Assembly: GCA_017558505.1 (NCBI GenBank)
Contig: JAFYUM010000011.1
Coordinates: 77,439 to 141,438 of the forward strand
DNA: 64,000 nt
Reading direction: 5' to 3'
From: Ruminococcus sp.
Lineage (GTDB): Bacteria > Bacillota > Clostridia > Oscillospirales > Ruminococcaceae
In this document: piece by piece, positions 1 to 64,000 of the stretch
Layout of the letters: every line of letters begins with the position of its first letter
Numbering within the stretch: the stretch's first letter is position 1
Notes under the pieces: model-generated
What the model was told of the DNA's origin: nothing
Databases searched by the model: none
The model's input: the letters and a program-made list of their open reading frames with translations, nothing else
Position numbers and translations under genes: made by a program

Positions 1-146
1 GCATTGAAAATAAGAGATGTTACCCCGATAAGAGATGCAATAAGCGTCATATAGCTTCCTCTGTTGAATATCAGAAAAGCGGCAATTATTGCTGTTACCG
101 AACCATACCATAATATAAGCTCGGATTTTGTGAAATATTTTTTCAT
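1..146 (-). CDS. pnuC: PnuC-family nicotinamide riboside transporter, N-terminal fragment
   Basis: Only the first 48 codons are in the window; the gene continues past base 1. The reverse-strand ATG at 146-144 follows an AGGACAG ribosome site. The fragment opens MKKYFTKSELILWYGS, has a hydrophobic helix, and then reads SLIGVTSLIFNA, which closely matches the conserved start of Firmicutes PnuC vitamin B3 precursor transporters. The family moves nicotinamide riboside (or related pyridine-nucleoside vitamins) across the membrane. It lies downstream of pckG on the same strand, separated by about 190 bases holding a strong hairpin, so it may be a separate transcript. The assignment rests on the N-terminus only. 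Confidence 0.72.
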   Translation of the reverse strand, partial: MKKYFTKSELILWYGSVTAIIAAFLIFNRGSYMTLIASLIGVTSLIFN

Positions 147-191
147 ATCTGTCCTTTCAAGCAAATTTGTAATACCTGCCGCCCACATAAT

Positions 192-250
192 CGGGTGGAT
201 AATATACGCCCCTATAAATTGGCGGGATACTGCAAAATAATTACGCATTA
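192..250 (-). repeat. Composite intergenic repeat, diverged copy
   Basis: On the reverse strand this reads an AATGCGTAATTA motif, a spacer, then TAGGGGCGTATATTATCCAC, a diverged copy of the composite repeat seen intact at 14287-14344 and 4024-4073. It sits between pckG and pnuC. Confidence 0.5.
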
Positions 251-254
251 ACAA

Positions 255-306
255 GAGCATCCGCCTGCACATCTTCAAAGACCTAACGATGTGCAAACGA
301 ATGCTC
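255..306 (-). terminator. Long hairpin between pckG and pnuC, probable terminator
   Basis: On the reverse strand the arms GAGCATtCGttTGCACATC and GATGTGCAggCGgATGCTC pair over about 19 positions with a 14-nt loop and are followed by TTGTTAAT. The position 33 bases after the pckG stop fits termination, but the U-run is short. It could instead be an mRNA-stabilising structure or a leader element of pnuC. Confidence 0.5.
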
Positions 307-338
307 ATGAACTACCCGGTGGCAGTTATAATATTCAA

Positions 339-2153
339 TTACTTGTTGAGGTTAGCCTCAATCTTGTCAAGAACTGCGTAGAGTTCAGCAGGGATATTGC
401 CGCCCTTAGCAGCGATATCGTCGTTGTAGTATCTTCTCATTTCAGCGATTTCAGCTTTCCAGAGGTCTGTATCTACAGCGAGGAGCTTATCCATAACTTC
501 GGGAGTTACTTCGTCCTCGATACCTGAAACGTTGATGTCGTCCTTCTTGGGGAGGAAACCGATAGCTGTCTCGTCAGCCTCAACTGTACCGTCACATCTC
601 TTGATGATCCAGTCAAGAACACGCATATTGTCGCCAAATCCGGGCCAGAGGAAGTTACCCTCCTCGTCCTTCTTGAACCAGTTAACATTGAAGATCTTTG
701 GAGCTTTGTCGCCGAGCTTCTCGCCCATTTCGAGCCAGTGTGCCCAGTAATCGCCTACGTTGTAGCCGATGAAAGGCTTCATAGCCATAGGATCGTGACG
801 GAGTACGCCTACTGCACCAGCAGCAGCTGCTGTTGTCTCGGAAGATACAGCAGAACCAACGTATGTACCGTGTGCCCAGTCGAATGACTGATATACGAGA
901 GGAGTTGTGGAAGCACGACGTCCGCCGAATACGATAGCAGAAATCGGAACACCTGCAGCGCTGTCAAATTCAGGTGAGATGCAGGGGCAGTTTGTAGCAG
1001 GAGCTGTGAAACGTGAGTTAGGATGAGCAAGCTTCTTGCCTTCAGCTGTCCACTCCTTGCCGTTTGTCTTGATTCCTGTCCACTCTGTTGCGTCCTCAGG
1101 AGGATTCTTGTCGAGACCTTCCCACCATACTGTGTTATCAGCATTGTTAAGAGCAACGTTTGTGAAGATAGCGTTCTTCATTGTGGAAGCAAGTGCATTA
1201 TAGTTGGACTTTGCGTTTGTTCCGGGAGCAACACCGAAGAAACCATTCTCGGGGTTGATAGCGTAAAGTCTGCCGTCCTCGCCGGGCTTGAGCCAAGCAA
1301 TATCGTCACCTACTGTGAATACCTTGTAGCCATCCTTGAGGTATCCCTCGGGTGGAATGAGCATTGCGAGGTTTGTCTTACCGCAAGCAGATGGGAATGC
1401 AGCACATACGTACTTTGTCTCACCGTCGGGCTTCTGAACGCCGAGGATGAGCATATGCTCTGCCATCCAGCCTTCGTTCTTACCCTGGAATGAAGCAATA
1501 CGGAGAGCGAAGCACTTCTTGGAAAGAATTACGTTTCCGCCGTATGCAGAGTTGATTGACCAGATTGTATTGTCCTCAGGGAACTGAACGATGTATCTCT
1601 TTTCGGGATCAACGTCAGCCTTGGAGTGGAGACATCTTACGAAGTCGTTGGAATCGCCGAGCTTATCGAAAGCGGCCTTACCCATTCTTGTCATGATGTT
1701 CATATTGAGAACAACGTAGATAGAATCTGTGATTTCAACACCGATCTTTGAAATGGGTGAAGCAACAGGACCCATTGAATATGGGATAATGTACATTGTC
1801 TGTCCCTTCATAACGCCATCATACATAGGTGTAAGCTTAGCGTACATTTCCTGGGGATCCATCCAGTTATTTGTAGGACCAGCACCCTCCTTTGTCTTTG
1901 TACAGATGAAAGTTCTGTCCTCAACACGAGCTACGTCGTTTTCAGCTGTTCTGTGGTAGAGACAGCCGGGGAGCTTTTCCTGGTTGAGCCAGTACATCTT
2001 ATTGGGATCACCATCGGGGAGAGATGTAACCTCTTTTGTAAGTTCGTCGAGCTGTTCCTGAGAACCGTCGATCCAAACAACCTTATCAGGTTTACAGAGA
2101 GCAATCATCTCTTCAACCCACTTGAGTACGTTTGCATTTGTAGTAAGTGACAT
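339..2153 (-). CDS. pckG: Phosphoenolpyruvate carboxykinase (GTP)
   Basis: The 604-residue protein is full length for the GTP-dependent PEP carboxykinase family, which interconverts oxaloacetate + GTP and PEP + CO2 + GDP in the cytosol. The P-loop-like motif FPSACGKTN near residue 250, which includes the reactive cysteine specific to GTP enzymes, separates it from the ATP-type PckA family. The ATG at 2153 follows a perfect AGGAGGT ribosome site. In rumen-type Clostridia the enzyme often runs in the CO2-fixing direction towards succinate; that direction is inference here. It has its own promoter (2236-2264) overlapped by a palindrome. Confidence 0.95.
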   Translation of the reverse strand: MSLTTNANVLKWVEEMIALCKPDKVVWIDGSQEQLDELTKEVTSLPDGDPNKMYWLNQEKLPGCLYHRTAENDVARVEDRTFICTKTKEGAGPTNNWMDPQEMYAKLTPMYDGVMKGQTMYIIPYSMGPVASPISKIGVEITDSIYVVLNMNIMTRMGKAAFDKLGDSNDFVRCLHSKADVDPEKRYIVQFPEDNTIWSINSAYGGNVILSKKCFALRIASFQGKNEGWMAEHMLILGVQKPDGETKYVCAAFPSACGKTNLAMLIPPEGYLKDGYKVFTVGDDIAWLKPGEDGRLYAINPENGFFGVAPGTNAKSNYNALASTMKNAIFTNVALNNADNTVWWEGLDKNPPEDATEWTGIKTNGKEWTAEGKKLAHPNSRFTAPATNCPCISPEFDSAAGVPISAIVFGGRRASTTPLVYQSFDWAHGTYVGSAVSSETTAAAAGAVGVLRHDPMAMKPFIGYNVGDYWAHWLEMGEKLGDKAPKIFNVNWFKKDEEGNFLWPGFGDNMRVLDWIIKRCDGTVEADETAIGFLPKKDDINVSGIEDEVTPEVMDKLLAVDTDLWKAEIAEMRRYYNDDIAAKGGNIPAELYAVLDKIEANLNK

Positions 2154-2235
2154 TGTATTTTACCTCCTAAAATAATAATCATAAATCATAGTGGGGACAG
2201 CATATCAGCAAAATATACTTGTACCCTCATTTACT

Positions 2236-2264
2236 ATTATATATTATTTTTGTCAACCTGTCAA
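2236..2264 (-). promoter_or_regulatory. pckG promoter
   Basis: Reverse strand TTGACA (2264-2259), 17-bp spacer, TATAAT (2241-2236): a perfect sigma-A consensus about 85 bases upstream of the pckG start. Confidence 0.8.
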
Positions 2265-2280
2265 TATCAAAATTGATATT
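2263..2280. promoter_or_regulatory. Palindrome overlapping the pckG -35 box, candidate operator
   Basis: AATATCAA-AA-TTGATATT is a perfect 8+2+8 inverted repeat touching the -35 element of the pckG promoter. Its size and place fit a dimeric regulator site. The regulator is unknown. Confidence 0.45.
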
Positions 2281-2485
2281 TTTGTAACACATCACCATTT
2301 TTTCACTCTCTTGGTGAAATTGCATATTTTATGCCGGATTTTGTTGTATAAAAAATAGATTTTTTCATTTTTTGCCATTTTATTATTGAATACCAATCAA
2401 AATCGTGGTATAATATACGTTACAGTATGATGTTTTTATTGAAATCTGATATCATGCAATAATTTCGGGAAAGCGAGGAAAACAC
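2281..2485. other. Divergent intergenic region between pckG and the kinase-like gene
   Basis: AT-rich region with no convincing ORF. It holds a short inverted repeat (TCACCA...TGGTGA, about 2291-2316) and, near its right end, the promoter of the downstream gene. Nothing else is recognisable. Confidence 0.5.
2386..2414 (+). promoter_or_regulatory. Promoter of the cytidylate-kinase-like gene
   Basis: TTGAAT (2386-2391), 17-bp spacer, TATAAT (2409-2414), about 72 bases before the TTG start. Confidence 0.65.
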
Positions 2486-2486
2486 A

Positions 2487-3098
2487 TTGAAAAAATCTAT
2501 TATAACAATCGAACGCACATACGGAAGCGGTGGAAGCACAATTGGCAGACTGGTAGCCGAGAAACTGGGCATTAACTGCTATAACAGACAAATTCTTGAT
2601 ATGACTGCGGAAAGATGCGGCTTTGACAAGGAGCAGATTGAAAGTGCAGAAGAAACTGTTCCCACAAGTTTTCTGTATTCCCTGCTCATGACTGCAAATC
2701 CGACACGTTCTCTTGATGATAATCTTCCTCTTTCGGACAAGGTTTTTATTGCGGAAAGTCAGATTATAAATGAAATTGCAGAAAAAGAGGAAAGTTTTGT
2801 TCTTGTCGGTAGATGCGGTAACTATATTCTTGAAGAAAAGGGCTGTTTCAGCGTGTTTATCTACGCTCCGCAGGAAGCTCGTATAAAACGTACTGTTGAG
2901 GAATACGGCATAAAGGAGAGTAAAGCTGAAAGCTTAATGAAGAAAACCGACAAGCGCCGTGAAACCTTCTTCAATGTAAATACAGGAAAAAACTGGCTTG
3001 ATAAGGATATTTATTGCCTTTGTCTCAACAGCGAACTTGGCGACGAGCTTTGTGCTGAGCTGATTGTCAAGGCTTATAATGAATACAATAGCAAATAA
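2487..3098 (+). CDS. Cytidylate kinase-like family protein
   Basis: The 203-residue protein starts KKSIITIERTYGSGGSTIG, a variant nucleoside monophosphate kinase P-loop region typical of the cytidylate kinase-like family (AAK-type, distinct from housekeeping cmk). VLVGRCGNYIL in the middle and a basic helix RIKRTVEEYGI later also fit that family, in which these residues surround the nucleotide site. The start is TTG at 2487 with GAGGAA upstream. The true substrate is not known for this family. It stands alone between a promoter and a terminator hairpin at 3122-3168. Confidence 0.8.
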   Translation: MKKSIITIERTYGSGGSTIGRLVAEKLGINCYNRQILDMTAERCGFDKEQIESAEETVPTSFLYSLLMTANPTRSLDDNLPLSDKVFIAESQIINEIAEKEESFVLVGRCGNYILEEKGCFSVFIYAPQEARIKRTVEEYGIKESKAESLMKKTDKRRETFFNVNTGKNWLDKDIYCLCLNSELGDELCAELIVKAYNEYNSK

Positions 3099-3121
3099 AT
3101 TTATAACTAAAAAAACAAATC

Positions 3122-3168
3122 AAAAAGTCGCTTTTAGTGTGTTAACGCTTAAAACGACTTTTTATTTT
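3122..3168 (+). terminator. Rho-independent terminator
   Basis: AAAAAGTCGcTTTTA pairs with TTAAAAcGACTTTTT around a GTGTGTTAACGC loop and ends in a T-rich tail, 24 bases after the kinase-like gene. Confidence 0.75.
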
Positions 3169-3296
3169 CATCGTTTTCTACAATTTGTTTTAATCAAAAT
3201 AAATTTGGTTTTGTATATTACAGGTAGAAAAAAAGCAACCAAAGCTTTCTTGAAACCGCTTCTTAAACGTGATATCATTATATAGAGGTGATAAAT

Positions 3297-3968
3297 ATGT
3301 TTTTTTCAGAAAAATTACAGCTGTTAAGAAAACATAGGGGTTTTACCCAAGAAGAGTTTGCAGAAAAAATCAACATTTCAAGACAAGCAGTTGCCAAATG
3401 GGAATCAGGACAATCTTACCCTGACATAACAAACTTAATTCAAATTAGTAATATACTTAATGTTTCCATAGATTATCTTGTAAAAGAACAAGAATGTACT
3501 AATAATCCCTTTTCTACTGAGTTCGATAATATTGCCGAAATAATTGATTTCAGACTTGAAGCCAATATTAATACTTATGCAGCATTTATGAACGAAACTG
3601 ATTCAACACGTCTTAATTCTCACGATTATAGGTATGAAAAAGGGGAGTTTGTATATCATGATACCTGGGTAGGCGGCGAACAATTTGCCGGAGAAGAAGC
3701 AATCTGGAAAAACGGGAAATCAGTTTATGCAATGAATTATATAGGACGAGTTCTCAATGATAAATTCAGCGGCAACTTTCTTAAAGAAGCTTTAAGAAAA
3801 GCCGATTATAAAATGCCTTATCGTGGTCCTGAATATTATCAATCAGGAGAATATCTATATAAATCCAAAGTATCGGGGGATTTCATATGGTTTCAAGGAT
3901 ATGAAGAAATATATTTCATGAATGAAAAAATTTATGAATGTTATTTTCATGGTGGGCTAATGCGATAA
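3297..3968 (+). CDS. XRE-family regulator with DUF5680-type C-terminal domain
   Basis: Residues 1-60 form a Cro/C1-type helix-turn-helix (KLQLLRKHRGFTQEEFAEKI, then SRQAVAKWESGQSYPD). The remaining ~150 residues match the DUF5680 type: SHDYRYEKGEFVYHDTWVGG, then a YYQSGEYLYKS stretch and a GFEEIY-like end. This tail may sense a small molecule, but its ligand is unknown. I chose ATG 3297 over the GTG at 3288 because GAGGTG at 3285-3290 is a ribosome site 6 bases before 3297. Protein length is 223. No target operon is evident next to it. Confidence 0.85.
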   Translation: MFFSEKLQLLRKHRGFTQEEFAEKINISRQAVAKWESGQSYPDITNLIQISNILNVSIDYLVKEQECTNNPFSTEFDNIAEIIDFRLEANINTYAAFMNETDSTRLNSHDYRYEKGEFVYHDTWVGGEQFAGEEAIWKNGKSVYAMNYIGRVLNDKFSGNFLKEALRKADYKMPYRGPEYYQSGEYLYKSKVSGDFIWFQGYEEIYFMNEKIYECYFHGGLMR

Positions 3969-4023
3969 ATTCAATTGTAATATAAAAATTAAGCTAAAAT
4001 TTCTTTAACTGTGTAATTTAAAA

Positions 4024-4073
4024 GGCGGAGGAAAACCCTCCGCCCACAAGATTAATTACGCATTACGAATTAT
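4024..4073 (-). repeat. Composite intergenic repeat copy beginning at the rlmH stop
   Basis: Read on the reverse strand: TAATTCGTAATGCGTAATTA directly from the rlmH stop codon, then a short spacer and a GGGCGGA...TCCGCC palindrome. The same two-part unit, in the same order, follows the ilvD stop (14287-14344). The palindrome may also serve as a terminator for the converging genes. Confidence 0.7.
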
Positions 4074-4543
4074 TTATGATACTTTCCGCCCTCAGCAATC
4101 TGAAAAGCACGGTAAATCTGCTCCAAAAGCATAACACGTGCGAGCTGGTGGGGGAAAGTCATTTTCGACATAGAAAGCTTTAAACTGCCCATTTGCTTGA
4201 TTTCATCGTCAAGACCAAAGGAACTACCGATGATGAAAGTCACCGTTCCCGTGCCGTTTACACCTGCGGAGGTAATTTTCTCCGAAAGTTCGGGACTGCT
4301 TAACTGTTTGCCCTCGATACACATGGGCACAATCATGCCCTTGGCATACTTTTTTATAGCTGCCGCCTCTTTTTTCAGAGCCGCAGCTATTTCCTTTTCC
4401 GAGGGTTTATCGCTTAAACGACATTCATCAAGCTCGTGAAGTTCAAATGTGCAGTAACGTCCCAGACGCTTTATGTATTCGGCACAGGCTGAACGGAGAT
4501 AATCCTCTTTAAGCTTGCCTATTACAATAAGATTGATATTCAT
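4070..4543 (-). CDS. rlmH: 23S rRNA (pseudouridine-1915-N3) methyltransferase RlmH
   Basis: The 157-residue SPOUT-class protein begins MNINLIVIGKLKEDYLR and carries the knot-region motif FIIGSSFGLDDE and the C-terminal MTFPHQLARVMLLEQIYRA, both hallmarks of RlmH. It methylates pseudouridine 1915 of 23S rRNA using S-adenosylmethionine. It is the last gene of the reverse operon AIM24-walJ-rlmH; its ATG is one base after the walJ stop. walJ-rlmH neighbours are common in Firmicutes. Confidence 0.96.
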   Translation of the reverse strand: MNINLIVIGKLKEDYLRSACAEYIKRLGRYCTFELHELDECRLSDKPSEKEIAAALKKEAAAIKKYAKGMIVPMCIEGKQLSSPELSEKITSAGVNGTGTVTFIIGSSFGLDDEIKQMGSLKLSMSKMTFPHQLARVMLLEQIYRAFQIAEGGKYHK

Positions 4544-4544
4544 A

Positions 4545-5330
4545 CTAAAAAATCACAGCTCCTCCGGTTGTTTCAACAGGTGCAACACCCATAAGATAAT
4601 CACGGTTCCGAACAAATTCCGACAGAACATTTTCTACGGTTTTATCAGCAATATCAGGACGGTTGTTGTCCTGACTCAGATGCCCCAGCAGAATATGAGT
4701 TGTGCCCTGTTTTATAAGACTTGCCGCCTGATATCCGCAGTTGTGGTTGGATAAATGTCCATAGGGCGACAGTATACGTTCTTTAAGATACAGCGGATAC
4801 GGCCCTCTGCGGAGCATTTCCTCATCGTAATTGGCTTCAAGAAGTACAAGCCGACAGCCGTTTAAAGCCTCATCAACCTCTGCGGTGATATGTCCTAAAT
4901 CAGTACATACGGCACATATTTTTCCGTCAGGGGTTGTAATTCTGTAGCCGCAGCTCTGAATGGTATCGTGCGGAGTATTGAAATTTGTCAGCTCGCAGTC
5001 GCCGCAGGCTATTTTCTTCCCCGTCATATCAATGACAGGGGAGGTGGGAAATATCTTATCGTCGTCATAAAGCTGCTGTAATGTCCGCTTCTGACCGTAA
5101 ACAGGAATGGAAGTGTGCTTTGTGAGCATTTTCAAGCCGCTTACGTGGTCGGAATGACCGTGAGTGATGAAGACTCCCCTTACAGCGGAAAGAGGTATGC
5201 CATTACAGTTAAGTGCGGCGTTAAGCCGTTTGAAGCTTACGCCGCAATCAATAAGGATGCCGCTCTTTTCTGTGCCGATAAATGTAGAATTGCCTTTACT
5301 GGAGCTGAAAAGCGGATATATTCTTGCCAT
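4545..5330 (-). CDS. walJ: MBL-fold metallohydrolase, YycJ/WalJ type
   Basis: The 261-residue metallo-beta-lactamase-fold protein has the metal motif FITHGHSDH (about residues 54-62) and further ligands at DLGH and GHLS. The family (YycJ/WalJ) is linked to cell-wall homeostasis and was proposed to act as a 5'-3' exonuclease on DNA. Its ATG overlaps the stop of the upstream AIM24 gene (TAATG), implying translational coupling. Downstream rlmH follows after one base. Confidence 0.9.
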   Translation of the reverse strand: MARIYPLFSSSKGNSTFIGTEKSGILIDCGVSFKRLNAALNCNGIPLSAVRGVFITHGHSDHVSGLKMLTKHTSIPVYGQKRTLQQLYDDDKIFPTSPVIDMTGKKIACGDCELTNFNTPHDTIQSCGYRITTPDGKICAVCTDLGHITAEVDEALNGCRLVLLEANYDEEMLRRGPYPLYLKERILSPYGHLSNHNCGYQAASLIKQGTTHILLGHLSQDNNRPDIADKTVENVLSEFVRNRDYLMGVAPVETTGGAVIF

Positions 5331-6007
5331 TATCCCTTGGCAGGTATTCTTGATGCTACTCTCATAGCAAAATCATTGAAGTTCTGTGTCTGGAGGATTA
5401 CTCTGCCGGGACCTGTAAGACGGGTAATGAAAAGTCCCTCTCCGCCGAAAAAGATGTTTCCAAGTCCTTTTACTGTTTCGATATCATAGTTTACTGTTGT
5501 TTCAAAAGCTACAACGTTACCTGTATCAACCTTGATTACTTCGCCAGGAGCAAGAACACGGTCAACCATATCACCGTCAACCTCAAGGAAAGCCATGCCA
5601 CTTCCGAAAAGACGCTGGAGAATAAAGCCCTCGCCGCCGAAAAGTCCTGCTGTAAGTTTTTTTGTGAAGGTAGCCTTAACGTCTACAGACTGCTCTGCAC
5701 AGAGGAATGCACCCTTCTGCACGATGAGTTCGCCGCGGGAAATATCCACGGGAACGATTGAGCCTGGACAGGTTGCACCGAATGCGATTTTAGCACCGTT
5801 AGCCTGTGATGTGTAGTTAGCCATAAAAAGTGATTCGCCTGTGAACATTCTGCCAAGGCTTCTGCCGAGACCGCCTCTTGCGTTTGTGGACATATTGATA
5901 CCGTTTGTCTGCCAGATCATACCGCCTGACTGAGAAAACACGGATTCTCCTGCATTAAGTGTTAATTCAACAGCCGGGACTGTTTCACCGATAATTTCAT
6001 AATTCAT
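5330..6007 (-). CDS. TIGR00266/AIM24 family protein
   Basis: The 225-residue all-beta protein reads NYEIIGETVPAVELTLNAGE at the start and contains many Gly-rich turns (GGMIWQ, FGGEGLFITRLTGPGRV) typical of the AIM24 (TIGR00266) family. The family folds as a trimer-like double-psi/cupin-related barrel; its bacterial role is unknown. It is first in the operon with walJ and rlmH, with a promoter at 6072-6100. Confidence 0.88.
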   Translation of the reverse strand: MNYEIIGETVPAVELTLNAGESVFSQSGGMIWQTNGINMSTNARGGLGRSLGRMFTGESLFMANYTSQANGAKIAFGATCPGSIVPVDISRGELIVQKGAFLCAEQSVDVKATFTKKLTAGLFGGEGFILQRLFGSGMAFLEVDGDMVDRVLAPGEVIKVDTGNVVAFETTVNYDIETVKGLGNIFFGGEGLFITRLTGPGRVILQTQNFNDFAMRVASRIPAKG

Positions 6008-6071
6008 AAATTTAACCCCTTTTAAATATTCTTATCGTTATTGAGGCTATCTTTGACACACCTCACTATAT

Positions 6072-6100
6072 ATTCTATCATTTTTTGTTTATTTCGTCAA
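6072..6100 (-). promoter_or_regulatory. Promoter of the AIM24-walJ-rlmH operon
   Basis: Reverse strand TTGACG (6100-6095), 17-bp spacer, TAGAAT (6077-6072), about 65 bases before the AIM24 start. Confidence 0.65.
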
Positions 6101-6229
6101 GAGGTAATCGGTGCGCAAAGGAAATAATTTAGAATAGATATGACGTAATGATTGACCGTATTTCGTAGGTAAAGCATTTTGTATATATGTTGCCAAAACT
6201 TTGTTCACAAAAAATTTACAATCTCACTC

Positions 6230-6258
6230 TTGACAAACGTTTTTGGCGTGAGTATAAT
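6230..6258 (+). promoter_or_regulatory. leuA promoter
   Basis: TTGACA (6230-6235), 17-bp spacer, TATAAT (6253-6258). Perfect consensus; transcription would start near 6265, just before the T-box leader. Confidence 0.85.
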
Positions 6259-6264
6259 AAAATT

Positions 6265-6560
6265 ATCATTAGCTTCAAATGCGATGAAGGGAAATAAAGC
6301 CTTTATTTCAGTTTCACAGAGAGCCGCTGTCGGTGTGAATGCGGCAAACGGAAAAGGTTATAGCTCCTCCCCGAGCAGTCGGGTGAAACGGCAGTGTATG
6401 CTGTCGGATTAGCTCCGGACGGGTTCTCCCGTTACAGAGATATGCGTTAGCGGACGCAGATGAGTGGGTGTATATCCATACACCAAGAAGAGTGGTACCA
6501 CGGAATATTGAATTTCGTCTCTTCCATGCCGGTTGTGCGTGGAGGAGATTTTTTATTTTC
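6265..6560 (+). ncRNA. T-box leader (leucine-specific) upstream of leuA
   Basis: The roughly 295-nt leader has the standard T-box parts in order: the Stem I AGAGAGCC motif (about 6319), the apical GGTGTGAATGC motif, a CTC triplet in TATAGCTCCTCCCCGAGC (about 6358-6375) at the usual specifier place, the T-box core TGGTACCACGG (6493-6503), and a terminator. CUC is a leucine codon, which matches the downstream 2-isopropylmalate synthase. Uncharged tRNA-Leu binding should favour the antiterminator and switch leuA on. The specifier choice is by position, not by folding. Confidence 0.92.
6517..6559 (+). terminator. T-box regulatory terminator
   Basis: TCTCTTCCATGC pairs with GCGTGGAGGAGA (two G-U pairs), followed by TTTTTTATTTT. 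It competes with the antiterminator formed by the T-box core just upstream. Confidence 0.88.
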
Positions 6561-6603
6561 CCCATAACACGGCACTCCGCAAAAATTTATGGAGGGAAAC
6601 ATT

Positions 6604-8286
6604 ATGATGAACGTATCAAAGTACACAAGACAATTTTTCAAGGCTCCCGAAACTTCAATGAAGTGGACGGCAAAAAGCTATATTGATAAGGCACCTGTGT
6701 GGTGCAGTGTTGATTTGCGTGACGGTAATCAGGCTCTTATAACACCTATGAATCTGGAAGAAAAGCTGGAGTTTTTCAAGCTTCTGGTAGATATCGGCTT
6801 TAAAGAAATCGAAATTGGTTTCCCTGCCGCTTCTGAAACAGAATACGAATTCTGCCGCACACTTATCGAGCAGGATATGATACCCGATGACGTTGCAATA
6901 CAGGTTCTCACACAGTCGAGAGAACATATAATCGAAAAGACATTTGAGGCTCTCCGTGGCTGTAAGAATGCGATTGTACACCTGTACAATTCTACCAGTG
7001 TGGCACAGCGTGAACAGGTTTTTCGCAAGACAAAGCAGGAAATTATAGATATAGCCATAGCAGGTGCAGAACTCTGCAAGGAGTACCGTGAAAAATATGA
7101 GGGAAATTTCCGCTTTGAGTATTCTCCCGAAAGCTTTACAGGCACAGAGCCTGAATTTGCCCTTGAAGTATGCAACGCTGTACTTGACATATGGCAGCCC
7201 ACATCAGACGATAAGGTTATTATAAACCTCCCTGTAACTGTGCAGGTTTCAATGCCCCATGTTTACGCAAATCAGGTTGAGTATATGTGTGAAAACATGA
7301 AATATCGCGAAAATGTAATAATTTCAACTCATCCCCACAACGACCGCGGATGTGCCGTAGCAGATGCAGAAATGGCACTCCTTGCAGGTGCAGACAGAGT
7401 TGAGGGAACACTTTTCGGAAATGGTGAACGTACTGGAAATGTTGATATAATTACACTTGCAATGAATATGTTTTCACAGGGTATTGATCCGCAGCTGGAT
7501 TTCTCTGATATTCCGTCAATATGCGAGATTTACGGCAGAGTTACAAATATGTCTGTACATGACCGTTCTCCATATTCGGGCAAGCTTGTATTTGCGGCAT
7601 TCAGCGGCTCTCATCAGGACGCTATCGCAAAGGGTATGAAGTGGCGTGAGGAGGGGCATACAGAGCATTGGACAGTTCCTTATCTTCCTATTGATCCGAA
7701 GGATTTGGGCAGGGAATACTCCGCAGATGTTATCCGTATCAACAGCCAGTCGGGCAAGGGCGGAATCGGCTATATACTGGAAACACGCTTCGGCTACGAT
7801 CTGCCAAAGAAAATGCGTGAGGTTGTGGGATATATGGTCAAGGGAATTTCCGACCGCAGTCACAAGGAGCTTATGCCCGATGAAGTTTACGCAATATTCA
7901 AGGAAAGCTTTGTTGATATAACAGCGCCTCTTGATGTTACAGAAACCCACTATAAGCAGTGCAGCGGTGGAATTGAGGCGAATGTATCACTTATGTACAA
8001 CGGCAAGAAGGCTGCTGTAACAGATACGGGTAACGGACGACTTGATGCTGTAAGCAATGCTATCCGCTCATATACAGGGCTTGATTTCAGTCTTAACAGC
8101 TATACCGAGCACGCATTAGAAGTCGGCTCCGCATCGAAGGCTGTGTCCTACGTTGAAATTATCGACGGAAAGGGCAATGGCTTCTGGGGTACGGGTATAG
8201 ACAACGATATTATTATGTCGTCAATTAAAGCCCTTGTAAGTGCTGTGAACAATATGCTGAAGGGCACCTCTGAAAACCCCTTTTGA
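6604..8286 (+). CDS. leuA: 2-isopropylmalate synthase
   Basis: The 560-residue enzyme condenses acetyl-CoA with 2-oxoisovalerate, the first leucine-specific step. The DRE-TIM catalytic motif VDLRDGNQAL lies at about residues 35-44 and the metal motif STHPHNDRG near 243; the C-terminal third is the allosteric leucine domain. Size and start (KAPETSMKWTA) fit the long LeuA2 class. GGAGGG at 6591-6596 selects ATG 6604 rather than 6589. The final codons (GTSENPF, then TGA) come from a MITE-like element starting at 8262, so the native C-terminus has been replaced or extended. Confidence 0.96.
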   Translation: MMNVSKYTRQFFKAPETSMKWTAKSYIDKAPVWCSVDLRDGNQALITPMNLEEKLEFFKLLVDIGFKEIEIGFPAASETEYEFCRTLIEQDMIPDDVAIQVLTQSREHIIEKTFEALRGCKNAIVHLYNSTSVAQREQVFRKTKQEIIDIAIAGAELCKEYREKYEGNFRFEYSPESFTGTEPEFALEVCNAVLDIWQPTSDDKVIINLPVTVQVSMPHVYANQVEYMCENMKYRENVIISTHPHNDRGCAVADAEMALLAGADRVEGTLFGNGERTGNVDIITLAMNMFSQGIDPQLDFSDIPSICEIYGRVTNMSVHDRSPYSGKLVFAAFSGSHQDAIAKGMKWREEGHTEHWTVPYLPIDPKDLGREYSADVIRINSQSGKGGIGYILETRFGYDLPKKMREVVGYMVKGISDRSHKELMPDEVYAIFKESFVDITAPLDVTETHYKQCSGGIEANVSLMYNGKKAAVTDTGNGRLDAVSNAIRSYTGLDFSLNSYTEHALEVGSASKAVSYVEIIDGKGNGFWGTGIDNDIIMSSIKALVSAVNNMLKGTSENPF

Positions 8287-8419
8287 GAAAAAGCATATAT
8301 GCACGTCATCTGCTTCATCAACTTCCCTTGGAGTGCGACAGCACGCCATCGGAAGGTTTTCTTGCATCTGCCGCACCAATCTTCTTTTTCTTTTATCAAA
8401 CGGTTTTTTAGAGATGCTC
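8262..8419 (+). mobile_element. MITE-like element, copy 1 (158 bp)
   Basis: Starts GGGCACCTCTGAAAACC and ends GAGATGCTC, a diverged inverted terminal repeat. It has the same 158-bp length as copies at 25160-25317 and 40182-40339 and shares the inner stretches TTGGAGTGCGACAGCAC and GGAAGGTTTTCTTG. A 4-bp TGAA flanks both ends, a likely target duplication. It carries no ORF of its own; its left end is read through as the leuA C-terminus. It is the most diverged copy. Confidence 0.85.
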
Positions 8420-8501
8420 TGAAATAAAATTGTGCGATTATCAGATTGTTGATGTTAGCTATTGTATGCAGGACTTTACACATACTTTTCTTATATTTAT
8501 G

Positions 8502-8530
8502 TTGCTTTTCTCCTGCGGATATGCTATAAT
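8502..8530 (+). promoter_or_regulatory. ilvB promoter
   Basis: TTGCTT (8502-8507), 17-bp spacer, TATAAT (8525-8530). A hairpin GCTCCGAA/TTCGGGAGC at 8550-8568 lies in the leader just before the ribosome site. Confidence 0.65.
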
Positions 8531-8589
8531 GTTATAAGGCTAAATATATGCTCCGAATATTCGGGAGCAAGTATAAAGGAATGAAAACT

Positions 8590-10332
8590 ATGAAAATATC
8601 AGGTGCTAAAATAGTTGTTGAAACGCTGATAGAGCAGGGTGTTGATACCGTTTTCGGTTATCCGGGAGGACAGGTTCTCAGCCTTTTTGATGAGCTTTAT
8701 CAGTGCAGCAACAGGATAAATCATATACTTACCGCCCATGAGCAGGGTGCTTCCCACGCAGCCGACGGCTACGCAAGAGCAACAGGTAAAGTCGGGGTAT
8801 GTATTGCTACATCAGGCCCTGGTGCAACTAATCTTGTAACAGGTATAGCTACGGCTTACCTTGACTCTATCCCCGTGGTTGCAATTACAGGCAACGTTCC
8901 TACATCAATTATCGGTAGGGACAGCTTTCAGGAGGTTGACATTGTAGGCGTAACAATGCCAATTACAAAGCATAACTTCATTGTAAAGGATATACGTGAG
9001 CTTGCCGATACTCTCCGTTCCGCCTTTAAAATTGCAAAATCGGGCAGACCGGGTCCCGTTCTTGTTGATATTCCAAAGGATATACAGGTGGCACAATGGG
9101 ATTTTGAGCCCAAGAATGATCCTATCCGCCCATATCCCCTTAAATTTGCTTCCGAACTGAAATTAAAGCAGGCGGCTGAAATGATTAAGGTTTCAAAGCG
9201 TCCATATATCTACTTCGGCGGTGGTATCATATCAGGAAAGGCATCCGCAGAGGTCATAGAGCTGGCTGAAAAAATTGACGCACCTATCGGCTGTACTCTT
9301 ATGGGACTTTCCGCTATACCAAAGGATAATACACGTTTTCTCGGCATGAACGGTATGCACGGTCAGTATGCTTCTTCAATTGCCCTTGATGAAGCCGATC
9401 TGGTAATTGCTCTCGGTGCAAGATTTTCCGATAGAGCAACAGGGGATAAAAAGAGATTCAACAAGAATTTCAGCATAATCCATATTGATATAGATTCAGC
9501 AGAGCTTGACAAGAATATCACTTCAAATCTGTCAGTTCAGGGCGATATAAAGGACTCTATTTACAGATTGCTCCCTATGCTTGAAAAGACAGAGCGAAGC
9601 GACTGGAGCCGCCGTATAGCTGAACTAAAAGAGGAGGAAATCCGCAGACTTGAAAGCGCGTATGCCGCTAAAAAGGACTTTGAGAAAAAGTGCAGCGACT
9701 GCACAAAGCCTTGCAGTATGTCGGGAATTCCTGCTGAAAACCGCCTTGACCCCTATGCTATAATCGACATTATCAGCGAAAAGGCAGGAGAAAATGATAT
9801 TATCGTAACAGATGTAGGACAGCATCAGATGTGGACGGCACAGCGTTACCCGTTCAAAAAGCCACGTACATTCCTCACAAGCGGCGGACTTGGCACAATG
9901 GGTTACGGTATGGGTGCGGCTATCGGTGCGGCAACTACGGGCAAGCGTTCAATCCTTTTCACAGGTGACGGCAGCTTCGGTATGAACTTAAACGAGCTTG
10001 CAACGGCGGCTGTACAGAATACACCTCTTGTAGTGGTTATTATGAATAACGGTGTTCTTGGTATGGTTCGCCAATGGCAGACGCTTTTCTTCAACAAGCA
10101 CTATTCAAATACAACCCTCAATCGCCCAACTGATTTTGTAAAGCTTGCCGAGGCATTTGGCATAAAGGCATCAAGGGCATTCAGTGTTGAGGAGCTTGAA
10201 AAGGCTGCTGATGAGGCGTTCTCTGAAAACCGCCCGTATCTCATTGACTGTGCCGTTGACTGTAATGAATTTGTTCTTCCAATGCTTCCTCCAGGCGGCT
10301 CAATCGACGATATTATCACGGAAATAAAGTGA
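8590..10332 (+). CDS. ilvB: Acetolactate synthase large (catalytic) subunit
   Basis: The 580-residue thiamine-diphosphate enzyme makes 2-acetolactate or 2-aceto-2-hydroxybutyrate, the shared first step of valine/leucine and isoleucine synthesis. The catalytic glutamate is E51 in TAHEQGASHAADGYAR; the ThDP-binding stretch GDGSFGMN...NN is near residues 459-487. AAAGGA at 8575-8580 places the start at ATG 8590 rather than the ATGs at 8548 or 8581. An insert with four cysteines (CSDCTKPC region, near residues 368-375) is common in clostridial IlvB. Followed directly by ilvN. Confidence 0.96.
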   Translation: MKISGAKIVVETLIEQGVDTVFGYPGGQVLSLFDELYQCSNRINHILTAHEQGASHAADGYARATGKVGVCIATSGPGATNLVTGIATAYLDSIPVVAITGNVPTSIIGRDSFQEVDIVGVTMPITKHNFIVKDIRELADTLRSAFKIAKSGRPGPVLVDIPKDIQVAQWDFEPKNDPIRPYPLKFASELKLKQAAEMIKVSKRPYIYFGGGIISGKASAEVIELAEKIDAPIGCTLMGLSAIPKDNTRFLGMNGMHGQYASSIALDEADLVIALGARFSDRATGDKKRFNKNFSIIHIDIDSAELDKNITSNLSVQGDIKDSIYRLLPMLEKTERSDWSRRIAELKEEEIRRLESAYAAKKDFEKKCSDCTKPCSMSGIPAENRLDPYAIIDIISEKAGENDIIVTDVGQHQMWTAQRYPFKKPRTFLTSGGLGTMGYGMGAAIGAATTGKRSILFTGDGSFGMNLNELATAAVQNTPLVVVIMNNGVLGMVRQWQTLFFNKHYSNTTLNRPTDFVKLAEAFGIKASRAFSVEELEKAADEAFSENRPYLIDCAVDCNEFVLPMLPPGGSIDDIITEIK

Positions 10333-10342
10333 GGTGGATTGT

Positions 10343-10843
10343 ATGAATCAGTATGTTATCGGTGCGATTGTTTCAAATATCAGCGGTGTTCTCAGTCGTG
10401 TTTCGGGAATGTTTACCCGTCGTGGCTTCAATATTGACTGTCTTACGGTTGGTGAGACGGAATTCGCTGAATTTTCACGTATTACCGTTGTTTTCCACGG
10501 TGATGAGGACATCAAGGAAAGAATCATTAAACAGCTTGAAAAGCTTCACGATGTAAAGGAAGTGGAGGTTCTCAATCCACAGGAAACTGTTATCCGTGAA
10601 CTGCTTCTTATAAAAGTTCGGAATACCCCCTCAACAAGACAGGATATAATGACTGCCGTTGAGATTTTCCGTTCAAAAATCGTTGACTATTCACCAACAG
10701 CTATTGTATGCGAGCTTACAGGCGAAACTTCCAAAATCAACGCATTTATTGACCTTATGAAGCCCTACGGCATTATGGAAATGTGCCGTACAGGTATTGT
10801 TGCAATTGAAAGAGGCGATAACTGCCTTACGACGGAAAGATAA
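10343..10843 (+). CDS. ilvN: Acetolactate synthase small (regulatory) subunit
   Basis: The 166-residue protein has an N-terminal ACT domain (IVSNISGVLSRVSGMFTRRG, then FNIDCLTVG) and the usual C-terminal domain of the regulatory subunit. It activates IlvB and confers valine feedback inhibition. GAGGTGG at 10331-10337 overlaps the ilvB stop and selects ATG 10343 over the GTG at 10334. Confidence 0.95.
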   Translation: MNQYVIGAIVSNISGVLSRVSGMFTRRGFNIDCLTVGETEFAEFSRITVVFHGDEDIKERIIKQLEKLHDVKEVEVLNPQETVIRELLLIKVRNTPSTRQDIMTAVEIFRSKIVDYSPTAIVCELTGETSKINAFIDLMKPYGIMEMCRTGIVAIERGDNCLTTER

Positions 10844-10849
10844 TTTTCA

Positions 10850-10893
10850 ATTCCGTTACGGAATTGCTGACGAAAAATATCCGCCCCTACAAA
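10850..10893 (+). repeat. Intergenic repeat copy between ilvN and ilvC
   Basis: CAATTCCGTTACGGAATTG forms a palindrome at 10850-10868, followed by AAATATCCGCCCCTACAAAA, half of the GGGGCGGATATTATCCGCC unit in reverse orientation. A related arrangement lies at 15050-15095. Confidence 0.6.
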
Positions 10894-10935
10894 AATTTTA
10901 TATTCAAATATAATTGCCTTTGGGCGATTACATAA

Positions 10936-12003
<1,068 letters not shown>

Positions 12004-12011
12004 TTAAGATT

Positions 12012-12521
12012 ATGGATAATACTTCTGCTGTAAAAACAGCCTCCCGAATAAAATTGATTGCATCGGTTATATTTCTCTCTCTTTATCTTGTACTGATAAT
12101 AAGCGGTGTACACAGGGGATTACGAGTAACAGGTCGATATAGTGAAACCGGTCTTACCTTTGAACCAGAGCTTATAGACGAAAATGAAAGCCTGTTGTTT
12201 TCACGTTCAAATCCTATATACTGCGGAACTATAAAAAGCGGCTTTACCGATTACGAATGTTTTGTTGTTGATACAATACCGAACATTAGATATGCTGCTG
12301 TTAAAAAAGATTCCGATGAATACGAAAAATTCATCAGCGGCGAGGAAGTCACAGGCTATTTTTCGAAGAAATTCAGCGATGAATTTTCAGAGCTTGCTCA
12401 CGATAAAGAATGTTCTGAACTGGGCATAATAATCGTTGACAGACAAAAGGAATTGCTGAGTTTTCTGTGGGGTATTCCATTTCTGATTATCGGTCTGATT
12501 CTTCTGAAAAAATGGCAATAA
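12012..12521 (+). CDS. Uncharacterised small membrane protein in the ilv cluster
   Basis: The 169-residue protein has one N-terminal transmembrane helix (about residues 13-32) and one C-terminal helix (about 147-165) with an extracytoplasmic domain of ~110 residues between them. I recognise no family. It starts 8 bases after ilvC with only a weak ribosome site, so it is probably co-transcribed and coupled to ilvC. Nothing ties it to branched-chain amino acid synthesis apart from place. Confidence 0.7.
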   Translation: MDNTSAVKTASRIKLIASVIFLSLYLVLIISGVHRGLRVTGRYSETGLTFEPELIDENESLLFSRSNPIYCGTIKSGFTDYECFVVDTIPNIRYAAVKKDSDEYEKFISGEEVTGYFSKKFSDEFSELAHDKECSELGIIIVDRQKELLSFLWGIPFLIIGLILLKKWQ

Positions 12522-12555
12522 TCATTATTTAATCTACAGCACAAACACATTCTGT

Positions 12556-12578
12556 AGGGACGCGGTTGTGCCGTGTCC
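12556..12578 (+). repeat. Short hairpin repeat, GGGACGCGG type
   Basis: GGGACgCGG and CCGtGTCCC form a stem around TTGTG. A diverged relative (TGTAGCGACAGGTTGTACCG) lies at 15115-15140. Both occur in gaps of the ilv/leu cluster. Confidence 0.5.
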
Positions 12579-12624
12579 CTATACTTGTACAAATACGATT
12601 ATCCTAAATTGAGGTGAATTTGAA

Positions 12625-14286
12625 ATGAATGAAAATTTTTTCTGTAATGGTGTCGAAAAAGCTCCACAGCGTTCACTTTTCAACGCTCTTGGAATGACAA
12701 AAGAGGAAATGAAACGCCCCCTCGTTGGTATCGTTTCTTCCTATAACGAAATTGTACCAGGTCATATGAATATTGACAAAATCGTTGAGGCTGTAAAGCT
12801 TGGCGTAGCTATGGGCGGCGGTACTCCTGTTGTTTTCCCTGCTATCGCTGTTTGTGACGGTATCGCAATGGGACACCAAGGTATGAAATACTCCCTTGTA
12901 ACCCGTGACCTTATTGCTGATTCTACTGAATGTATGGCTCTTGCACATCACTTTGACGCTCTTGTTATGGTTCCCAACTGCGATAAAAACGTGCCTGGTC
13001 TGCTTATGGCGGCGGCTCGTCTTAATGTTCCCACTATTTTCGTAAGCGGCGGTCCTATGCTTGCAGGTCATGTCAAAGGCAAAAAAACTTCCCTTTCCTC
13101 TATGTTTGAGGCTGTAGGCTCATACACAGCAGGCAAAATGTCAATCGAAGACGTTGAAGAATACGAAAACAGCGCTTGTCCCACCTGCGGTTCATGTTCA
13201 GGTATGTACACCGCAAACTCTATGAACTGTCTTACAGAGGTTCTTGGTATGGGATTAAAGGGCAACGGCACAATTCCTGCTGTTTACTCCGACAGAATCA
13301 AGCTTGCTAAAATGGCAGGTATGCAGGTTATGGAGCTTTACAGACAGAATATCCGCCCTCTTGACATCATGACAGAAAAGGCTTTCATTAACGCTCTTAC
13401 TGCTGATATGGCACTGGGCTGTTCAACTAACAGTATGCTCCACCTCCCTGCTATCGCTAATGAGTGCGGTGTAAATATCAATCTCGACATTGCCAATGAA
13501 ATAAGTGCAAGAACTCCCAATCTCTGCCACCTTGCCCCTGCAGGTCATACCTATATGGAGGATCTGAACGAGGCTGGCGGTGTTTATGCAGTTCTCAATG
13601 AACTTTCAAAGAAAAATCTTCTCAATCTCGACTGTATGACAGTTACAGGAAAGACTGTAGGCGAGAATATTTCAGGATGTATCAATAAGGATACAGAAAC
13701 TATCCGCCCCATTGACAATCCCTACAGCAAAACTGGCGGAATTGCTGTTCTCCGTGGAAATCTTGCTCCCGACGGCTGTGTTGTAAAGAGAAGTGCTGTT
13801 GCTCCCGAAATGCTTTCACACAAGGGTACTGCAAGAGTATTCAACAGCGAGGAAGAAGCTATCAAGGTTATCTACGAGGGCGGTATCAAGGCTGGCGATG
13901 TTGTTGTTATCCGCTACGAAGGCCCTGCTGGCGGTCCCGGTATGCGTGAAATGCTCTCACCTACATCTGCAATTCAGGGAGCAGGTCTTGGCTCATCCGT
14001 TGCACTTATCACAGACGGACGTTTCAGCGGTGCAACCCGTGGTGCGGCTATCGGTCACGTATCCCCCGAAGCTGTAAACGGTGGTACTATCGCCTATGTA
14101 AAGGACGGAGATATTATTTCTATCGACATTCCCAATTATTCAATTAATCTCGAAATCTCCGATGAAGAACTGGCAGAGCGTAAAAAGACTATGCCAATTC
14201 TCAGAAAAGAAAATATCACAGGCTATCTCAAACGCTATGCACAGCAGGTTTCCTCTGCTGATAAGGGTGCGATAATTAATAAATAA
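12625..14286 (+). CDS. ilvD: Dihydroxy-acid dehydratase
   Basis: The 553-residue Fe-S dehydratase converts 2,3-dihydroxy acids to 2-oxo acids for valine, isoleucine and leucine. Conserved cysteines are C119 in CDKNVPG and C185/C188/C191 in [36 protein letters not shown] is the C-terminal family signature. GAGGTG precedes the ATG. An intergenic repeat starts at its stop. Confidence 0.97.
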
Positions 14287-14344
14287 TGCGTAATGCGTAA
14301 TTCGTAATGCGTAATTAATTGTAGGGGCGGATATTATCCGCCCG
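14287..14344 (+). repeat. Composite intergenic repeat copy beginning at the ilvD stop
   Basis: Three partial tandem copies of TAATGCGTAAT/TTCGTAATGCGTAATT are followed by TTGTAGGGGCGGATATTATC and CGCCCG, a palindrome. This is the most complete copy of the two-part repeat found also at 4024-4073 and 192-250. Confidence 0.75.
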
Positions 14345-14369
14345 ATATATAAAACAGGAGAAATTTGTT

Positions 14370-15050
14370 ATGAATAATGTTTTTGAAATTGACAATGGAA
14401 TATTGATAAAATATCATGGCGAAGATGACGAAGTTATTGTTCCTGACGGTGTTATCAAAATCGGTAGTGAGGCATTCGAGAATAATGAAAATCTGCGTAG
14501 CATTGATTTATCGGAAAGCGTGGTAAGCATAGGGAGATTTGCTTTTTTCGGATGCAAAAGCCTAGTATCTGTCAATCTTCCAAACAGTCTTAAAACTATT
14601 GAGGAAAAGGCTTTTCGTGATTGTACAAATTTATTTGATATAACTCTGCCAAATGGTATCACCAATATTGAAAGTGATATGCTTGACTTTTGTGATAATT
14701 TGGAAGAAATCACAATATATGGCGAGGTTTTTACTTTAGAAGATATTATTGATGAATACGACTGGAGCGAAATTGCCGAAGACTATGATATAGACGAAGA
14801 TGAAATCTGTAATCTAACCATAGCCGTTCACAACACATTGGTTGAAGATTTATTAAAACTCCTCATCAATGGCGATTTTGATAAGTTGTATATGCCCGAA
14901 GATCTACGTTATGAAATTATTGCAAATGTGCTTAAACATAAGCCTGCAAACATTAATTTTCTGAAAATGGCGAAAGAACATATTACAGAATTAACACCGT
15001 ATCTGACAGAAAATCCAGAAGTTATTCAATATATTAACGAAAATATTTGA
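14370..15050 (+). CDS. Cytoplasmic leucine-rich repeat protein (LRR_5/BspA type)
   Basis: The 226-residue protein has about four 23-residue BspA-type repeats in residues 15-115 (IKIGSEAFENNENLRSIDLS, then VSIGRFAFFGCKSLVSVNLP, and so on), then an acidic helical tail. There is no signal peptide, so it is probably cytoplasmic, unlike the secreted LRR proteins later in the window. The LRR type is also different. AGGAG precedes the ATG. The function and the reason for its place between ilvD and leuC are unknown. Confidence 0.8.
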   Translation: MNNVFEIDNGILIKYHGEDDEVIVPDGVIKIGSEAFENNENLRSIDLSESVVSIGRFAFFGCKSLVSVNLPNSLKTIEEKAFRDCTNLFDITLPNGITNIESDMLDFCDNLEEITIYGEVFTLEDIIDEYDWSEIAEDYDIDEDEICNLTIAVHNTLVEDLLKLLINGDFDKLYMPEDLRYEIIANVLKHKPANINFLKMAKEHITELTPYLTENPEVIQYINENI

Positions 15051-15140
15051 TTTCGTTCCGAACTTTCGGGAGAATAATATCCGCCCCTACAAAAAACAAC
15101 GTAAAATAGACATTTGTAGCGACAGGTTGTACCGTGTCCG
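15050..15140 (+). repeat. Intergenic repeats between the LRR gene and leuC
   Basis: TTCGTTCCGAACTTTCGGGA is followed by GAATAATATCCGCCCCTACA (the GGGGCGGATATT unit reversed) and then a GGGACGCGG-type relative near 15115-15140. The region has no ORF. Confidence 0.5.
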
Positions 15141-15196
15141 CCACAAAATGATGTTATACAAACACAACCTATTCCCCAAGAAAAGAGGTTTTTACA

Positions 15197-16465
15197 ATGG
15201 GAATGACAATGACACAGAAAATACTTGCGGCTCACGCAGGACTTGACAGCGTTGAAACAGGACAGCTTATCCTTGCCAATCTTGACTTAGTTCTCGGCAA
15301 CGATATTACCTCCCCCGTAGCTATCAAGGAATTTGCAAAGCTGAATAAGAACGGAGTTTTTGACAAAGATAAGGTCACAATGGTAATGGACCACTTCGCT
15401 CCGAACAAGGACATAAAGGCGGCGGAGCAGTGTAAAATGTGCCGTGAATTCTGCGGTGCCAATGATGTTACTCATTTCTACGATGTAGGCGAAATGGGAA
15501 TTGAACACGCTCTCCTACCCGAAAAAGGACTTGTTTCCGCAGGTTTCTGTGTTATCGGCGCTGATTCCCACACCTGCACATACGGTGCATTAGGTGCATT
15601 CTCCACAGGTGTAGGCTCAACTGATATGGCTTGCGGTATGGCTATCGGAAAAGCTTGGTTCAAAGTCCCCTCCGCTATCCGCTTCAACCTTACAGGCAAG
15701 CTTAGCAAGTACGTTTCGGGCAAGGATGTCATTCTCCATATTATCGGAAAAATCGGTGTTGACGGTGCGTTGTACAAGTCAATGGAATTCGGCGGCGAGG
15801 GACTTTCCTCCCTGTCTATGGACGATCGCCTCTGCATTGCAAATATGGCAATTGAAGCAGGTGCAAAGAACGGCATTTTCGAGGTTGACCAGATTACTCT
15901 TGACTACATCAAGGCACACAATGCCGCTGAACCTGTTATTTACAAGGCTGACGAGGACGCTGTATATGACGAGATAATCGACATTGACCTCTCTGCAATC
16001 GAGCCTACTGTGGCATTTCCTCATCTTCCCGAAAATGCAAGAACTTTCAGCGAAATCGGGGATATTAAAATCGACCAGGTTATTATCGGCTCATGTACCA
16101 ACGGCAGACTTGAGGACTTACAGCAGGCGGCTGAAATCCTCAAAGGCAGAAAATGTGCAAAGGGTGTACGTGTTATCATTATTCCTGCAACTCAGCAGAT
16201 TTACCTTGACGCTATGGAGCAGGGACTCCTGAAAATCTTCATCGAATCGGGAGCAGTTGTTTCAACTCCCACCTGCGGTCCTTGTCTTGGCGGTCATATG
16301 GGTATTCTTGCGGCAGGTGAACGTGCTGTAGCTACCACAAACCGCAATTTCGTAGGACGTATGGGACACGTTGACTCCGAAATTTATCTTGCAAGTCCTG
16401 CAACTGCCGCTGCAAGTGCAATTACAGGAAAAATCACAAGTCCCCGGGAGGTAATGAGCAAATGA
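15197..16465 (+). CDS. leuC: 3-isopropylmalate dehydratase large subunit
   Basis: The 422-residue aconitase-family subunit isomerises 2- to 3-isopropylmalate together with LeuD. The [4Fe-4S] cysteines are C300 (GSCTNGR), C360 and C363 ([11 protein letters not shown]). [20 protein letters not shown] is the substrate loop. AGAGG at 15184-15188 fits ATG 15197. The stop overlaps the leuD start by 4 bases. Confidence 0.97.
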
Positions 16466-16956
16466 AATATACTGGAAATGTTCTGAAATACGGCAATAAC
16501 GTGGATACTGATGTTATTATCCCTGCCCGTTATCTCAACACAAGCGACCATAAGGAGCTTGCCTCCCATTGTATGGAGGATATTGACAAGACTTTTGTAA
16601 ACCGTGTTCAGCAGGGCGATATTATTACAGCAGGTCAGAATTTCGGCTGCGGTTCCTCCCGTGAACACGCTCCGATTGCAATTAAGGCAAGCGGAATTTC
16701 CCTTGTTATAGCCAAAAGCTTTGCACGTATCTTCTACCGCAACGCTATAAATATCGGTCTTGCAATTGTGGAATGTCCCGAAGCTGCCGACAATATCTCC
16801 GAGGGCGATAAAGTCGAGGCTGATATGGATAACGGAATTATCTGCAACCTCACTACAGGTCAGGAGTTCAAAGCTGCACCATTCCCCGATTTTATTCAGA
16901 AAATCATCGAAAACGGCGGTCTTATGGAGTCGATTGCCAAAGGGGGGATTGAATAA
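16462..16956 (+). CDS. leuD: 3-isopropylmalate dehydratase small subunit
   Basis: The 164-residue partner of Leu[14 protein letters not shown] and [14 protein letters not shown] are the family signatures. ATGA overlap with leuC and TAATG overlap with the next gene show a translationally coupled operon. Confidence 0.97.
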
Positions 16957-17489
16957 TGTCCGCTTTTAACGATTGGTATGAATCTCAGAGTATCGGCGTT
17001 CAATCTTTTGTACTGGTTGCTATTATAATAATATTATTTACTGCCGGTATGCTTGCTATATTGCTTTTTCTTGAAAAAATTGTGCAGCCTTTATGTGCTA
17101 AACGGGATAGCAAAAATCAGGAAAAAAAGCTTAAACGTCAGGCTGAAGAAATGGAACTGCAAAAGGAACGTAATGCGGCACTTGTGTCAGAATATAAATC
17201 AAAACGTATTACAAGAAAAGTGGTAGAAAAAATAAAAAATGACAAGGAACTTGTATCTGTCAAACTAACATATTATAATATGATTCTGTATTACGAAAAC
17301 AGCGAAAGCGAATTTTCATATTTTGAATGGGAAATCAGCGAAGAATTGAGAATTGGTGAAAGTTCAATCAATGTATTTGAATATGCCCAATTTGCAGAGG
17401 CTGTCTGCCAGCTCCTCGGAGATAAATACGAATATAGAGAAACCGAAATGACCACCGAAGGAATTATTGTAGTTTCCAAAGGAGAATAA
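16956..17489 (+). CDS. Uncharacterised membrane-anchored coiled-coil protein between leuD and leuB
   Basis: The 177-residue protein has one transmembrane helix (about residues 15-40), a charged coiled-coil stretch (about 47-85), and a small globular C-terminal part with alternating strands. No family recognised. Its ATG overlaps the leuD stop (TAATG) and leuB starts 3 bases after its stop, so it is translated as part of the leu operon. It is not a known leucine pathway protein. Confidence 0.72.
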
Positions 17490-17491
17490 TT

Positions 17492-18571
17492 ATGAATTTC
17501 AATATTGCTTTACTTAAAGGTGACGGTATAGGCCCTGAAATCGTTGACGGTGCTGTTGCCGTACTTGAAAAAATCGCCCATAAATTCGGGCATATATTCA
17601 ATTTCACACCATATCTCATTGGCGGCTGTGCTATTGACGCAACAGGCAAGCCCCTGCCGCAGGAAACTGTTGACGGCTGTCTTGCCTCCGACAGCGTGCT
17701 TCTCGGTGCAGTAGGCGGCCCTAAATGGGACGACCAGCCTGGCGAAAACCGCCCTGAAAAGGCTCTTTTAGGTATCCGCTCCGCATTGGGACTTTATACA
17801 AATCTCCGCCCTGCGTCACTTTATCCTGCACTCCGTGGTGCCTCTCCCCTTAAAGATGAAATCGTGGGTGACGGCTTTGATATTATGATTGTCCGTGAAC
17901 TCACAGGCGGAATTTACTTTGGTGACCGTGGCTACCGTCAGGGCAAATACGGTGAGGAGGCATACGACACCGAGGCTTACAGCGTAACTGAAATTGAGCG
18001 AATCGGCAGAACTGCTTTTGAATCCGCTATGAAACGCAATAAAAAGCTTTGCAGTATCGACAAGGCTAATGTTCTTGAATCCTCACGTCTTTGGAGAAAG
18101 ACAATGCACCGTCTTGCAGAGGAATACCCCGAAGTTGAATATTCCGATATGTTCGTTGACAATGCGGCTATGCAGCTTGTGAGAAATCCCCGACAGTTCG
18201 ATGTTATCGTAACTTCAAATATGTTCGGTGACATTCTTTCTGATGAGGCGTCACAGATTACAGGCTCAATAGGTATGCTTGCATCTGCTTCTCTCGGAGC
18301 GTCAACAAGAGGTATGTATGAACCTATTCACGGCTCTGCTCCCGATATTGCAGGAAAAAACATTGCAAATCCCATTGCTACTATACTTTCAGCGGCTATG
18401 ATGCTCCGCTATTCATTCAATCTCAACGATGAAGCCGCAGCTATCGAAAATGCCGTAAACAAGGTCCTTGACGAGGGTTGGAGAACTGCCGACCTTATGG
18501 GCTGTGCCGAGGGTACGCCCCTTTCCTGCACGGAAATGACAGAAAAAATCTGCGAGGCACTCAATGGCTAA
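17492..18571 (+). CDS. leuB: 3-isopropylmalate dehydrogenase
   Basis: The 359-residue NAD-dependent decarboxylating dehydrogenase oxidises 3-isopropylmalate to 2-oxoisocaproate. GDGIGPEIV at the start, [35 protein letters not shown] and [14 protein letters not shown] are all family signatures. AAAGGAG precedes the ATG. Its last 8 bases overlap the following ATPase gene. Confidence 0.97.
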
Positions 18572-19766
18572 TATACGTGAAAAACTGGACAATCTACACT
18601 GCGGACTGAATTCCCTTGCGGTATTCAGAAATATTCTGGAAAATGACGTTATATCGTCACTTTCCGCACTTCTTGAACTTCACGCCGAGGGAAAAAGCTT
18701 TGATGTAAATATTTACTCTAAATTCGTTTCACGACTTTATCAGCACAATGTCAATCTTTCCCAATATATATTCAAGCTTGTCTGCGAGGACGAAAACTTC
18801 TATATTTCGGGAAAATCCGAGGGTAAAACCTTCGATGAACTGATTGAATCCGCTGTGGTAAATGAACTTGAAATGCTCCGTGAAATCTCACAGCTTACCG
18901 CTGAGGAACTGCAATACGGCTATTACCGCCTTTATCAGCTGCCTCAATGGAAAACAGCTGACATTGATTTTGTGGCTGAATACAGAAACCGCATTGAAAA
19001 TATCGGGATTTACGGATGCGGAGTTTTTGCCGAATCTACGATGTTTATTCTCCGCAATGGCGAAATCGTCCCCGTAAAAGCTCCCGATACACAGCGGCTT
19101 GATATGCTTTTCGGCTATGAGTGTGAACGGAACGAGGTCATTGAAAATACCCTTGCTCTTGTAAAGGGAAAAACTGCACAGAATACCCTGCTTTACGGTG
19201 ACGCAGGCACGGGAAAATCCTCAACTGTAAAAGCTGTTGTAAATGAATTTTCCTGTATGGGACTGCGCCTTGTGGAAATTACAAAGGAGCAGTTACGGGA
19301 ATTGCCCGAACTCATTGATAAATTAAGCGTAAATCCGCTGAAATTCATTATTTTTGTGGACGATTTAACTTTCACTTCGGGAGAAGATTGCTTCGGTGCG
19401 TTAAAAGCGGCTCTTGAAGGCTCTGTTTCAGCACGTTCTGACAATATTGCAATTTATGCCACAAGCAACCGCCGTCACCTTGTAAAGGAAAGCTTTTCTG
19501 ACCGTGAGGGCGATGATGTTCACCGCAACGATACAATGCAGGAATTGCTCTCGCTGTCGGCACGTTTCGGACTTCGTGTGAATTTCAGTCGTCCCGATAA
19601 GAAGAATTATACCGCCATTGCCCTTGAACTTGCAAAGGCAAACGGCATTGATATGCCCGATGAGGAGCTTTTCCTCAAAGCGGAGCAATTCGCTATTTCT
19701 TCGGGAAACGGACGTTCACCCAGAACTGCACGGCAATTCATTAATCAACTTATTATTAATTCCTAG
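18564..19766 (+). CDS. DUF815-type AAA ATPase
   Basis: The 400-residue protein has an N-terminal helical region (~190 residues) and a P-loop ATPase domain: Walker [10 protein letters not shown] near residue 212, Walker [11 protein letters not shown], sensor-1-like ATSNRRHLV, and a late arginine pair SPRTARQF. This arrangement matches the DUF815 family of predicted ATPases, whose function is not established. It overlaps leuB by 8 bases, so it depends on leu operon translation. A hairpin follows its stop at once (19766-19784). Confidence 0.85.
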
Positions 19767-19784
19767 GCAATGCTTCTCATTGCC
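19766..19784 (+). terminator. Perfect hairpin after the DUF815 gene, possible terminator
   Basis: GGCAATG-CTTCT-CATTGCC starts at the stop codon. It lacks a U-run. It is followed by a TTTAGC-rich direct-repeat stretch (about 19790-19820) of unknown meaning. Confidence 0.4.
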
Positions 19785-19820
19785 AGCCTTTAGCCTTTAG
19801 CTATTAGCTTTTAGCTATTT
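19785..19820 (+). repeat. TTTAGC/TTAGCTATT direct repeats
   Basis: CCTTTAGCCTTTAGCTATTA followed by GCTTTTAGCTATT: four near-identical 6-7 base units in tandem between the DUF815 gene and ilvA. Confidence 0.5.
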
Positions 19821-19914
19821 ATGCGAACCGCAAAAACAAATCCTAATTTATAGATAATCGTATAAATTACAGCTTTTAAAGCTAACAGCTTATTAAAAAA
19901 AGGAGTCTTTATTT

Positions 19915-21114
19915 ATGATTACATTGGACAAAGTCTATCACGCAAAATATGTCCTTAAACAAGTTATACGGGAAACCGATGTCATACAGGCTCCCAAAAT
20001 TAACCCTGATGCAAATATCTGGCTTAAAACCGAGAATTTGCAGATAACAGGCTCATTTAAGGTGCGTGGTGCGTACTATAAAATGTCCTGCCTTTCCGAG
20101 GAAGAAAAATCAAAGGGAGTGATTGCCTGCTCCGCAGGAAATCACGCACAGGGAGTTGCTCTTGCAGCTGCTAAAAACGGCATAAAATCAATTATCTGCC
20201 TCCCCGACGGTGCTCCCATTTCCAAGGTTGAAGCTACAAAAAACTACGGTGCGGAAGTTTGCCTTGTAAAGGGCGTTTACGATGACGCATACAAAGAGGC
20301 TCTCCGTCAGCGTGATGAAATGGGCTATACCTTCATCCACCCCTTTGACGATGAATTTGTAATTGCAGGTCAGGGAACTATCGGCCTTGAACTCCTTGAA
20401 CAGATACCCGATATGGACGCTGTTATTGTTCCAATCGGCGGCGGCGGTCTTATTTCGGGAGTCGCATTTGCTATAAAGAGCCTTAACCCCAATATCAAGG
20501 TTTACGGCGTACAGGCTACAGGTGCTCCAAGTATGTACAACGCTGTACGTGACGGTGAAATTAAAGCTCTGTCGGGAGTTTCTACAATTGCAGATGGTAT
20601 CGCTGTAAAAGCTCCCGGTGAAACTACATTTGAACTTGTTTCAAAATATGTCGATGAAATCGTGACAGTTACCGACGACGAAATTTCCGCCGCTATCCTT
20701 GCTCTTATGGAGCAACAGAAGCTTGTTACCGAGGGTGCAGGTGCTGTTGCAGTAGCTGCCGCTATGTTCAATAAAGTGCCTGTCAAGGGCAAAAAAGTCG
20801 TATGTCTGCTTTCGGGCGGAAACATTGATGTAACTATTCTTTCAAAGGTTATCAAGCGTGGCTTGCTTATGTCGGGAAGAAATATTACTCTTACAATTGA
20901 ACTTCTCGACAAACCCGGTCAGCTTTTCGAGGTTTCACGTATTATTGCTGAACTGGGCGGAAATGTTATTTCAATTCACCATGAACGTGCAAACGAGGGC
21001 TCCGCTGTAAACGGCTGTTATCTTCGTCTTGTACTTGAAACAAGAAATTACGAGCATATTGAAGCTATCAAAACTGCTCTTGCCGAAAACGGTTTTAAAA
21101 TTACAAATGATTAA
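19915..21114 (+). CDS. ilvA: Threonine ammonia-lyase (deaminase)
   Basis: The 399-residue PLP enzyme makes 2-oxobutyrate from threonine, the first isoleucine-specific step. The PLP lysine is K49 in [12 protein letters not shown], and [10 protein letters not shown] binds the phosphate. The C-terminal ~75 residues form an ACT domain ([20 protein letters not shown]), giving the short single-ACT class rather than the two-domain E. coli type. AAGGAG precedes the ATG. RidA follows 11 bases later, which removes the reactive enamine/imine intermediates of this reaction. Confidence 0.95.
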
Positions 21115-21125
21115 GGAGAATTATT

Positions 21126-21503
21126 ATGATTAAAATTCATACAGAAAAAGCACCTGCCGCTGTAGGTCCTTACTCACAGGCTATTATCTCAAATGGTATG
21201 GTATTTACCAGTGGTCAGATTGCTATAAATCCCATTACAAATACAGTTGAGGCAACTACAATTGAGGGGCAGACAGAACAGGTTATGCAGAATCTTAAAG
21301 CTGTTCTTGAAACAGCAGGTTCATCTTTTGAAAGAGCTGTTAAAACTACCTGTTTTCTTGCGGATATGAACGATTTTGCTGCTTTCAATGAAATCTACGG
21401 CAAATACTTTACAGGACTTCCTGCAAGAAGCTGTGTAGCTGTTAAAACTCTGCCTAAAAATGTTCTTGTAGAAGTTGAAGTTATTGCCGAAACAAGCCTA
21501 TAA
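21126..21503 (+). CDS. ridA: RidA family enamine/imine deaminase
   Basis: The 125-residue YjgF/YER057c/UK114 protein has [10 protein letters not shown] at the start and LPARSCVAV with the catalytic-site arginine near residue 101. RidA hydrolyses 2-aminoacrylate and 2-aminocrotonate formed by PLP dehydratases; its place right after ilvA fits this. AAGGAG precedes the ATG. Confidence 0.95.
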
Positions 21504-21519
21504 ATCGGAGGTTAAAATT

Positions 21520-22455
21520 ATGACTGTAAAAGAATTACAGGAGAAAATCCTGGAACTTAAAAAAGAAACAAATACCGCCATTCTTGCCCATAGCTACCAG
21601 TCCCGTGAAATTGTAGAAATTGCCGATTTTACAGGTGACAGTTACAAATTAAGTCTGGATGCAACAAAAATTCCCAACGAAAATATTCTTTTCTGCGGTG
21701 TTCACTTTATGGCTGAAACTGCAAAAATGCTCTCTCCCGAAAAGCGTGTTTACCTTGCAAATAAGGGTGCAGGCTGTCCCATGGCTGAGCAGATGGACAG
21801 GGATATGATTGCGGAAATCAAAGCAAAAGAGCCTGACAGGACTGTTGTGGCTTATATCAACACAACCGCTTCACTTAAAACTGTCTGTGATGTCTGTGTA
21901 ACCTCATCAAGTGCGCTGAAAATCGTGAAGAATATTGACTCCGATAAAATCCTCTTTATCCCCGACTGTAATTTAGGCGGCTGGGTAAAGTCGCAGCTCC
22001 CCGAAAAGGATATTATGCTGCTCAACGGCGGCTGTCCTGCTCATTCCTATATTACAGTTGAGGAAGTTTTGGCAGCTAAGGCTGAACACCCCGACGCTCT
22101 TTTCCTCGTTCATCCCGAATGTCGCCCTGAAGTTACTGCTCTTGCAGATTATGCAGGCTCTACAAGCGGAATTATGGATTTCGCAATGAAATCCGATGCT
22201 AAAGAGTTTATCGTCGGCACTGAAACTTCAATTGCAGAACATCTCCAGTATGACTGCCCCGAAAAGAAATTCTATCCCTTGACAAAAAAGCTTATCTGTA
22301 CCGATATGAAGCTTACAACCCTTCCCGATGTATATCGCTCACTTCTTGCAATTGCAGGAAAGCCCGAGGGTGAAGCTTTTGAAATACTTATGGACGAGGA
22401 GCAGATTTCCGCTGCCCGTAAATGTATCGACAAGATGATTGAACTGGGCGGCTGA
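21520..22455 (+). CDS. nadA: Quinolinate synthase
   Basis: The 311-residue enzyme makes quinolinate from iminoaspartate and dihydroxyacetone phosphate for NAD synthesis. The three [4Fe-4S] cysteines are C86 (AGCPMAEQM), C172 (NGGCPAH) and C260 (LICTDMKLTTL). CGGAGG before ATG 21520 rules out the longer frame from 21475. nadB and nadC are not adjacent. The next gene, hydE, starts one base after the stop. Confidence 0.95.
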   Translation: MTVKELQEKILELKKETNTAILAHSYQSREIVEIADFTGDSYKLSLDATKIPNENILFCGVHFMAETAKMLSPEKRVYLANKGAGCPMAEQMDRDMIAEIKAKEPDRTVVAYINTTASLKTVCDVCVTSSSALKIVKNIDSDKILFIPDCNLGGWVKSQLPEKDIMLLNGGCPAHSYITVEEVLAAKAEHPDALFLVHPECRPEVTALADYAGSTSGIMDFAMKSDAKEFIVGTETSIAEHLQYDCPEKKFYPLTKKLICTDMKLTTLPDVYRSLLAIAGKPEGEAFEILMDEEQISAARKCIDKMIELGG

Positions 22456-22456
22456 T

Positions 22457-23497
22457 ATGACTGAACTTATCGAAAAGCTTTACAGTACAGCCGATTTGTC
22501 CGATGATGAGCTGAAAACTCTCATTGCCGACGAAAGCGAGGATGCGGCGGCTTATCTTGCAAGCCGTGCCGATGAAGTACGCAGAAAACACTATGGAAAT
22601 AAAGTATTCCTCCGTGGACTTATTGAAATTTCCTCATACTGCAAAAACGACTGCTTTTACTGCGGTATCAGAAGAAGCTGCAAATCGGCGGAGCGTTACC
22701 GCCTTGACCGACAGCAGATACTGGATTGCACTGAAATCGGCTATAAACTTGGACTCCGCACTTTTGTTATGCAGGGTGGCGAGGACGCTTTTTTCAATGA
22801 CGATTTTATGTGCGGCATAATTTCCGAACTGCGTGAAAATTATCCCGACTGCGCCATAACCCTTTCCCTTGGGGAACGCTCCCTTGAAAGCTATGAGAAA
22901 ATGAAAGGGGCAGGGGCGGACAGATATCTGCTCCGACACGAAACAGCGTCAGAGGAACTTTACAGAAAAATTCATCCTGAAGAAATGAGTCTTGACAACC
23001 GCATAAAATGTCTGTATAATTTAAAGAGAACAGGTTATCAGACAGGTTCGGGATTTATGGTTGGTGTGCCGTATCAGACCATTGAACATATTATTGAAGA
23101 TATTCGCTTTTTGCAGGAATTACAGCCGCAGATGATTGGCATAGGGCCGTTCATTCCCCATTGGGACACCCCTTTCCGCAATGAAAAAAGGGGAACTCTT
23201 GAACTTACCCTCCGTCTGCTGGGAATTCTCCGCCTTATGTTCCCAAGAGTACTTCTCCCTGCTACAACAGCTTTAGGCAGTATAGCGGATAACGGCAGAA
23301 TTCTCGGTCTTAAAACAGGCTGTAATGTAATTATGCCCAACATATCCCCAGAGGACGCAAGAAAAAAATATAACCTATACGATAATAAGCTTGTTTCGGG
23401 AAGCGAAACTGCAGAGGGAATTTCCATGCTCAAAGCGGAAATTGAAGCGGCAGGATATACCGTTTCCGACGAAAGAGGCGATTTCTTACAGGAGTAA
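22457..23497 (+). CDS. hydE: [FeFe]-hydrogenase H-cluster radical SAM maturase HydE
   Basis: The 346-residue radical SAM protein has the cluster motif C62-x3-C66-x2-C69 in SSYCKNDCFYCGIRRSC, followed by TFVMQGGED, GERSLESYEKMKGAGADRYL and GFMVGVPYQT, all typical of HydE. HydE works with HydG and HydF to build the diiron centre of [FeFe]-hydrogenase. Neither hydF, hydG nor a hydrogenase is in the window. ATG 22457 is one base after the nadA stop, which supports that start over TTG 22439. A related PylB/BioB-type role is less likely given the strong match in the motif region. Confidence 0.88.
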   Translation: MTELIEKLYSTADLSDDELKTLIADESEDAAAYLASRADEVRRKHYGNKVFLRGLIEISSYCKNDCFYCGIRRSCKSAERYRLDRQQILDCTEIGYKLGLRTFVMQGGEDAFFNDDFMCGIISELRENYPDCAITLSLGERSLESYEKMKGAGADRYLLRHETASEELYRKIHPEEMSLDNRIKCLYNLKRTGYQTGSGFMVGVPYQTIEHIIEDIRFLQELQPQMIGIGPFIPHWDTPFRNEKRGTLELTLRLLGILRLMFPRVLLPATTALGSIADNGRILGLKTGCNVIMPNISPEDARKKYNLYDNKLVSGSETAEGISMLKAEIEAAGYTVSDERGDFLQE

Positions 23498-23503
23498 AAA
23501 ATT

Positions 23504-24442
23504 ATGAGAGTACGTTTTCATCTGCCCGATTTTTCAGGGCGTTTCAAGCTGAATTTATTATTTGCAGATATGCTTCAACAGAAGCCGCACTATTTCCGTG
23601 AGGGTGTTGAAATTGCTTCGTTTTACGGTGTTTTTCCGCCCTCTATGTGGAATGGCGGACGTACGCAGGGCGGCGTGTGCGATCCCCAGTATGTAAAGGC
23701 TGTTATAAAGGCTTTTAATGCCAGAGGTATTCCCCTTCGTTTTACATTTACAAACCCTGCTCTTGAGAAAAAACATCTCAACGACACTTTCTGCAATATG
23801 GTGCTTAACCTTGCCAATAACGGACTTAACGAAGCTATTGTTGTATCCCCGATTTTAGAGGAATACATCCGCACAAACTTCCCGAAATACAAGCTTACCA
23901 GTTCAACCTGCAAGAGAATTACTTCTCCTGAACTGCTTGAAGAAGAACTCAGCAGGGATTACAGCATTGTTGTTGTGGATTATGATTTCAACAACAATTT
24001 TGAAGTGCTGTCAAAGCTTCCTCGAAAAGAGGACTGCGAGCTTCTTGTAAATGACTGCTGTGAGCCGAATTGCCCAAGACGTGCAGAGCATTACCATACA
24101 ATTGGTCTTATGCAGATAGCATACAATGAGCACATAAAAAAATATCCCAATGTGCCTTTTAATGCGGGTAAGATTGATGTTCACAATCTGGAAAGTTGTC
24201 CATTCGGTCAGCGTGGAGTATTTGATATACGCAATCTCCGAACACATATTTCTCCCGACGATATATGGGGAAAATACGTGCCTATGGGATTTGAACAGTT
24301 CAAGATAGAGGGACGCACTTCAAGCAACCTCAATATTGCTGAAACCTATATGTATTATATGGCAAAGCCGGAATACCGTGACGAGGCTCGTTTCAATCTC
24401 CTTAAAGCTATGGAGAACACAGGTGCGTTGAAATTCTTATAA
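23504..24442 (+). CDS. U32-peptidase-like protein of unknown function
   Basis: The 312-residue protein ends with FEQFKIEGRTSSNLNIAET, close to the LKIEGR...Y signature of the U32 peptidase/hydroxylase family, and has clustered cysteines in NDCCEPNCPRRAEHYH and a further ESCPFGQRG. U32-family members such as RlhA, TrhP and UbiU/V bind iron-sulfur clusters and modify RNA or ubiquinone; the cysteine pattern fits a cluster-binding relative. The exact reaction is unknown. It begins 6 bases after hydE, so it is co-transcribed with nadA and hydE. Confidence 0.65.
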   Translation: MRVRFHLPDFSGRFKLNLLFADMLQQKPHYFREGVEIASFYGVFPPSMWNGGRTQGGVCDPQYVKAVIKAFNARGIPLRFTFTNPALEKKHLNDTFCNMVLNLANNGLNEAIVVSPILEEYIRTNFPKYKLTSSTCKRITSPELLEEELSRDYSIVVVDYDFNNNFEVLSKLPRKEDCELLVNDCCEPNCPRRAEHYHTIGLMQIAYNEHIKKYPNVPFNAGKIDVHNLESCPFGQRGVFDIRNLRTHISPDDIWGKYVPMGFEQFKIEGRTSSNLNIAETYMYYMAKPEYRDEARFNLLKAMENTGALKFL

Positions 24443-24448
24443 TAGTAT

Positions 24449-24466
24449 GGGCGGATATTATCCGCC
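24449..24466 (+). repeat. GGGCGGATATTATCCGCC palindromic repeat
   Basis: Perfect 18-bp copy of the palindromic half of the composite repeat, 7 bases after the U32-like gene and just before the cysE ribosome site. Confidence 0.65.
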
Positions 24467-24489
24467 TGCAATTCCGAAGGCGGTGTTTT

Positions 24490-25152
24490 ATGTTACGAAT
24501 GATAAAAACAATTAAAAGAGATATTGCCCTTATACGTGAAAGCGACCCTGCGGCAAGAAATGCGGTGGAAATACTGCTGACATATCCCACATTGAGGGCA
24601 ATCCGTTCCTATCGCCTTGCTCATTGGTTCTATGTGCGGAAGTATTACACCATTGCAAGAATTATCTCACAGCGTGCACGAAATAAAACGGGAATTGAAA
24701 TTCACCCTGGCGCAACTATCGGCAGAGGACTTTTCATTGACCACGGAATGGGCGTTGTTATCGGTGAAACTGCGGTGATTGGCGATAACTGCCTGCTGTA
24801 TCAGGGAGTTACTCTCGGCGGTACAGGTAAAGATAAAGGCAAACGTCACCCCACTTTAGGCAATAATGTGCTTGTTGGTGCAGGTGCCAAGGTGCTTGGA
24901 CCTTTTACTGTGGGAAATAACGTAAAAATTGCCGCAAATGCCGTTGTACTCAATGCAATTCCCGATGATTGTACAGCTGTGGGCGTTCCTGCAAGAATTG
25001 TCCGCAGAAAGGGAGAAAAAGTCAATCAGCACAAGGTTACACAGGATATTGACCAGATTCATATTCCCGACCCTGTTTCTCTTGAACTGTGCAGACTTCA
25101 GGCGGAAGTTGACAGTCTTAAAAAGGAAATTGCAAGGCTTAAAGGCGAATAA
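24490..25152 (+). CDS. cysE: Serine O-acetyltransferase
   Basis: The 220-residue left-handed beta-helix enzyme transfers acetyl from acetyl-CoA to serine for cysteine synthesis. GIEIHPGATIGRGLFIDHG and GVTLGGTGK with GKRHPTLGNNV are the hexapeptide-repeat signatures. It follows three genes that make Fe-S or cysteine-rich proteins. The C-terminal ~25 residues are a charged helix. A MITE-like element starts 8 bases after its stop. Confidence 0.94.
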   Translation: MLRMIKTIKRDIALIRESDPAARNAVEILLTYPTLRAIRSYRLAHWFYVRKYYTIARIISQRARNKTGIEIHPGATIGRGLFIDHGMGVVIGETAVIGDNCLLYQGVTLGGTGKDKGKRHPTLGNNVLVGAGAKVLGPFTVGNNVKIAANAVVLNAIPDDCTAVGVPARIVRRKGEKVNQHKVTQDIDQIHIPDPVSLELCRLQAEVDSLKKEIARLKGE

Positions 25153-25159
25153 AGATTAT

Positions 25160-25317
25160 GGGCACCTCTAAAAACCCTTTTTGAGAAAAAGCAATTATGT
25201 ACGGCATCTTCTTCATCAACCTCCCTTGGAGTGCGACAGCACACCTTCGGAAGGTTTCCTTGAAGCTGCCGTACCCATCTGCTTTTTCTTTAATCAAACG
25301 GTTTTTTAGAGGTGCCC
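25160..25317 (+). mobile_element. MITE-like element, copy 2 (158 bp)
   Basis: The best preserved copy: GGGCACCTCTAAAAACC at the left and TTTTTTAGAGGTGCCC at the right are near-perfect inverted ends. Both halves also share inner blocks (GAAAAAGC, TACGGCA), so the whole element can fold as one long imperfect hairpin. GTGCGACAGCAC and CCTTCGGAAGG are inner palindromes. Flanks TTAT and TTGT could be a degraded 4-bp target duplication. No coding capacity for a transposase. Confidence 0.88.
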
Positions 25318-25324
25318 TTGTATT

Positions 25325-25350
25325 TTACCCGAGGATTTTGCTTCGGGTAA
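25325..25350 (+). terminator. Terminator-like hairpin after cysE/MITE
   Basis: TTACCCGA pairs with TTCGGGTAA around a GGATTTTGC loop, followed by an AT-rich run. Confidence 0.5.
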
Positions 25351-25489
25351 TATTTATATATAATTCTATATATGCTTAATATGAAAAAAATATACAGAGA
25401 AATGCAACTTTTTTTATTTTTCAACTGTGTTATTGTTGTAAAGGCGGTGAAGCCTTGATGTTACATAAAAATGAAATGGAGGAATTGAA

Positions 25490-28132
25490 ATGAAGAAAAT
25501 GAAAAAAATTGCCGCTATGTCTGCGGCTCTACTGATTTGTGCAAGTACTATGGGTTATTTGCCACAGGATTCACTCAAAATCAGTAACACCACAGTTAAT
25601 GCGGCAGAAGAAATCACAAGCGTAGAAATCAATGAGGCTAATTTCCCTGACCTAAACTTCCGTGATTATATCAAATCAAGTTTTGATACTGACTATGACG
25701 GTGTGCTTTCCGCTGAGGAAATTAAGGCTGTAACTGAAATCATTCTCTTTGAAGACGGTCTGCACGGCGAAACAATTGTGGTTTCTGATTTGAAGGGTAT
25801 AGAAATTTTCACAAATCTTGTAGAACTGAATTGCAATGATAGCAATCTCACTAAAATTGATTTAAGCAAGAATACGAAATTAAAATATTTGGAATGCGAT
25901 GGAAATGATCTCGCTTCACTTGATGTAAGCAAAAATACTGCATTGATAAGCTTATCCTGTAGTGAAAATAAACTTACCTCAATTGATGTAAGCCAAAATG
26001 TAGAATTAGTTGCGTTATATTGCTTAGGTAATCAGTTCACCAATCTTGACATAAGCAGTAATGCAGAATTAGAACATTTAAATTGTTCTTACAATAATCT
26101 AACAAACATAGATGTAAGCAATAATGCAAAGTTAATGCGATTTAATTGTAGTGAAAACCTAATTACAGCTCTTGATGTAACTAATAATCCTGAAATTGAT
26201 GTTTTGATTTGCAGTTACAATCAACTCTCTGAAATTGATATAAGCAACAATAAAAAACTTGCCCTTTTTGAATGCAGCGGAAATAATCTTACAAGCTTAG
26301 ACATATGTTCTCCAATTTTATCCGAGTGTGATTTTTCCAAAAACACATACAAAATCACACTTACTGATAATACTTTTGACCTTTCAGCTCTCCCCACAGG
26401 CTTTGATATTTCAAAAGCTTCTGAATGGACAAATGGTACAGTTGAGGGAAATATTCTCACTGTTGAGGACGCTTCAAAGCCAATTACATACAAATACGAC
26501 TGCGAATATGATACATATGTAACATTCACATTAATTCCTGCAAGCTCCGCAGATACCTCAAACTCTGTTGCAATTGATGCAACAAATTTCCCCGATACTA
26601 TTTTCAGGAAGTATGTAGCAGATAACTGTGATACCGACGGTGACCGTCTGCTTTCAGCTGAGGAAATTGCGGCTGTAACTGAAATCATCCTATTCTCATT
26701 TATGGACAGCGGTGTTTCCGATTTGTCGGGTATCGAATACTTTACATCGTTAACGAATTTATATTGTGAAGCTAACAGCCTCACTTCCCTTGATTTAAGC
26801 AAAAATACATCGTTAACGAATTTATATTGTGAAGCTAACAGCCTCACTTCCCTTGATTTAAGCAAAAATACAGCATTGACAAAGTTGAATTGTGCTGATA
26901 ATAAACTCATTTCTCTTGATGTAAGCAACTGTACTGCATTAACTGATTTATCTTGTTCTAATAATCAACTCTCTTCACTTGATGTAAGCAGCAATACGTC
27001 ATTACTTGGTTTAGAATGTGATTATAATCAGCTCACTTCTCTTGATTTAAGCGACTGTACTGCATTGAAAGACTTGTCCTGCGATGGTAATAGTCTTAGT
27101 TCACTTGATGTAAGTAACTGTACTGCATTAGAGATACTGTCTTGTACTGACTTAGGCAATCTTACAACTCTCGATTTAAGCAATAATACAGCATTGAAAG
27201 AATTGAGATGCGAATATAACCAGCTCACTTCACTTAATGTAAGCAACTGTTCTGCATTGGAAATTTTGGGTTGTGGTGATAATCCACTCACTTCGCTTGA
27301 TGTAAGCAACTGTACTGCTTTAACCAAATTATTATGTTATAATAATCAGCTTACTTCACTTGATGTAAGCAATAATACAGCGTTAAAGAATTTATGGTGT
27401 TATGAAAATCAGTTCACTTCACTTGATGTAAGCAATAACTCAGCATTAACCACGTTATATTGCAGTTATAATCAGCTCACCTCGCTTGATATAAGCAATA
27501 ATACAGCATTATTTGATTTATCTTGTCATAACAATCAACTTACTTCTCTTGATGTAAGCAATAATACAACATTAAACACCTTAGATTGTGTCGGAAATCA
27601 GCTCACTTCACTTAATGTAAGCAATAATACAGCATTAAAGAGATTGACGATTGATGAAAACGAATATGAAATTGCCCTCACCGGCAACACATTTGACCTT
27701 TCAACTCTCCCCACAAACTTTGATGTAACAAAGGCTTCTGAGTGGACAAATGCCACAGTTGACGGAAATATTCTCACAGTTGAGGACGCTTCAAACTCGA
27801 TTACATACAAATACGACTGCGGAAATGGACATTCAGAAACATTTACTTTAATTCCACAGATTGACAAAACACCAGCTGAAACGACTACAACTACAGTTCC
27901 CGCAACAACAACAACTACTACTACAGCAACTACTAATCCACCTGCTACAACTACTACTGCCACAACAACTGCTCCCGAAACAACTACTACACCTGCAACT
28001 ACAACTCCCGAAGAAGAACTCCCACAGACAGGTTTTTCATATCTCTACAAATGCTTACCTATTTCCGCTGGCGCATTAGTACTTTTAGGTATGTATGCCG
28101 TTAAAAAGAGCAGAAAAGAAGATGAAGAATAA
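25490..28132 (+). CDS. LPQTG-anchored surface protein with EF-hand-like/LRR modules (1)
   Basis: The 880-residue protein has a signal peptide (residues 1-38), two modules and a sortase signal. Each module has an EF-hand-like unit (NFPDLNFRDYIKSSFDTDYD and then DGVLSAEE near 50-80; NFPDTIFRKYVADNCDTDGD near 362), 21-residue leucine-rich repeats of the form LxxLxCxxNxLTSLDVSNNT, and a cap with ...DNTFDLSALPTGFD. A Thr/Pro linker precedes LPQTG at 844-848, a hydrophobic helix and a charged tail. It is probably covalently attached to peptidoglycan and binds proteins or glycans; ligand unknown. Two repeats at 26744-26869 are exact copies. Confidence 0.9.
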   Translation: MKKMKKIAAMSAALLICASTMGYLPQDSLKISNTTVNAAEEITSVEINEANFPDLNFRDYIKSSFDTDYDGVLSAEEIKAVTEIILFEDGLHGETIVVSDLKGIEIFTNLVELNCNDSNLTKIDLSKNTKLKYLECDGNDLASLDVSKNTALISLSCSENKLTSIDVSQNVELVALYCLGNQFTNLDISSNAELEHLNCSYNNLTNIDVSNNAKLMRFNCSENLITALDVTNNPEIDVLICSYNQLSEIDISNNKKLALFECSGNNLTSLDICSPILSECDFSKNTYKITLTDNTFDLSALPTGFDISKASEWTNGTVEGNILTVEDASKPITYKYDCEYDTYVTFTLIPASSADTSNSVAIDATNFPDTIFRKYVADNCDTDGDRLLSAEEIAAVTEIILFSFMDSGVSDLSGIEYFTSLTNLYCEANSLTSLDLSKNTSLTNLYCEANSLTSLDLSKNTALTKLNCADNKLISLDVSNCTALTDLSCSNNQLSSLDVSSNTSLLGLECDYNQLTSLDLSDCTALKDLSCDGNSLSSLDVSNCTALEILSCTDLGNLTTLDLSNNTALKELRCEYNQLTSLNVSNCSALEILGCGDNPLTSLDVSNCTALTKLLCYNNQLTSLDVSNNTALKNLWCYENQFTSLDVSNNSALTTLYCSYNQLTSLDISNNTALFDLSCHNNQLTSLDVSNNTTLNTLDCVGNQLTSLNVSNNTALKRLTIDENEYEIALTGNTFDLSTLPTNFDVTKASEWTNATVDGNILTVEDASNSITYKYDCGNGHSETFTLIPQIDKTPAETTTTTVPATTTTTTTATTNPPATTTTATTTAPETTTTPATTTPEEELPQTGFSYLYKCLPISAGALVLLGMYAVKKSRKEDEE
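26744..26869 (+). repeat. Exact 63-bp tandem duplication within the LRR array
   Basis: Two identical consecutive 63-base units, each encoding one 21-residue repeat (LTNLYCEANSLTSLDLSKNT plus one residue). Elsewhere in the array neighbours differ at many silent sites. Confidence 0.9.
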
Positions 28133-28213
28133 TTAAATCAGAATTCCAACCTCAATATACATATGTAATACATATATGCATATATTGTATATAGTTAAAT
28201 ATACCTAAAAGCA

Positions 28214-28242
28214 TTGCATTTTGTTATATTATATGATATACT
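28214..28242 (+). promoter_or_regulatory. Promoter of LRR surface protein 2
   Basis: TTGCAT (28214-28219), 17-bp spacer, TATACT (28237-28242). The spacer closely resembles that of the promoter at 32484-32512. Three hairpins follow in the leader: 28247-28267, 28282-28301 and 28306-28331. Confidence 0.7.
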
Positions 28243-28364
28243 ACTATTAACCGAAGCACTCGGTTAAAAATATTTAATAATGCCTGCTGAAATATGCAGG
28301 CAAACCGCAAACGCAATTTTTTGTCGTTTGCAAAAAAATAAAAGAGAATATGGAGGAAAAAATT

Positions 28365-31300
28365 ATGTCCAAAATGGAAAAAATTGCAGCTATGACTGCG
28401 GCTCTGCTGATTAGTGCAAGCACTATGAGCTATATGCCACAGGACTCACTCACAATCAGTAATGTCACAGCTAATGCGGCAGAAGAAGAAATCACAAGCG
28501 TAGAAATCAACGAAACGAACTTCCCCGACGAAAACTTCCGTGAATATGTCAAATCAAGTTTTGATACTGACGGTGACGGCGTTCTTTCAGCTGAGGAAAT
28601 TGCAGCTGTAACTGAAATCATTCTCCACAAATACAGTATGCCCGATATAAAAATTGTGGTTTCCAATTTGAAGGGTATAGAATACTTTACAAATCTTGAA
28701 AAACTGTATTGCAACAGCAGTGACCTTACAGAGCTTGATGTAAGCAAAAACACGGCATTAACTGAATTATATTGTAGTGAGAATCAGCTCACTTCACTTG
28801 ATTTAAGCAAAAATACTGCATTGAAAGAGTTGATTTGTAATTATAACTCACTTACTTCACTTGATTTAAGCAACAACACTGCATTAACTGGCTTATATTG
28901 TAGTGGTAATCAGTTCGCTTCACTTGATTTAAGCAGCAACACGGCATTAACTGAATTATTTTGTAGTTCTAATCAACTCACTTATCTTGATTTAAGCAAC
29001 AATCCTGTATTGACCAGCGTAACTTGTGATATTAATAAGCTCACCTCTCTTGATGTAAGCAACAACACGGCATTAACCGAATTATCTTGTTATAATAATC
29101 AGCTCACTTATCTTGACGTAAGCAAAAACACGGCATTAACAAAATTATCTTGTGGTGCTAATCAGCTCACTTCTCTTGATGTAAGCAACAACACGGCATT
29201 AATTGAATTATCTTGTTCTGATAATCAGCTCACTTCTCTTGATTTAAGCAATAATACAGCATTGGATACATTGTGGTGTTATGATAATCAGCTCACTTCT
29301 CTTGATTTAAGTAATAATGCTGCATTAACTACAGTTGTATTTTATGAAAACACATACGAAATAACTCTCACCGACAACACATTTGATCTTTCAACTCTCT
29401 CCATGGACTTTGATGTAACAAAGGCTTCTAAGTGGACTAACGGCACAGTTAATGGCAATATTCTCACAGTTAAGGACGCTTCAAAGAATGTTACATACAA
29501 ATATGACTGCGGAAATGGACATTCAGAAACATTCACTTTAGTTCCACAGATTGAAGAAACACCTGTTGAAACTACTACTGCTCCCAAAACAACAGATACA
29601 ACTACAACTACTACTGCTCCCAAAACAACAGATACAACTACAACTACTACTGTTCCCCTAACAACAGCAATGTTTACTACAACTACATTTGTCCCACCCA
29701 GTTATTACTGGTATCTGAGCGTTTATCCTTATAACAAAGCAGATACAATTTACGAAATCGGCGAAGAACTTGACTACAGCACTATTTGCGTTTACGGATA
29801 CGGCGGCGGCGAAAATTTTCACGCTGATATCCTTTATATCCCCTTGGCTAATTGCGGTCCTACTGTAACAGTTGACGCTTCTGAATTCGACAACACAAAA
29901 CCGGGTACTTATACTATCTATGTAAAATGGCATGATGCTGTTGATTCATTTGATGTAACAGTAGTTGAATCTGATAATGCAGAAACACCTGCTGCAACTG
30001 CAACCACACCTGCTGCAACTACAACAACTGCTGCTCCCAAAACAACAACTACTGCAACAACTACTACAACAGCAATGTTTACTACAACTACATTTGCCCC
30101 ACCCAGCTATTCCTGTAGTCTGAACGTCTATCCTTATGACGAAGCAGATACAATTTACGAAATCGGCGAAGAACTTGACTACAGCACTATTTGCGTCCAT
30201 GGATATGGTACAATGACAAGTTTTGGCAGCACCACATATATGGATATTCCTTATATATCCTTGGATAGATGTAATTTAACAGTTGACGCTTCTGAATTTG
30301 ACAACACAAAACCGGGTACTTATACTATCTATGTAAAATGGTATGATGCTGTTGATTCATTTGATGTAACAGTAATTGACCCTGATAATCCAACGGCAAT
30401 CCCAGGAGTAGGAATCGACGAAACTAACTTCCCCGATGCTATTTTCAGAAAGTATGTTGCAGAAGAATTCGATAAAAACAAAGACGGCAGGCTTTCAGAC
30501 AAAGAAAGTGCAGATGTAACAGATCTATCTTTAGGCGAGTTGGGCATTTCCGATTTGACAGGAATACAGCATTTTGAAAATCTTTTCAGTCTGTGGTGTT
30601 ATGATAATAATCTGACCACTCTTGATGTAAGTAACAATACTGAATTAGAAATACTGGCATGCAGCAATAATCAGCTTACAAGCCTTGATGTAAGTCATAA
30701 TACATTGTTAACCGATTTGATGTGTAACAATAATCAGCTTGCAAGTGTTGATTTGAGCAATACAAACTGCCTTGAAGGTTGGGAGTTTGGTGTTAATCTT
30801 ACTAACAACAAGCACAGAATTAAGATTACTGATAACACATTCGACCTTTCAACTTTCCCCACAGACTTTGACATTTCAAAGGCTTCTGACTGGACAAATG
30901 CTACAGTTAAGGGAAATATTCTCACAATTGAGGATATTACAAAGCAAGTAACATACACATATAACTGCGGATTAGGATTCTCAGAAACATTCACATTTGT
31001 TCCATACAATGACGCTTCTGAAATGGATGTGGAAATTAATGAAATTACTTTCCCCGATGCTATTTTCCGAAAGTATATTGAAGAAAACTTCGACAAGGAC
31101 GGAAATAAGATACTTTCTTATGATGAATTGGTGAAAGCAACATTTATGGAGATTAAGGGTTTAGAAGTTTCTGACATGACCGGCTTGCAACACTTTTTTA
31201 ATCTTCAACATTTGTATTGTGGTAATAATCGCATCACTTCTCTTGATGTAAGCAATAATACTGAATTGGAAGTATTGTCGTGCTATAACAATCAGATCAC

Positions 31301-32423
31301 TTCTCTTGATTTAAGCAATAATACTGCATTAACTTTATTTTCATGTGATGACAACAAATACAAAATCGCTCTTACCAACAATACATTTGACCTTTCAACT
31401 CTCCCTGGCGGCTTTGATATTTCAAAGGCTTCTGACTGGAAAAATGCTACTGTAAAGGACAATATTCTTACTGTTATTGATGATACAGCTCTCATTACAT
31501 ATTCTTATAAATGTGGAGAAGAAGTAGTATGCTTCAATTTATTTACAAGTAATTATGTAGGAGAAACCTTTGAGGAAATAGAAATTGATAATAACAATTT
31601 CCCTGATGATGTTTTCCGCCGATATGTTGCAGAAGAATTCGATGAAAACAATGACTGGGCACTTTCTTATGATGAAGTTATGAATGTTACATATATCTCT
31701 CTTAATGAATCGAACCTTTATGACTTAACGGGAATACAGTATTTTAAAAATCTTTCCAGTCTGTGGTGTTATGATAATAATCTGACCACTCTTGATGTAA
31801 GTAACAATACTGAATTAAAAATACTGGTATGCAGCAGTAATCAGCTTACAAGCCTTGATGTAAGTCATAATACATTGTTAACCGATTTGGTGTGTAACAA
31901 TAATCAGCTTGCAAGTGTTGATTTGAGCAATACAAACTGCCTTGAAGGTTGGGAGTTTGGTGTTAATCTTACTAACAACAAGCACAGAATTAAGATTACT
32001 GATAACACATTCGACCTTTCAACTCTCCCCACAAACTTTGATGTAACAAAGGCTTCTGACTGGACAAATGCTACAGTTAAGGGAAATATTCTCACAATTG
32101 AGGATATTACAAAGGAAGTAACATACACATATAACTGCGGATTAGGATTCTCAGATACATTCACTTTAGTTCCACAGATTGAAGAAACACCTGTTGAAAC
32201 TACAACCACAACTACAACTACTACCGAAACTACTACAACTACCACTACTACCGCAACAACTACCACACCTGCAACAACTCCTGCAGGAACTGCTCCCGAA
32301 GAAGAACTCCCACAGACAGGCTTCTCAAAGCTCTACAATTGTATTCCTGTTTCCGCAGGTGCTTTGGTACTTTTAGGTATGTATGCTGTTAAAAAGAGCA
32401 AAAAAGAAGATGAAGAAGAATAA
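28365..32423 (+). CDS. LPQTG-anchored multi-module LRR/Ig-like surface protein (2)
   Basis: The 1352-residue protein has a signal peptide like that of protein 1, module A (EF-hand-like, ten or so LRRs, cap), a Thr-rich linker, two bacterial Ig-like domains (about 29690-29965 and 30095-30375; YEIGEELDYSTICV and FDNTKPGTYTIYVKW), then shorter modules B, C and D (starting near 30410, 31020 and 31570), a second Thr-rich linker and LPQTG at 1315-1319. The Ig-like domains resemble the Big_3 type. ATG 28365 is set by GGAGG at 28352-28356. Modules B and D are near-identical at DNA level. Likely adhesin; ligand unknown. Confidence 0.9.
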   Translation: MSKMEKIAAMTAALLISASTMSYMPQDSLTISNVTANAAEEEITSVEINETNFPDENFREYVKSSFDTDGDGVLSAEEIAAVTEIILHKYSMPDIKIVVSNLKGIEYFTNLEKLYCNSSDLTELDVSKNTALTELYCSENQLTSLDLSKNTALKELICNYNSLTSLDLSNNTALTGLYCSGNQFASLDLSSNTALTELFCSSNQLTYLDLSNNPVLTSVTCDINKLTSLDVSNNTALTELSCYNNQLTYLDVSKNTALTKLSCGANQLTSLDVSNNTALIELSCSDNQLTSLDLSNNTALDTLWCYDNQLTSLDLSNNAALTTVVFYENTYEITLTDNTFDLSTLSMDFDVTKASKWTNGTVNGNILTVKDASKNVTYKYDCGNGHSETFTLVPQIEETPVETTTAPKTTDTTTTTTAPKTTDTTTTTTVPLTTAMFTTTTFVPPSYYWYLSVYPYNKADTIYEIGEELDYSTICVYGYGGGENFHADILYIPLANCGPTVTVDASEFDNTKPGTYTIYVKWHDAVDSFDVTVVESDNAETPAATATTPAATTTTAAPKTTTTATTTTTAMFTTTTFAPPSYSCSLNVYPYDEADTIYEIGEELDYSTICVHGYGTMTSFGSTTYMDIPYISLDRCNLTVDASEFDNTKPGTYTIYVKWYDAVDSFDVTVIDPDNPTAIPGVGIDETNFPDAIFRKYVAEEFDKNKDGRLSDKESADVTDLSLGELGISDLTGIQHFENLFSLWCYDNNLTTLDVSNNTELEILACSNNQLTSLDVSHNTLLTDLMCNNNQLASVDLSNTNCLEGWEFGVNLTNNKHRIKITDNTFDLSTFPTDFDISKASDWTNATVKGNILTIEDITKQVTYTYNCGLGFSETFTFVPYNDASEMDVEINEITFPDAIFRKYIEENFDKDGNKILSYDELVKATFMEIKGLEVSDMTGLQHFFNLQHLYCGNNRITSLDVSNNTELEVLSCYNNQITSLDLSNNTALTLFSCDDNKYKIALTNNTFDLSTLPGGFDISKASDWKNATVKDNILTVIDDTALITYSYKCGEEVVCFNLFTSNYVGETFEEIEIDNNNFPDDVFRRYVAEEFDENNDWALSYDEVMNVTYISLNESNLYDLTGIQYFKNLSSLWCYDNNLTTLDVSNNTELKILVCSSNQLTSLDVSHNTLLTDLVCNNNQLASVDLSNTNCLEGWEFGVNLTNNKHRIKITDNTFDLSTLPTNFDVTKASDWTNATVKGNILTIEDITKEVTYTYNCGLGFSDTFTLVPQIEETPVETTTTTTTTTETTTTTTTTATTTTPATTPAGTAPEEELPQTGFSKLYNCIPVSAGALVLLGMYAVKKSKKEDEEE
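30459..31005 (+). repeat. Module B, direct repeat of module D (31629-32175)
   Basis: Nearly identical over about 547 bases to 31629-32175 with a constant offset of 1170 bases (390 codons) and no indel seen, including silent positions. Module C, which lies between them, is clearly different. Confidence 0.85.
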
Positions 32424-32430
32424 TTAACCT

Positions 32431-32465
32431 AATTCCCCGTGGCGAAAACTACGGGGAATTTTCTT
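32431..32465 (+). terminator. Rho-independent terminator after LRR protein 2
   Basis: AATTCCCCGT and ACGGGGAATT are perfect arms around GGCGAAAACT, followed by TTCTT. Confidence 0.85.
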
Positions 32466-32483
32466 ATACTTTATTCAATATAC

Positions 32484-32512
32484 TTGCATTTAATTTTATT
32501 ATATGATATAAT
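32484..32512 (+). promoter_or_regulatory. Promoter of the dockerin-LRR protein
   Basis: TTGCAT (32484-32489), 17-bp spacer, TATAAT (32507-32512). A TTTATCG/CGATAAA hairpin (32516-32537) follows in the short leader. Confidence 0.75.
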
Positions 32513-32564
32513 GTATTTATCGTATTACTACGATAAACTCTCAAAACGAAATGGAGGAATTAAA

Positions 32565-35036
32565 ATGACAAAAATGAAAAAAATTGCAGCTATGACTGCG
32601 GCTTTGCTACTTTGTGCAAGTACTATGGGTTATTTGCCACAGGACTCACTCACAATCAGTAATGTCACAGCAAATGCGGCAGAAGAAGAAATCACAAGCG
32701 TAGAAATCAATGCAGAGAATTTCCCCGATGAAAATTTCCGCAATTATGTCAAAGAAAACTTTGATACTGGCGGCGACGATGTGCTTTCAGCTGAGGAAAT
32801 TGCGGCTGTTACTGAACTAAATATCGATGCGTGCGGTATTTCTGACTTAACAGGTATAGAATATTTTACTGATTTAGCTTTTTTGAATTGCAATAAAAAC
32901 AATCTTACAGCACTTGATGTAAGCAATAATACAGCACTGCAAGCATTGTGGTGTTATAACAATCAGCTCACTACACTCGATTTAAGCAATAATACTGCAT
33001 TAGAGCAACTTTATTGCACTGAAAACAAGCTTTCAACTCTCGATTTAAGTAAAAATACAGAATTGATACAATTGTTTTGTTCTAAAAATCAGCTCACCTC
33101 ACTCGATGTAAGCAACAATGCAGTATTGAGAAATATAGAGTGTAATGAAAATCAACTCACTTCACTCGATGTAAGCAATAATCCTGCATTGACATCTTTA
33201 AATTGTTCTGAGAATCAACTCACTTCACTTGACACAAACACCTCTACTGCTTTAAAATTTTTAAATTGCTCATATAATCAGATTACCTCACTCGATGTAA
33301 GCAGCTGTCCTGCGTTGACACGTTTTGAATGTAATAGCAATCAACTCACTTCACTTGATACAAGCGACTGTATTGCTTTAAACGAATTATCTTGTTTTGA
33401 TAATAACCTTACTTCACTTGATTTAAGCAGTAATACAGCGTTAACAAAGTTAGACTGTTCTGATAATAATCTTACTTCTCTTGATGTAAGCAATAATACA
33501 GCGTTAACAGAGTTAAATTGTATCTCAAATGCGATCACTTCTCTTGATTTTAGCAAAAACACCGCATTAACTAAATTATATTGTGGTGGCAATGAGCTTA
33601 CTTCTCTTGATTTAAGCAACAATACAGCATTGAAAGATTGGATAATTGATTTCCACATCTCTAAAATTGAACTCACTGACAACACATTTGACCTTTCAAC
33701 TCTCCCGGCAGGCTTTGACGTTTCAAAGACTTCTGAGTGGACAAATGGTACAGTTGAGGGAAATATTCTCACAGTTGAGGACGCTTCGGAATGGGTTACA
33801 TACAAATATGACTGCGGAAATGGACATTCAGAAACATTCACTTTAGTTCCTACAAAATCCGCAGTAACTCCCGAAAAGCCTCCTGTTTCATTAGGTGATA
33901 TAAACGCTGACGGCTTAATAAACTCCAGCGACGCTACCCTTATTCTTTCAAACTACTCAGCAATTGCAACAGGCGGCGATTCCGCATTCTCCGCTGAACA
34001 GACTAAAGCTGCCGATATAAACAACGACGGTAAATGTGATTCTATTGACGCTTCCCTTATTCTTGCCTACTATGCACATACTTCCACAGGCGGTACAGGC
34101 ACAATTGAGGAGTATCTTTCAAAGTCAAACGCTGATGAACAGCTTAAAGCTCTCAGAGAAAAGAAAGAGTCCGAAGTTCAGCTTTTTGCGGCAGCTTATA
34201 TAGGCTGCACCGACGATATGAATGAGGTTGACGCTGTTAAGTGGATAAAGGAAAACAGCCCTGTTTTCTACGAAAATTACAGCTTTGTAGAGGATATTCC
34301 GTCAGGACAGATTGCAGGAACACCTATGGGTGAGCTTTACTGCATTGTTCCCTTTGATGAAAATTCAACAGTTGCAATAAATCGTGCTGTATATGATGAA
34401 AACGGCAGCGGTTCATATGAAAATGTCATCTACAGAAGTGAAAGCGGCGAGCCTGTATTGCTTTTCTGCAACAACTCAGGAGTTGACGGCGATACAATGG
34501 TAACTATTACCGATTCTGACGGAAACAAGGCTGTATGGTTCCCAAGTCTTGATGAAAAGCTGATGATGAACTGCCCCTATAATGCAAATTACGACACCTT
34601 TGTATACGATTTCTCACAGTATCAGGAAATACTTGAAAAAGGGCATACATCACGCAAAAACAGCGGCTGGAATCTCCCAACTGCTGCCGACCTGCGATTT
34701 ACTAACTGGTCAGGCGTTGATTACAGAGGCTCAGAAGTTATAGGCTCTTACAAAATTGAATTCGGTGAAGATACAGCCTATATCAAGTGGGTTGACGGCG
34801 ATGAGGAACACGAATTCAATGACGTTGAATGGACGTTTGAATATGTAGATGACGCTGCTGTTGTAACCTTTAATTTCAACGAATTTGCAGGTATTCTCCA
34901 GTATAATTTCCTTTTGAATGAAACTGGCGATATGCTTTATACAGCGGTAAACTTTACAAATGAAGATACTTTAGACGAAAACTTAAAGCTTTACAGAATA
35001 CTTGACAGATACGAATACTCTGAACAGATTTCATAA
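32565..35036 (+). CDS. Secreted LRR protein with type I dockerin and unknown C-terminal domain
   Basis: The 823-residue protein shares its signal peptide, EF-hand-like unit, ~15 LRRs and DLSTLPAGFD cap with the two LPQTG proteins, but in place of a sortase signal it has a type I dockerin: GDINADGLINSSDATLILSN at about 444 and ADINNDGKCDSIDASLIL at about 483. A further ~300 residues (515-823) form a domain I do not recognise, rich in aromatic and acidic residues. The dockerin should bind a cohesin on a scaffoldin. ATG 32565 is set by GGAGG at 32553-32557; the longer frame from 32439 covers the promoter. Confidence 0.88.
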   Translation: MTKMKKIAAMTAALLLCASTMGYLPQDSLTISNVTANAAEEEITSVEINAENFPDENFRNYVKENFDTGGDDVLSAEEIAAVTELNIDACGISDLTGIEYFTDLAFLNCNKNNLTALDVSNNTALQALWCYNNQLTTLDLSNNTALEQLYCTENKLSTLDLSKNTELIQLFCSKNQLTSLDVSNNAVLRNIECNENQLTSLDVSNNPALTSLNCSENQLTSLDTNTSTALKFLNCSYNQITSLDVSSCPALTRFECNSNQLTSLDTSDCIALNELSCFDNNLTSLDLSSNTALTKLDCSDNNLTSLDVSNNTALTELNCISNAITSLDFSKNTALTKLYCGGNELTSLDLSNNTALKDWIIDFHISKIELTDNTFDLSTLPAGFDVSKTSEWTNGTVEGNILTVEDASEWVTYKYDCGNGHSETFTLVPTKSAVTPEKPPVSLGDINADGLINSSDATLILSNYSAIATGGDSAFSAEQTKAADINNDGKCDSIDASLILAYYAHTSTGGTGTIEEYLSKSNADEQLKALREKKESEVQLFAAAYIGCTDDMNEVDAVKWIKENSPVFYENYSFVEDIPSGQIAGTPMGELYCIVPFDENSTVAINRAVYDENGSGSYENVIYRSESGEPVLLFCNNSGVDGDTMVTITDSDGNKAVWFPSLDEKLMMNCPYNANYDTFVYDFSQYQEILEKGHTSRKNSGWNLPTAADLRFTNWSGVDYRGSEVIGSYKIEFGEDTAYIKWVDGDEEHEFNDVEWTFEYVDDAAVVTFNFNEFAGILQYNFLLNETGDMLYTAVNFTNEDTLDENLKLYRILDRYEYSEQIS

Positions 35037-35055
35037 AAATTCAAGGAGAATTGAA

Positions 35056-36117
35056 ATGGAAAACAATGAAAATACAATCGGCATAATCCCCGACAGCAGC
35101 GGAAATTCGGGATATTCCGCAAAGCTTTTGCGGAAATCCTCCAACGGAAATTCCCTTATACTTATAATATTTACCGCATTTATGTTCCTCGGCTCAATTA
35201 TATCCGCAAATATTGCAAATGCCGTGGTAGGCGAGGATTCAGAATATTTCAAGGGAATAGTATTAATCTTATCAATGATTATTCAGCATTTTATCGGCAT
35301 ACCCCTTGCACTTTTCATTTTCAGAAAGACAAAAATCGGACAGGGAACTGATACAATACGTTCCGTTTTCCGCAAGCCTCAGCAGTCATTCTGGTGGGTT
35401 GTGCGCTGGATACTTATTGCGGTTTTCTTCTCATATGCCGCAAGTCTTGCAACAAATATGTTCTTTATGTTCCTTGAAAAAATCACAGGTGTATCGCTTG
35501 TTCAGACGGATTTTTCAGCCGAAAACAATACCTTCTCTCAGATTGTAAATATCATCAGCATTACCTTTATGGCTCCACTTTTTGAGGAAATCCTCATAAG
35601 AGGCGGTATGCTCAATAATATAAAACGCTTCGGCTCGTGGTCAGCCATAATTTCAACGGGTATTTTCTTTGGTCTGCTTCATATGAACTATCCCCAAGTG
35701 CCCTTTGCCGCTGTTTTGGGAATTGTTACCGCATTTATCGCATTGAAAACAAAATCAATCATTCCCACTATTATTACACATTTCATTGTGAACAGTATCG
35801 GCGGTGTAATGAGCCTTATCACAGGCGGTCTGGACATTAAGGCAATACAGAACGGTGATATATCTTCTTTACTGGAAAACCCTGTAGTTTTTGTTATATA
35901 TATGGGGCTTACTTTTTTGGTCATCGGACTTATGGCTGTTGGTCTTGTCCTCTTTATACTGGAATGTATTCTTCACCGTGACAGCTTCAGGTTTGAAAAA
36001 ATAAATCCCGAAGTTTCCGAGGGAAAAAAGCTTTGCCACTACTTCACAGCACCACTCACAATTCTCCTCACACTTTTCTATATCGGTATGACCATTTTAA
36101 ACGCTATTCCGCAGTAA
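35056..36117 (+). CDS. CPBP family intramembrane metalloprotease (1)
   Basis: The 353-residue polytopic membrane protein has the CAAX protease/bacteriocin-processing (ABI, type II CAAX) motif EEILIRGGM and the later FFGLLHMNYPQ and ITHFIVNS histidine motifs, which supply the active site. About eight hydrophobic segments are visible. Bacterial members process or protect against peptides, but most substrates are unknown. It starts 19 bases after the dockerin-LRR gene, with AAGGAG, and is probably in its operon. Confidence 0.9.
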   Translation: MENNENTIGIIPDSSGNSGYSAKLLRKSSNGNSLILIIFTAFMFLGSIISANIANAVVGEDSEYFKGIVLILSMIIQHFIGIPLALFIFRKTKIGQGTDTIRSVFRKPQQSFWWVVRWILIAVFFSYAASLATNMFFMFLEKITGVSLVQTDFSAENNTFSQIVNIISITFMAPLFEEILIRGGMLNNIKRFGSWSAIISTGIFFGLLHMNYPQVPFAAVLGIVTAFIALKTKSIIPTIITHFIVNSIGGVMSLITGGLDIKAIQNGDISSLLENPVVFVIYMGLTFLVIGLMAVGLVLFILECILHRDSFRFEKINPEVSEGKKLCHYFTAPLTILLTLFYIGMTILNAIPQ

Positions 36118-36120
36118 TGC

Positions 36121-36165
36121 AAACAATCCCCCGCAGCCGTGAAAAATTCGGCTGCGGGGGGTTGT
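36121..36165. terminator. Bidirectional terminator
   Basis: AACAATCCCCCGCAGCCG pairs with CGGCTGCGGGGGGTTGTT around TGAAAAATT. It sits between two converging genes and has T-runs on both strands. Confidence 0.9.
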
Positions 36166-37251
36166 TTATTCTATGCAGTTATCATAAAATTCAAGCATCT
36201 GCTCCATCGTTTCGCTGTCAAGTTCAAAAAATTTCATTCTGTCAACATTTTTCTTTATAAAGTCAAGCCGTATTTCGGGAGTGACATTCTCCTCACCTAT
36301 GCTCTCTACGTACTTTTTATAATCCGCATTTACTTTTTCTCTGTATTCCAAAGACTCAGCTGAATTGAATATATAATTATGTCCCCTATCCTCAAATCGG
36401 ACGAAAGTAAATCTTTCATTATCCGCAAATTTCTCATAATATTTGTCATAACTGAGTTCAATGGGAATCACATCATCATCAGCGCTGTGATAAATCAGCA
36501 CATCTGCTGTTGCCCGTTCAAGACTTTCAAGGACATTCATTGTGGCAAAATCCCCGAATTTATCCTTTTCCAAATCCTCAAAAATCGGCATAGCATAATC
36601 AATTGCATCTCCTGCCATATCTCTGCCCACATTCTCAATCATATCAAGAGAGGAATTGAAACCTGCAACGGAAATAATACCCTCAATTTCAGGGTGAAGC
36701 TTTGACACGGAGCAAGCAGAATATCCGCCCCAGCTGTGTCCCCAGAGCATAAGGGGTAAATCTGATAATTCCTCGTCAGCTTTTATGTAGTTCAAAGCAT
36801 AGTCAAGGTCAATAACTCCCTGAGGCAAGCCCTTTACACTTTCGCCCTCGCTTTCATCATTGCCTGTTGCGTCATAGGCGAAAACATTATAGCCGTTTGA
36901 TGCAAAATAATCGGCAACATCCATATAACTGCAATGACCGCCGCCGCCAAAACCGTGGGCAAGTACAATCAGTCCCTTTGGCTCAGTATCGCCCTTTTTG
37001 TAGACATAGCCTGTAATTTTCTGCCCCTCATTTGAGGTGAATACGTGCTTTTCACGTTCAAGTCCGTCAAATTCCGCTATATCCCTGCAATGGGGTTCAG
37101 ATGATGTGAAACGTGTACCGAAATTCTGCTTGTATATGGTTTTTACAATCATTTTCGGTGCAATAAGCAATGCTGCAACAATCAGTACAAGTAAAACCCC
37201 AAGTATAATTAATGTGATTTTCAATCCCTTTTTCATTTTTGTTTTTGCCAT
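36166..37251 (-). CDS. Membrane-anchored alpha/beta hydrolase
   Basis: The 361-residue protein has an N-terminal hydrophobic anchor (about residues 9-31) and an alpha/beta hydrolase fold with the nucleophile elbow LWGHSWGGYS, oxyanion segment VLAHGFGGGGH, acid HSADDDVIP and histidine FEDRGHNYI. It is likely a serine esterase, lipase or peptidase outside the membrane; substrate unknown. GGAGG precedes the ATG. It has a promoter at 37284-37312. Confidence 0.9.
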   Translation of the reverse strand: MAKTKMKKGLKITLIILGVLLVLIVAALLIAPKMIVKTIYKQNFGTRFTSSEPHCRDIAEFDGLEREKHVFTSNEGQKITGYVYKKGDTEPKGLIVLAHGFGGGGHCSYMDVADYFASNGYNVFAYDATGNDESEGESVKGLPQGVIDLDYALNYIKADEELSDLPLMLWGHSWGGYSACSVSKLHPEIEGIISVAGFNSSLDMIENVGRDMAGDAIDYAMPIFEDLEKDKFGDFATMNVLESLERATADVLIYHSADDDVIPIELSYDKYYEKFADNERFTFVRFEDRGHNYIFNSAESLEYREKVNADYKKYVESIGEENVTPEIRLDFIKKNVDRMKFFELDSETMEQMLEFYDNCIE

Positions 37252-37283
37252 TTTTAATCCTCCAACATCCGCTATGATATGCT

Positions 37284-37312
37284 ATTATACCACAATTGAA
37301 AATATATTTCAA
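37284..37312 (-). promoter_or_regulatory. Promoter of the alpha/beta hydrolase
   Basis: Reverse strand TTGAAA (37312-37307), 17-bp spacer, TATAAT (37289-37284). Confidence 0.7.
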
Positions 37313-37329
37313 TATACAGTTTAAACAAA

Positions 37330-38328
37330 TTATTTTTTTACCGCATTTGCAATAAGAACCACCGCAGGCGAAAGAACAGCCGCAACAGGCCATATAGCCC
37401 AGCTGATATGCCAGTTAAAGGTGAAAAAGCTGTAGCCGAGGTATAAAGCGGTGACAACTGACCAGTAAACTCCCATAACTGCTGCGGATTTGCCTACAGC
37501 CTTTTTAATTCTCGTTTTCTTCTCACGGTTGTATTTTTCTTCCTCTAAAAGTATCTCATAGCCGTCATTGTTTATATTTGCTCTTACAATGAGAAATACG
37601 CCTGCCGCTACAAAAATGAAAAGGAAAATTGCCCCAAAATCCTCTAATGGCGAACCGCCGAAAAGTATATCGCAGACAACGGTAGGAACAATTGAAAGTA
37701 TACAAAGTATTACGCCTATAATCAAATGGAATGTGTTTTTTGAGTGGTCACGTTCACGCTTTTCTTTAACCATTCCATCAACGCCGTATTCTGTATCAAG
37801 GCACTCTTTTTCCATATATTCAAACTTTTTCATAAGACTTCCTGAGTATATAAACAAGCCAACAGCCGCCGCAACTGATAAAAATATAAATATGGGACTT
37901 AATTCTGACAAAGCTGTATCTTCAAAAAGGATTTCAAAAAGTATTGCCGCAACAGGCGAGAGTATGCACAATGCAACTCCTGCCGCAACATAGAGAGCCT
38001 TTTTACTGTTTTTTTCAAGGTATTCCACAGCCTCTGCCATTGATACGGGGCGAAGCGGCGGCTCGGTTTCCACGTGGGGCTTTACTGATACTGTTTCGAT
38101 ATTCTCAGCGGAAATATTCTGCTCCAGCTCCAGTTCATCTTTTAAAAGCATATCTGTGCTGACGGAAAAAATCTCCGCCAGTTTGAGTATACGTGCAAGG
38201 TCGGGAGTTGACTGCGCTCCCTCCCACTTGGAAACGGACTGTCTGCTTACGCCTAATTTTTCAGCAAGTTCGTCCTGAGTCATGCCTGATTTTTTTCTTA
38301 ATTCAATAATCTTATCCGCTAATATCAT
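37330..38328 (-). CDS. XRE regulator with C-terminal membrane domain
   Basis: The 332-residue protein has a Cro/C1 helix-turn-helix at residues 5-60 (ELRKKSGMTQDELAEKLGVS, RQSVSKWEGAQSTPD), a linker with EPPLRPVSMAEAVEYLEKNS, and six or so transmembrane helices in two similar sets (ALYVAAGVALCILSPVAAIL, HLIIGVILCILSIVPTVVC). Such membrane-tethered XRE proteins are common in Clostridia and may sense envelope state. GGAGGAGC sets ATG 38328. Inverted repeats at its promoter suggest autoregulation. Confidence 0.87.
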   Translation of the reverse strand: MILADKIIELRKKSGMTQDELAEKLGVSRQSVSKWEGAQSTPDLARILKLAEIFSVSTDMLLKDELELEQNISAENIETVSVKPHVETEPPLRPVSMAEAVEYLEKNSKKALYVAAGVALCILSPVAAILFEILFEDTALSELSPIFIFLSVAAAVGLFIYSGSLMKKFEYMEKECLDTEYGVDGMVKEKRERDHSKNTFHLIIGVILCILSIVPTVVCDILFGGSPLEDFGAIFLFIFVAAGVFLIVRANINNDGYEILLEEEKYNREKKTRIKKAVGKSAAVMGVYWSVVTALYLGYSFFTFNWHISWAIWPVAAVLSPAVVLIANAVKK

Positions 38329-38361
38329 AATTGCTCCTCCGTTTGAAGTTATTTGTTTTTT

Positions 38362-38381
38362 ACACAACGTCGACTTCGTGT
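38362..38381. promoter_or_regulatory. Imperfect palindrome in the leader of the XRE gene, candidate operator
   Basis: ACACAACGTCGACTTCGTGT, 20 bp centred on GTCGAC, lies between the -10 box and the ribosome site of the XRE gene. Confidence 0.45.
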
Positions 38382-38394
38382 TTTCCATGATTCA

Positions 38395-38423
38395 AGTATA
38401 CCACACAATGGGGTTGCAGTCAA
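38395..38423 (-). promoter_or_regulatory. Promoter of the membrane XRE regulator
   Basis: Reverse strand TTGACT (38423-38418), 17-bp spacer, TATACT (38400-38395). Confidence 0.7.
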
Positions 38424-38427
38424 TAAA

Positions 38428-38451
38428 GTTGACTTTGAAATTTGTCAACTG
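38428..38451. promoter_or_regulatory. Inverted repeat upstream of the XRE promoter, candidate operator
   Basis: AGTTGAC and GTCAACT arms around TTTGAAATTT, just upstream of the -35 element; outer bases (GTTGCAGTCAA/TTGACAGTTGC-like) extend the symmetry. Confidence 0.45.
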
Positions 38452-38497
38452 ACAGTTGCAATGGCTGTATTTCGGGAAAAACCAAGAATCTGAAAAA

Positions 38498-38526
38498 CAA
38501 AAAAACGGGCGGAATTATCCGCCCGT
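38498..38526 (-). terminator. Terminator of the dockerin protease gene
   Basis: Reverse strand ACGGGCGG-ATAATT-CCGCCCGT followed by TTTTTTTG. The palindrome is a member of the GGCGGATAATTCCGCC repeat group. Confidence 0.85.
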
Positions 38527-38536
38527 ACACATAATT

Positions 38537-40072
38537 CTACGCCGCTATACATCGCTTCATCAGAACAACATCGGCAATATCCACAGTACCATTATTATCA
38601 TAATCCGCTAAAAATTTCTGTACATTTGAAAACTCCGCTTTACCCTCAATATAATCCATAATCAGTTCAGCATCTGCCAATGTTATTTCATCGTCATCAT
38701 ATGAAGTTACACGACCTTTTGCAAGATTTATACTGTCACTCCTTGAGTAAATGCCATTCTCCAATGAACCATACACCGTATCAATCGGTGCAATGGGATT
38801 TCCGAGATTATCCAGAATACGTGAAGAAATACGATATGCAGGATTTGAATTATCACCGGTTATCTGAACAGTCCAATCCCGTGACATATATTTTCCCAGA
38901 TCCTTATTGGCTGCCGAATCGAAATAGTCAAACACCAGACAGCGATATTCTGAATTTGCCAATGGCAATCCAATATCACATCCCCACCTTTTTGTAGGTG
39001 AAAATGCTGACGGATCAGCTTTTATGACCAGATCCCATGGGTCGTTTGTTATATACTTCACACAGCCCACAAAACAGACATTGCACTTCTTCACGTCAAT
39101 AAAGTAGAAATTGTTTTTCTCCGCCTTGCCGAATACGGCAGTACGTGTTCCTTTGCAGCTGTTCTGCCACGCATTGCCGTGAACGCTGGTGTAGTTCAAA
39201 GCGTCATAGGAAACCCAGACGTATCCGTTATTTCCCCAGCTTTTACCCATGGAATTGGCAATTTTGAATGCTCCTGTCAGCGTAACGCCGTTTACTGTTA
39301 TCTCAATATCATCGTCATATCCGACCAACGTCATAAAATGTCCGACATTTCCACGATTACTGCCTCTTACTATAAAATTTTCGCCAGAACTGTTTTGTGC
39401 CGAAGTCCAGCCTGATGAATTTGTCCAGATTACACCAATATGACCGTCAGCAATTTTTGACTTTATTTTAGATATATTTTCAGATGAATCTACAGTATAT
39501 AAATCCGTTGAAGCAACTCTGTATTCAAGCGCTTCAATTAGTTTATCCTCATCATCAACCCACGAATAGGAATATGATGAAAGAGAGTTCATATGAGGAT
39601 AGTCAGAGAGAGTCATTGCTCCCTGATGTTTCAACACGGAGTAAGCATCCGTTATCAGAACATTATTATTTGCTCCGCCGTTTATATAATTATACGTCCA
39701 GGACGGTGAAAAGATATTTGTTTCGTCTGTCGGAATATTCCTGTATCTGTTCACTTCATAGGTAAACTGATAATAAGTCGTTGACCAGCCTGCACAGGAA
39801 TTTATCGCCCCCTGATTTCCGATAGGAGGAAAATATAATGCAGTATCAGGATTTGTTGATATATCAAAGCTTGACGGAATTACTGCACGTGCGTTTTTTT
39901 TATCGTCACAGTCAATCACGTTAATTTCACATTCTTCGGGTATTTCGTCAGCTGACTGCCAGATACCTCCGCCCATATCCGTAAAAGCGTCATCCGCCCC
40001 TACGCATACAGGATTACAATACAGAACCAAAGCAGAAACAGCCATAACAGCCGCTAACATTCTTTTAATCAT
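38537..40072 (-). CDS. Secreted papain-like (C1A) cysteine peptidase with type I dockerin
   Basis: The 511-residue protein has a signal peptide (residues 1-26), a C1A peptidase domain and a C-terminal dockerin. Catalytic residues are readable: Q87 and C93 in GNQGAINSCAGWS, H245 in NVGHFMTLVGYDDD, N273 in IANSMGKSWGNNG. The dockerin repeats are TSYDDDEITLADAELIMDYI (about 453) and ADYDNNGTVDIADVVLMKRC (about 488); the first has a degenerate calcium loop. An unassigned beta-rich region of ~140 residues lies between. GGGAGGG spacing favours ATG 40072 over 40078. Likely a cellulosome- or scaffold-attached protease. Confidence 0.9.
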   Translation of the reverse strand: MIKRMLAAVMAVSALVLYCNPVCVGADDAFTDMGGGIWQSADEIPEECEINVIDCDDKKNARAVIPSSFDISTNPDTALYFPPIGNQGAINSCAGWSTTYYQFTYEVNRYRNIPTDETNIFSPSWTYNYINGGANNNVLITDAYSVLKHQGAMTLSDYPHMNSLSSYSYSWVDDEDKLIEALEYRVASTDLYTVDSSENISKIKSKIADGHIGVIWTNSSGWTSAQNSSGENFIVRGSNRGNVGHFMTLVGYDDDIEITVNGVTLTGAFKIANSMGKSWGNNGYVWVSYDALNYTSVHGNAWQNSCKGTRTAVFGKAEKNNFYFIDVKKCNVCFVGCVKYITNDPWDLVIKADPSAFSPTKRWGCDIGLPLANSEYRCLVFDYFDSAANKDLGKYMSRDWTVQITGDNSNPAYRISSRILDNLGNPIAPIDTVYGSLENGIYSRSDSINLAKGRVTSYDDDEITLADAELIMDYIEGKAEFSNVQKFLADYDNNGTVDIADVVLMKRCIAA

Positions 40073-40144
40073 AAACATCCCTCCCGAACACTTTGTAACA
40101 ATACCACGCCTATACAGCCTAACAGCTTTATATGCCTTAATTCA

Positions 40145-40173
40145 ATTATAACATATCCGTTTGATACAGTCAA
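40145..40173 (-). promoter_or_regulatory. Promoter of the dockerin protease
   Basis: Reverse strand TTGACT (40173-40168), 17-bp spacer, TATAAT (40150-40145). The MITE copy 3 starts 9 bases upstream of the -35. Confidence 0.75.
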
Positions 40174-40181
40174 TAAAATTT

Positions 40182-40339
40182 GGGTACCTTTAAAAACCCG
40201 TTTGATTAAAGAAAAAACAGATAGGTATGGCAGCTGCAAGGAAACCTTCCGAAGGCGTGTTATCGCACTCCAAGGGAGGGTGACGAAGCAGATGTCGTGC
40301 ATAGCTGCTTTTTCTAAAAATAGGTTTTTAGAGGTGCCC
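40182..40339 (-). mobile_element. MITE-like element, copy 3 (158 bp)
   Basis: In reverse orientation relative to copies 1 and 2, exactly 158 bp. Ends GGGTACCTTTAAAAACC and TTTTTAGAGGTGCCC; shares GGAAACCTTCCGAAGG and CACTCCAAGGGAGG with the others. ATTT flanks both sides, a clean 4-bp target duplication. Confidence 0.88.
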
Positions 40340-40453
40340 ATTTGTAAATCAAGGGTTGCAAAGGCTATATTTCGGGAAAATATCGGATTTTAAAATTATG
40401 GATAATATGAGAGGGAGTGTTTTAAAAGTCTGTAAAAAAATTATATATCACTA

Positions 40454-40482
40454 TTGCAATTCCATCAGATTTATGATAAAAT
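40454..40482 (+). promoter_or_regulatory. Promoter of the zinc-ribbon gene
   Basis: TTGCAA (40454-40459), 17-bp spacer, TAAAAT (40477-40482). Confidence 0.6.
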
Positions 40483-40532
40483 AATATGTACAGATGTTTT
40501 ATCTGTGTATCATGATAAAGGAGATGATTATA

Positions 40533-41585
40533 TTGGACGCTTCACAGTACAAATGTCCAAACTGCGACGCAGAATTGATATTTGACCCTGCAACACAGCA
40601 GCTCAACTGCGAATTTTGCCGCAGTATGTTTACAATGGACAAAATCAAGGAGGTTTATGCTGATGTAAAGCCTGAATCTGCGGAGGAAACAGAGCAGAAA
40701 GAGGAGTTTGAATCACACACAAATTTGTATCAGTGTAAAAACTGCGGTGCGGAAATTATGGCGGAGGATGATACAACAGCCACGTTCTGTTACTACTGCC
40801 ACAGTCCTGTAATTCTTTCGGGTAGGCTTAATGGGGATTTTAAGCCGTCGAAGATTATAGGATTTCACATTGAACGTGAACAGGCTGAAAAGCTTTTCAA
40901 GGACTGGTGCGAAAAAAAGAAGTTTATTCCCGCTGATTTCAAATCAACACAGCAGCTTGAAAAAATGACAGGTCTTTATGTGCCTTTCTGGGTGACTGAT
41001 TGTGATGTAAATGCGGATTATCAGGCACTTGGTAAAAAAGTACGAAGCTGGTCGTCAGGCAGCTACAGATATACTGAAACAAAGGAATATATGGTATTCC
41101 GTAAGGCTAAAATCAAGGCAGAGGGTGTTCCTGCCGACGGTGAGAGCAAAATTGAAGATTTGCTTATGGAATCAATTGAGCCTTTCGATTATACTGCCCT
41201 TAAACCATTTGATATGTCATATTTCAGCGGTTTTTTTGCCGACAAGTATGATGTTGACAAGGCGGCTGTATTCCCGAGAATAAAGGATAGAGTAAATCAG
41301 GCAAGCAGAAATGTTATAAATCAGAGTGTAATCGGATATTCAAGTACCGTTGTTCAGCATCAGAGATATGATATCGAGCGTACAAAATGGCAGTATATCA
41401 TGCTGCCCGTGTGGTTTATGACATATCGCTACAATGATAAAATATACGAATTTGCAATAAACGGACAGACGGGAAAACTGGCAGGTACGCCTCCTCTTGA
41501 CAAGGCGAAGCTTGCTGTTACATCAGCTTTATTTGGACTTGGTGCTGCTGTAATTGCATTTCTGGGAGGGCAGTTCTTTATATGA
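40533..41585 (+). CDS. Zinc-ribbon membrane protein
   Basis: The 350-residue protein has two zinc ribbons: CPNC...CEFC (residues 7-28) and CKNC...CYYC (about 69-89), of the TFIIB-like kind, then a ~220-residue soluble domain with PFWVTDCDVN and VWFMTYRYNDKIYEFAING, and one C-terminal helix. AAGGAG at 40518-40523 is nine bases before TTG 40533; ATG 40524 is too close. The role is unknown. Its last 4 bases overlap the TPM-domain gene, so the two products are likely made together and act at the membrane. Confidence 0.82.
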   Translation: MDASQYKCPNCDAELIFDPATQQLNCEFCRSMFTMDKIKEVYADVKPESAEETEQKEEFESHTNLYQCKNCGAEIMAEDDTTATFCYYCHSPVILSGRLNGDFKPSKIIGFHIEREQAEKLFKDWCEKKKFIPADFKSTQQLEKMTGLYVPFWVTDCDVNADYQALGKKVRSWSSGSYRYTETKEYMVFRKAKIKAEGVPADGESKIEDLLMESIEPFDYTALKPFDMSYFSGFFADKYDVDKAAVFPRIKDRVNQASRNVINQSVIGYSSTVVQHQRYDIERTKWQYIMLPVWFMTYRYNDKIYEFAINGQTGKLAGTPPLDKAKLAVTSALFGLGAAVIAFLGGQFFI

Positions 41586-42457
41586 AAAAATTTATAACTG
41601 CGGTATTTACGCTGCTTATGACTCTTATAATGCTCCCTGTTGTGCCTGTTTGCGCTTCAGCAAATGAAGGCTGGAACGGCGATGTGTCGGCGAGCAAATT
41701 TATAGATAACGCAGATTTATTTACTGATGCGGAGGAAGCTGAAATCAACCGTAAGGTACAGGAAACTGCGGAAGAACTTGAAATGAATATTCTTATCCTT
41801 GCGGCAGGATATGAATATTACATGAGCGATGAGCAGACAGAGGTTTTTTCCGACAACAGCTATGATACAACTTATGGTGTTGATACTGACGGTGTATTCT
41901 TCTTTATGGATTTTACAGGCAAAAAACCTGCTTATGATTACATATCACCAAGCGGTAAGGCAATGGTATACTATAAGGAAAATATTGATAGTATTAGCGA
42001 TGAGGTTCATTTCTATTTGCCGTCGTCAGATTCTGATTATACACAGTATACCGATGACATTATGGACGGTATATACTGTTTTTTAGGTCAGCTTTCTGAA
42101 TATTATGGTTCCGATTCGTCTTATTATGATGAAAATAGTGACAGATATTATTATATTGAAGACGGGGGAGTTGTAACAACAAGGTCAAAGCCCCTTGCTG
42201 TAAGACTTAAAGCGCTTATCTTTGCAATCCCCATCGGTGTAATTGCAGGACTTATATTCTTTTTTGCAACAAAACATCATTACAAATTCAAGACATCAGC
42301 CAATCCGAATGTATATGTATCAAATGAGTATACACGGTTTACTCATCGTGAGGACAGATTTATCCGTACATATACAACAAAGACAAAAATTGAAACGTCA
42401 TCAGGCGGCAGCAGAAGCGGTGGCGGCGGCGGTCGTGGCGGCGGCGGTCACAGATGA
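41582..42457 (+). CDS. TPM-domain membrane protein
   Basis: The 291-residue protein has a signal peptide (1-26), a TPM domain (about 38-170; FIDNADLFTDAEEAEINRKV then MNILILAA), a transmembrane helix (about 213-231) and a short cytoplasmic tail ending in Gly-rich SGGGGGRGGGGHR. TPM domains occur in YgcG and photosystem repair proteins, some with weak phosphatase activity. The Gly-rich end resembles YgcG-type proteins. ATGA overlap with the zinc-ribbon gene. Confidence 0.85.
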   Translation: MKKFITAVFTLLMTLIMLPVVPVCASANEGWNGDVSASKFIDNADLFTDAEEAEINRKVQETAEELEMNILILAAGYEYYMSDEQTEVFSDNSYDTTYGVDTDGVFFFMDFTGKKPAYDYISPSGKAMVYYKENIDSISDEVHFYLPSSDSDYTQYTDDIMDGIYCFLGQLSEYYGSDSSYYDENSDRYYYIEDGGVVTTRSKPLAVRLKALIFAIPIGVIAGLIFFFATKHHYKFKTSANPNVYVSNEYTRFTHREDRFIRTYTTKTKIETSSGGSRSGGGGGRGGGGHR

Positions 42458-42463
42458 AATTTC

Positions 42464-42492
42464 GGGGCGGAGATATTCTCCGCCTTGTTTTT
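42464..42492 (+). terminator. Terminator of the zinc-ribbon/TPM operon
   Basis: GGGGCGGAGA-TAT-TCTCCGCC followed by TTGTTTTT; again the GGCGGA...TCCGCC type. Confidence 0.85.
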
Positions 42493-42501
42493 AAATTCCC
42501 C

Positions 42502-42530
42502 TTTACAAATGTGAAATATTGTGGTAAAAT
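42502..42530 (+). promoter_or_regulatory. Promoter of CPBP protease 2
   Basis: TTTACA (42502-42507), 17-bp spacer, TAAAAT (42525-42530). Confidence 0.6.
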
Positions 42531-42607
42531 AATTATATTGCTCCACCAACTTATTCTTGAAGAAATTGGTAAGCAATATATCGCAGCAAAGGAGTATAGG
42601 ATGTAAA

Positions 42608-43819
42608 ATGGATGAATTTATAAATGCAGATGAATACAGAGCCGAAGTTTCCGGATTAATACAGGAAATATGTTCGTTGAAGGAGCAGATTGCAGAAAAA
42701 GACAAGCAGCTTAACACGAAGAATAAAGAGCTTCTGAAAAATGTTACAGCCGACAAAAATAACCCTTTTGACAATCCCACTGATTATAAGGACTATTGCG
42801 GTGATTATTCAGAAATTCAGCCAAGACTTGGTGAGCCGGGATATAAAATCCCCGTTGAAATAAACAATGTTGAATTTAAAAATCTGAAGCGACAGTATTC
42901 CATAGGCGGCTGGTGTATGATGTTCCAGTTTGTCATTTCTGTTGTATTGTCCCTGTGTCTGACAAATGGAATTAAATTTCTTATCACTTCCATTCATGGC
43001 GGAGATACAGGGGTATATGACTATATGTACAGTTCGTCTATACTCATTGCGGTAAATATGATTGTATTCCTCATTTGTAATGTTTTATTTACCTTTATCG
43101 GTCTGAAATGGGCAGGCTTCAGGGGAGTTTCAATGATAAAAACCCGTGATTTCAGCTTCGGAAAAGGTTTGCAGTATTGTATTATAGCAATATCCCTGTG
43201 GCTGATTTCGGTCTATGCGGGAACTTTTGTTGAAACTATCCTCAATAAATTCGGAATGTCAGGAACAGTTGACCAGGAGGGACTTGGAGAAACTCCCATT
43301 GCCCTTGCGGTGGGATATATCTATTCCTGCATAATTGCTCCCATTACTGAGGAAATGCTCTACAGAGGAATGTTATTGAAGGTGTTCTCAAGGGCGAGTC
43401 AGCGTTTCGGAATATTTACCACGGCATTTTTCTTCGGTATTGCACACGGAAATATTGCACAGTTCATACTTGCCTTTGTTCTGGGAATTTTCCTTTCACA
43501 GATAACTCTTAAACATAATTCCATAGTGCCGGCTATAGTTGTTCATATATTTGTAAATACCATGTCTACAGTAATTGGAATTATATCCGATATAAACGAA
43601 AGTGCGGCTTCAATAGCAATGCTGGTAGTAGTGCTGCTGGCATTTCTGGGAATAATAATGCTTATTATATTCCGTTCTGACGGAAACAGACTTCCTGCAT
43701 CAACACCTCCTCAGCACAGAAGGGGGCGTGCAGTGGCAATGAGCTCCATACCGTTCATTATGGCGGCAGGCATACAAGTAGTTTATATGATTTATTCCCT
43801 TGCTTTAAGCAGATACTGA
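42608..43819 (+). CDS. CPBP family intramembrane metalloprotease (2), coiled-coil N-terminus
   Basis: The 403-residue protein opens with a ~45-residue coiled coil (SLKEQIAEKDKQLNTKNKEL) and a soluble segment, then about eight transmembrane helices with the CPBP motifs EEMLYRGMLL, FFGIAHGN and VVHIFVNT. The soluble start is not in protein 1 and could bind a partner. It has its own promoter and terminator. The start at ATG 42608 is preferred because the TTG at 42557 lacks a ribosome site; the nearest AGG is at 42598-42600. Confidence 0.88.
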   Translation: MDEFINADEYRAEVSGLIQEICSLKEQIAEKDKQLNTKNKELLKNVTADKNNPFDNPTDYKDYCGDYSEIQPRLGEPGYKIPVEINNVEFKNLKRQYSIGGWCMMFQFVISVVLSLCLTNGIKFLITSIHGGDTGVYDYMYSSSILIAVNMIVFLICNVLFTFIGLKWAGFRGVSMIKTRDFSFGKGLQYCIIAISLWLISVYAGTFVETILNKFGMSGTVDQEGLGETPIALAVGYIYSCIIAPITEEMLYRGMLLKVFSRASQRFGIFTTAFFFGIAHGNIAQFILAFVLGIFLSQITLKHNSIVPAIVVHIFVNTMSTVIGIISDINESAASIAMLVVVLLAFLGIIMLIIFRSDGNRLPASTPPQHRRGRAVAMSSIPFIMAAGIQVVYMIYSLALSRY

Positions 43820-43840
43820 TACAAGATAGTTTCGCATACA

Positions 43841-43870
43841 AACGGCTGTCCATTGTGACAGCCGTTTATT
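43841..43870 (+). terminator. Terminator after CPBP protease 2
   Basis: AACGGCTGTC and GACAGCCGTT arms around CATTGT, followed by TATTTA. Confidence 0.8.
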
Positions 43871-43879
43871 TATACTAAA

Positions 43880-43896
43880 GAGCACCTCTGAAAAAA
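43880..43896 (+). repeat. Solo terminal repeat of the MITE-like family
   Basis: AGAGCACCTCTGAAAAA matches the 17-base end of the 158-bp elements at all but one or two positions. No opposite end is visible within 300 bases. Confidence 0.55.
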
Positions 43897-43920
43897 TTTC
43901 AAAAATAATAATTCCGGGTA

Positions 43921-43949
43921 TTGACAAACAGAAAATAATGTGATATACT
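43921..43949 (+). promoter_or_regulatory. Promoter of the aldolase-like gene
   Basis: TTGACA (43921-43926), 17-bp spacer, TATACT (43944-43949). Four or five AAAAGC/TAAAGC direct repeats follow at 43976-44008 in the leader. Confidence 0.8.
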
Positions 43950-44026
43950 ATAGTTAAAGAAACGATTTAGAACATAAAAGCTTAAAAGCATAAAAGCTTT
44001 AAAGCGTGAAAAGGAGGCGTAATGAT

Positions 44027-45001
44027 ATGAAAGAAGTATCTAAACTTATGGACTACAGAGCCGATATAAAGGTTCTTGACGCAACTCTCCGTGACGGCGG
44101 ACTTGTAAATGAGTTCCGTTTTTCGGATGAATTTGTGAAGGCACTCTATCTTGCCAATATCCGTTCAGGTGTTGATTATATGGAATTCGGCTACAAGGGC
44201 GATAAATCCATGTTTGACGTTGATAAATTCGGTCCTCTGAAATTCTGCGATGACGACTATATCCGTTCAATTGTAGGAGAAAATAACACTGACCTCAAAA
44301 TCGGCGTTATGGCTGATGTGGGCAGATGTAACTACAAAGAGGATATTCATGACGCATCAGAAAGCCCTGTTGACCTTATCCGTGTGGCAACCTATCTCCA
44401 CCAGATTCCCACAGCTGTAAGTATGATTGAGGACGCAAAGAACAAGGGCTATGAGGTGTGCTGTAATATTATGGCGATTTCAAATGCCCGTGAATCCGAT
44501 ATTGAAGCGGCTCTTGAAATTCTCGGTAAATCTCCTGTTGATGTGCTATATATCGTTGACAGCTTCGGTTCACTTTACCCCGAACAGGTTGTCCGCACAA
44601 TTAATATCTACAAGGAATACGCTGAAAAGTACAATAAAAAGCTTGGTATTCACGCCCATAATAATCAGCAGCTTGCTTTTGCAAATACAATTGAGGCTGT
44701 CGGCGACGGTGTAGACTGGCTTGACGCAACATATGCCGCTATGGGCAGAGGTGCAGGAAATTGTGCCATGGAGCTTCTTCTGGGATTTCTCAAAAATCCG
44801 AAGTACAACGTATACCCTGCAATTCAGTTCATTGAGAAGTATATGCCTGCTATCCGTGAGGCTGGGGCTGTATGGGGTTATGACTTCCAGTATATGATGA
44901 CAGGTCTGCTCAATCAGCATCCTCGTTCTGCTATTGAGTTCACAAAGGAGGGCAGAGCAGATTACTCTGAATTCTACAAAGAAATCCTTGCACAGGAATA
45001 A
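44027..45001 (+). CDS. DRE-TIM metallolyase/aldolase-like protein
   Basis: The 324-residue protein has the DRE-TIM signature LDATLRDGGLVNEF at residues 13-26 and GIHAHNNQQLAFANTIEA for the metal histidines, placing it with HMG-CoA lyase, 4-hydroxy-2-oxovalerate aldolase and isopropylmalate synthase. TLRDGG rather than TLRDGEQ points to the aldolase side. No partner dehydrogenase or other pathway gene lies next to it, so the substrate is unknown. GGAGG at 44011-44015 supports ATG 44027 over GTG 44006. Confidence 0.85.
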   Translation: MKEVSKLMDYRADIKVLDATLRDGGLVNEFRFSDEFVKALYLANIRSGVDYMEFGYKGDKSMFDVDKFGPLKFCDDDYIRSIVGENNTDLKIGVMADVGRCNYKEDIHDASESPVDLIRVATYLHQIPTAVSMIEDAKNKGYEVCCNIMAISNARESDIEAALEILGKSPVDVLYIVDSFGSLYPEQVVRTINIYKEYAEKYNKKLGIHAHNNQQLAFANTIEAVGDGVDWLDATYAAMGRGAGNCAMELLLGFLKNPKYNVYPAIQFIEKYMPAIREAGAVWGYDFQYMMTGLLNQHPRSAIEFTKEGRADYSEFYKEILAQE

Positions 45002-45005
45002 TTTT

Positions 45006-45031
45006 AAAGGGAGCGATTTCGCTCCCTTTTT
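45006..45031. terminator. Bidirectional terminator
   Basis: AAAGGGAGCG-ATTT-CGCTCCCTTTTT between two converging genes. Confidence 0.9.
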
Positions 45032-45033
45032 GT

Positions 45034-46275
45034 TTATTCGGTTACCTTAGCAAGTTTTTTCTGAATTGCCACAGCGTCGTCAACTGTAAGTCCGTCACAA
45101 GCGAAATCTGCATTGAATTCGCCTTGTCTGGAAAGTACGTATTTGTCTGGGTTACCTAACGCCTGCATAATTGCGGCAGCATCAGCGATTGATGTGGTTT
45201 TGTCGTTGTTTGCGTCGCCGTCAACCGCATTGAGAATATCTATAGTCACTCCTGTAATCGGTAGTGAACCGCCCAAAGATGCCTGTGAAATTCTGTTGGC
45301 GAAAATGTTCACATTACGATTAATTTCAGACAGTAATCCTATTTGATTTTCCAGCGACAATTTAAACGACAGCTCATAAGGTACTGCACTGAAATATTCT
45401 ATATTTGCAATCAATCCGCTGTCAAGCTTTGCAGCTTCTTCGGGTGTAAGCGAAATATAACCGTAATATTCGGGATAAAAGAACAAATCATACTTTTCCT
45501 TATTTATTTCTTCGTAAGGGATAAATTCTACATTTTCAGGAATATTATCTTTAGCAATAAGCACGCCGAATTCACAATCAATATTGCTTTTTGAATACCA
45601 TTCAAGTATATCTGCATTAGTTGTTATATCTTCTTCCGAAATCCTATCTCCAAAAATTTCTGTAGATGTAAAACAAGACATCGGGCAAGTATAAAATGTA
45701 GGTTTTCCTCCTGTATTTAATATTTTGCCATACTCCATTTCTGCTGTTTCAATGAGTTTATTTTCTTTTAACTCGTTGATAAATTCCTTGATATTTATAT
45801 TTTCAGGATACGATTTCATATATCCTTTCAATTCTACTGTACCTGCCGAAAAATATAGCTTCGCATACTCGCCGCCTTTTTCATTGGCATATCTGTTTAA
45901 ATCGTTATCTGTAATCCCATCGGCATACGTGAAACGTAAAACAATTGCGGTCGGGTCAATATCAACAAGCCATACATCAGGCTTTTGAGGTCGTTTTTCG
46001 TAATTTGCAAAATATGTGAGCTGACGTAAAACCTTTTCACTTTCGTCTTTAGGTAAATATGTTTTTCTTTGGCACAAATCAAGGAAATCATCTGTGACTT
46101 TTACGTTTCCCTCCGACATCATATATTCATCAACTTTTGATTCAATAATTTCTGTAATCTCATCATATACCGCAGAATTTTTTAAAGAGGGATTTTCCTC
46201 CGCAGATACTGCAAGGGAACAGACTGTTAAAGAGGTAATTGCCGATAATGCAAGTGAAATTATACGTTTTTTCAT
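45034..46275 (-). CDS. Secreted protein with type I dockerin
   Basis: The 413-residue protein has a signal peptide (1-25), a large unrecognised domain (about 30-345) with several DLDDx-like acidic strands, and a C-terminal dockerin: DGDANNDKTTSIADAAAIMQ at about 352 and ADFACDGLTVDDAVAIQKKL at about 387. The second calcium loop is altered (FACDG). The catalytic or binding role is unknown. GGAGGAATC precedes the ATG. Confidence 0.82.
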   Translation of the reverse strand: MKKRIISLALSAITSLTVCSLAVSAEENPSLKNSAVYDEITEIIESKVDEYMMSEGNVKVTDDFLDLCQRKTYLPKDESEKVLRQLTYFANYEKRPQKPDVWLVDIDPTAIVLRFTYADGITDNDLNRYANEKGGEYAKLYFSAGTVELKGYMKSYPENINIKEFINELKENKLIETAEMEYGKILNTGGKPTFYTCPMSCFTSTEIFGDRISEEDITTNADILEWYSKSNIDCEFGVLIAKDNIPENVEFIPYEEINKEKYDLFFYPEYYGYISLTPEEAAKLDSGLIANIEYFSAVPYELSFKLSLENQIGLLSEINRNVNIFANRISQASLGGSLPITGVTIDILNAVDGDANNDKTTSIADAAAIMQALGNPDKYVLSRQGEFNADFACDGLTVDDAVAIQKKLAKVTE

Positions 46276-46320
46276 AATGATTCCTCCTAAATATTAATGG
46301 ATAAACCTTTCCTTATACTT

Positions 46321-46349
46321 ATTATACTCTACATATACTTGTTTGTCGA
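46321..46349 (-). promoter_or_regulatory. Promoter of the dockerin protein
   Basis: Reverse strand TCGACA (46349-46344), 17-bp spacer, TATAAT (46326-46321). Confidence 0.65.
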
Positions 46350-46509
46350 TACGCACAATGACCAAAATTCGTTGCAGAATATCAGCATATTGCAGAATAA
46401 TCGACTTTCTTCTGATCTCTGTTGTGCACATTGATTTTCCTTTCACCTATTAGACAACACTTAAACGCCAAATCTCGCAGTAAAAATTGCAGAAAATATA
46501 TTTTTTATT

Positions 46510-46547
46510 TTAATAAAACAGCACCGCAGATAACCTACGGTGCTGTT
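46510..46547 (-). terminator. Terminator of the coiled-coil/coaD/rsmD operon
   Basis: Reverse strand AACAGCACCG-TAGGTTATCTG-CGGTGCTGTT followed by TTATTAAAA. Confidence 0.75.
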
Positions 46548-46551
46548 ACGG

Positions 46552-47073
46552 TTACTTTATTTTATTGTCCTTCAGCATTTTTGCAGCTGTATTCTGTGGA
46601 GTTTCTTTGAGAGAGGGGGAGGTTTTCAGTGTGTGCTGAATTTTCTCCTTTGTTCTCTTGATATCCAGAAGTGACTTCTGGTGGCAAGCCTCTGCGTCGT
46701 TGAGCATCTGTGCAACAGAGAGTGCAGCAGCTTTCTGTACAGCAGCAGCCTGATCCTTTGCGGCACTTATAATTTCCATAGCCTTTTTGTTAGCCTCGGC
46801 AATTACAGTTTCCTTGGAAACAAGGATAGTAGCGCGTTCTTCTGCCTTGCGGATAGTGCCCTCGGCATTGATTTTTGCCTCGTTAAGTATTCTCTGACAG
46901 TCGAATTCAATCTTTTTAGCCTCTTTCAGCTCGTGAGGGAGGTTAAGGCGGATATCGTTAATAAGCTCACGGAGACGCTCACCGTCTACAAATTTCTTAT
47001 GGGGCATAAGTGGGAACGAACCTGATTTATCAAGAAGCTCGTCCATTTCCTCAAGAATTTCATCAATATTCAT
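46552..47073 (-). CDS. Coiled-coil protein downstream of coaD
   Basis: The 173-residue protein is almost all helix, Ala/Glu/Lys rich (KEAKKIEFDCQRILNEAKIN, AEGTIRKAEERATILVSKET), with no membrane segment. It resembles the proteins annotated as ATPase-like or DivIVA/V-ATPase H-like next to coaD in many Clostridia. A structural role, possibly in division or envelope organisation, is plausible but unproven. AAGGAGG precedes the ATG. Confidence 0.78.
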   Translation of the reverse strand: MNIDEILEEMDELLDKSGSFPLMPHKKFVDGERLRELINDIRLNLPHELKEAKKIEFDCQRILNEAKINAEGTIRKAEERATILVSKETVIAEANKKAMEIISAAKDQAAAVQKAAALSVAQMLNDAEACHQKSLLDIKRTKEKIQHTLKTSPSLKETPQNTAAKMLKDNKIK

Positions 47074-47119
47074 AATTATTTCCTCCTTGGCAGGATAATC
47101 GTCTGCCTTAATCTTATAT

Positions 47120-47611
47120 CTAATTTGATTTTACAAGCCTGCGTGTAATGTCATCGTGTATTGCTTCGGGGACAAAATGGCTTATATCGCCGCCAAAATA
47201 GGCAATCTGCTTGACAACGCTGGAACTTAAATACATATTCTCTGCCGCTGTGGTAAGGAATACCGTTTCCGCCCCTGCGTAGAGCTTTTTGTTTGCCAGT
47301 GCCATCTGGAACTCATACTCAAAATCGCTTACGGCTCGCAGTCCCTTAACAATAGCCACAGCGTTGACGGTTCTTACATAATCTGCAAGAAGTCCGTCCA
47401 GTATGTCGATTACAACATTATCAAGGTCACGGGTTACAGCCTCGATCATAAGCATACGTTCGGTAGCTGTGAAGCTTGGCTGACTTTTTCCCACATTCCG
47501 GGAAATAAGAACGATAACCTTATCAAACAGCTTTGACGCTCTTGTGATAATGTCAAGGTGACCGAGTGTTACGGGGTCGAAGCTTCCCGGGCATACTGCG
47601 ATTCTTCTCAT
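47120..47611 (-). CDS. coaD: Phosphopantetheine adenylyltransferase
   Basis: The 163-residue nucleotidyltransferase transfers AMP to 4'-phosphopantetheine in coenzyme A synthesis. CPGSFDPVTLGHLDII holds the T/HxGH motif, and LISRNVGKSQPSFT and SSSVVKQIAYFGGDISHFVP match the family ends. Its ATG overlaps the rsmD stop; rsmD-coaD is a common pair in Firmicutes. Confidence 0.96.
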   Translation of the reverse strand: MRRIAVCPGSFDPVTLGHLDIITRASKLFDKVIVLISRNVGKSQPSFTATERMLMIEAVTRDLDNVVIDILDGLLADYVRTVNAVAIVKGLRAVSDFEYEFQMALANKKLYAGAETVFLTTAAENMYLSSSVVKQIAYFGGDISHFVPEAIHDDITRRLVKSN

Positions 47612-48165
47612 TACTCATCTTCCTCCTCTGAGGGTTTTCTGAAAACTGCAACATTGATTTTGCCATAGGTGTATATCTTTTTCAGAATCATACCCTCAGG
47701 AGCTGTGATATCTTCCGAGTCCTTTTCGTACTCGCAGATTATACATCCGCCCTCACGGAGCTTTGCGGCGGCAAGGGGGAGAAGCTTGTGGATATGACCG
47801 TACCTGTATGGCGGATCAAGGAAGATTATGTCGAAGGTCTGGACAGTAAGGCGTATATAGTCGTAGCTGTCGCGGTTTACAACGTCGCCCAGTCGTGTAA
47901 GCTTTGTATTGCGGAGATTTTCGTTAATACAGCGGAGGGATTTTGCGGAGTTGTCCACAAATACAGCACGTGCCGCACCTCTGCTGAGAGCCTCAATGCC
48001 AAGCTGTCCGCTACCTGCAAAAAGGTCGAGGATGTGAGCACCCTCAAGTTCAAACTGAATTGAAGAAAAAACGCCCTCTTTGACTTTTTCGCCTGTTGGT
48101 CTTACGTCCATACCCTCGGGGGTAACAAGCTTACAGCCTCTTGCAGTACCTGTTATAACTCTCAT
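47611..48165 (-). CDS. rsmD: 16S rRNA (guanine-966-N2) methyltransferase
   Basis: The 184-residue Rossmann methyltransferase begins MRVITGTARGCKLVTPEG and has the SAM loop DLFAGSGQLGIEALSRGA and the catalytic FLDPPYR. It methylates G966 of 16S rRNA. The final DEE-rich tail is short. The gene has its own promoter (48278-48306). Confidence 0.95.
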   Translation of the reverse strand: MRVITGTARGCKLVTPEGMDVRPTGEKVKEGVFSSIQFELEGAHILDLFAGSGQLGIEALSRGAARAVFVDNSAKSLRCINENLRNTKLTRLGDVVNRDSYDYIRLTVQTFDIIFLDPPYRYGHIHKLLPLAAAKLREGGCIICEYEKDSEDITAPEGMILKKIYTYGKINVAVFRKPSEEEDE

Positions 48166-48524
48166 AAACGCTCCGATTTCTGCGGAGTAAATACCCGCGT
48201 CCGCACTTCACGGCTGCGGATACCGTAATACATCACAGACGCTGTCCGAAGTAAACGGTCATTGCCTATACCTTTTTATTATAACCGATTTTTTTTCATT
48301 TGTCTATATCATTTTCAAAAGATAGGCTATTTTGCACAAAAAAATTTTTTCTGATTGTACGTAATTTAATAATGCCCTAAAGCCGTTAGCCGTTATCCAA
48401 TGGTATTTTGCCGTTAGAGGACTCCTTAATAGCTATGTTTTAAAAATGCACATTTTCATTAATTTCTACATATTATAATAGGGGGCATGATATGTCCGAA
48501 ATTTTTACTTACAAGGAGAACAAT
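48166..48524. other. Divergent intergenic region between rsmD and asnB
   Basis: Contains a rsmD leader of about 105 bases with a hairpin (TCCGCA...TGCGGA near 48193-48213), the rsmD promoter, an AT-rich stretch, and a few GCCGTTA direct repeats (48381-48420). A TATAAT box at 48474-48479 could be the asnB -10, but no clear -35 is present. I see no gene here. Confidence 0.5.
48278..48306 (-). promoter_or_regulatory. rsmD promoter
   Basis: Reverse strand TAGACA (48306-48301), 17-bp spacer, TATAAT (48283-48278). Confidence 0.6.
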
Positions 48525-50348
48525 ATGTGCGGAATTGCCGGAATGATAAGCTTCAAAGAGGATATGCGTGAAACAGCGGAAATATGCAGTCGTATGCAGA
48601 AGGCTCTGCTCCGTCGTGGTCCCGACCAGAGAGGGGTTTTTTTAAGCCGCAATGCCGCCCTCGTTCATACCCGACTTGCGGTTATTGACATTGAGGGTGG
48701 CAGGCAGCCTATGACTGTTGCTGCAGAGGGGAACGTCTACACCATAGTTTACAACGGTGAGTTGTACAATGCGGCGGAAATCCGTCATGAAATCGGCGGA
48801 AATGAGTTTGAAACGACTTCTGATACAGAGGTTGTGCTCCGCAGTTATATCAGGTGGGGTGAGGAGTGTGTTCAGCGGTTTAACGGTATATTTGCATTTG
48901 CTGTTTACGATGAGAGAAACAGACGTGTATTCGTTGCCCGTGACAGAATAGGTGTTAAACCTCTGTTCTATCACGAGGGGGAGAGTGTTTTCACCTTTGC
49001 TTCGGAAATATCCGCTATGCTTGAAAATCCTCGTATTCCCCATGAAATTGATACAAAGGGTGTAGCGGAACTTTTGCTTATGGCGCCTGGAAGAACGGCT
49101 GGCTATGGAATAGTCGGTGGAATTAAAGAAGTGAAGGCAGGTTTCTGCGGATACTACACTGAGGCGGGACTTGAGCTTCATAGTTACTGGGAGCTACGTG
49201 CAACCGAGCATACCGAAACTTTTGCTGAAACCGTGGAGCACACCCGTGAGTTTGTACTTGATTCAATCCGCCGTCAGCTTGTTTCAGATGTGCCTGTATG
49301 TACGTTTCTTTCGGGCGGACTTGACTCCAGTATTATTTCCTCTGTTGCCGCTACTGAAATGAGAACGCATGGGAAGATCCTCAATACATTTTCTGTTGAC
49401 TACAAGGATAATGAAAAATATTTTGCAAAATCCCGTTTTCAGCCTGACAGTGATAACGAATATATAAAAATTATGGAGGACTATATCGGCGGAGTTCATC
49501 ACTGGACGGTAATAGACGTTCCTGAGCTTGTTGAAGCTCTCGATGAGGCGGTTGAGGCGAGAGGGTTACCCGGAATGGCTGATGTTGACGCTTCATTGCT
49601 GCTTTTCTGCCGTGAAATAAAAAAATATGGCACAGTTGCACTTTCGGGAGAATGTGCCGATGAGCTTTTCGGCGGATATCCATGGTACCGTGATGAAAAT
49701 ATCCGTATGACAGACGGTTTCCCGTGGGCACAGAGTACAACATACCGAAAAAGTTTTATACGTGATGAGCTTGCAAAAGAAATTGACAGCGAGAATTATG
49801 TATATTCTGCATATCGCAGAACAGCCGATTCGGCCGATAGACTGCCTGCAGACAGTCCGCTTGAAAGCCGCATGAAAGAGATGACAGCACTGAATTTTCA
49901 CTGGTTTATGCAGAATCTGCTGGAACGCAAGGACAGAATGTCAATGTACAGTGGACTTGAAGTGCGTGTGCCTTTCTGTGACTATCGTCTTGCGGAGTAT
50001 CTCTATAATGTTCCGTGGGAGTTTAAGGACTATAACGGCAGGGAGAAGGGCTTGCTTCGTGAAGCCATGAAAGACTGGCTGCCGGAGCGTGTGCTTCACA
50101 GGAAGAAAAGTCCGTATCCCAAGACGCACAATCCGGCTTTTCTTGATGCTGTCACTGTAAAGCTGCGTGATATTTTATCTCAGCCGTCTCCGCTGACTGA
50201 TTTTGTGAAAAAAGATGCTCTGGAACAGCTTCTCACCCACTCGGAGCACATAGCATGGTATGGTCAGCTTATGAATCTGCCTCAGACAATAGCCTATTTC
50301 ATACAGCTCGACTACTGGCTTAAAAAGTATAATATACATCTTAAATAA
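48525..50348 (+). CDS. asnB: Asparagine synthase (glutamine-hydrolysing)
   Basis: The 607-residue enzyme amidates aspartate using glutamine and ATP. The start must be ATG 48525 because the mature nucleophile is the second residue, cysteine, in MCGIAGMISF; AAGGAG at 48513-48518 supports this against ATG 48492. The glutaminase half has RRGPDQRG and IVYNGELYN; the synthetase half has the PP-loop FLSGGLDSSI and LSGECADELFGGYPW. It appears monocistronic, with a terminator after. Confidence 0.95.
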   Translation: MCGIAGMISFKEDMRETAEICSRMQKALLRRGPDQRGVFLSRNAALVHTRLAVIDIEGGRQPMTVAAEGNVYTIVYNGELYNAAEIRHEIGGNEFETTSDTEVVLRSYIRWGEECVQRFNGIFAFAVYDERNRRVFVARDRIGVKPLFYHEGESVFTFASEISAMLENPRIPHEIDTKGVAELLLMAPGRTAGYGIVGGIKEVKAGFCGYYTEAGLELHSYWELRATEHTETFAETVEHTREFVLDSIRRQLVSDVPVCTFLSGGLDSSIISSVAATEMRTHGKILNTFSVDYKDNEKYFAKSRFQPDSDNEYIKIMEDYIGGVHHWTVIDVPELVEALDEAVEARGLPGMADVDASLLLFCREIKKYGTVALSGECADELFGGYPWYRDENIRMTDGFPWAQSTTYRKSFIRDELAKEIDSENYVYSAYRRTADSADRLPADSPLESRMKEMTALNFHWFMQNLLERKDRMSMYSGLEVRVPFCDYRLAEYLYNVPWEFKDYNGREKGLLREAMKDWLPERVLHRKKSPYPKTHNPAFLDAVTVKLRDILSQPSPLTDFVKKDALEQLLTHSEHIAWYGQLMNLPQTIAYFIQLDYWLKKYNIHLK

Positions 50349-50381
50349 ATATATATTGTTTATTATATATTTATATAAAAA

Positions 50382-50426
50382 CAACCCCTGTGCACATTTT
50401 GTCGAAAATATACAACACAGGGGTTG
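50382..50426 (+). terminator. asnB terminator
   Basis: CAACCCCTGTG and CACAGGGGTTG are perfect arms around a 23-base loop. Confidence 0.7.
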
Positions 50427-50496
50427 AAAAGTAAAGTTAAAAAATACTATGCGGTTCATAAACTCAAAAAAATTTTAGAAAAATATCAAAAAAATG

Positions 50497-50525
50497 TTGC
50501 AGTATGTAAATAAATATGTTATAAT
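50497..50525 (+). promoter_or_regulatory. Upstream promoter of the pilus operon (P1)
   Basis: TTGCAG (50497-50502), 17-bp spacer, TATAAT (50520-50525). Confidence 0.65.
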
Positions 50526-50529
50526 AGTT

Positions 50530-50700
50530 GTATGATAATATGGCACGGTATTGCACGTTGACGATTGCGTTTCTGAAAGGCAGACTGTCTGCATAAATGG
50601 AAGGACAGTTATACGAGGTTAAATTAATGCTGATATTACCAGTGGTATATAATTTGGTTAATATTGATAAAAATAACCTCACTATTTAAGTCAAAAACAC
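50530..50700 (+). other. Possible structured leader between the two pilC promoters
   Basis: About 170 bases with no ORF, holding GGCAGACTGTCTGC and a GAGGTTA near 50616 that can pair with TAACCTC near 50675, while an inner GGTTA can compete for the same strand. The alternate pairings suggest a switch, but I cannot match it to a known riboswitch class, including the cyclic di-GMP types. Confidence 0.35.
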
Positions 50701-50702
50701 AA

Positions 50703-50731
50703 TTGAAAAATAACTCTTAATATGTTATAAT
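50703..50731 (+). promoter_or_regulatory. Downstream promoter of the pilus operon (P2)
   Basis: TTGAAA (50703-50708), 17-bp spacer, TATAAT (50726-50731). Gives a ~90-base leader to pilC. Confidence 0.7.
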
Positions 50732-50826
50732 TATTATATTAGGGTAGTGCGTATATAAGTGCCCCTGTACTCATGAATTCCGGACACGGTATCGGGGTAC
50801 ATATCAAAAAACACGGAGGTGGTTTC

Positions 50827-52023
50827 ATGAAGAGTTATTCCTACATTGCTCAGGATGCCCGCGGCAAACAGGTAAAGGGTAAGGCTAACGCCGAAAATGA
50901 GCAGGAATTCCTCGAAAAAATGAAAGAACGAGGTCTTTTTGTCAAGGATTATGGCGAAGAGGCTGGTTCTTCAAGGTCAATCTACAAGTTCAGCACTAAA
51001 GAACTTGCATTCTGCTGCCGACAGTTGAGCGCTATGCTTACTTCGGGACTTACTCTCGTAAAATCGATTGACATTATGAGAAGTGAGCAGGAAAATGATA
51101 AGGCTAAAGCGATATGGCAGGACATTTACGAAAATGTTCAGAAGGGTGAATCCTTCTCAGCAACGCTTGAAATGCACAGAGGCTCATTCCCCGACTTCCT
51201 TATTTCAATGGTCGGTGCCGGTGAAGCCAGTGGTTCGCTTGACGTAATTATGACACGTCTTTCTGAACAGTACGCAAAGGAAAACAAGCTTAACAATACA
51301 GTAAAGGGTGCTATGATTTATCCTATTATCCTTGCTGTTCTCTGCGTAGTTATTGTAATCTTCCTGTTTACATTTATCATGCCTACTTTTATTGGCATGT
51401 ACGAAGATCCAACTACGATGCCTTTCCTTACAAAGGTTCTGAATGCAATTTCTATCTTCCTGAGAACGAAGTGGTACATACTCATTATATTGGTTATATT
51501 TGCAGTACTTGGTATCAACTATGCTCTTAAAGAACCTAAACTGAGATACAAGGTAGACCGTATGATTCTTAAGGGACCAGGCTGGGGTCCTCTTGTAACA
51601 AAGATTTATACAGCACGTTTTTCAAGAACTCTTTCTTCACTTTATTCAAGTGGTATTCCTATGGTTGAGTGTATTCAGAGAGCTTCTGCAATACTCGGAA
51701 ATCTGTACGTTGATGATAAGTTTGAGGGAGTTGTTGACGAAGTTAAACAGGGTGAAACTCTTTCAGCTGCTATTACAAGAACAGAAATATTCGAGTCAAT
51801 GTTCTGCTCTGTAATCTACGTTGGTGAGGAGTCAGGTGCCCTTGACTCTATTCTTGAAAAAACTTCTGAATACTACGAAGATGAGTCCGACTCAGCTGTT
51901 GAGCGTCTTGTTCACATGGTTGAGCCTATCATGCTCGTATTCATGGGTCTTATCATTGGTCTTGTTGTCTGCGGTATTTACCCTGCACTCTACGGTGCTC
52001 TTGACTCCGTTGAGAACGAATAA
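50827..52023 (+). CDS. pilC: Type IV pilus inner-membrane platform protein PilC
   Basis: The 398-residue type II secretion F-family protein has two T2SSF domains, each with a conserved start (FCCRQLSAMLTSGLTLVKSI; FSRTLSSLYSSGIPMVECIQ) and three to four transmembrane helices (IYPIILAVLCVVIVIFLFTF; MLVFMGLIIGLVVCGIYPAL). PilC couples the PilB/PilT motors to pilus assembly in the membrane. GGAGGTGG selects ATG 50827 over 50773. First gene of the operon. Confidence 0.95.
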   Translation: MKSYSYIAQDARGKQVKGKANAENEQEFLEKMKERGLFVKDYGEEAGSSRSIYKFSTKELAFCCRQLSAMLTSGLTLVKSIDIMRSEQENDKAKAIWQDIYENVQKGESFSATLEMHRGSFPDFLISMVGAGEASGSLDVIMTRLSEQYAKENKLNNTVKGAMIYPIILAVLCVVIVIFLFTFIMPTFIGMYEDPTTMPFLTKVLNAISIFLRTKWYILIILVIFAVLGINYALKEPKLRYKVDRMILKGPGWGPLVTKIYTARFSRTLSSLYSSGIPMVECIQRASAILGNLYVDDKFEGVVDEVKQGETLSAAITRTEIFESMFCSVIYVGEESGALDSILEKTSEYYEDESDSAVERLVHMVEPIMLVFMGLIIGLVVCGIYPALYGALDSVENE

Positions 52024-52047
52024 ACACGGAAAGGTGGAAAAAATAAA

Positions 52048-53679
52048 ATGCTTTCATTTGATATTACGGATAGAAATATACGTGTCGTTAAAGGCGTTGA
52101 AACTAATGGAAAAATAAAAATCAACGCTGCGGCAACACTTAACCTTGAGGAAGGACTTATCGTTAACGGATACGTTAAGGATACAGCTACTGTTGCTACA
52201 CTTATCAACGGTGTGCGTAAGAGTAACAAGATGCCTGATAAGGAGGCAATTGTTTCTCTGTCATCCAACCTTACAATCTTCAAGGAACTTGTAGTTCCAA
52301 GAGTTAAGTCACAGGATATGCAGAAAACTGTAAAGCAGCAGATGCAGGCTGAACTTAACCTTGATGATACATACTCTGTTACATATGCTATTGTTGGTGA
52401 TGCTCCTGAAATGGGTGACAATGGCGAACCAATGCTTAAGGTACTTGCTACAGCTTGTCCTTATGAAATCGTTAACAGCTATAAGGAAGTATTCAAGTTC
52501 CTTGGTATTTCCCTTAAGTCAGTAATGGTTGGATGTAACTGTATTACAAAGGTACTTCTTGCTGATACAAGAATCAAGTCAATGATGCCCCTTCTTGCAG
52601 TACAGATTGACCCCAACTTCATCTCTCTCAACCTTTATGAGCAGGGACAGCTTTCATTCTCACGTTTTGCTTCCATCGACCCCGATGACTACGGCAACTC
52701 TGCAGACTATGTGTTTGAAGCAGTAAACGAGAATATCTTCCGTATGCTTCAGTTCCACAGAAGCCGTAATACAGGAGAGGTTATTGAGAACGTAATCTTC
52801 TACGGTGATACTCACGAGTATGTAAGACTTACAGACGAGCTTGAAAAGCTTGACCTCAATACAAATCTTATCAAGGTACCCCCGCAGATTCACGGTCACG
52901 ACAATCTTGAATTCTCACTGTATGCAAACGCTATCGGTGCTATGTTCAAGCGTAACAAGGAAACTGAAAAGCTTAACCTCCTTGAAACAGAGCTTTCAGC
53001 TGCAATCAAGAAGGCTGCTTCAGGCGGTAAGGTAAGAAGCGAAAATGCCGGCCTTGGAATTATGCTTGGTCTTGTAATTGGTGCGGCAGCAATTGTTGGT
53101 GGAACCTGGGCTGTTATGTCAATTATTAACAGTAATATTGAATCTGATATTGCTGAGGTTCAGGAATATCTTGATTCAAAGGAAGTAAAGGATCAGCTTA
53201 ATCACCGTACAAAGCTTCTCGGAATGAGAGATACAGTAAGAGCTTATGAAGTTAAAATGGAAAACTCTTACGACGCATTCTATTCACAGCCTGTTATTAA
53301 CGGTGACAAGTATGATACTCTCCAGCTTATCCTTGATAAGACTGCAGAAGAACTTGAACTTGATGTTGATAAGTGCTTTATTTCAACACCTTCATACAGT
53401 AATGGTGTAATGTTATTCACAGTTACAGCAGAAGGCAGTGAAGAATATGTTCAGAAGCTTCCTTCAATTTATGTTGATAATGTTCAGGATAAGGCGTTCA
53501 CTGATAACAACGGATATTATGCAAAGTGTTCATATGACGGATATGTCGTAACAGATGTCAAAAAAGAAGGAGCTGCAAACCCAGAGAAGATTGTATCATT
53601 CTCAGTTACAGTTGCTATTGAGGGAAGAACAAGTGCATATCATCCGGAGCCCGAAAATTCTGATGAAGGTGCAGCATAA
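52048..53679 (+). CDS. PilM-PilN fusion, pilus alignment subcomplex
   Basis: The 543-residue protein has an N-terminal actin-like PilM domain (about residues 1-325; MLSFDITDRNIRVVKGVET), a transmembrane helix near 335-358 (GIMLGLVIGAAAIVGGTWAV) and a coiled-coil plus small domain outside (about 360-520), as in PilN. In Gram-negative bacteria and many others PilM (cytoplasmic) and PilN (membrane) are separate proteins that bind through the PilN N-terminal tail; here they are one chain. The protein links the motor to PilO and the pilus. AAGG precedes the ATG. Confidence 0.85.
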   Translation: MLSFDITDRNIRVVKGVETNGKIKINAAATLNLEEGLIVNGYVKDTATVATLINGVRKSNKMPDKEAIVSLSSNLTIFKELVVPRVKSQDMQKTVKQQMQAELNLDDTYSVTYAIVGDAPEMGDNGEPMLKVLATACPYEIVNSYKEVFKFLGISLKSVMVGCNCITKVLLADTRIKSMMPLLAVQIDPNFISLNLYEQGQLSFSRFASIDPDDYGNSADYVFEAVNENIFRMLQFHRSRNTGEVIENVIFYGDTHEYVRLTDELEKLDLNTNLIKVPPQIHGHDNLEFSLYANAIGAMFKRNKETEKLNLLETELSAAIKKAASGGKVRSENAGLGIMLGLVIGAAAIVGGTWAVMSIINSNIESDIAEVQEYLDSKEVKDQLNHRTKLLGMRDTVRAYEVKMENSYDAFYSQPVINGDKYDTLQLILDKTAEELELDVDKCFISTPSYSNGVMLFTVTAEGSEEYVQKLPSIYVDNVQDKAFTDNNGYYAKCSYDGYVVTDVKKEGAANPEKIVSFSVTVAIEGRTSAYHPEPENSDEGAA

Positions 53680-53697
53680 TAAAGGAGGTAGATTGAA

Positions 53698-54444
53698 ATG
53701 AAATTAAATTACAGAGATCGAATAATTATTGGTGTTCTTTTAGCACTGGTACTCCTTCTTGGCGGCTTCTTCCTTTTGATTAAGCCTACGAATGAGGATA
53801 TAAAGACAAATAAGGCAGAACTTTCTGAACTTGAGAAATCCAAAGCCGAGGTTGATTCTAAAATTGCTGAAATCCCCGGAATCAAGAATGATATTACAGT
53901 TGCATATGATAACGGTATAAAGTTTACAGAGTCATTTGTAGACTTTGAGAATTATGATAATACCCGTAAGTTTGACCAGTATATGCAGAAGCTTGCAGAG
54001 GATAACAAAGTGACAATTACTTCACTTTCTGTTAGCGATATTGGTGTATCAAGCATTGGATATTATTATTTTGTTCCTCCTGTAGTGGCTGAGTCATTCC
54101 GTCTTCAGTTTGATATTAACGGTGAACTCAAAAAAGAAATCAGTGAGTTAAGAAAAGAAAGTAATGCTCTTGCTACAAGAACAGCTGAAAATATAATGAA
54201 GGCTGATTATGTAATCACTGTTACAGGTGAAGAAAAGGAAGATATCTGGAATTATATGAAGGCTGTTGAGGAGCAGAAAGAAACAATTATTATTGACAGC
54301 GTAAGCCTTGCAAACATTGCTATTAAGGAAAAGAAAGATTCACAGCAAAATCAGGGCGAAGAGGAAAAACTTCCTACAGCTACATTTGTAATTTCTCTCT
54401 ATTCAGTAGTTGAAATGTCTGAACCTGATATGGAGATGAAATAA
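53698..54444 (+). CDS. pilO: PilO-like pilus assembly protein
   Basis: The 248-residue protein has one N-terminal transmembrane helix (about 8-26), a coiled coil (NKAELSELEKSKAEVDSKIA) and an external ferredoxin-like domain, the PilO layout. It should pair with the PilN part of the preceding protein. AGGAGG precedes the ATG. Function by place and layout; sequence is divergent. Confidence 0.82.
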   Translation: MKLNYRDRIIIGVLLALVLLLGGFFLLIKPTNEDIKTNKAELSELEKSKAEVDSKIAEIPGIKNDITVAYDNGIKFTESFVDFENYDNTRKFDQYMQKLAEDNKVTITSLSVSDIGVSSIGYYYFVPPVVAESFRLQFDINGELKKEISELRKESNALATRTAENIMKADYVITVTGEEKEDIWNYMKAVEEQKETIIIDSVSLANIAIKEKKDSQQNQGEEEKLPTATFVISLYSVVEMSEPDMEMK

Positions 54445-54474
54445 TCAACCACGCTGAAGTTATGTAACAAGACT

Positions 54475-54515
54475 TGTTTTGATTCCGCATAAGCTTTGAT
54501 AGTCGCGGTAAAACA
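54475..54515 (+). other. Inverted repeat between pilO and the PilX-like gene
   Basis: CTTGTTTTGATTCCGC and GCGGTAAAACAAG form an imperfect stem in the 135-base gap. There is no U-run. It could moderate expression of the large downstream gene. Confidence 0.35.
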
Positions 54516-54579
54516 AGGCGTCATAGGGGAAGTGTGGAAATAAAACAGGTCTATAATAACTGGAAAGGCGGTATGTAAA

Positions 54580-57555
54580 ATGAAAAAAGAAAAGAATAGA
54601 AAACTAAAAGGCTCGGTTCTTCTGACAGTTGTATTTGTAATGTCGATACTTATACTGTTCTTATTTGGTACCATGACTCTTGCCATGGCTGCAAACAATA
54701 GAGCTCATGTTAACTATTCAAGTGCACAGACAGGAATTACAGCTCGTGCTGTTGCTGAAAGTGCTATCATAGCGATTGAAAACAGTAGCGAATCTGGAAA
54801 GAATTATGCAAAAGCTGTCGGCGGTCTGACAAATGGATCAATGAATGTTCCGGTGCAGCTTGTCGGTGAAGGTGTTAACACACTTGGTGATGTAAGCGAT
54901 GTTACTATCAGTCACGCTGGTTCGATTCAGTATTTTGATCCAATAACAAAAAAATGGGAAACAAGAGATCTTCTCAAGTTTACATCAATTGTCGAAATGA
55001 GCGGTGTACGTAGTTCTGCTTCTGTTTATGTTGTTAAATACTTGAAAACTGATAAAGTTGCTGAATCAGGCGGCGGTGCTGGATTCGTTTCAACTGCTGA
55101 TGCAGTGTTCAAGACACAGCAGAGTCTTTTTGGCGGAGCTTATGTTAATCTTCCTACTCACGAACAAGCGGATGCATATGAAGACAATTACATATCAGAT
55201 TCTTATGAGGCGAGAGTAAATTCAAGAACCTTCCGTGGTGTAAACGATAAAGTAGAACCTATTGAGTTATACAATAGCAGTGCTTATATAGAGGCTGAAG
55301 TTTTTGTAAACAATGATGTTAACATTGAGAACTGGTCCGGATTTATTTTCCCCGGTGCTGGCAAGGGAATAACAATCCTTGGTGATTTACATTTCAACAA
55401 TGTCAATGCTACTGATCATCTTAATTATGTTTTAAGTTCAGATCTGCCAAGTGATCTTCCATTTAATCAGATTCCGTTTATTTATGTAGACGGAAATATT
55501 ACTGGTGGAGACGGTGCTGTTAAACTTGGAAATGCTAAACAGACATTCCCTATGAATACATTTTGTGGTTCTATAAAAGCGGGCGGTAATCCGAACGGTG
55601 CAGCAAAAAGTGTTATTTCAACGAATCTCTACTGTATGGATTCTGATGGCAAAAATCAGATTTTAGGTGTAAAACAGCCTTTGTTAGTAACATGGGTAAC
55701 TACTTTGACAAATGGTTCAACTGCTGGCACAAGATCAACGGAAGTCAAGGGTGAAATATGCTCTAAAGGTGATCTTGAACTTGATAACGTTACTATTTAT
55801 GGAGATGTACGTGTTGAAGGGAAACTTAAGATAGGCCATAATGTTATAGTAAACGGTAATGTTGTATGCAATAACATTGAAAATGTTAAAGGTCTTACAT
55901 GTTACAAAAATATATACAATGATAATCTCGCAACAGGGGCAAGTGGCGAGGAGTATACATTCAATAATAAGGTAGGATTTTATTACGAATATACACCTGT
56001 AATGAATCAAGAGGGAAAGTATATAGGTATTAATGGAGATAAACTTAATGATAGTGTCTTTGATGACGGAGTTCCTAATTCGAAGTATGAAGATAATATT
56101 CCTAAAATGTATTATAAGCTTAAAAACGATCTTGACTTCGAGCACAGAGAAATTAAAGATAATGTTACAGGAAATGGTGAATTCAAAGATTACTATTATG
56201 AAGGCACAAGTGCTCTTGAAGAAGCTTTTGCAGAGCAGAGTGATGTAGAAGATGCATTAAGTGAGCTTGACCTACCATCTGATATAATCAAATACGGTTA
56301 TTACAAGAAAACTGATATTACTGATTTTAAGGAAGCAGAAATGCTTCCGGAAGAATCTGAAGATTCAGAAACCGGAGTGGTAGTTAAAGAAGGTTGTGAC
56401 TATATTGAGATTGATGGTACAACCTATGAGTTCAAGTATACAACAAGCGAGGCAAAGGCTAATGGAAAGACATTTACAAAATATATCAATACTTCAGATT
56501 CAAAAGTATTTAATACAAATTACAAGAAAGTAGAAGAATATTTTGATCTAACCCGTGAAAAGATAAAATCCATATATCCTGTTTATGCTGAAAGAAGTAC
56601 ACTCTACGGAAAAAACAGTTTTGTTGATGATGTAGAATCTACAAAAATTGTGAAAACTGTAAATGAAGTATTTGAAATTGCCGATCCATATGAATTAACT
56701 AAACTTCCTAATGAATTAAGTGATATATATGAAGGACTTGGTGATGATGACAAAATTGGGTCTAAAAATGCTGCAATTTCAAAGTTTGGTGATGGAAAAG
56801 TTTATGAAACTACCAATAGCGATAATCCTAATTATACAATTGTTGTAGGAAAAGAGAAACAGCTTAGAAAATATAGTCAGGCAGAAGCAAAAAGTGACAA
56901 TCCCAATGCAGCTTATTATATTTCTGGTAGCTGTATATTGACTGCTCAGACTATATCAAATGATGTGATTATAAATCCGGGAAATAGCAATATTCTTGTA
57001 GTTATAAGCGGAGAGGTTAGTATTGAATCAGGAAAGCATATATTAATTGATGATTCAAACGGTGGTACAGTATATTTCTATATTGATAATGATTCAAAAT
57101 TATGGTTTAAAGGAAATACTATGTGCACAAAGACTTACTTTGATGCATTTGCTACAAAAAGTAAGTTCAGTTTTGGTTCGGGTAATCTTGGAGATGATTA
57201 CCAGCAAATAGAAAAGCTTGCCAAGCCATTCCCGAATGTATATGTATATGGTGGAACAGCAAGTTCATTGATTATTGAAAATATGGATATTATGACAATG
57301 AATGTAATTTCCCCGCATATAACATCAAATATTTCTGGCGGAACCGGAACGATGATTGACAGCCTGATTTATAACGGCTATGAAACACGCAACCTATCTT
57401 CAAATTACATTATCGGATGTTATAACATTAATAATGTAGAATCGAAAAACCAGATGAATGTCGTTTATGTTCCAAAGGATAAAAATAGCGGTCCCACCGC
57501 TGTAAGTGAGGATGATAGGTTCTGGTATAGAACACTTTATTACAATGAATTCTAA
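54580..57555 (+). CDS. Very large PilX-like pilus-associated protein
   Basis: The 991-residue protein starts with KLKGSVLLTVVFVMSILILF, a PilX N-terminal type transmembrane segment (about 8-33), then TMTLAMAANNRAHVNYSSAQ. The rest is extracellular and beta-rich with many Gly/Asn turns (for example GNVVCNNIENVKGL near 430), suggesting a repetitive solenoid. PilX proteins prime pili and are normally 150-250 residues, so this is unusually long. It lacks the +5 glutamate cleavage motif of the neighbouring pilins. The weak ribosome site (AAAGGCGG) suggests low synthesis, fitting a tip or scaffold role. Confidence 0.75.
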   Translation: MKKEKNRKLKGSVLLTVVFVMSILILFLFGTMTLAMAANNRAHVNYSSAQTGITARAVAESAIIAIENSSESGKNYAKAVGGLTNGSMNVPVQLVGEGVNTLGDVSDVTISHAGSIQYFDPITKKWETRDLLKFTSIVEMSGVRSSASVYVVKYLKTDKVAESGGGAGFVSTADAVFKTQQSLFGGAYVNLPTHEQADAYEDNYISDSYEARVNSRTFRGVNDKVEPIELYNSSAYIEAEVFVNNDVNIENWSGFIFPGAGKGITILGDLHFNNVNATDHLNYVLSSDLPSDLPFNQIPFIYVDGNITGGDGAVKLGNAKQTFPMNTFCGSIKAGGNPNGAAKSVISTNLYCMDSDGKNQILGVKQPLLVTWVTTLTNGSTAGTRSTEVKGEICSKGDLELDNVTIYGDVRVEGKLKIGHNVIVNGNVVCNNIENVKGLTCYKNIYNDNLATGASGEEYTFNNKVGFYYEYTPVMNQEGKYIGINGDKLNDSVFDDGVPNSKYEDNIPKMYYKLKNDLDFEHREIKDNVTGNGEFKDYYYEGTSALEEAFAEQSDVEDALSELDLPSDIIKYGYYKKTDITDFKEAEMLPEESEDSETGVVVKEGCDYIEIDGTTYEFKYTTSEAKANGKTFTKYINTSDSKVFNTNYKKVEEYFDLTREKIKSIYPVYAERSTLYGKNSFVDDVESTKIVKTVNEVFEIADPYELTKLPNELSDIYEGLGDDDKIGSKNAAISKFGDGKVYETTNSDNPNYTIVVGKEKQLRKYSQAEAKSDNPNAAYYISGSCILTAQTISNDVIINPGNSNILVVISGEVSIESGKHILIDDSNGGTVYFYIDNDSKLWFKGNTMCTKTYFDAFATKSKFSFGSGNLGDDYQQIEKLAKPFPNVYVYGGTASSLIIENMDIMTMNVISPHITSNISGGTGTMIDSLIYNGYETRNLSSNYIIGCYNINNVESKNQMNVVYVPKDKNSGPTAVSEDDRFWYRTLYYNEF

Positions 57556-57566
57556 GGAGGGCAATT

Positions 57567-57989
57567 ATGAAGAAATTCAAATCTAAGAGAAAAATTCTCA
57601 AGGGTATGACCCTCGTAGAAATTATTATTGCTATAGCAATAATTGCTGTAATGTCATTAGTTCTTGTATCTGCTTCATCTATAATCCAGGCTTATCTTCG
57701 CTCGTCAGATGATGTAAATAACAGAGTTGCTGTTCAGGCACCTATTGCTCAGGCGGGTAATGTAAATGCTGCAAAAATTGGAGCCGATGATATAAAAATC
57801 TATCTGGCACCAGAAAATATAGATGGTACAATAGCGCTTGGAGCTGATATTTACGCTGTATATAGTTCAGATGAAATGGATGACCATGCTCATGAAGCGG
57901 GCGGCGGTCTTAATATGAAGTTTATTGCAAATATTGAAACCACAACAGAAGCTCCGACACAGGCATCAAATACCCCGGGCAACAATTAA
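57567..57989 (+). CDS. Minor prepilin (1)
   Basis: The 140-residue protein has the class III signal KGMTLVEI: cleavage after G13 and glutamate at +5 (E18), followed by a hydrophobic helix IIIAIAIIAVMSLVLVS. The Thr/Ala/Pro-rich end is flexible. PilD should process it. GGAGGG precedes the ATG. Confidence 0.92.
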   Translation: MKKFKSKRKILKGMTLVEIIIAIAIIAVMSLVLVSASSIIQAYLRSSDDVNNRVAVQAPIAQAGNVNAAKIGADDIKIYLAPENIDGTIALGADIYAVYSSDEMDDHAHEAGGGLNMKFIANIETTTEAPTQASNTPGNN

Positions 57990-58005
57990 TATAGGAGGGA
58001 TGATA

Positions 58006-59199
58006 ATGCACATGAAAAAAAATCTTAAGGGCTTTACCTTAATTGAGTTGATTATTGTTCTTGCTATATTTGGTTTGATTCTTACAGTAGTTATGTCTTT
58101 TATTGACCCTGTTGGTAAGATAATGAAAAAAACGTCAACACGTGAACGTACTGCTGCTTATACTGATAATATATCTGAATATATTGACAATTCATTGCAC
58201 TATGCAAAGTATATGCGAATATATGAAGGCGGTTTTTGTCAGTATAATACTGATCCCGATTCAGATGCTAAATTTGAACCCATTGACGAAGAGACAGCAG
58301 TTAAAAATCTGATTGACGGAGTGCTGAATGATGCTGTTGATAAAAATGGTAATAGACTTAAAGGTAATGTAAGAGTAATGAAGTTTATTAATACAGGTGA
58401 CGGAAGTCTTGAACCAGGACATATATATGAAACCTGTTACGACTTTTCGGCTGGTGCTAAACCAATGAAGCTTAAGGTGGATGAGGCTGGATTCCCTGTA
58501 AGAGATGAGAATAGTCAGCTTGTATATGAGCCTTATCGTGAATTTACACAAAGTGATGAACCTGTTATTAATGCGATTGCTAATTATATCAACAGAGATG
58601 TAATAAATGATGAACATTATGAGGAATATTCGTATTACTTCAAATCAGGATTTTATACATTGGATCCTCTGAGTGATACAGAGAATTATTCGGATCCAAC
58701 TGATTCTTCCAGATCATTTGCGTCAACACCAAAGGGATATTACAGTAAACTTGTACCAATAAGAGACATATCTGGAGATTTATCAACTGTTCTTAATATC
58801 AATGTAGTGTCATATCTCAGAGATGGGAATAACAAAATTGAAAATATTGTTTATAAAATTGATGAGACTGCAAGTGAAGAGGTTACTCTTTTCAGATCAC
58901 CAGCTCACCTTAACTCTGCGAGTATGTCACTTATAAATGTTGCTGCTACAAGAGATAATCAGTTTGCTGTTTATATTGCTCCTAAAAGAGATAATAATGG
59001 TGAAATAATAGCGAATCAGTTTGTTCAGGTGACAAAAGACAAGACAAATAAACCTCTTGCTAGATTTGACCTGAATACAGACGATAAGTATACAGGTACG
59101 GTAACTGATAATATTTATGTAGTTTACATTATGCCGAATGAATTGTCTGATGTAGAGATAAATTATAAGTCTAATTCAAATGCACCAGAAGTTCCTTAA
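58006..59199 (+). CDS. Minor prepilin (2), large
   Basis: The 397-residue protein has the signal KGFTLIEL with cleavage after G9 and glutamate E14, then helix LIIVLAIFGLILTVVMSF. Its ~350-residue extracellular part is larger than usual for a minor pilin; a PilW/PilJ-like role is possible. GGAGGG at 57994-57999 selects ATG 58006. The ATG at 58000 is too close. Confidence 0.9.
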   Translation: MHMKKNLKGFTLIELIIVLAIFGLILTVVMSFIDPVGKIMKKTSTRERTAAYTDNISEYIDNSLHYAKYMRIYEGGFCQYNTDPDSDAKFEPIDEETAVKNLIDGVLNDAVDKNGNRLKGNVRVMKFINTGDGSLEPGHIYETCYDFSAGAKPMKLKVDEAGFPVRDENSQLVYEPYREFTQSDEPVINAIANYINRDVINDEHYEEYSYYFKSGFYTLDPLSDTENYSDPTDSSRSFASTPKGYYSKLVPIRDISGDLSTVLNINVVSYLRDGNNKIENIVYKIDETASEEVTLFRSPAHLNSASMSLINVAATRDNQFAVYIAPKRDNNGEIIANQFVQVTKDKTNKPLARFDLNTDDKYTGTVTDNIYVVYIMPNELSDVEINYKSNSNAPEVP

Positions 59200-59212
59200 T
59201 TTAAACAAAAAA

Positions 59213-59253
59213 ACAGGCAGCAGTCAAATGCTGCTGCCTGTAAATATTTTTTT
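59213..59253 (+). terminator. Terminator of the pilC operon
   Basis: ACAGGCAGCAG and CTGCTGCCTGT arms around TCAAATG, followed by AAATATTTTTTT. Confidence 0.9.
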
Positions 59254-59257
59254 GCGC

Positions 59258-60097
59258 TTACTGTGGCTGGGCGGTAAGAAGTGTAATGTACCAGCCGGCA
59301 ATATCATTGCCCCAGAGCATTGCGGCGGCTATGCCAATCGAGAGATAGGGACCAAAGGCAAATTTAGAATCCTTTGTAACTGCCTTGATGATAATTCCGC
59401 CAACTGCAGCGGCAATAACACCAATGAATGCTGAAACGATAACAGCCTGTGTTCCGAGCAGAGCACCTGCGGCAAACATCAATGCCGTGTCGCCTTGTTC
59501 AATAGCACGGAAGTCTTCACCGTATTTCTTACGAATAATAGGACGGCTTACCTCTCCTATTATAAAGAAAGGAACGCTGATAACAAATGCACCGATAATT
59601 CTGTGAACAAGCTTTACATCATCGGTAAAAATTGCAGCGGGTACGGCAAGAAGAAGAATGAGACCAACAATAACAAGGTCAATTTCCTGAGTGTCCCAAT
59701 CCATAAAAGCAATAACAACAAGAAGGGACATCAGAACGCAGGTTATTATGGCTTTAGCATTTATATCGAGAACCCAGAATGTCAGCACATAAAGCAGACC
59801 ATTCAGGGCTTCTACCACAGGATAACGTGCGGATATTTTTTCGCCGCAGTTGTGACATTTTCCTTTAAGGAAAAGCCAACTGAATACAGGAATAAGATCA
59901 ATAGGTCTTATTTTTGTTCCGCAGGTCATGCAGTGGGATGAGCTTTTGATGAGAGATTCGTTTCTCGGAAGCCGTATGATTACGACATTCAGAAAGCTAC
60001 CGATACAGATGCCAAAGAGAAAGATAATGGTTAAAAACACAAGTATGAATGGCAGCTCCGCAAAAGGATCGTGGAGCATATTTGCAAAATCAGACAT
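59258..60097 (-). CDS. pilD: Prepilin peptidase PilD
   Basis: The 280-residue polytopic aspartyl protease cleaves and N-methylates prepilins. The zinc-binding cysteines are CMTCG and CHNCG; the catalytic aspartates are D in FMDWDTQEID and the later IEQGDTALMFAAGALLG, a variant of GxGD. AGGAGG precedes ATG 60097. It is divergent from pilB. Confidence 0.95.
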   Translation of the reverse strand: MSDFANMLHDPFAELPFILVFLTIIFLFGICIGSFLNVVIIRLPRNESLIKSSSHCMTCGTKIRPIDLIPVFSWLFLKGKCHNCGEKISARYPVVEALNGLLYVLTFWVLDINAKAIITCVLMSLLVVIAFMDWDTQEIDLVIVGLILLLAVPAAIFTDDVKLVHRIIGAFVISVPFFIIGEVSRPIIRKKYGEDFRAIEQGDTALMFAAGALLGTQAVIVSAFIGVIAAAVGGIIIKAVTKDSKFAFGPYLSIGIAAAMLWGNDIAGWYITLLTAQPQ

Positions 60098-60123
60098 TGT
60101 TTTTGACCTCCTTACATAATTAT

Positions 60124-60152
60124 TTAACACAATAATTATATCACATTATAAT
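60124..60152 (+). promoter_or_regulatory. pilB promoter
   Basis: TTAACA (60124-60129), 17-bp spacer, TATAAT (60147-60152). It overlaps the reverse-strand pilD promoter. Confidence 0.65.
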
Positions 60153-60163
60153 TTATTTTTCAA
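60135..60163 (-). promoter_or_regulatory. pilD promoter
   Basis: Reverse strand TTGAAA (60163-60158), 17-bp spacer, TATAAT (60140-60135). Confidence 0.7.
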
Positions 60164-60225
60164 GTATAATTTAAGATTGTTCCGGAAAAAAGGGGCAACT
60201 TTAAAAAATTAGCGGAGGTTTGAAT

Positions 60226-61905
60226 ATGAGAAACGAGAGAATCGGCGACTACTTGGTTAGTCAGGGCCTGCTTAACGAAGAACAGCTTCAGAAGGTTCTT
60301 CAGGCTCAGAAAGAGTCAAATGGTGCTAAAAAATTCGGCGATGTTGTTGTAGAGCTTGGATTTATGACAGAAGTCAACTTCACAAAAGCTCTTGCAGGAA
60401 AGCTGAGAGTACAGTATGTTGATCTTGATAATATCGACATCAACACAGATGCTGTACAGAAGGTGCCCGAGCAGCTGGCAAGAAAGCACACAGTAATCGC
60501 TATCAACATTCAGGGTAAGCGTCTTACAGTTGCTACAAATGACCCTGTAAACTTTATCGTACTTGAAGATATCAAGGTATCAACAGGTATGGATACTGTT
60601 CCTGTGCTTGCAACTACATCAGCAATCAACAAGGCTATCGGTAAGTGCTATTCAATGCAGAACGTTGATAACGTTCTTGAAGGCGTTAACGCTATGGCTA
60701 ACGATCTTGGCGGCTCTCTTGAAGATCAGGAGGCACAGGATCGAGTTGAGTCTGCACCTATCGTTAAACTCGCTACAACAATCGTTGAAAACTCTTTCAG
60801 AGCAGATGCTACCGATATTCATATCGAACCTTTTGATAAGTATACAAGAATCCGTATTCGTGTAAACGGTGACCTTGTAGAGCTGATGAACATTTCATCT
60901 GCTGTACACAGTGCACTTACAACACGTTTCAAGCTCATCAGCGGAATGAATATCGCTGAAAAGAGAATTCCTCAGGACGGCCGTTTCACACAGGTTGTTG
61001 ACGGTTGCACCCTTGACGTCCGTGTATCCTCACTTCCTATGGTTCACGGTGAAAAAATCGTTATCCGAATTCTTTCAACAGGACAGATTGCTCTCCGTAA
61101 GATTACTGATCTGGGTATGTCTGATTACAACTATCAGCTCTTTGAGTCAATGCTTCGTGTTCCTCACGGCGTTATCCTTGTAACAGGACCTACCGGTTCA
61201 GGTAAAACAACAACTCTTTATGCGGCTCTCGGTGAGATTGCTCGTCCTAACGTAAACGTTGTTACTGTTGAGGACCCTGTCGAAAAAGCTATTGACGGAA
61301 TTAACCAGTGTCAGGTTAACCAGAAGGCAGGTATGACATTCGCAGCTGCACTTCGTTCAATCCTCCGTCAGGACCCTGATATCGTTATGATCGGTGAGAT
61401 GCGTGATACGGAAACAGCGGATATCGGTATCCGTGCCGCTATCACAGGTCACCTTGTGCTTTCAACACTTCATACAAATGACGCTGCTTCCACAGTTGTA
61501 CGTCTTGTGGATATGGGTGTTGCTTCATACATGGTTGCTACTTCACTTATCGGTGTAATTGCGCAGCGACTTGTTAAGGTGCTTTGTCCCGATTGTAAGC
61601 GTCCGAGAATGTCAACAGAAGAAGAAAACGAACTTATGAAGATTCCTTCTTCTATTCAGATTTACGAGCCTGTTGGCTGTCCCGCTTGTAACAATACAGG
61701 ATACAAGGGCAGAACAGCTATTCACGAAATTATTCACTGTACAGCAAAGGTTTCTGCCATTATCGCTGCGGGCGGCGGTAAGGAAGAAATTGAGCAGGCT
61801 GCAAAGGCTAACGGTACAAAGCTCCTTCGTGATAATGCTGCTGAGCTTGTACAGGCAGGTCAGACTTCAATTGACGAGCTTGTAAGAAGCACATTCTCCG
61901 TATAA
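60226..61905 (+). CDS. pilB: Type IV pilus extension ATPase PilB
   Basis: The 559-residue motor has an N-terminal MshEN domain (about 1-150; such domains bind cyclic di-GMP in some systems, motif RIGDYLVSQGLLNEEQLQKV near the start), Walker A GPTGSGKTTTLY near 321, Walker B and the AIRAS-like region, and four zinc cysteines C454, C457, C485 and C488. It powers pilus extension from the cytoplasm. GGAGG selects ATG 60226 over TTG 60220. Confidence 0.96.
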   Translation: MRNERIGDYLVSQGLLNEEQLQKVLQAQKESNGAKKFGDVVVELGFMTEVNFTKALAGKLRVQYVDLDNIDINTDAVQKVPEQLARKHTVIAINIQGKRLTVATNDPVNFIVLEDIKVSTGMDTVPVLATTSAINKAIGKCYSMQNVDNVLEGVNAMANDLGGSLEDQEAQDRVESAPIVKLATTIVENSFRADATDIHIEPFDKYTRIRIRVNGDLVELMNISSAVHSALTTRFKLISGMNIAEKRIPQDGRFTQVVDGCTLDVRVSSLPMVHGEKIVIRILSTGQIALRKITDLGMSDYNYQLFESMLRVPHGVILVTGPTGSGKTTTLYAALGEIARPNVNVVTVEDPVEKAIDGINQCQVNQKAGMTFAAALRSILRQDPDIVMIGEMRDTETADIGIRAAITGHLVLSTLHTNDAASTVVRLVDMGVASYMVATSLIGVIAQRLVKVLCPDCKRPRMSTEEENELMKIPSSIQIYEPVGCPACNNTGYKGRTAIHEIIHCTAKVSAIIAAGGGKEEIEQAAKANGTKLLRDNAAELVQAGQTSIDELVRSTFSV

Positions 61906-61936
61906 TTCGGGTTATTAATTAGGAGGAAAAATAAAA

Positions 61937-63037
61937 ATGGGTATAATTAACATTCATAGAATTCTTGATGAGGTTCGTCTTTTGGGCTGTTCGGACCTTC
62001 ACTTCACAAATGCTATTGCTCCTGTTGTACGTCTTAACGGTACATTGAGAACAATGCGTTCACAGTATCCTGAAATGGATGAGGAAGAAATACTCGATAT
62101 CATCAACCAGATGACTAACGAGCAGCAGCAGACACAGATTAACAATCACATTGATACCGACTTTTCATTCCAGACAAAAAGCGGTTATCGTCACCGTGTA
62201 AACGTATATTTCCAGAAGGGCAAGCCCGGTATTGCTATCCGTCTTCTCCGTAACGATATTCCTACACTGGAGGATCTCGGACTTCCGCCGATTCTTGCTG
62301 ACTTCTCAATGCGTCCCCGTGGACTTGTACTTGTAACAGGTCCTACAGGTTCCGGTAAGTCAACAACTCTTGCAGGTATGATTGACTTCGTAAACCTCAA
62401 CAGATCCGCACACATCATTACAGTTGAGGATCCTATCGAGTATGTTCATGAGCACAAGAGATGTATGGTAAACCAGCGTGAAATCGGCGACGACGTACCC
62501 TCATTCTCACTTGCTTTAAGAGCCGCTCTCCGTGAAGATCCCGACGTTATCCTCGTAGGAGAAATGCGTGACTTCGAAACAATTCAGGCTGCTGTTACTG
62601 CGGCTGAAACAGGTCACCTTGTAATGTCCACACTTCATACAACATCTGCAGCTGATACAATCAACCGTATCATCGACGTTTACCCTGAGCATCAGCAGCA
62701 GCAGATCCGTACACAGCTTGCTAACAACCTTGTTGCAGTTATTTCTCAGACTCTTATTCCGAGAAAGGACGGTACAGGACGTATCGCTGTAATGGAAATC
62801 CTTAACGTAACAGATGCTATCGCAGCTATGATTCGTGATAACAAGATTCACCTTATCCAGTCTGCAATCCAGACAGGTAAGCAGCAGGGCATGATGTCCC
62901 TTGACCAGGAACTTGCACGTCTTACAGCTAAGGGAATCATCGGCGAAGTTGACGCTCTTGATAAGTGCCAGGATAAGCAGGAATTCTACCGTTTCCTTAC
63001 ACAGATGGGCGGCGTACCCACAGGTGGTATGGGCTAA
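61937..63037 (+). CDS. pilT: Type IV pilus retraction ATPase PilT
   Basis: The 366-residue ATPase has Walker A GPTGSGKSTT near residue 135, the conserved LREDPDVILVGEMRD, and HTTSAADTINRIID. It powers pilus retraction and twitching. A pilT next to pilB suggests the pili are retractable. AGGAGG precedes the ATG. Confidence 0.96.
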   Translation: MGIINIHRILDEVRLLGCSDLHFTNAIAPVVRLNGTLRTMRSQYPEMDEEEILDIINQMTNEQQQTQINNHIDTDFSFQTKSGYRHRVNVYFQKGKPGIAIRLLRNDIPTLEDLGLPPILADFSMRPRGLVLVTGPTGSGKSTTLAGMIDFVNLNRSAHIITVEDPIEYVHEHKRCMVNQREIGDDVPSFSLALRAALREDPDVILVGEMRDFETIQAAVTAAETGHLVMSTLHTTSAADTINRIIDVYPEHQQQQIRTQLANNLVAVISQTLIPRKDGTGRIAVMEILNVTDAIAAMIRDNKIHLIQSAIQTGKQQGMMSLDQELARLTAKGIIGEVDALDKCQDKQEFYRFLTQMGGVPTGGMG

Positions 63038-63044
63038 AATATTC

Positions 63045-63079
63045 ACAGGCGGCATAAATTGCCGCCTGTTTTTTCTTTT
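63045..63079 (+). terminator. Terminator after pilT
   Basis: ACAGGCGGCA-TAAAT-TGCCGCCTGT followed by TTTTTTCTTTT. Confidence 0.9.
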
Positions 63080-63456
63080 ATCAAAGGAGTTTGTGGAAGT
63101 CCTCAACTAAAAAAACATATTTGTAAATCACTTACCAAACAGCAGAAATTGACGGAAATTAAATTTAACTAATATTTGTGGAGCACATAATTATAATAAA
63201 AAAGTGTTTTCCGCTTGCTTTATAAAATCTGAAAAAACAAGGGAGAAATGTTAAAAATATACATATATACAAATAGTAAAGACAAAACACTATTTTACAT
63301 AGGGAAAAATAAGCGAATTTGTACGGACAGTTTAAAAGAATGGTAAAAGTTAAATGTTTGAAAAAGTTCACAGAATATTGTGCACATTGACGAAAACGGG
63401 GTAAAATAAATGCCGATTTACCGTTTTGATGTAAAAAATGAATTTTTTTTGAAAAA
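63080..63456. other. AT-rich region between pilT and the pilin gene
   Basis: No convincing ORF. It holds a hairpin CGGGGTAAA...TTTACCG near 63398-63425 and the palindrome GAATTTTTTT/AAAAAATTC near 63440-63460. Confidence 0.5.
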
Positions 63457-63487
63457 ATTCACAAGAAACTATTGACAATTTGTGAAT
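63457..63487. promoter_or_regulatory. Inverted repeat over the pilin -35 box, candidate operator
   Basis: ATTCACAA and TTGTGAAT are perfect 8-base arms with a 15-base spacer that contains the -35 element TTGACA (63472-63477). Confidence 0.5.
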
Positions 63488-63500
63488 GAAGTGGTATACT
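63472..63500 (+). promoter_or_regulatory. Pilin gene promoter
   Basis: TTGACA (63472-63477), 17-bp spacer, TATACT (63495-63500). The ~95-base leader has a GGGGATAAG/CTTACCCC hairpin and a GTGC-GAAA-GCAC tetraloop hairpin; both can stabilise a highly expressed mRNA. Confidence 0.8.
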
Positions 63501-63599
63501 ATAATCACAGGAAGGGGATAAGAGAAAGAAAGACTTACCCCAAGGAAAACAGTGCGAAAGCACAAAAACTATATTTATATTTTAAGGAGGTTTTCTATC

Positions 63600-64000
63600 A
63601 TGAAAACAACAAGAAAAGGTTTTACACTTATTGAGCTCATCGTTGTTATTGCTATCATCGGTGTTCTCGCAGCAATCCTCGTTCCCGCTATGCTCGGTTA
63701 CGTAAAGAAGTCCAAGATTCAGGCTGCTAACGCAGACGCTAAGCAGATGCTCACAATCGCTAACACAGTTCTTGAAGAAGCTGACGAAATGGGTCTCAAT
63801 GTTTTTTCAGATCAGTGGGTAGATTCTGCTAACTTCGCAGGTGGCGGTGAAGAAAACAATGGCGGCACAGCAGGCAACAATTCAAATAACTATACTACCG
63901 ATGATATGATTGCAGATATGGTAGAGTATTCAGATTCAGCTGCAAGTGCAAGATATTCTATCTATGTACATGAAGGTATGGGCATTATGTCTGTAGCAAG
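63600..64000 (+). CDS. pilA: Major type IV pilin, N-terminal part
   Basis: 133 codons are present; the gene runs past the window. MKTTRKGFTLIELIVVIAII is a textbook class III signal: cleavage after G7, F8 at +1, E12 at +5. The helix continues to GVLAAILVPAMLGYVKKSKI. A Gly/Asn-rich stretch near residue 85 is likely a surface loop. AAGGAGG precedes the ATG. The strong promoter and biased codons fit a major subunit. Its separate operon from the minor pilins is typical. Confidence 0.93.
   Translation, partial: MKTTRKGFTLIELIVVIAIIGVLAAILVPAMLGYVKKSKIQAANADAKQMLTIANTVLEEADEMGLNVFSDQWVDSANFAGGGEENNGGTAGNNSNNYTTDDMIADMVEYSDSAASARYSIYVHEGMGIMSVA

What the first reader, a model, noticed from the sequence alone, without database searches (positions are those of the whole stretch)
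25490..35036. Surface protein family built from EF-hand-like/LRR/cap modules with interchangeable anchors
Three neighbouring genes share the same signal peptide and the same module: an EF-hand-like unit, 21-residue LRRs with one cysteine per repeat, and a DLSTLP-type cap. Two end in LPQTG (cell-wall anchor) and one in a dockerin (scaffold anchor). The module is thus used with two different display systems. Its ligand and the role of the cysteine ladder are unknown to me.
Basis: partly seen in the sequence, partly recalled or inferred. Interest (0 to 1): 0.6.

Follow-up and report, generated by a model that had tools for sequence, protein, structure and literature searches.

The report
Internalin-J-like adhesins with two anchors
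Three neighbouring genes of a ruminant-gut Ruminococcus encode surface proteins whose binding heads are the same kind as the Listeria adhesin internalin J; two carry a cell-wall sorting signal and one a cellulosome plug, so the parts are known but the mix of heads and anchors is a useful new example.

Summary
The modules are real. Genes g1 (25490-28132), g2 (28365-32423) and g3 (32565-35036) carry EF-hand / 21-residue Cys-LRR / DLSTLP-cap modules (2, 4 and 1). g1 and g2 end in LPQTG sorting signals. g3 does not end in its dockerin: the dockerin is internal, followed by a conserved ~315-aa domain without Pfam or PDB matches. The module is not unknown. Sequence and predicted fold match class-1 internalin InlJ first (PDB 3BZ5, titled 'cysteine ladder'), and the repeat is the published IRREKO Cys subtype (PMC2946307). 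Leucine-rich-repeat dockerin proteins are known in R. flavefaciens (PMC2930009). New details: variability across 50 repeats peaks at the five exposed concave positions; binding heads appear exchanged between genes while the g3 tail stays ~90% identical; most EF loops keep calcium ligands; g3's dockerin is of the class that docks on the sortase-anchored scaffoldin ScaE. Best reading: a small, diversifying set of InlJ-type adhesins displayed at the cell wall by two routes. Ligands unknown.

The parts
25490..28132 (+). g1, 880 aa: signal peptide, EF-LRR8-cap, EF-LRR13-cap, Thr-rich stalk, LPQTG sorting signal
25622..26545 (+). g1 module 1: EF unit, 8 Cys-LRRs, cap
26567..27862 (+). g1 module 2: EF unit, about 13-14 Cys-LRRs, cap
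28019..28129 (+). g1 LPQTG sorting signal
   Evidence: sequence; (Gram_pos_anchor E 0.002)
28365..32423 (+). g2, 1352 aa: four EF-LRR-cap modules, two Big_3-like Ig domains in Thr-rich linkers, LPQTG
28488..29561 (+). g2 module 1 (10 Cys-LRRs)
29736..30390 (+). g2 two Big_3-like Ig domains (90-93% identical DNA repeat pair)
   Evidence: (Big_3 E 0.0013), D10 and D11
30396..31019 (+). g2 module 2 (cap 95-96% identical in DNA to that of module 4)
   Evidence: (D4)
31020..31562 (+). g2 module 3 (short, 2 recognisable LRRs)
31566..32189 (+). g2 module 4
32307..32420 (+). g2 LPQTG sorting signal
   Evidence: sequence
32431..32460 (+). terminator-like hairpin (12 pairs) between g2 and g3
32565..35036 (+). 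g3, 823 aa: signal peptide, EF-LRR-cap, internal dockerin, conserved C-terminal domain
32688..33863 (+). g3 InlJ-type module (EF unit, 12-13 Cys-LRRs, cap); AlphaFold2 pLDDT mostly above 90
33891..34067 (+). g3 dockerin, closest solved relative the ScaH dockerin (8AJY)
34089..35033 (+). g3 C-terminal domain, about 315 aa, no Pfam or PDB match, 89-91% identical in relatives
35056..36117 (+). CPBP/Rce1-like membrane protease gene directly downstream of g3, conserved there in relatives

Best explanation
The cluster encodes InlJ-type internalin-domain adhesins of a cellulosome-producing ruminant-gut Ruminococcus. Each module is an N-terminal EF-hand cap, a curved LRR solenoid whose position-6 cysteines fill the core, and a small beta-rich C-cap (identity and predicted fold shown; curvature and buried cysteines inferred from InlJ). 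The concave face, which varies strongly from repeat to repeat, is the likely contact surface (variability shown, binding inferred). g1 and g2 would be linked covalently to the cell wall by sortase through LPQTG. g3 would be plugged by its internal dockerin into a cohesin, most likely that of the ScaE-type wall-anchored scaffoldin, so both routes probably end at the cell wall (inferred). Heads are exchanged between genes over conserved tails, which diversifies what the cell can hold on to: a host or mucus protein or glycan, or another microbe or plant-cell-wall ligand. The ligand is not known.
For: InlJ is the top NCBIfam family for all three proteins (E 9e-99, 3e-84, 3e-59) and the top PDB sequence match (3BZ5, 1.9e-54; 5e-100 with profile A1). 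AlphaFold2 of g3 residues 45-433 is confident; Foldseek rank 1 is 3BZ5 at 2.2e-20 with InlA and InlF next; VIA-align Z 33.0 over 353 residues for InlJ, tied with InlF. Concave positions 2, 3, 5, 7, 8 have 2.95-3.7 bits entropy with pN roughly equal to pS, whereas scaffold positions 1, 4, 6, 9, 15, 17 have under 0.6 bits and pN far below pS. The genome has 7 sortase matches, 89 dockerin matches and 6 cohesins. g3's dockerin matches the ScaH dockerin (1.2e-12) far better than group-1 dockerins (0.037, 0.42), and ScaB/CttA XDocs but not ScaC/ScaA dockerins. Group-2 and group-4 dockerins bind ScaE, including one LRR-Doc (PMC5301203). ScaE-like genes are present in relatives, and a 63-aa ScaE-like C-terminus is found in this genome. 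Head exchange: EF dS 1.1-1.5 against CTD 0.14-0.27 for the same gene pairs, and the nearest caps come from LPQTG or fusion genes.
Against: No ligand evidence of any kind. InlJ's MUC2 binding need not transfer: identity is about 33-36% and concave residues vary. On cellulose microarrays most dockerins from LRR proteins of R. flavefaciens FD-1 bound no tested cohesin (PMC5301203). g3's dockerin lacks the Gly-Arg dyad of ScaH at the recognition site (Ser-Ser instead, alignment), so its cohesin partner is uncertain. The cap has no detectable sequence relation to a solved or Pfam domain. pS between repeats is near saturation, so pN near pS shows weak constraint, not proven positive selection. The function of g3's C-terminal domain is unknown and could be the real business end.
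Confidence: 0.72

Rival explanations
1. The LRR modules are cellulosome or cell-wall accessory parts that bind plant fibre or other proteins of the complex, not host or mucus adhesins; g3 is primarily a carrier for its conserved C-terminal domain.
For: Organism is cellulosomal; many LRR-Doc proteins are part of the R. flavefaciens dockerin set (28 LRR entries, PMC2930009); g3's C-terminal domain and downstream CPBP gene are the most conserved parts of the locus.
Against: Two of three proteins carry no dockerin; concave-face variability suggests diversifying recognition rather than a fixed cellulosomal partner; no carbohydrate-binding module was recognised with confidence.
Confidence: 0.3
2. 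The repeats vary only by drift and unequal crossing-over among tandem copies; the modules are stalks or spacers with no specific ligand.
For: Repeat numbers vary widely; pN is about equal to pS at concave positions, as under neutrality; near-identical duplicated modules in g2.
Against: The variable positions are exactly the solvent-exposed beta-strand positions and include many Tyr and Trp (15 of 50 at position 5), while convex positions 12, 13 and 17-20 are much less variable.
Confidence: 0.15

Closest known systems
Listeria internalin J (InlJ, PDB 3BZ5, NCBIfam NF033187), LPXTG adhesin that binds MUC2
   Same: N-cap + 21-residue LRR with one Cys per repeat + C-terminal LPXTG; best match by sequence and predicted fold
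   Different: About 33-36% identity, far below the family's whole-protein cut-off (332, 284 and 201 bits against 1700); several modules per protein; EF loop with calcium ligands; different cap; no MucBP match in the Pfam scan; one copy on a dockerin
IRREKO LRR class, Cys subtype (LxxLxCxxNxLxxLDLxxNxx; PMC2946307)
   Same: Repeat LTxLxCxxNQLTSLDVSNNTA fits the consensus position by position
   Different: Nothing in the repeat itself
LRR-dockerin proteins of Ruminococcus flavefaciens FD-1 (PMC2930009, PMC5301203)
   Same: Signal peptide, LRR and dockerin in a cellulosomal Ruminococcus; at least one LRR-Doc binds ScaE
   Different: g3 has an internal dockerin followed by a conserved domain, and sits beside sortase-anchored genes with the same module
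ScaH / group-4 dockerins with cohesin ScaE (PDB 8AJY)
   Same: Closest solved relative of g3's dockerin, full length, E 1.2e-12
   Different: Lacks the Gly-Arg dyad; partner untested

Membership tests
Internalin J (NF033187) | Whole-protein score above the curated cut-off of 1700 bits | tested here: not met
   332, 284, 201 bits: InlJ-type domain, not an InlJ orthologue
InlJ-type internalin domain | 21-residue LRRs with a Cys ladder | tested here: met
   51 of 54 repeats with Cys at position 6; 3BZ5 best match
InlJ-type internalin domain | EF-hand-like N-cap fused to the solenoid | tested here: met
   EF-hand_6 and EF-hand_1 over cut-off in g2; model aligned to 3BZ5 from residue 42
InlJ-type internalin domain | Ig-like inter-repeat C-cap | tested here: inconclusive
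   Cap is predicted beta-rich at high confidence, but no sequence match and it was not searched alone by fold
InlJ-type internalin domain | Binding to MUC2 | not testable with these tools
   needs protein
IRREKO LRR, Cys subtype | LxxLxCxxNxLxxLDLxx(N/L/x)xx, 21 residues | tested here: met
Sortase-anchored surface protein (g1, g2) | LPXTG + hydrophobic stretch + charged tail, signal peptide, sortase in genome | tested here: met
   sequence; (Pfam score 18.5 for g1 is just under the cut-off of 20)
Dockerin type I Pfam family (g3) | Two Ca-binding repeats over the Pfam cut-off | tested here: met
   42 bits against 22.9
ScaE-binding (group 4 or 2) dockerin | Binds the ScaE cohesin | not testable with these tools
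   Only similarity to ScaH dockerin and XDocs

The most novel reading that the evidence does not exclude
A commensal cellulosome bacterium keeps a shuffling repertoire of InlJ-type recognition heads with calcium-set caps, diversified on the concave face much as lamprey lymphocyte receptors are, and deals the heads out between covalent (sortase) and exchangeable (dockerin) anchors so that its surface specificity can change without changing the tails.
Probability: 0.25. Interest if true: 0.55.

Novelty: new member of a known kind. Interest (0 to 1): 0.32.

Why it matters
It links a known pathogen adhesin fold to a commensal fibre degrader and shows one head family used with two display systems. 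It gives a concrete set of heads and a defined variable surface for finding ligands of LRR-dockerin proteins, whose role in rumen cellulosomes has stayed open since they were counted in 2010.

Tried and rejected
The g3 C-terminal domain was folded alone with 4 close relatives: pLDDT 39.5, unusable; Pfam and PDB gave nothing; only weak relatives (30-35% identity) in other Ruminococcus, mostly lipoprotein-like sequences. The cap gave no credible family (a YceI hit at 0.006 in 2 of 15 members was dismissed). Weak Pfam matches to WD40 and beta-propeller families, and NCBIfam matches to effectors SlrP and XopAC, are repeat-driven and were set aside. VIA-align ranks InlF level with InlJ (33.6 and 33.0, a tie), so the InlJ assignment rests on sequence and the Cys ladder, not on fold alone. 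LRR dN/dS between orthologues was not used because dS is saturated or the repeats are misaligned.

Full report
Observation. Three + strand genes lie at 25490-28132, 28365-32423 and 32565-35036. Their first 123 nt are 85-88% identical. They carry 2, 4 and 1 copies of a module: an EF-hand-like unit (consensus V-x-I-N/D-x-x-N-F-P-D-x-x-F-R ... D-x-D-x-D-G-x-L-S-x-x-E), LRRs of exactly 21 residues, and a cap with NTFDLSTLP ... WTNxTVxGNILT. By a simple pattern, 51 of 54 repeats have Cys at position 6. g1 and g2 end in LPQTG, a hydrophobic stretch and a charged tail.

Identity. InlJ (NF033187) is the best NCBIfam match of all three proteins (E 9e-99, 3e-84, 3e-59), at 201-332 bits against a cut-off of 1700, so these are InlJ-type domains and not InlJ orthologues. 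Against the PDB the best match is 3BZ5, InlJ (1.9e-54 for g2; 5e-100 with a profile of 15 rows). AlphaFold2 of g3 gives pLDDT mostly above 90 for residues 45-433. Foldseek's first hit is 3BZ5, whose title reads 'includes a cysteine ladder', at 2.2e-20; VIA-align gives Z 33.0 over 353 residues, tied with InlF at 33.6. The repeat is the Cys subtype of the IRREKO LRR class described in 2010, already noted in InlJ, Coprococcus and R. gnavus (PMC2946307). Papers state that InlJ has Cys in its LRRs, is an LPXTG adhesin and binds MUC2, and that the internalin domain alone can do so (PMC5915736; PMC7291126).

Differences from InlJ. Among 65 EF units found here and in relatives, 54 fit a calcium-loop pattern (D-x-[DNS]-x-[DNS] ... 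E), although g3's own loop is degenerate at position 3; from general knowledge, Listeria internalin caps do not bind calcium. The cap has no credible Pfam or PDB sequence match and, outside this genus, was found in only 3 of 390 sampled genomes of the class, whereas the EF-LRR part was found in 26 of 223 genera. The cap is thus largely a genus-level part, and the EF-LRR head is widespread.

Organism and display systems. The closest named relatives are Ruminococcus sp. MAGs from goat and sheep gut. The genome has 89 dockerin matches, six cohesins, a ScaC-ScaA-ScaB-type locus cut by a contig end and seven sortase matches. g3's dockerin is closest to the ScaH dockerin (1.2e-12), with group-1 dockerins at 0.037 and 0.42; locally it matches ScaB and CttA XDocs of relatives but not ScaC or ScaA dockerins. 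In R. flavefaciens FD-1, group-2 and group-4 dockerins, including one LRR-Doc, bind ScaE, which is itself sortase-anchored (PMC5301203). ScaE-like genes are present in relatives G045 and G046, and this genome holds a 63-aa ScaE-like C-terminus whose cohesin part was not found (the query was confirmed as ScaE by PDB match 2ZF9). So both display routes probably end at the wall. This is inference: g3's dockerin lacks ScaH's Gly-Arg dyad, and most LRR-Doc dockerins bound nothing on microarrays.

Anchors in the genus. In 125 Ruminococcus genomes, 23 carry the module. Of the gene models collected, many end in dockerins (with 1 to 5 modules), several in LPQTG and some in other tails. A single-module LRR8-dockerin protein recurs in seven of the genomes examined. 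Twenty-eight LRR entries among dockerin proteins were already counted in FD-1 (PMC2930009).

How it evolves. In 50 repeats of the window, positions 2, 3, 5, 7 and 8 (the exposed residues of the LxxLxCxxN strand) carry 2.95-3.7 bits of entropy and pN about equal to pS; scaffold positions carry under 0.6 bits and pN far below pS. Position 5 is Tyr or Trp in 15 of 50 repeats. Between g3 and its syntenic relatives the C-terminal domain is 89-91% identical (dS 0.14-0.27), while the EF unit is 55-61% identical (dS 1.1-1.5). g3's cap is closest to caps of an LPQTG gene (90%) and of a fusion gene (89%) in relatives, not to that of its syntenic orthologue. In L031 the cluster is a single gene with three modules, a Thr-rich stalk, dockerin and the same C-terminal domain. 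The simplest reading is that heads are exchanged over stable tails.

What is left open. The ligand; the cohesin partner; the g3 C-terminal domain (no Pfam or PDB match; AlphaFold2 failed) and its constant neighbour, a CPBP/Rce1-like membrane protease gene 19 nt downstream. A strong terminator-like hairpin separates g2 from g3, so g3 and the CPBP gene are likely one transcript.

Verdict. A new member of a known kind: InlJ-type internalin domains in a cellulosomal Ruminococcus, interesting for the shared heads and the diversified concave face, not for an unknown fold.

Noticed in passing
window 34089-35033 and 35056-36117: g3's ~315-aa C-terminal domain and the CPBP/Rce1-like gene after it form a conserved pair in relatives; function unknown. 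The first half of the domain has weak relatives in lipoprotein-like proteins of other Ruminococcus (L038-L041).
   Followed up: partly
L133 (G000:C6:65173-67067), about 10 kb before the window: A small LPQTG protein with a related signal peptide, a sortase gene beside it, and a 132-aa protein that is little more than a signal peptide plus a dockerin very like g3's.
   Followed up: partly
L133 minus strand, G000:C6:72803-73078: A short ORF with the shared signal peptide and EF unit but no LRRs: an orphan or truncated N-terminus of the family.
   Followed up: partly
window 30804-31016 and 31974-32186: Caps of g2 modules 2 and 4 are 95-96% identical in DNA: recent duplication or gene conversion inside the gene.
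   Followed up: partly
G000:C15:36132-38879 (L137 5133-7880): A protein with BspA-like LRRs, a divergent cohesin and a dockerin, resembling the LRR-Coh-Doc (ScaI) architecture listed for R. flavefaciens FD-1.
   Followed up: no
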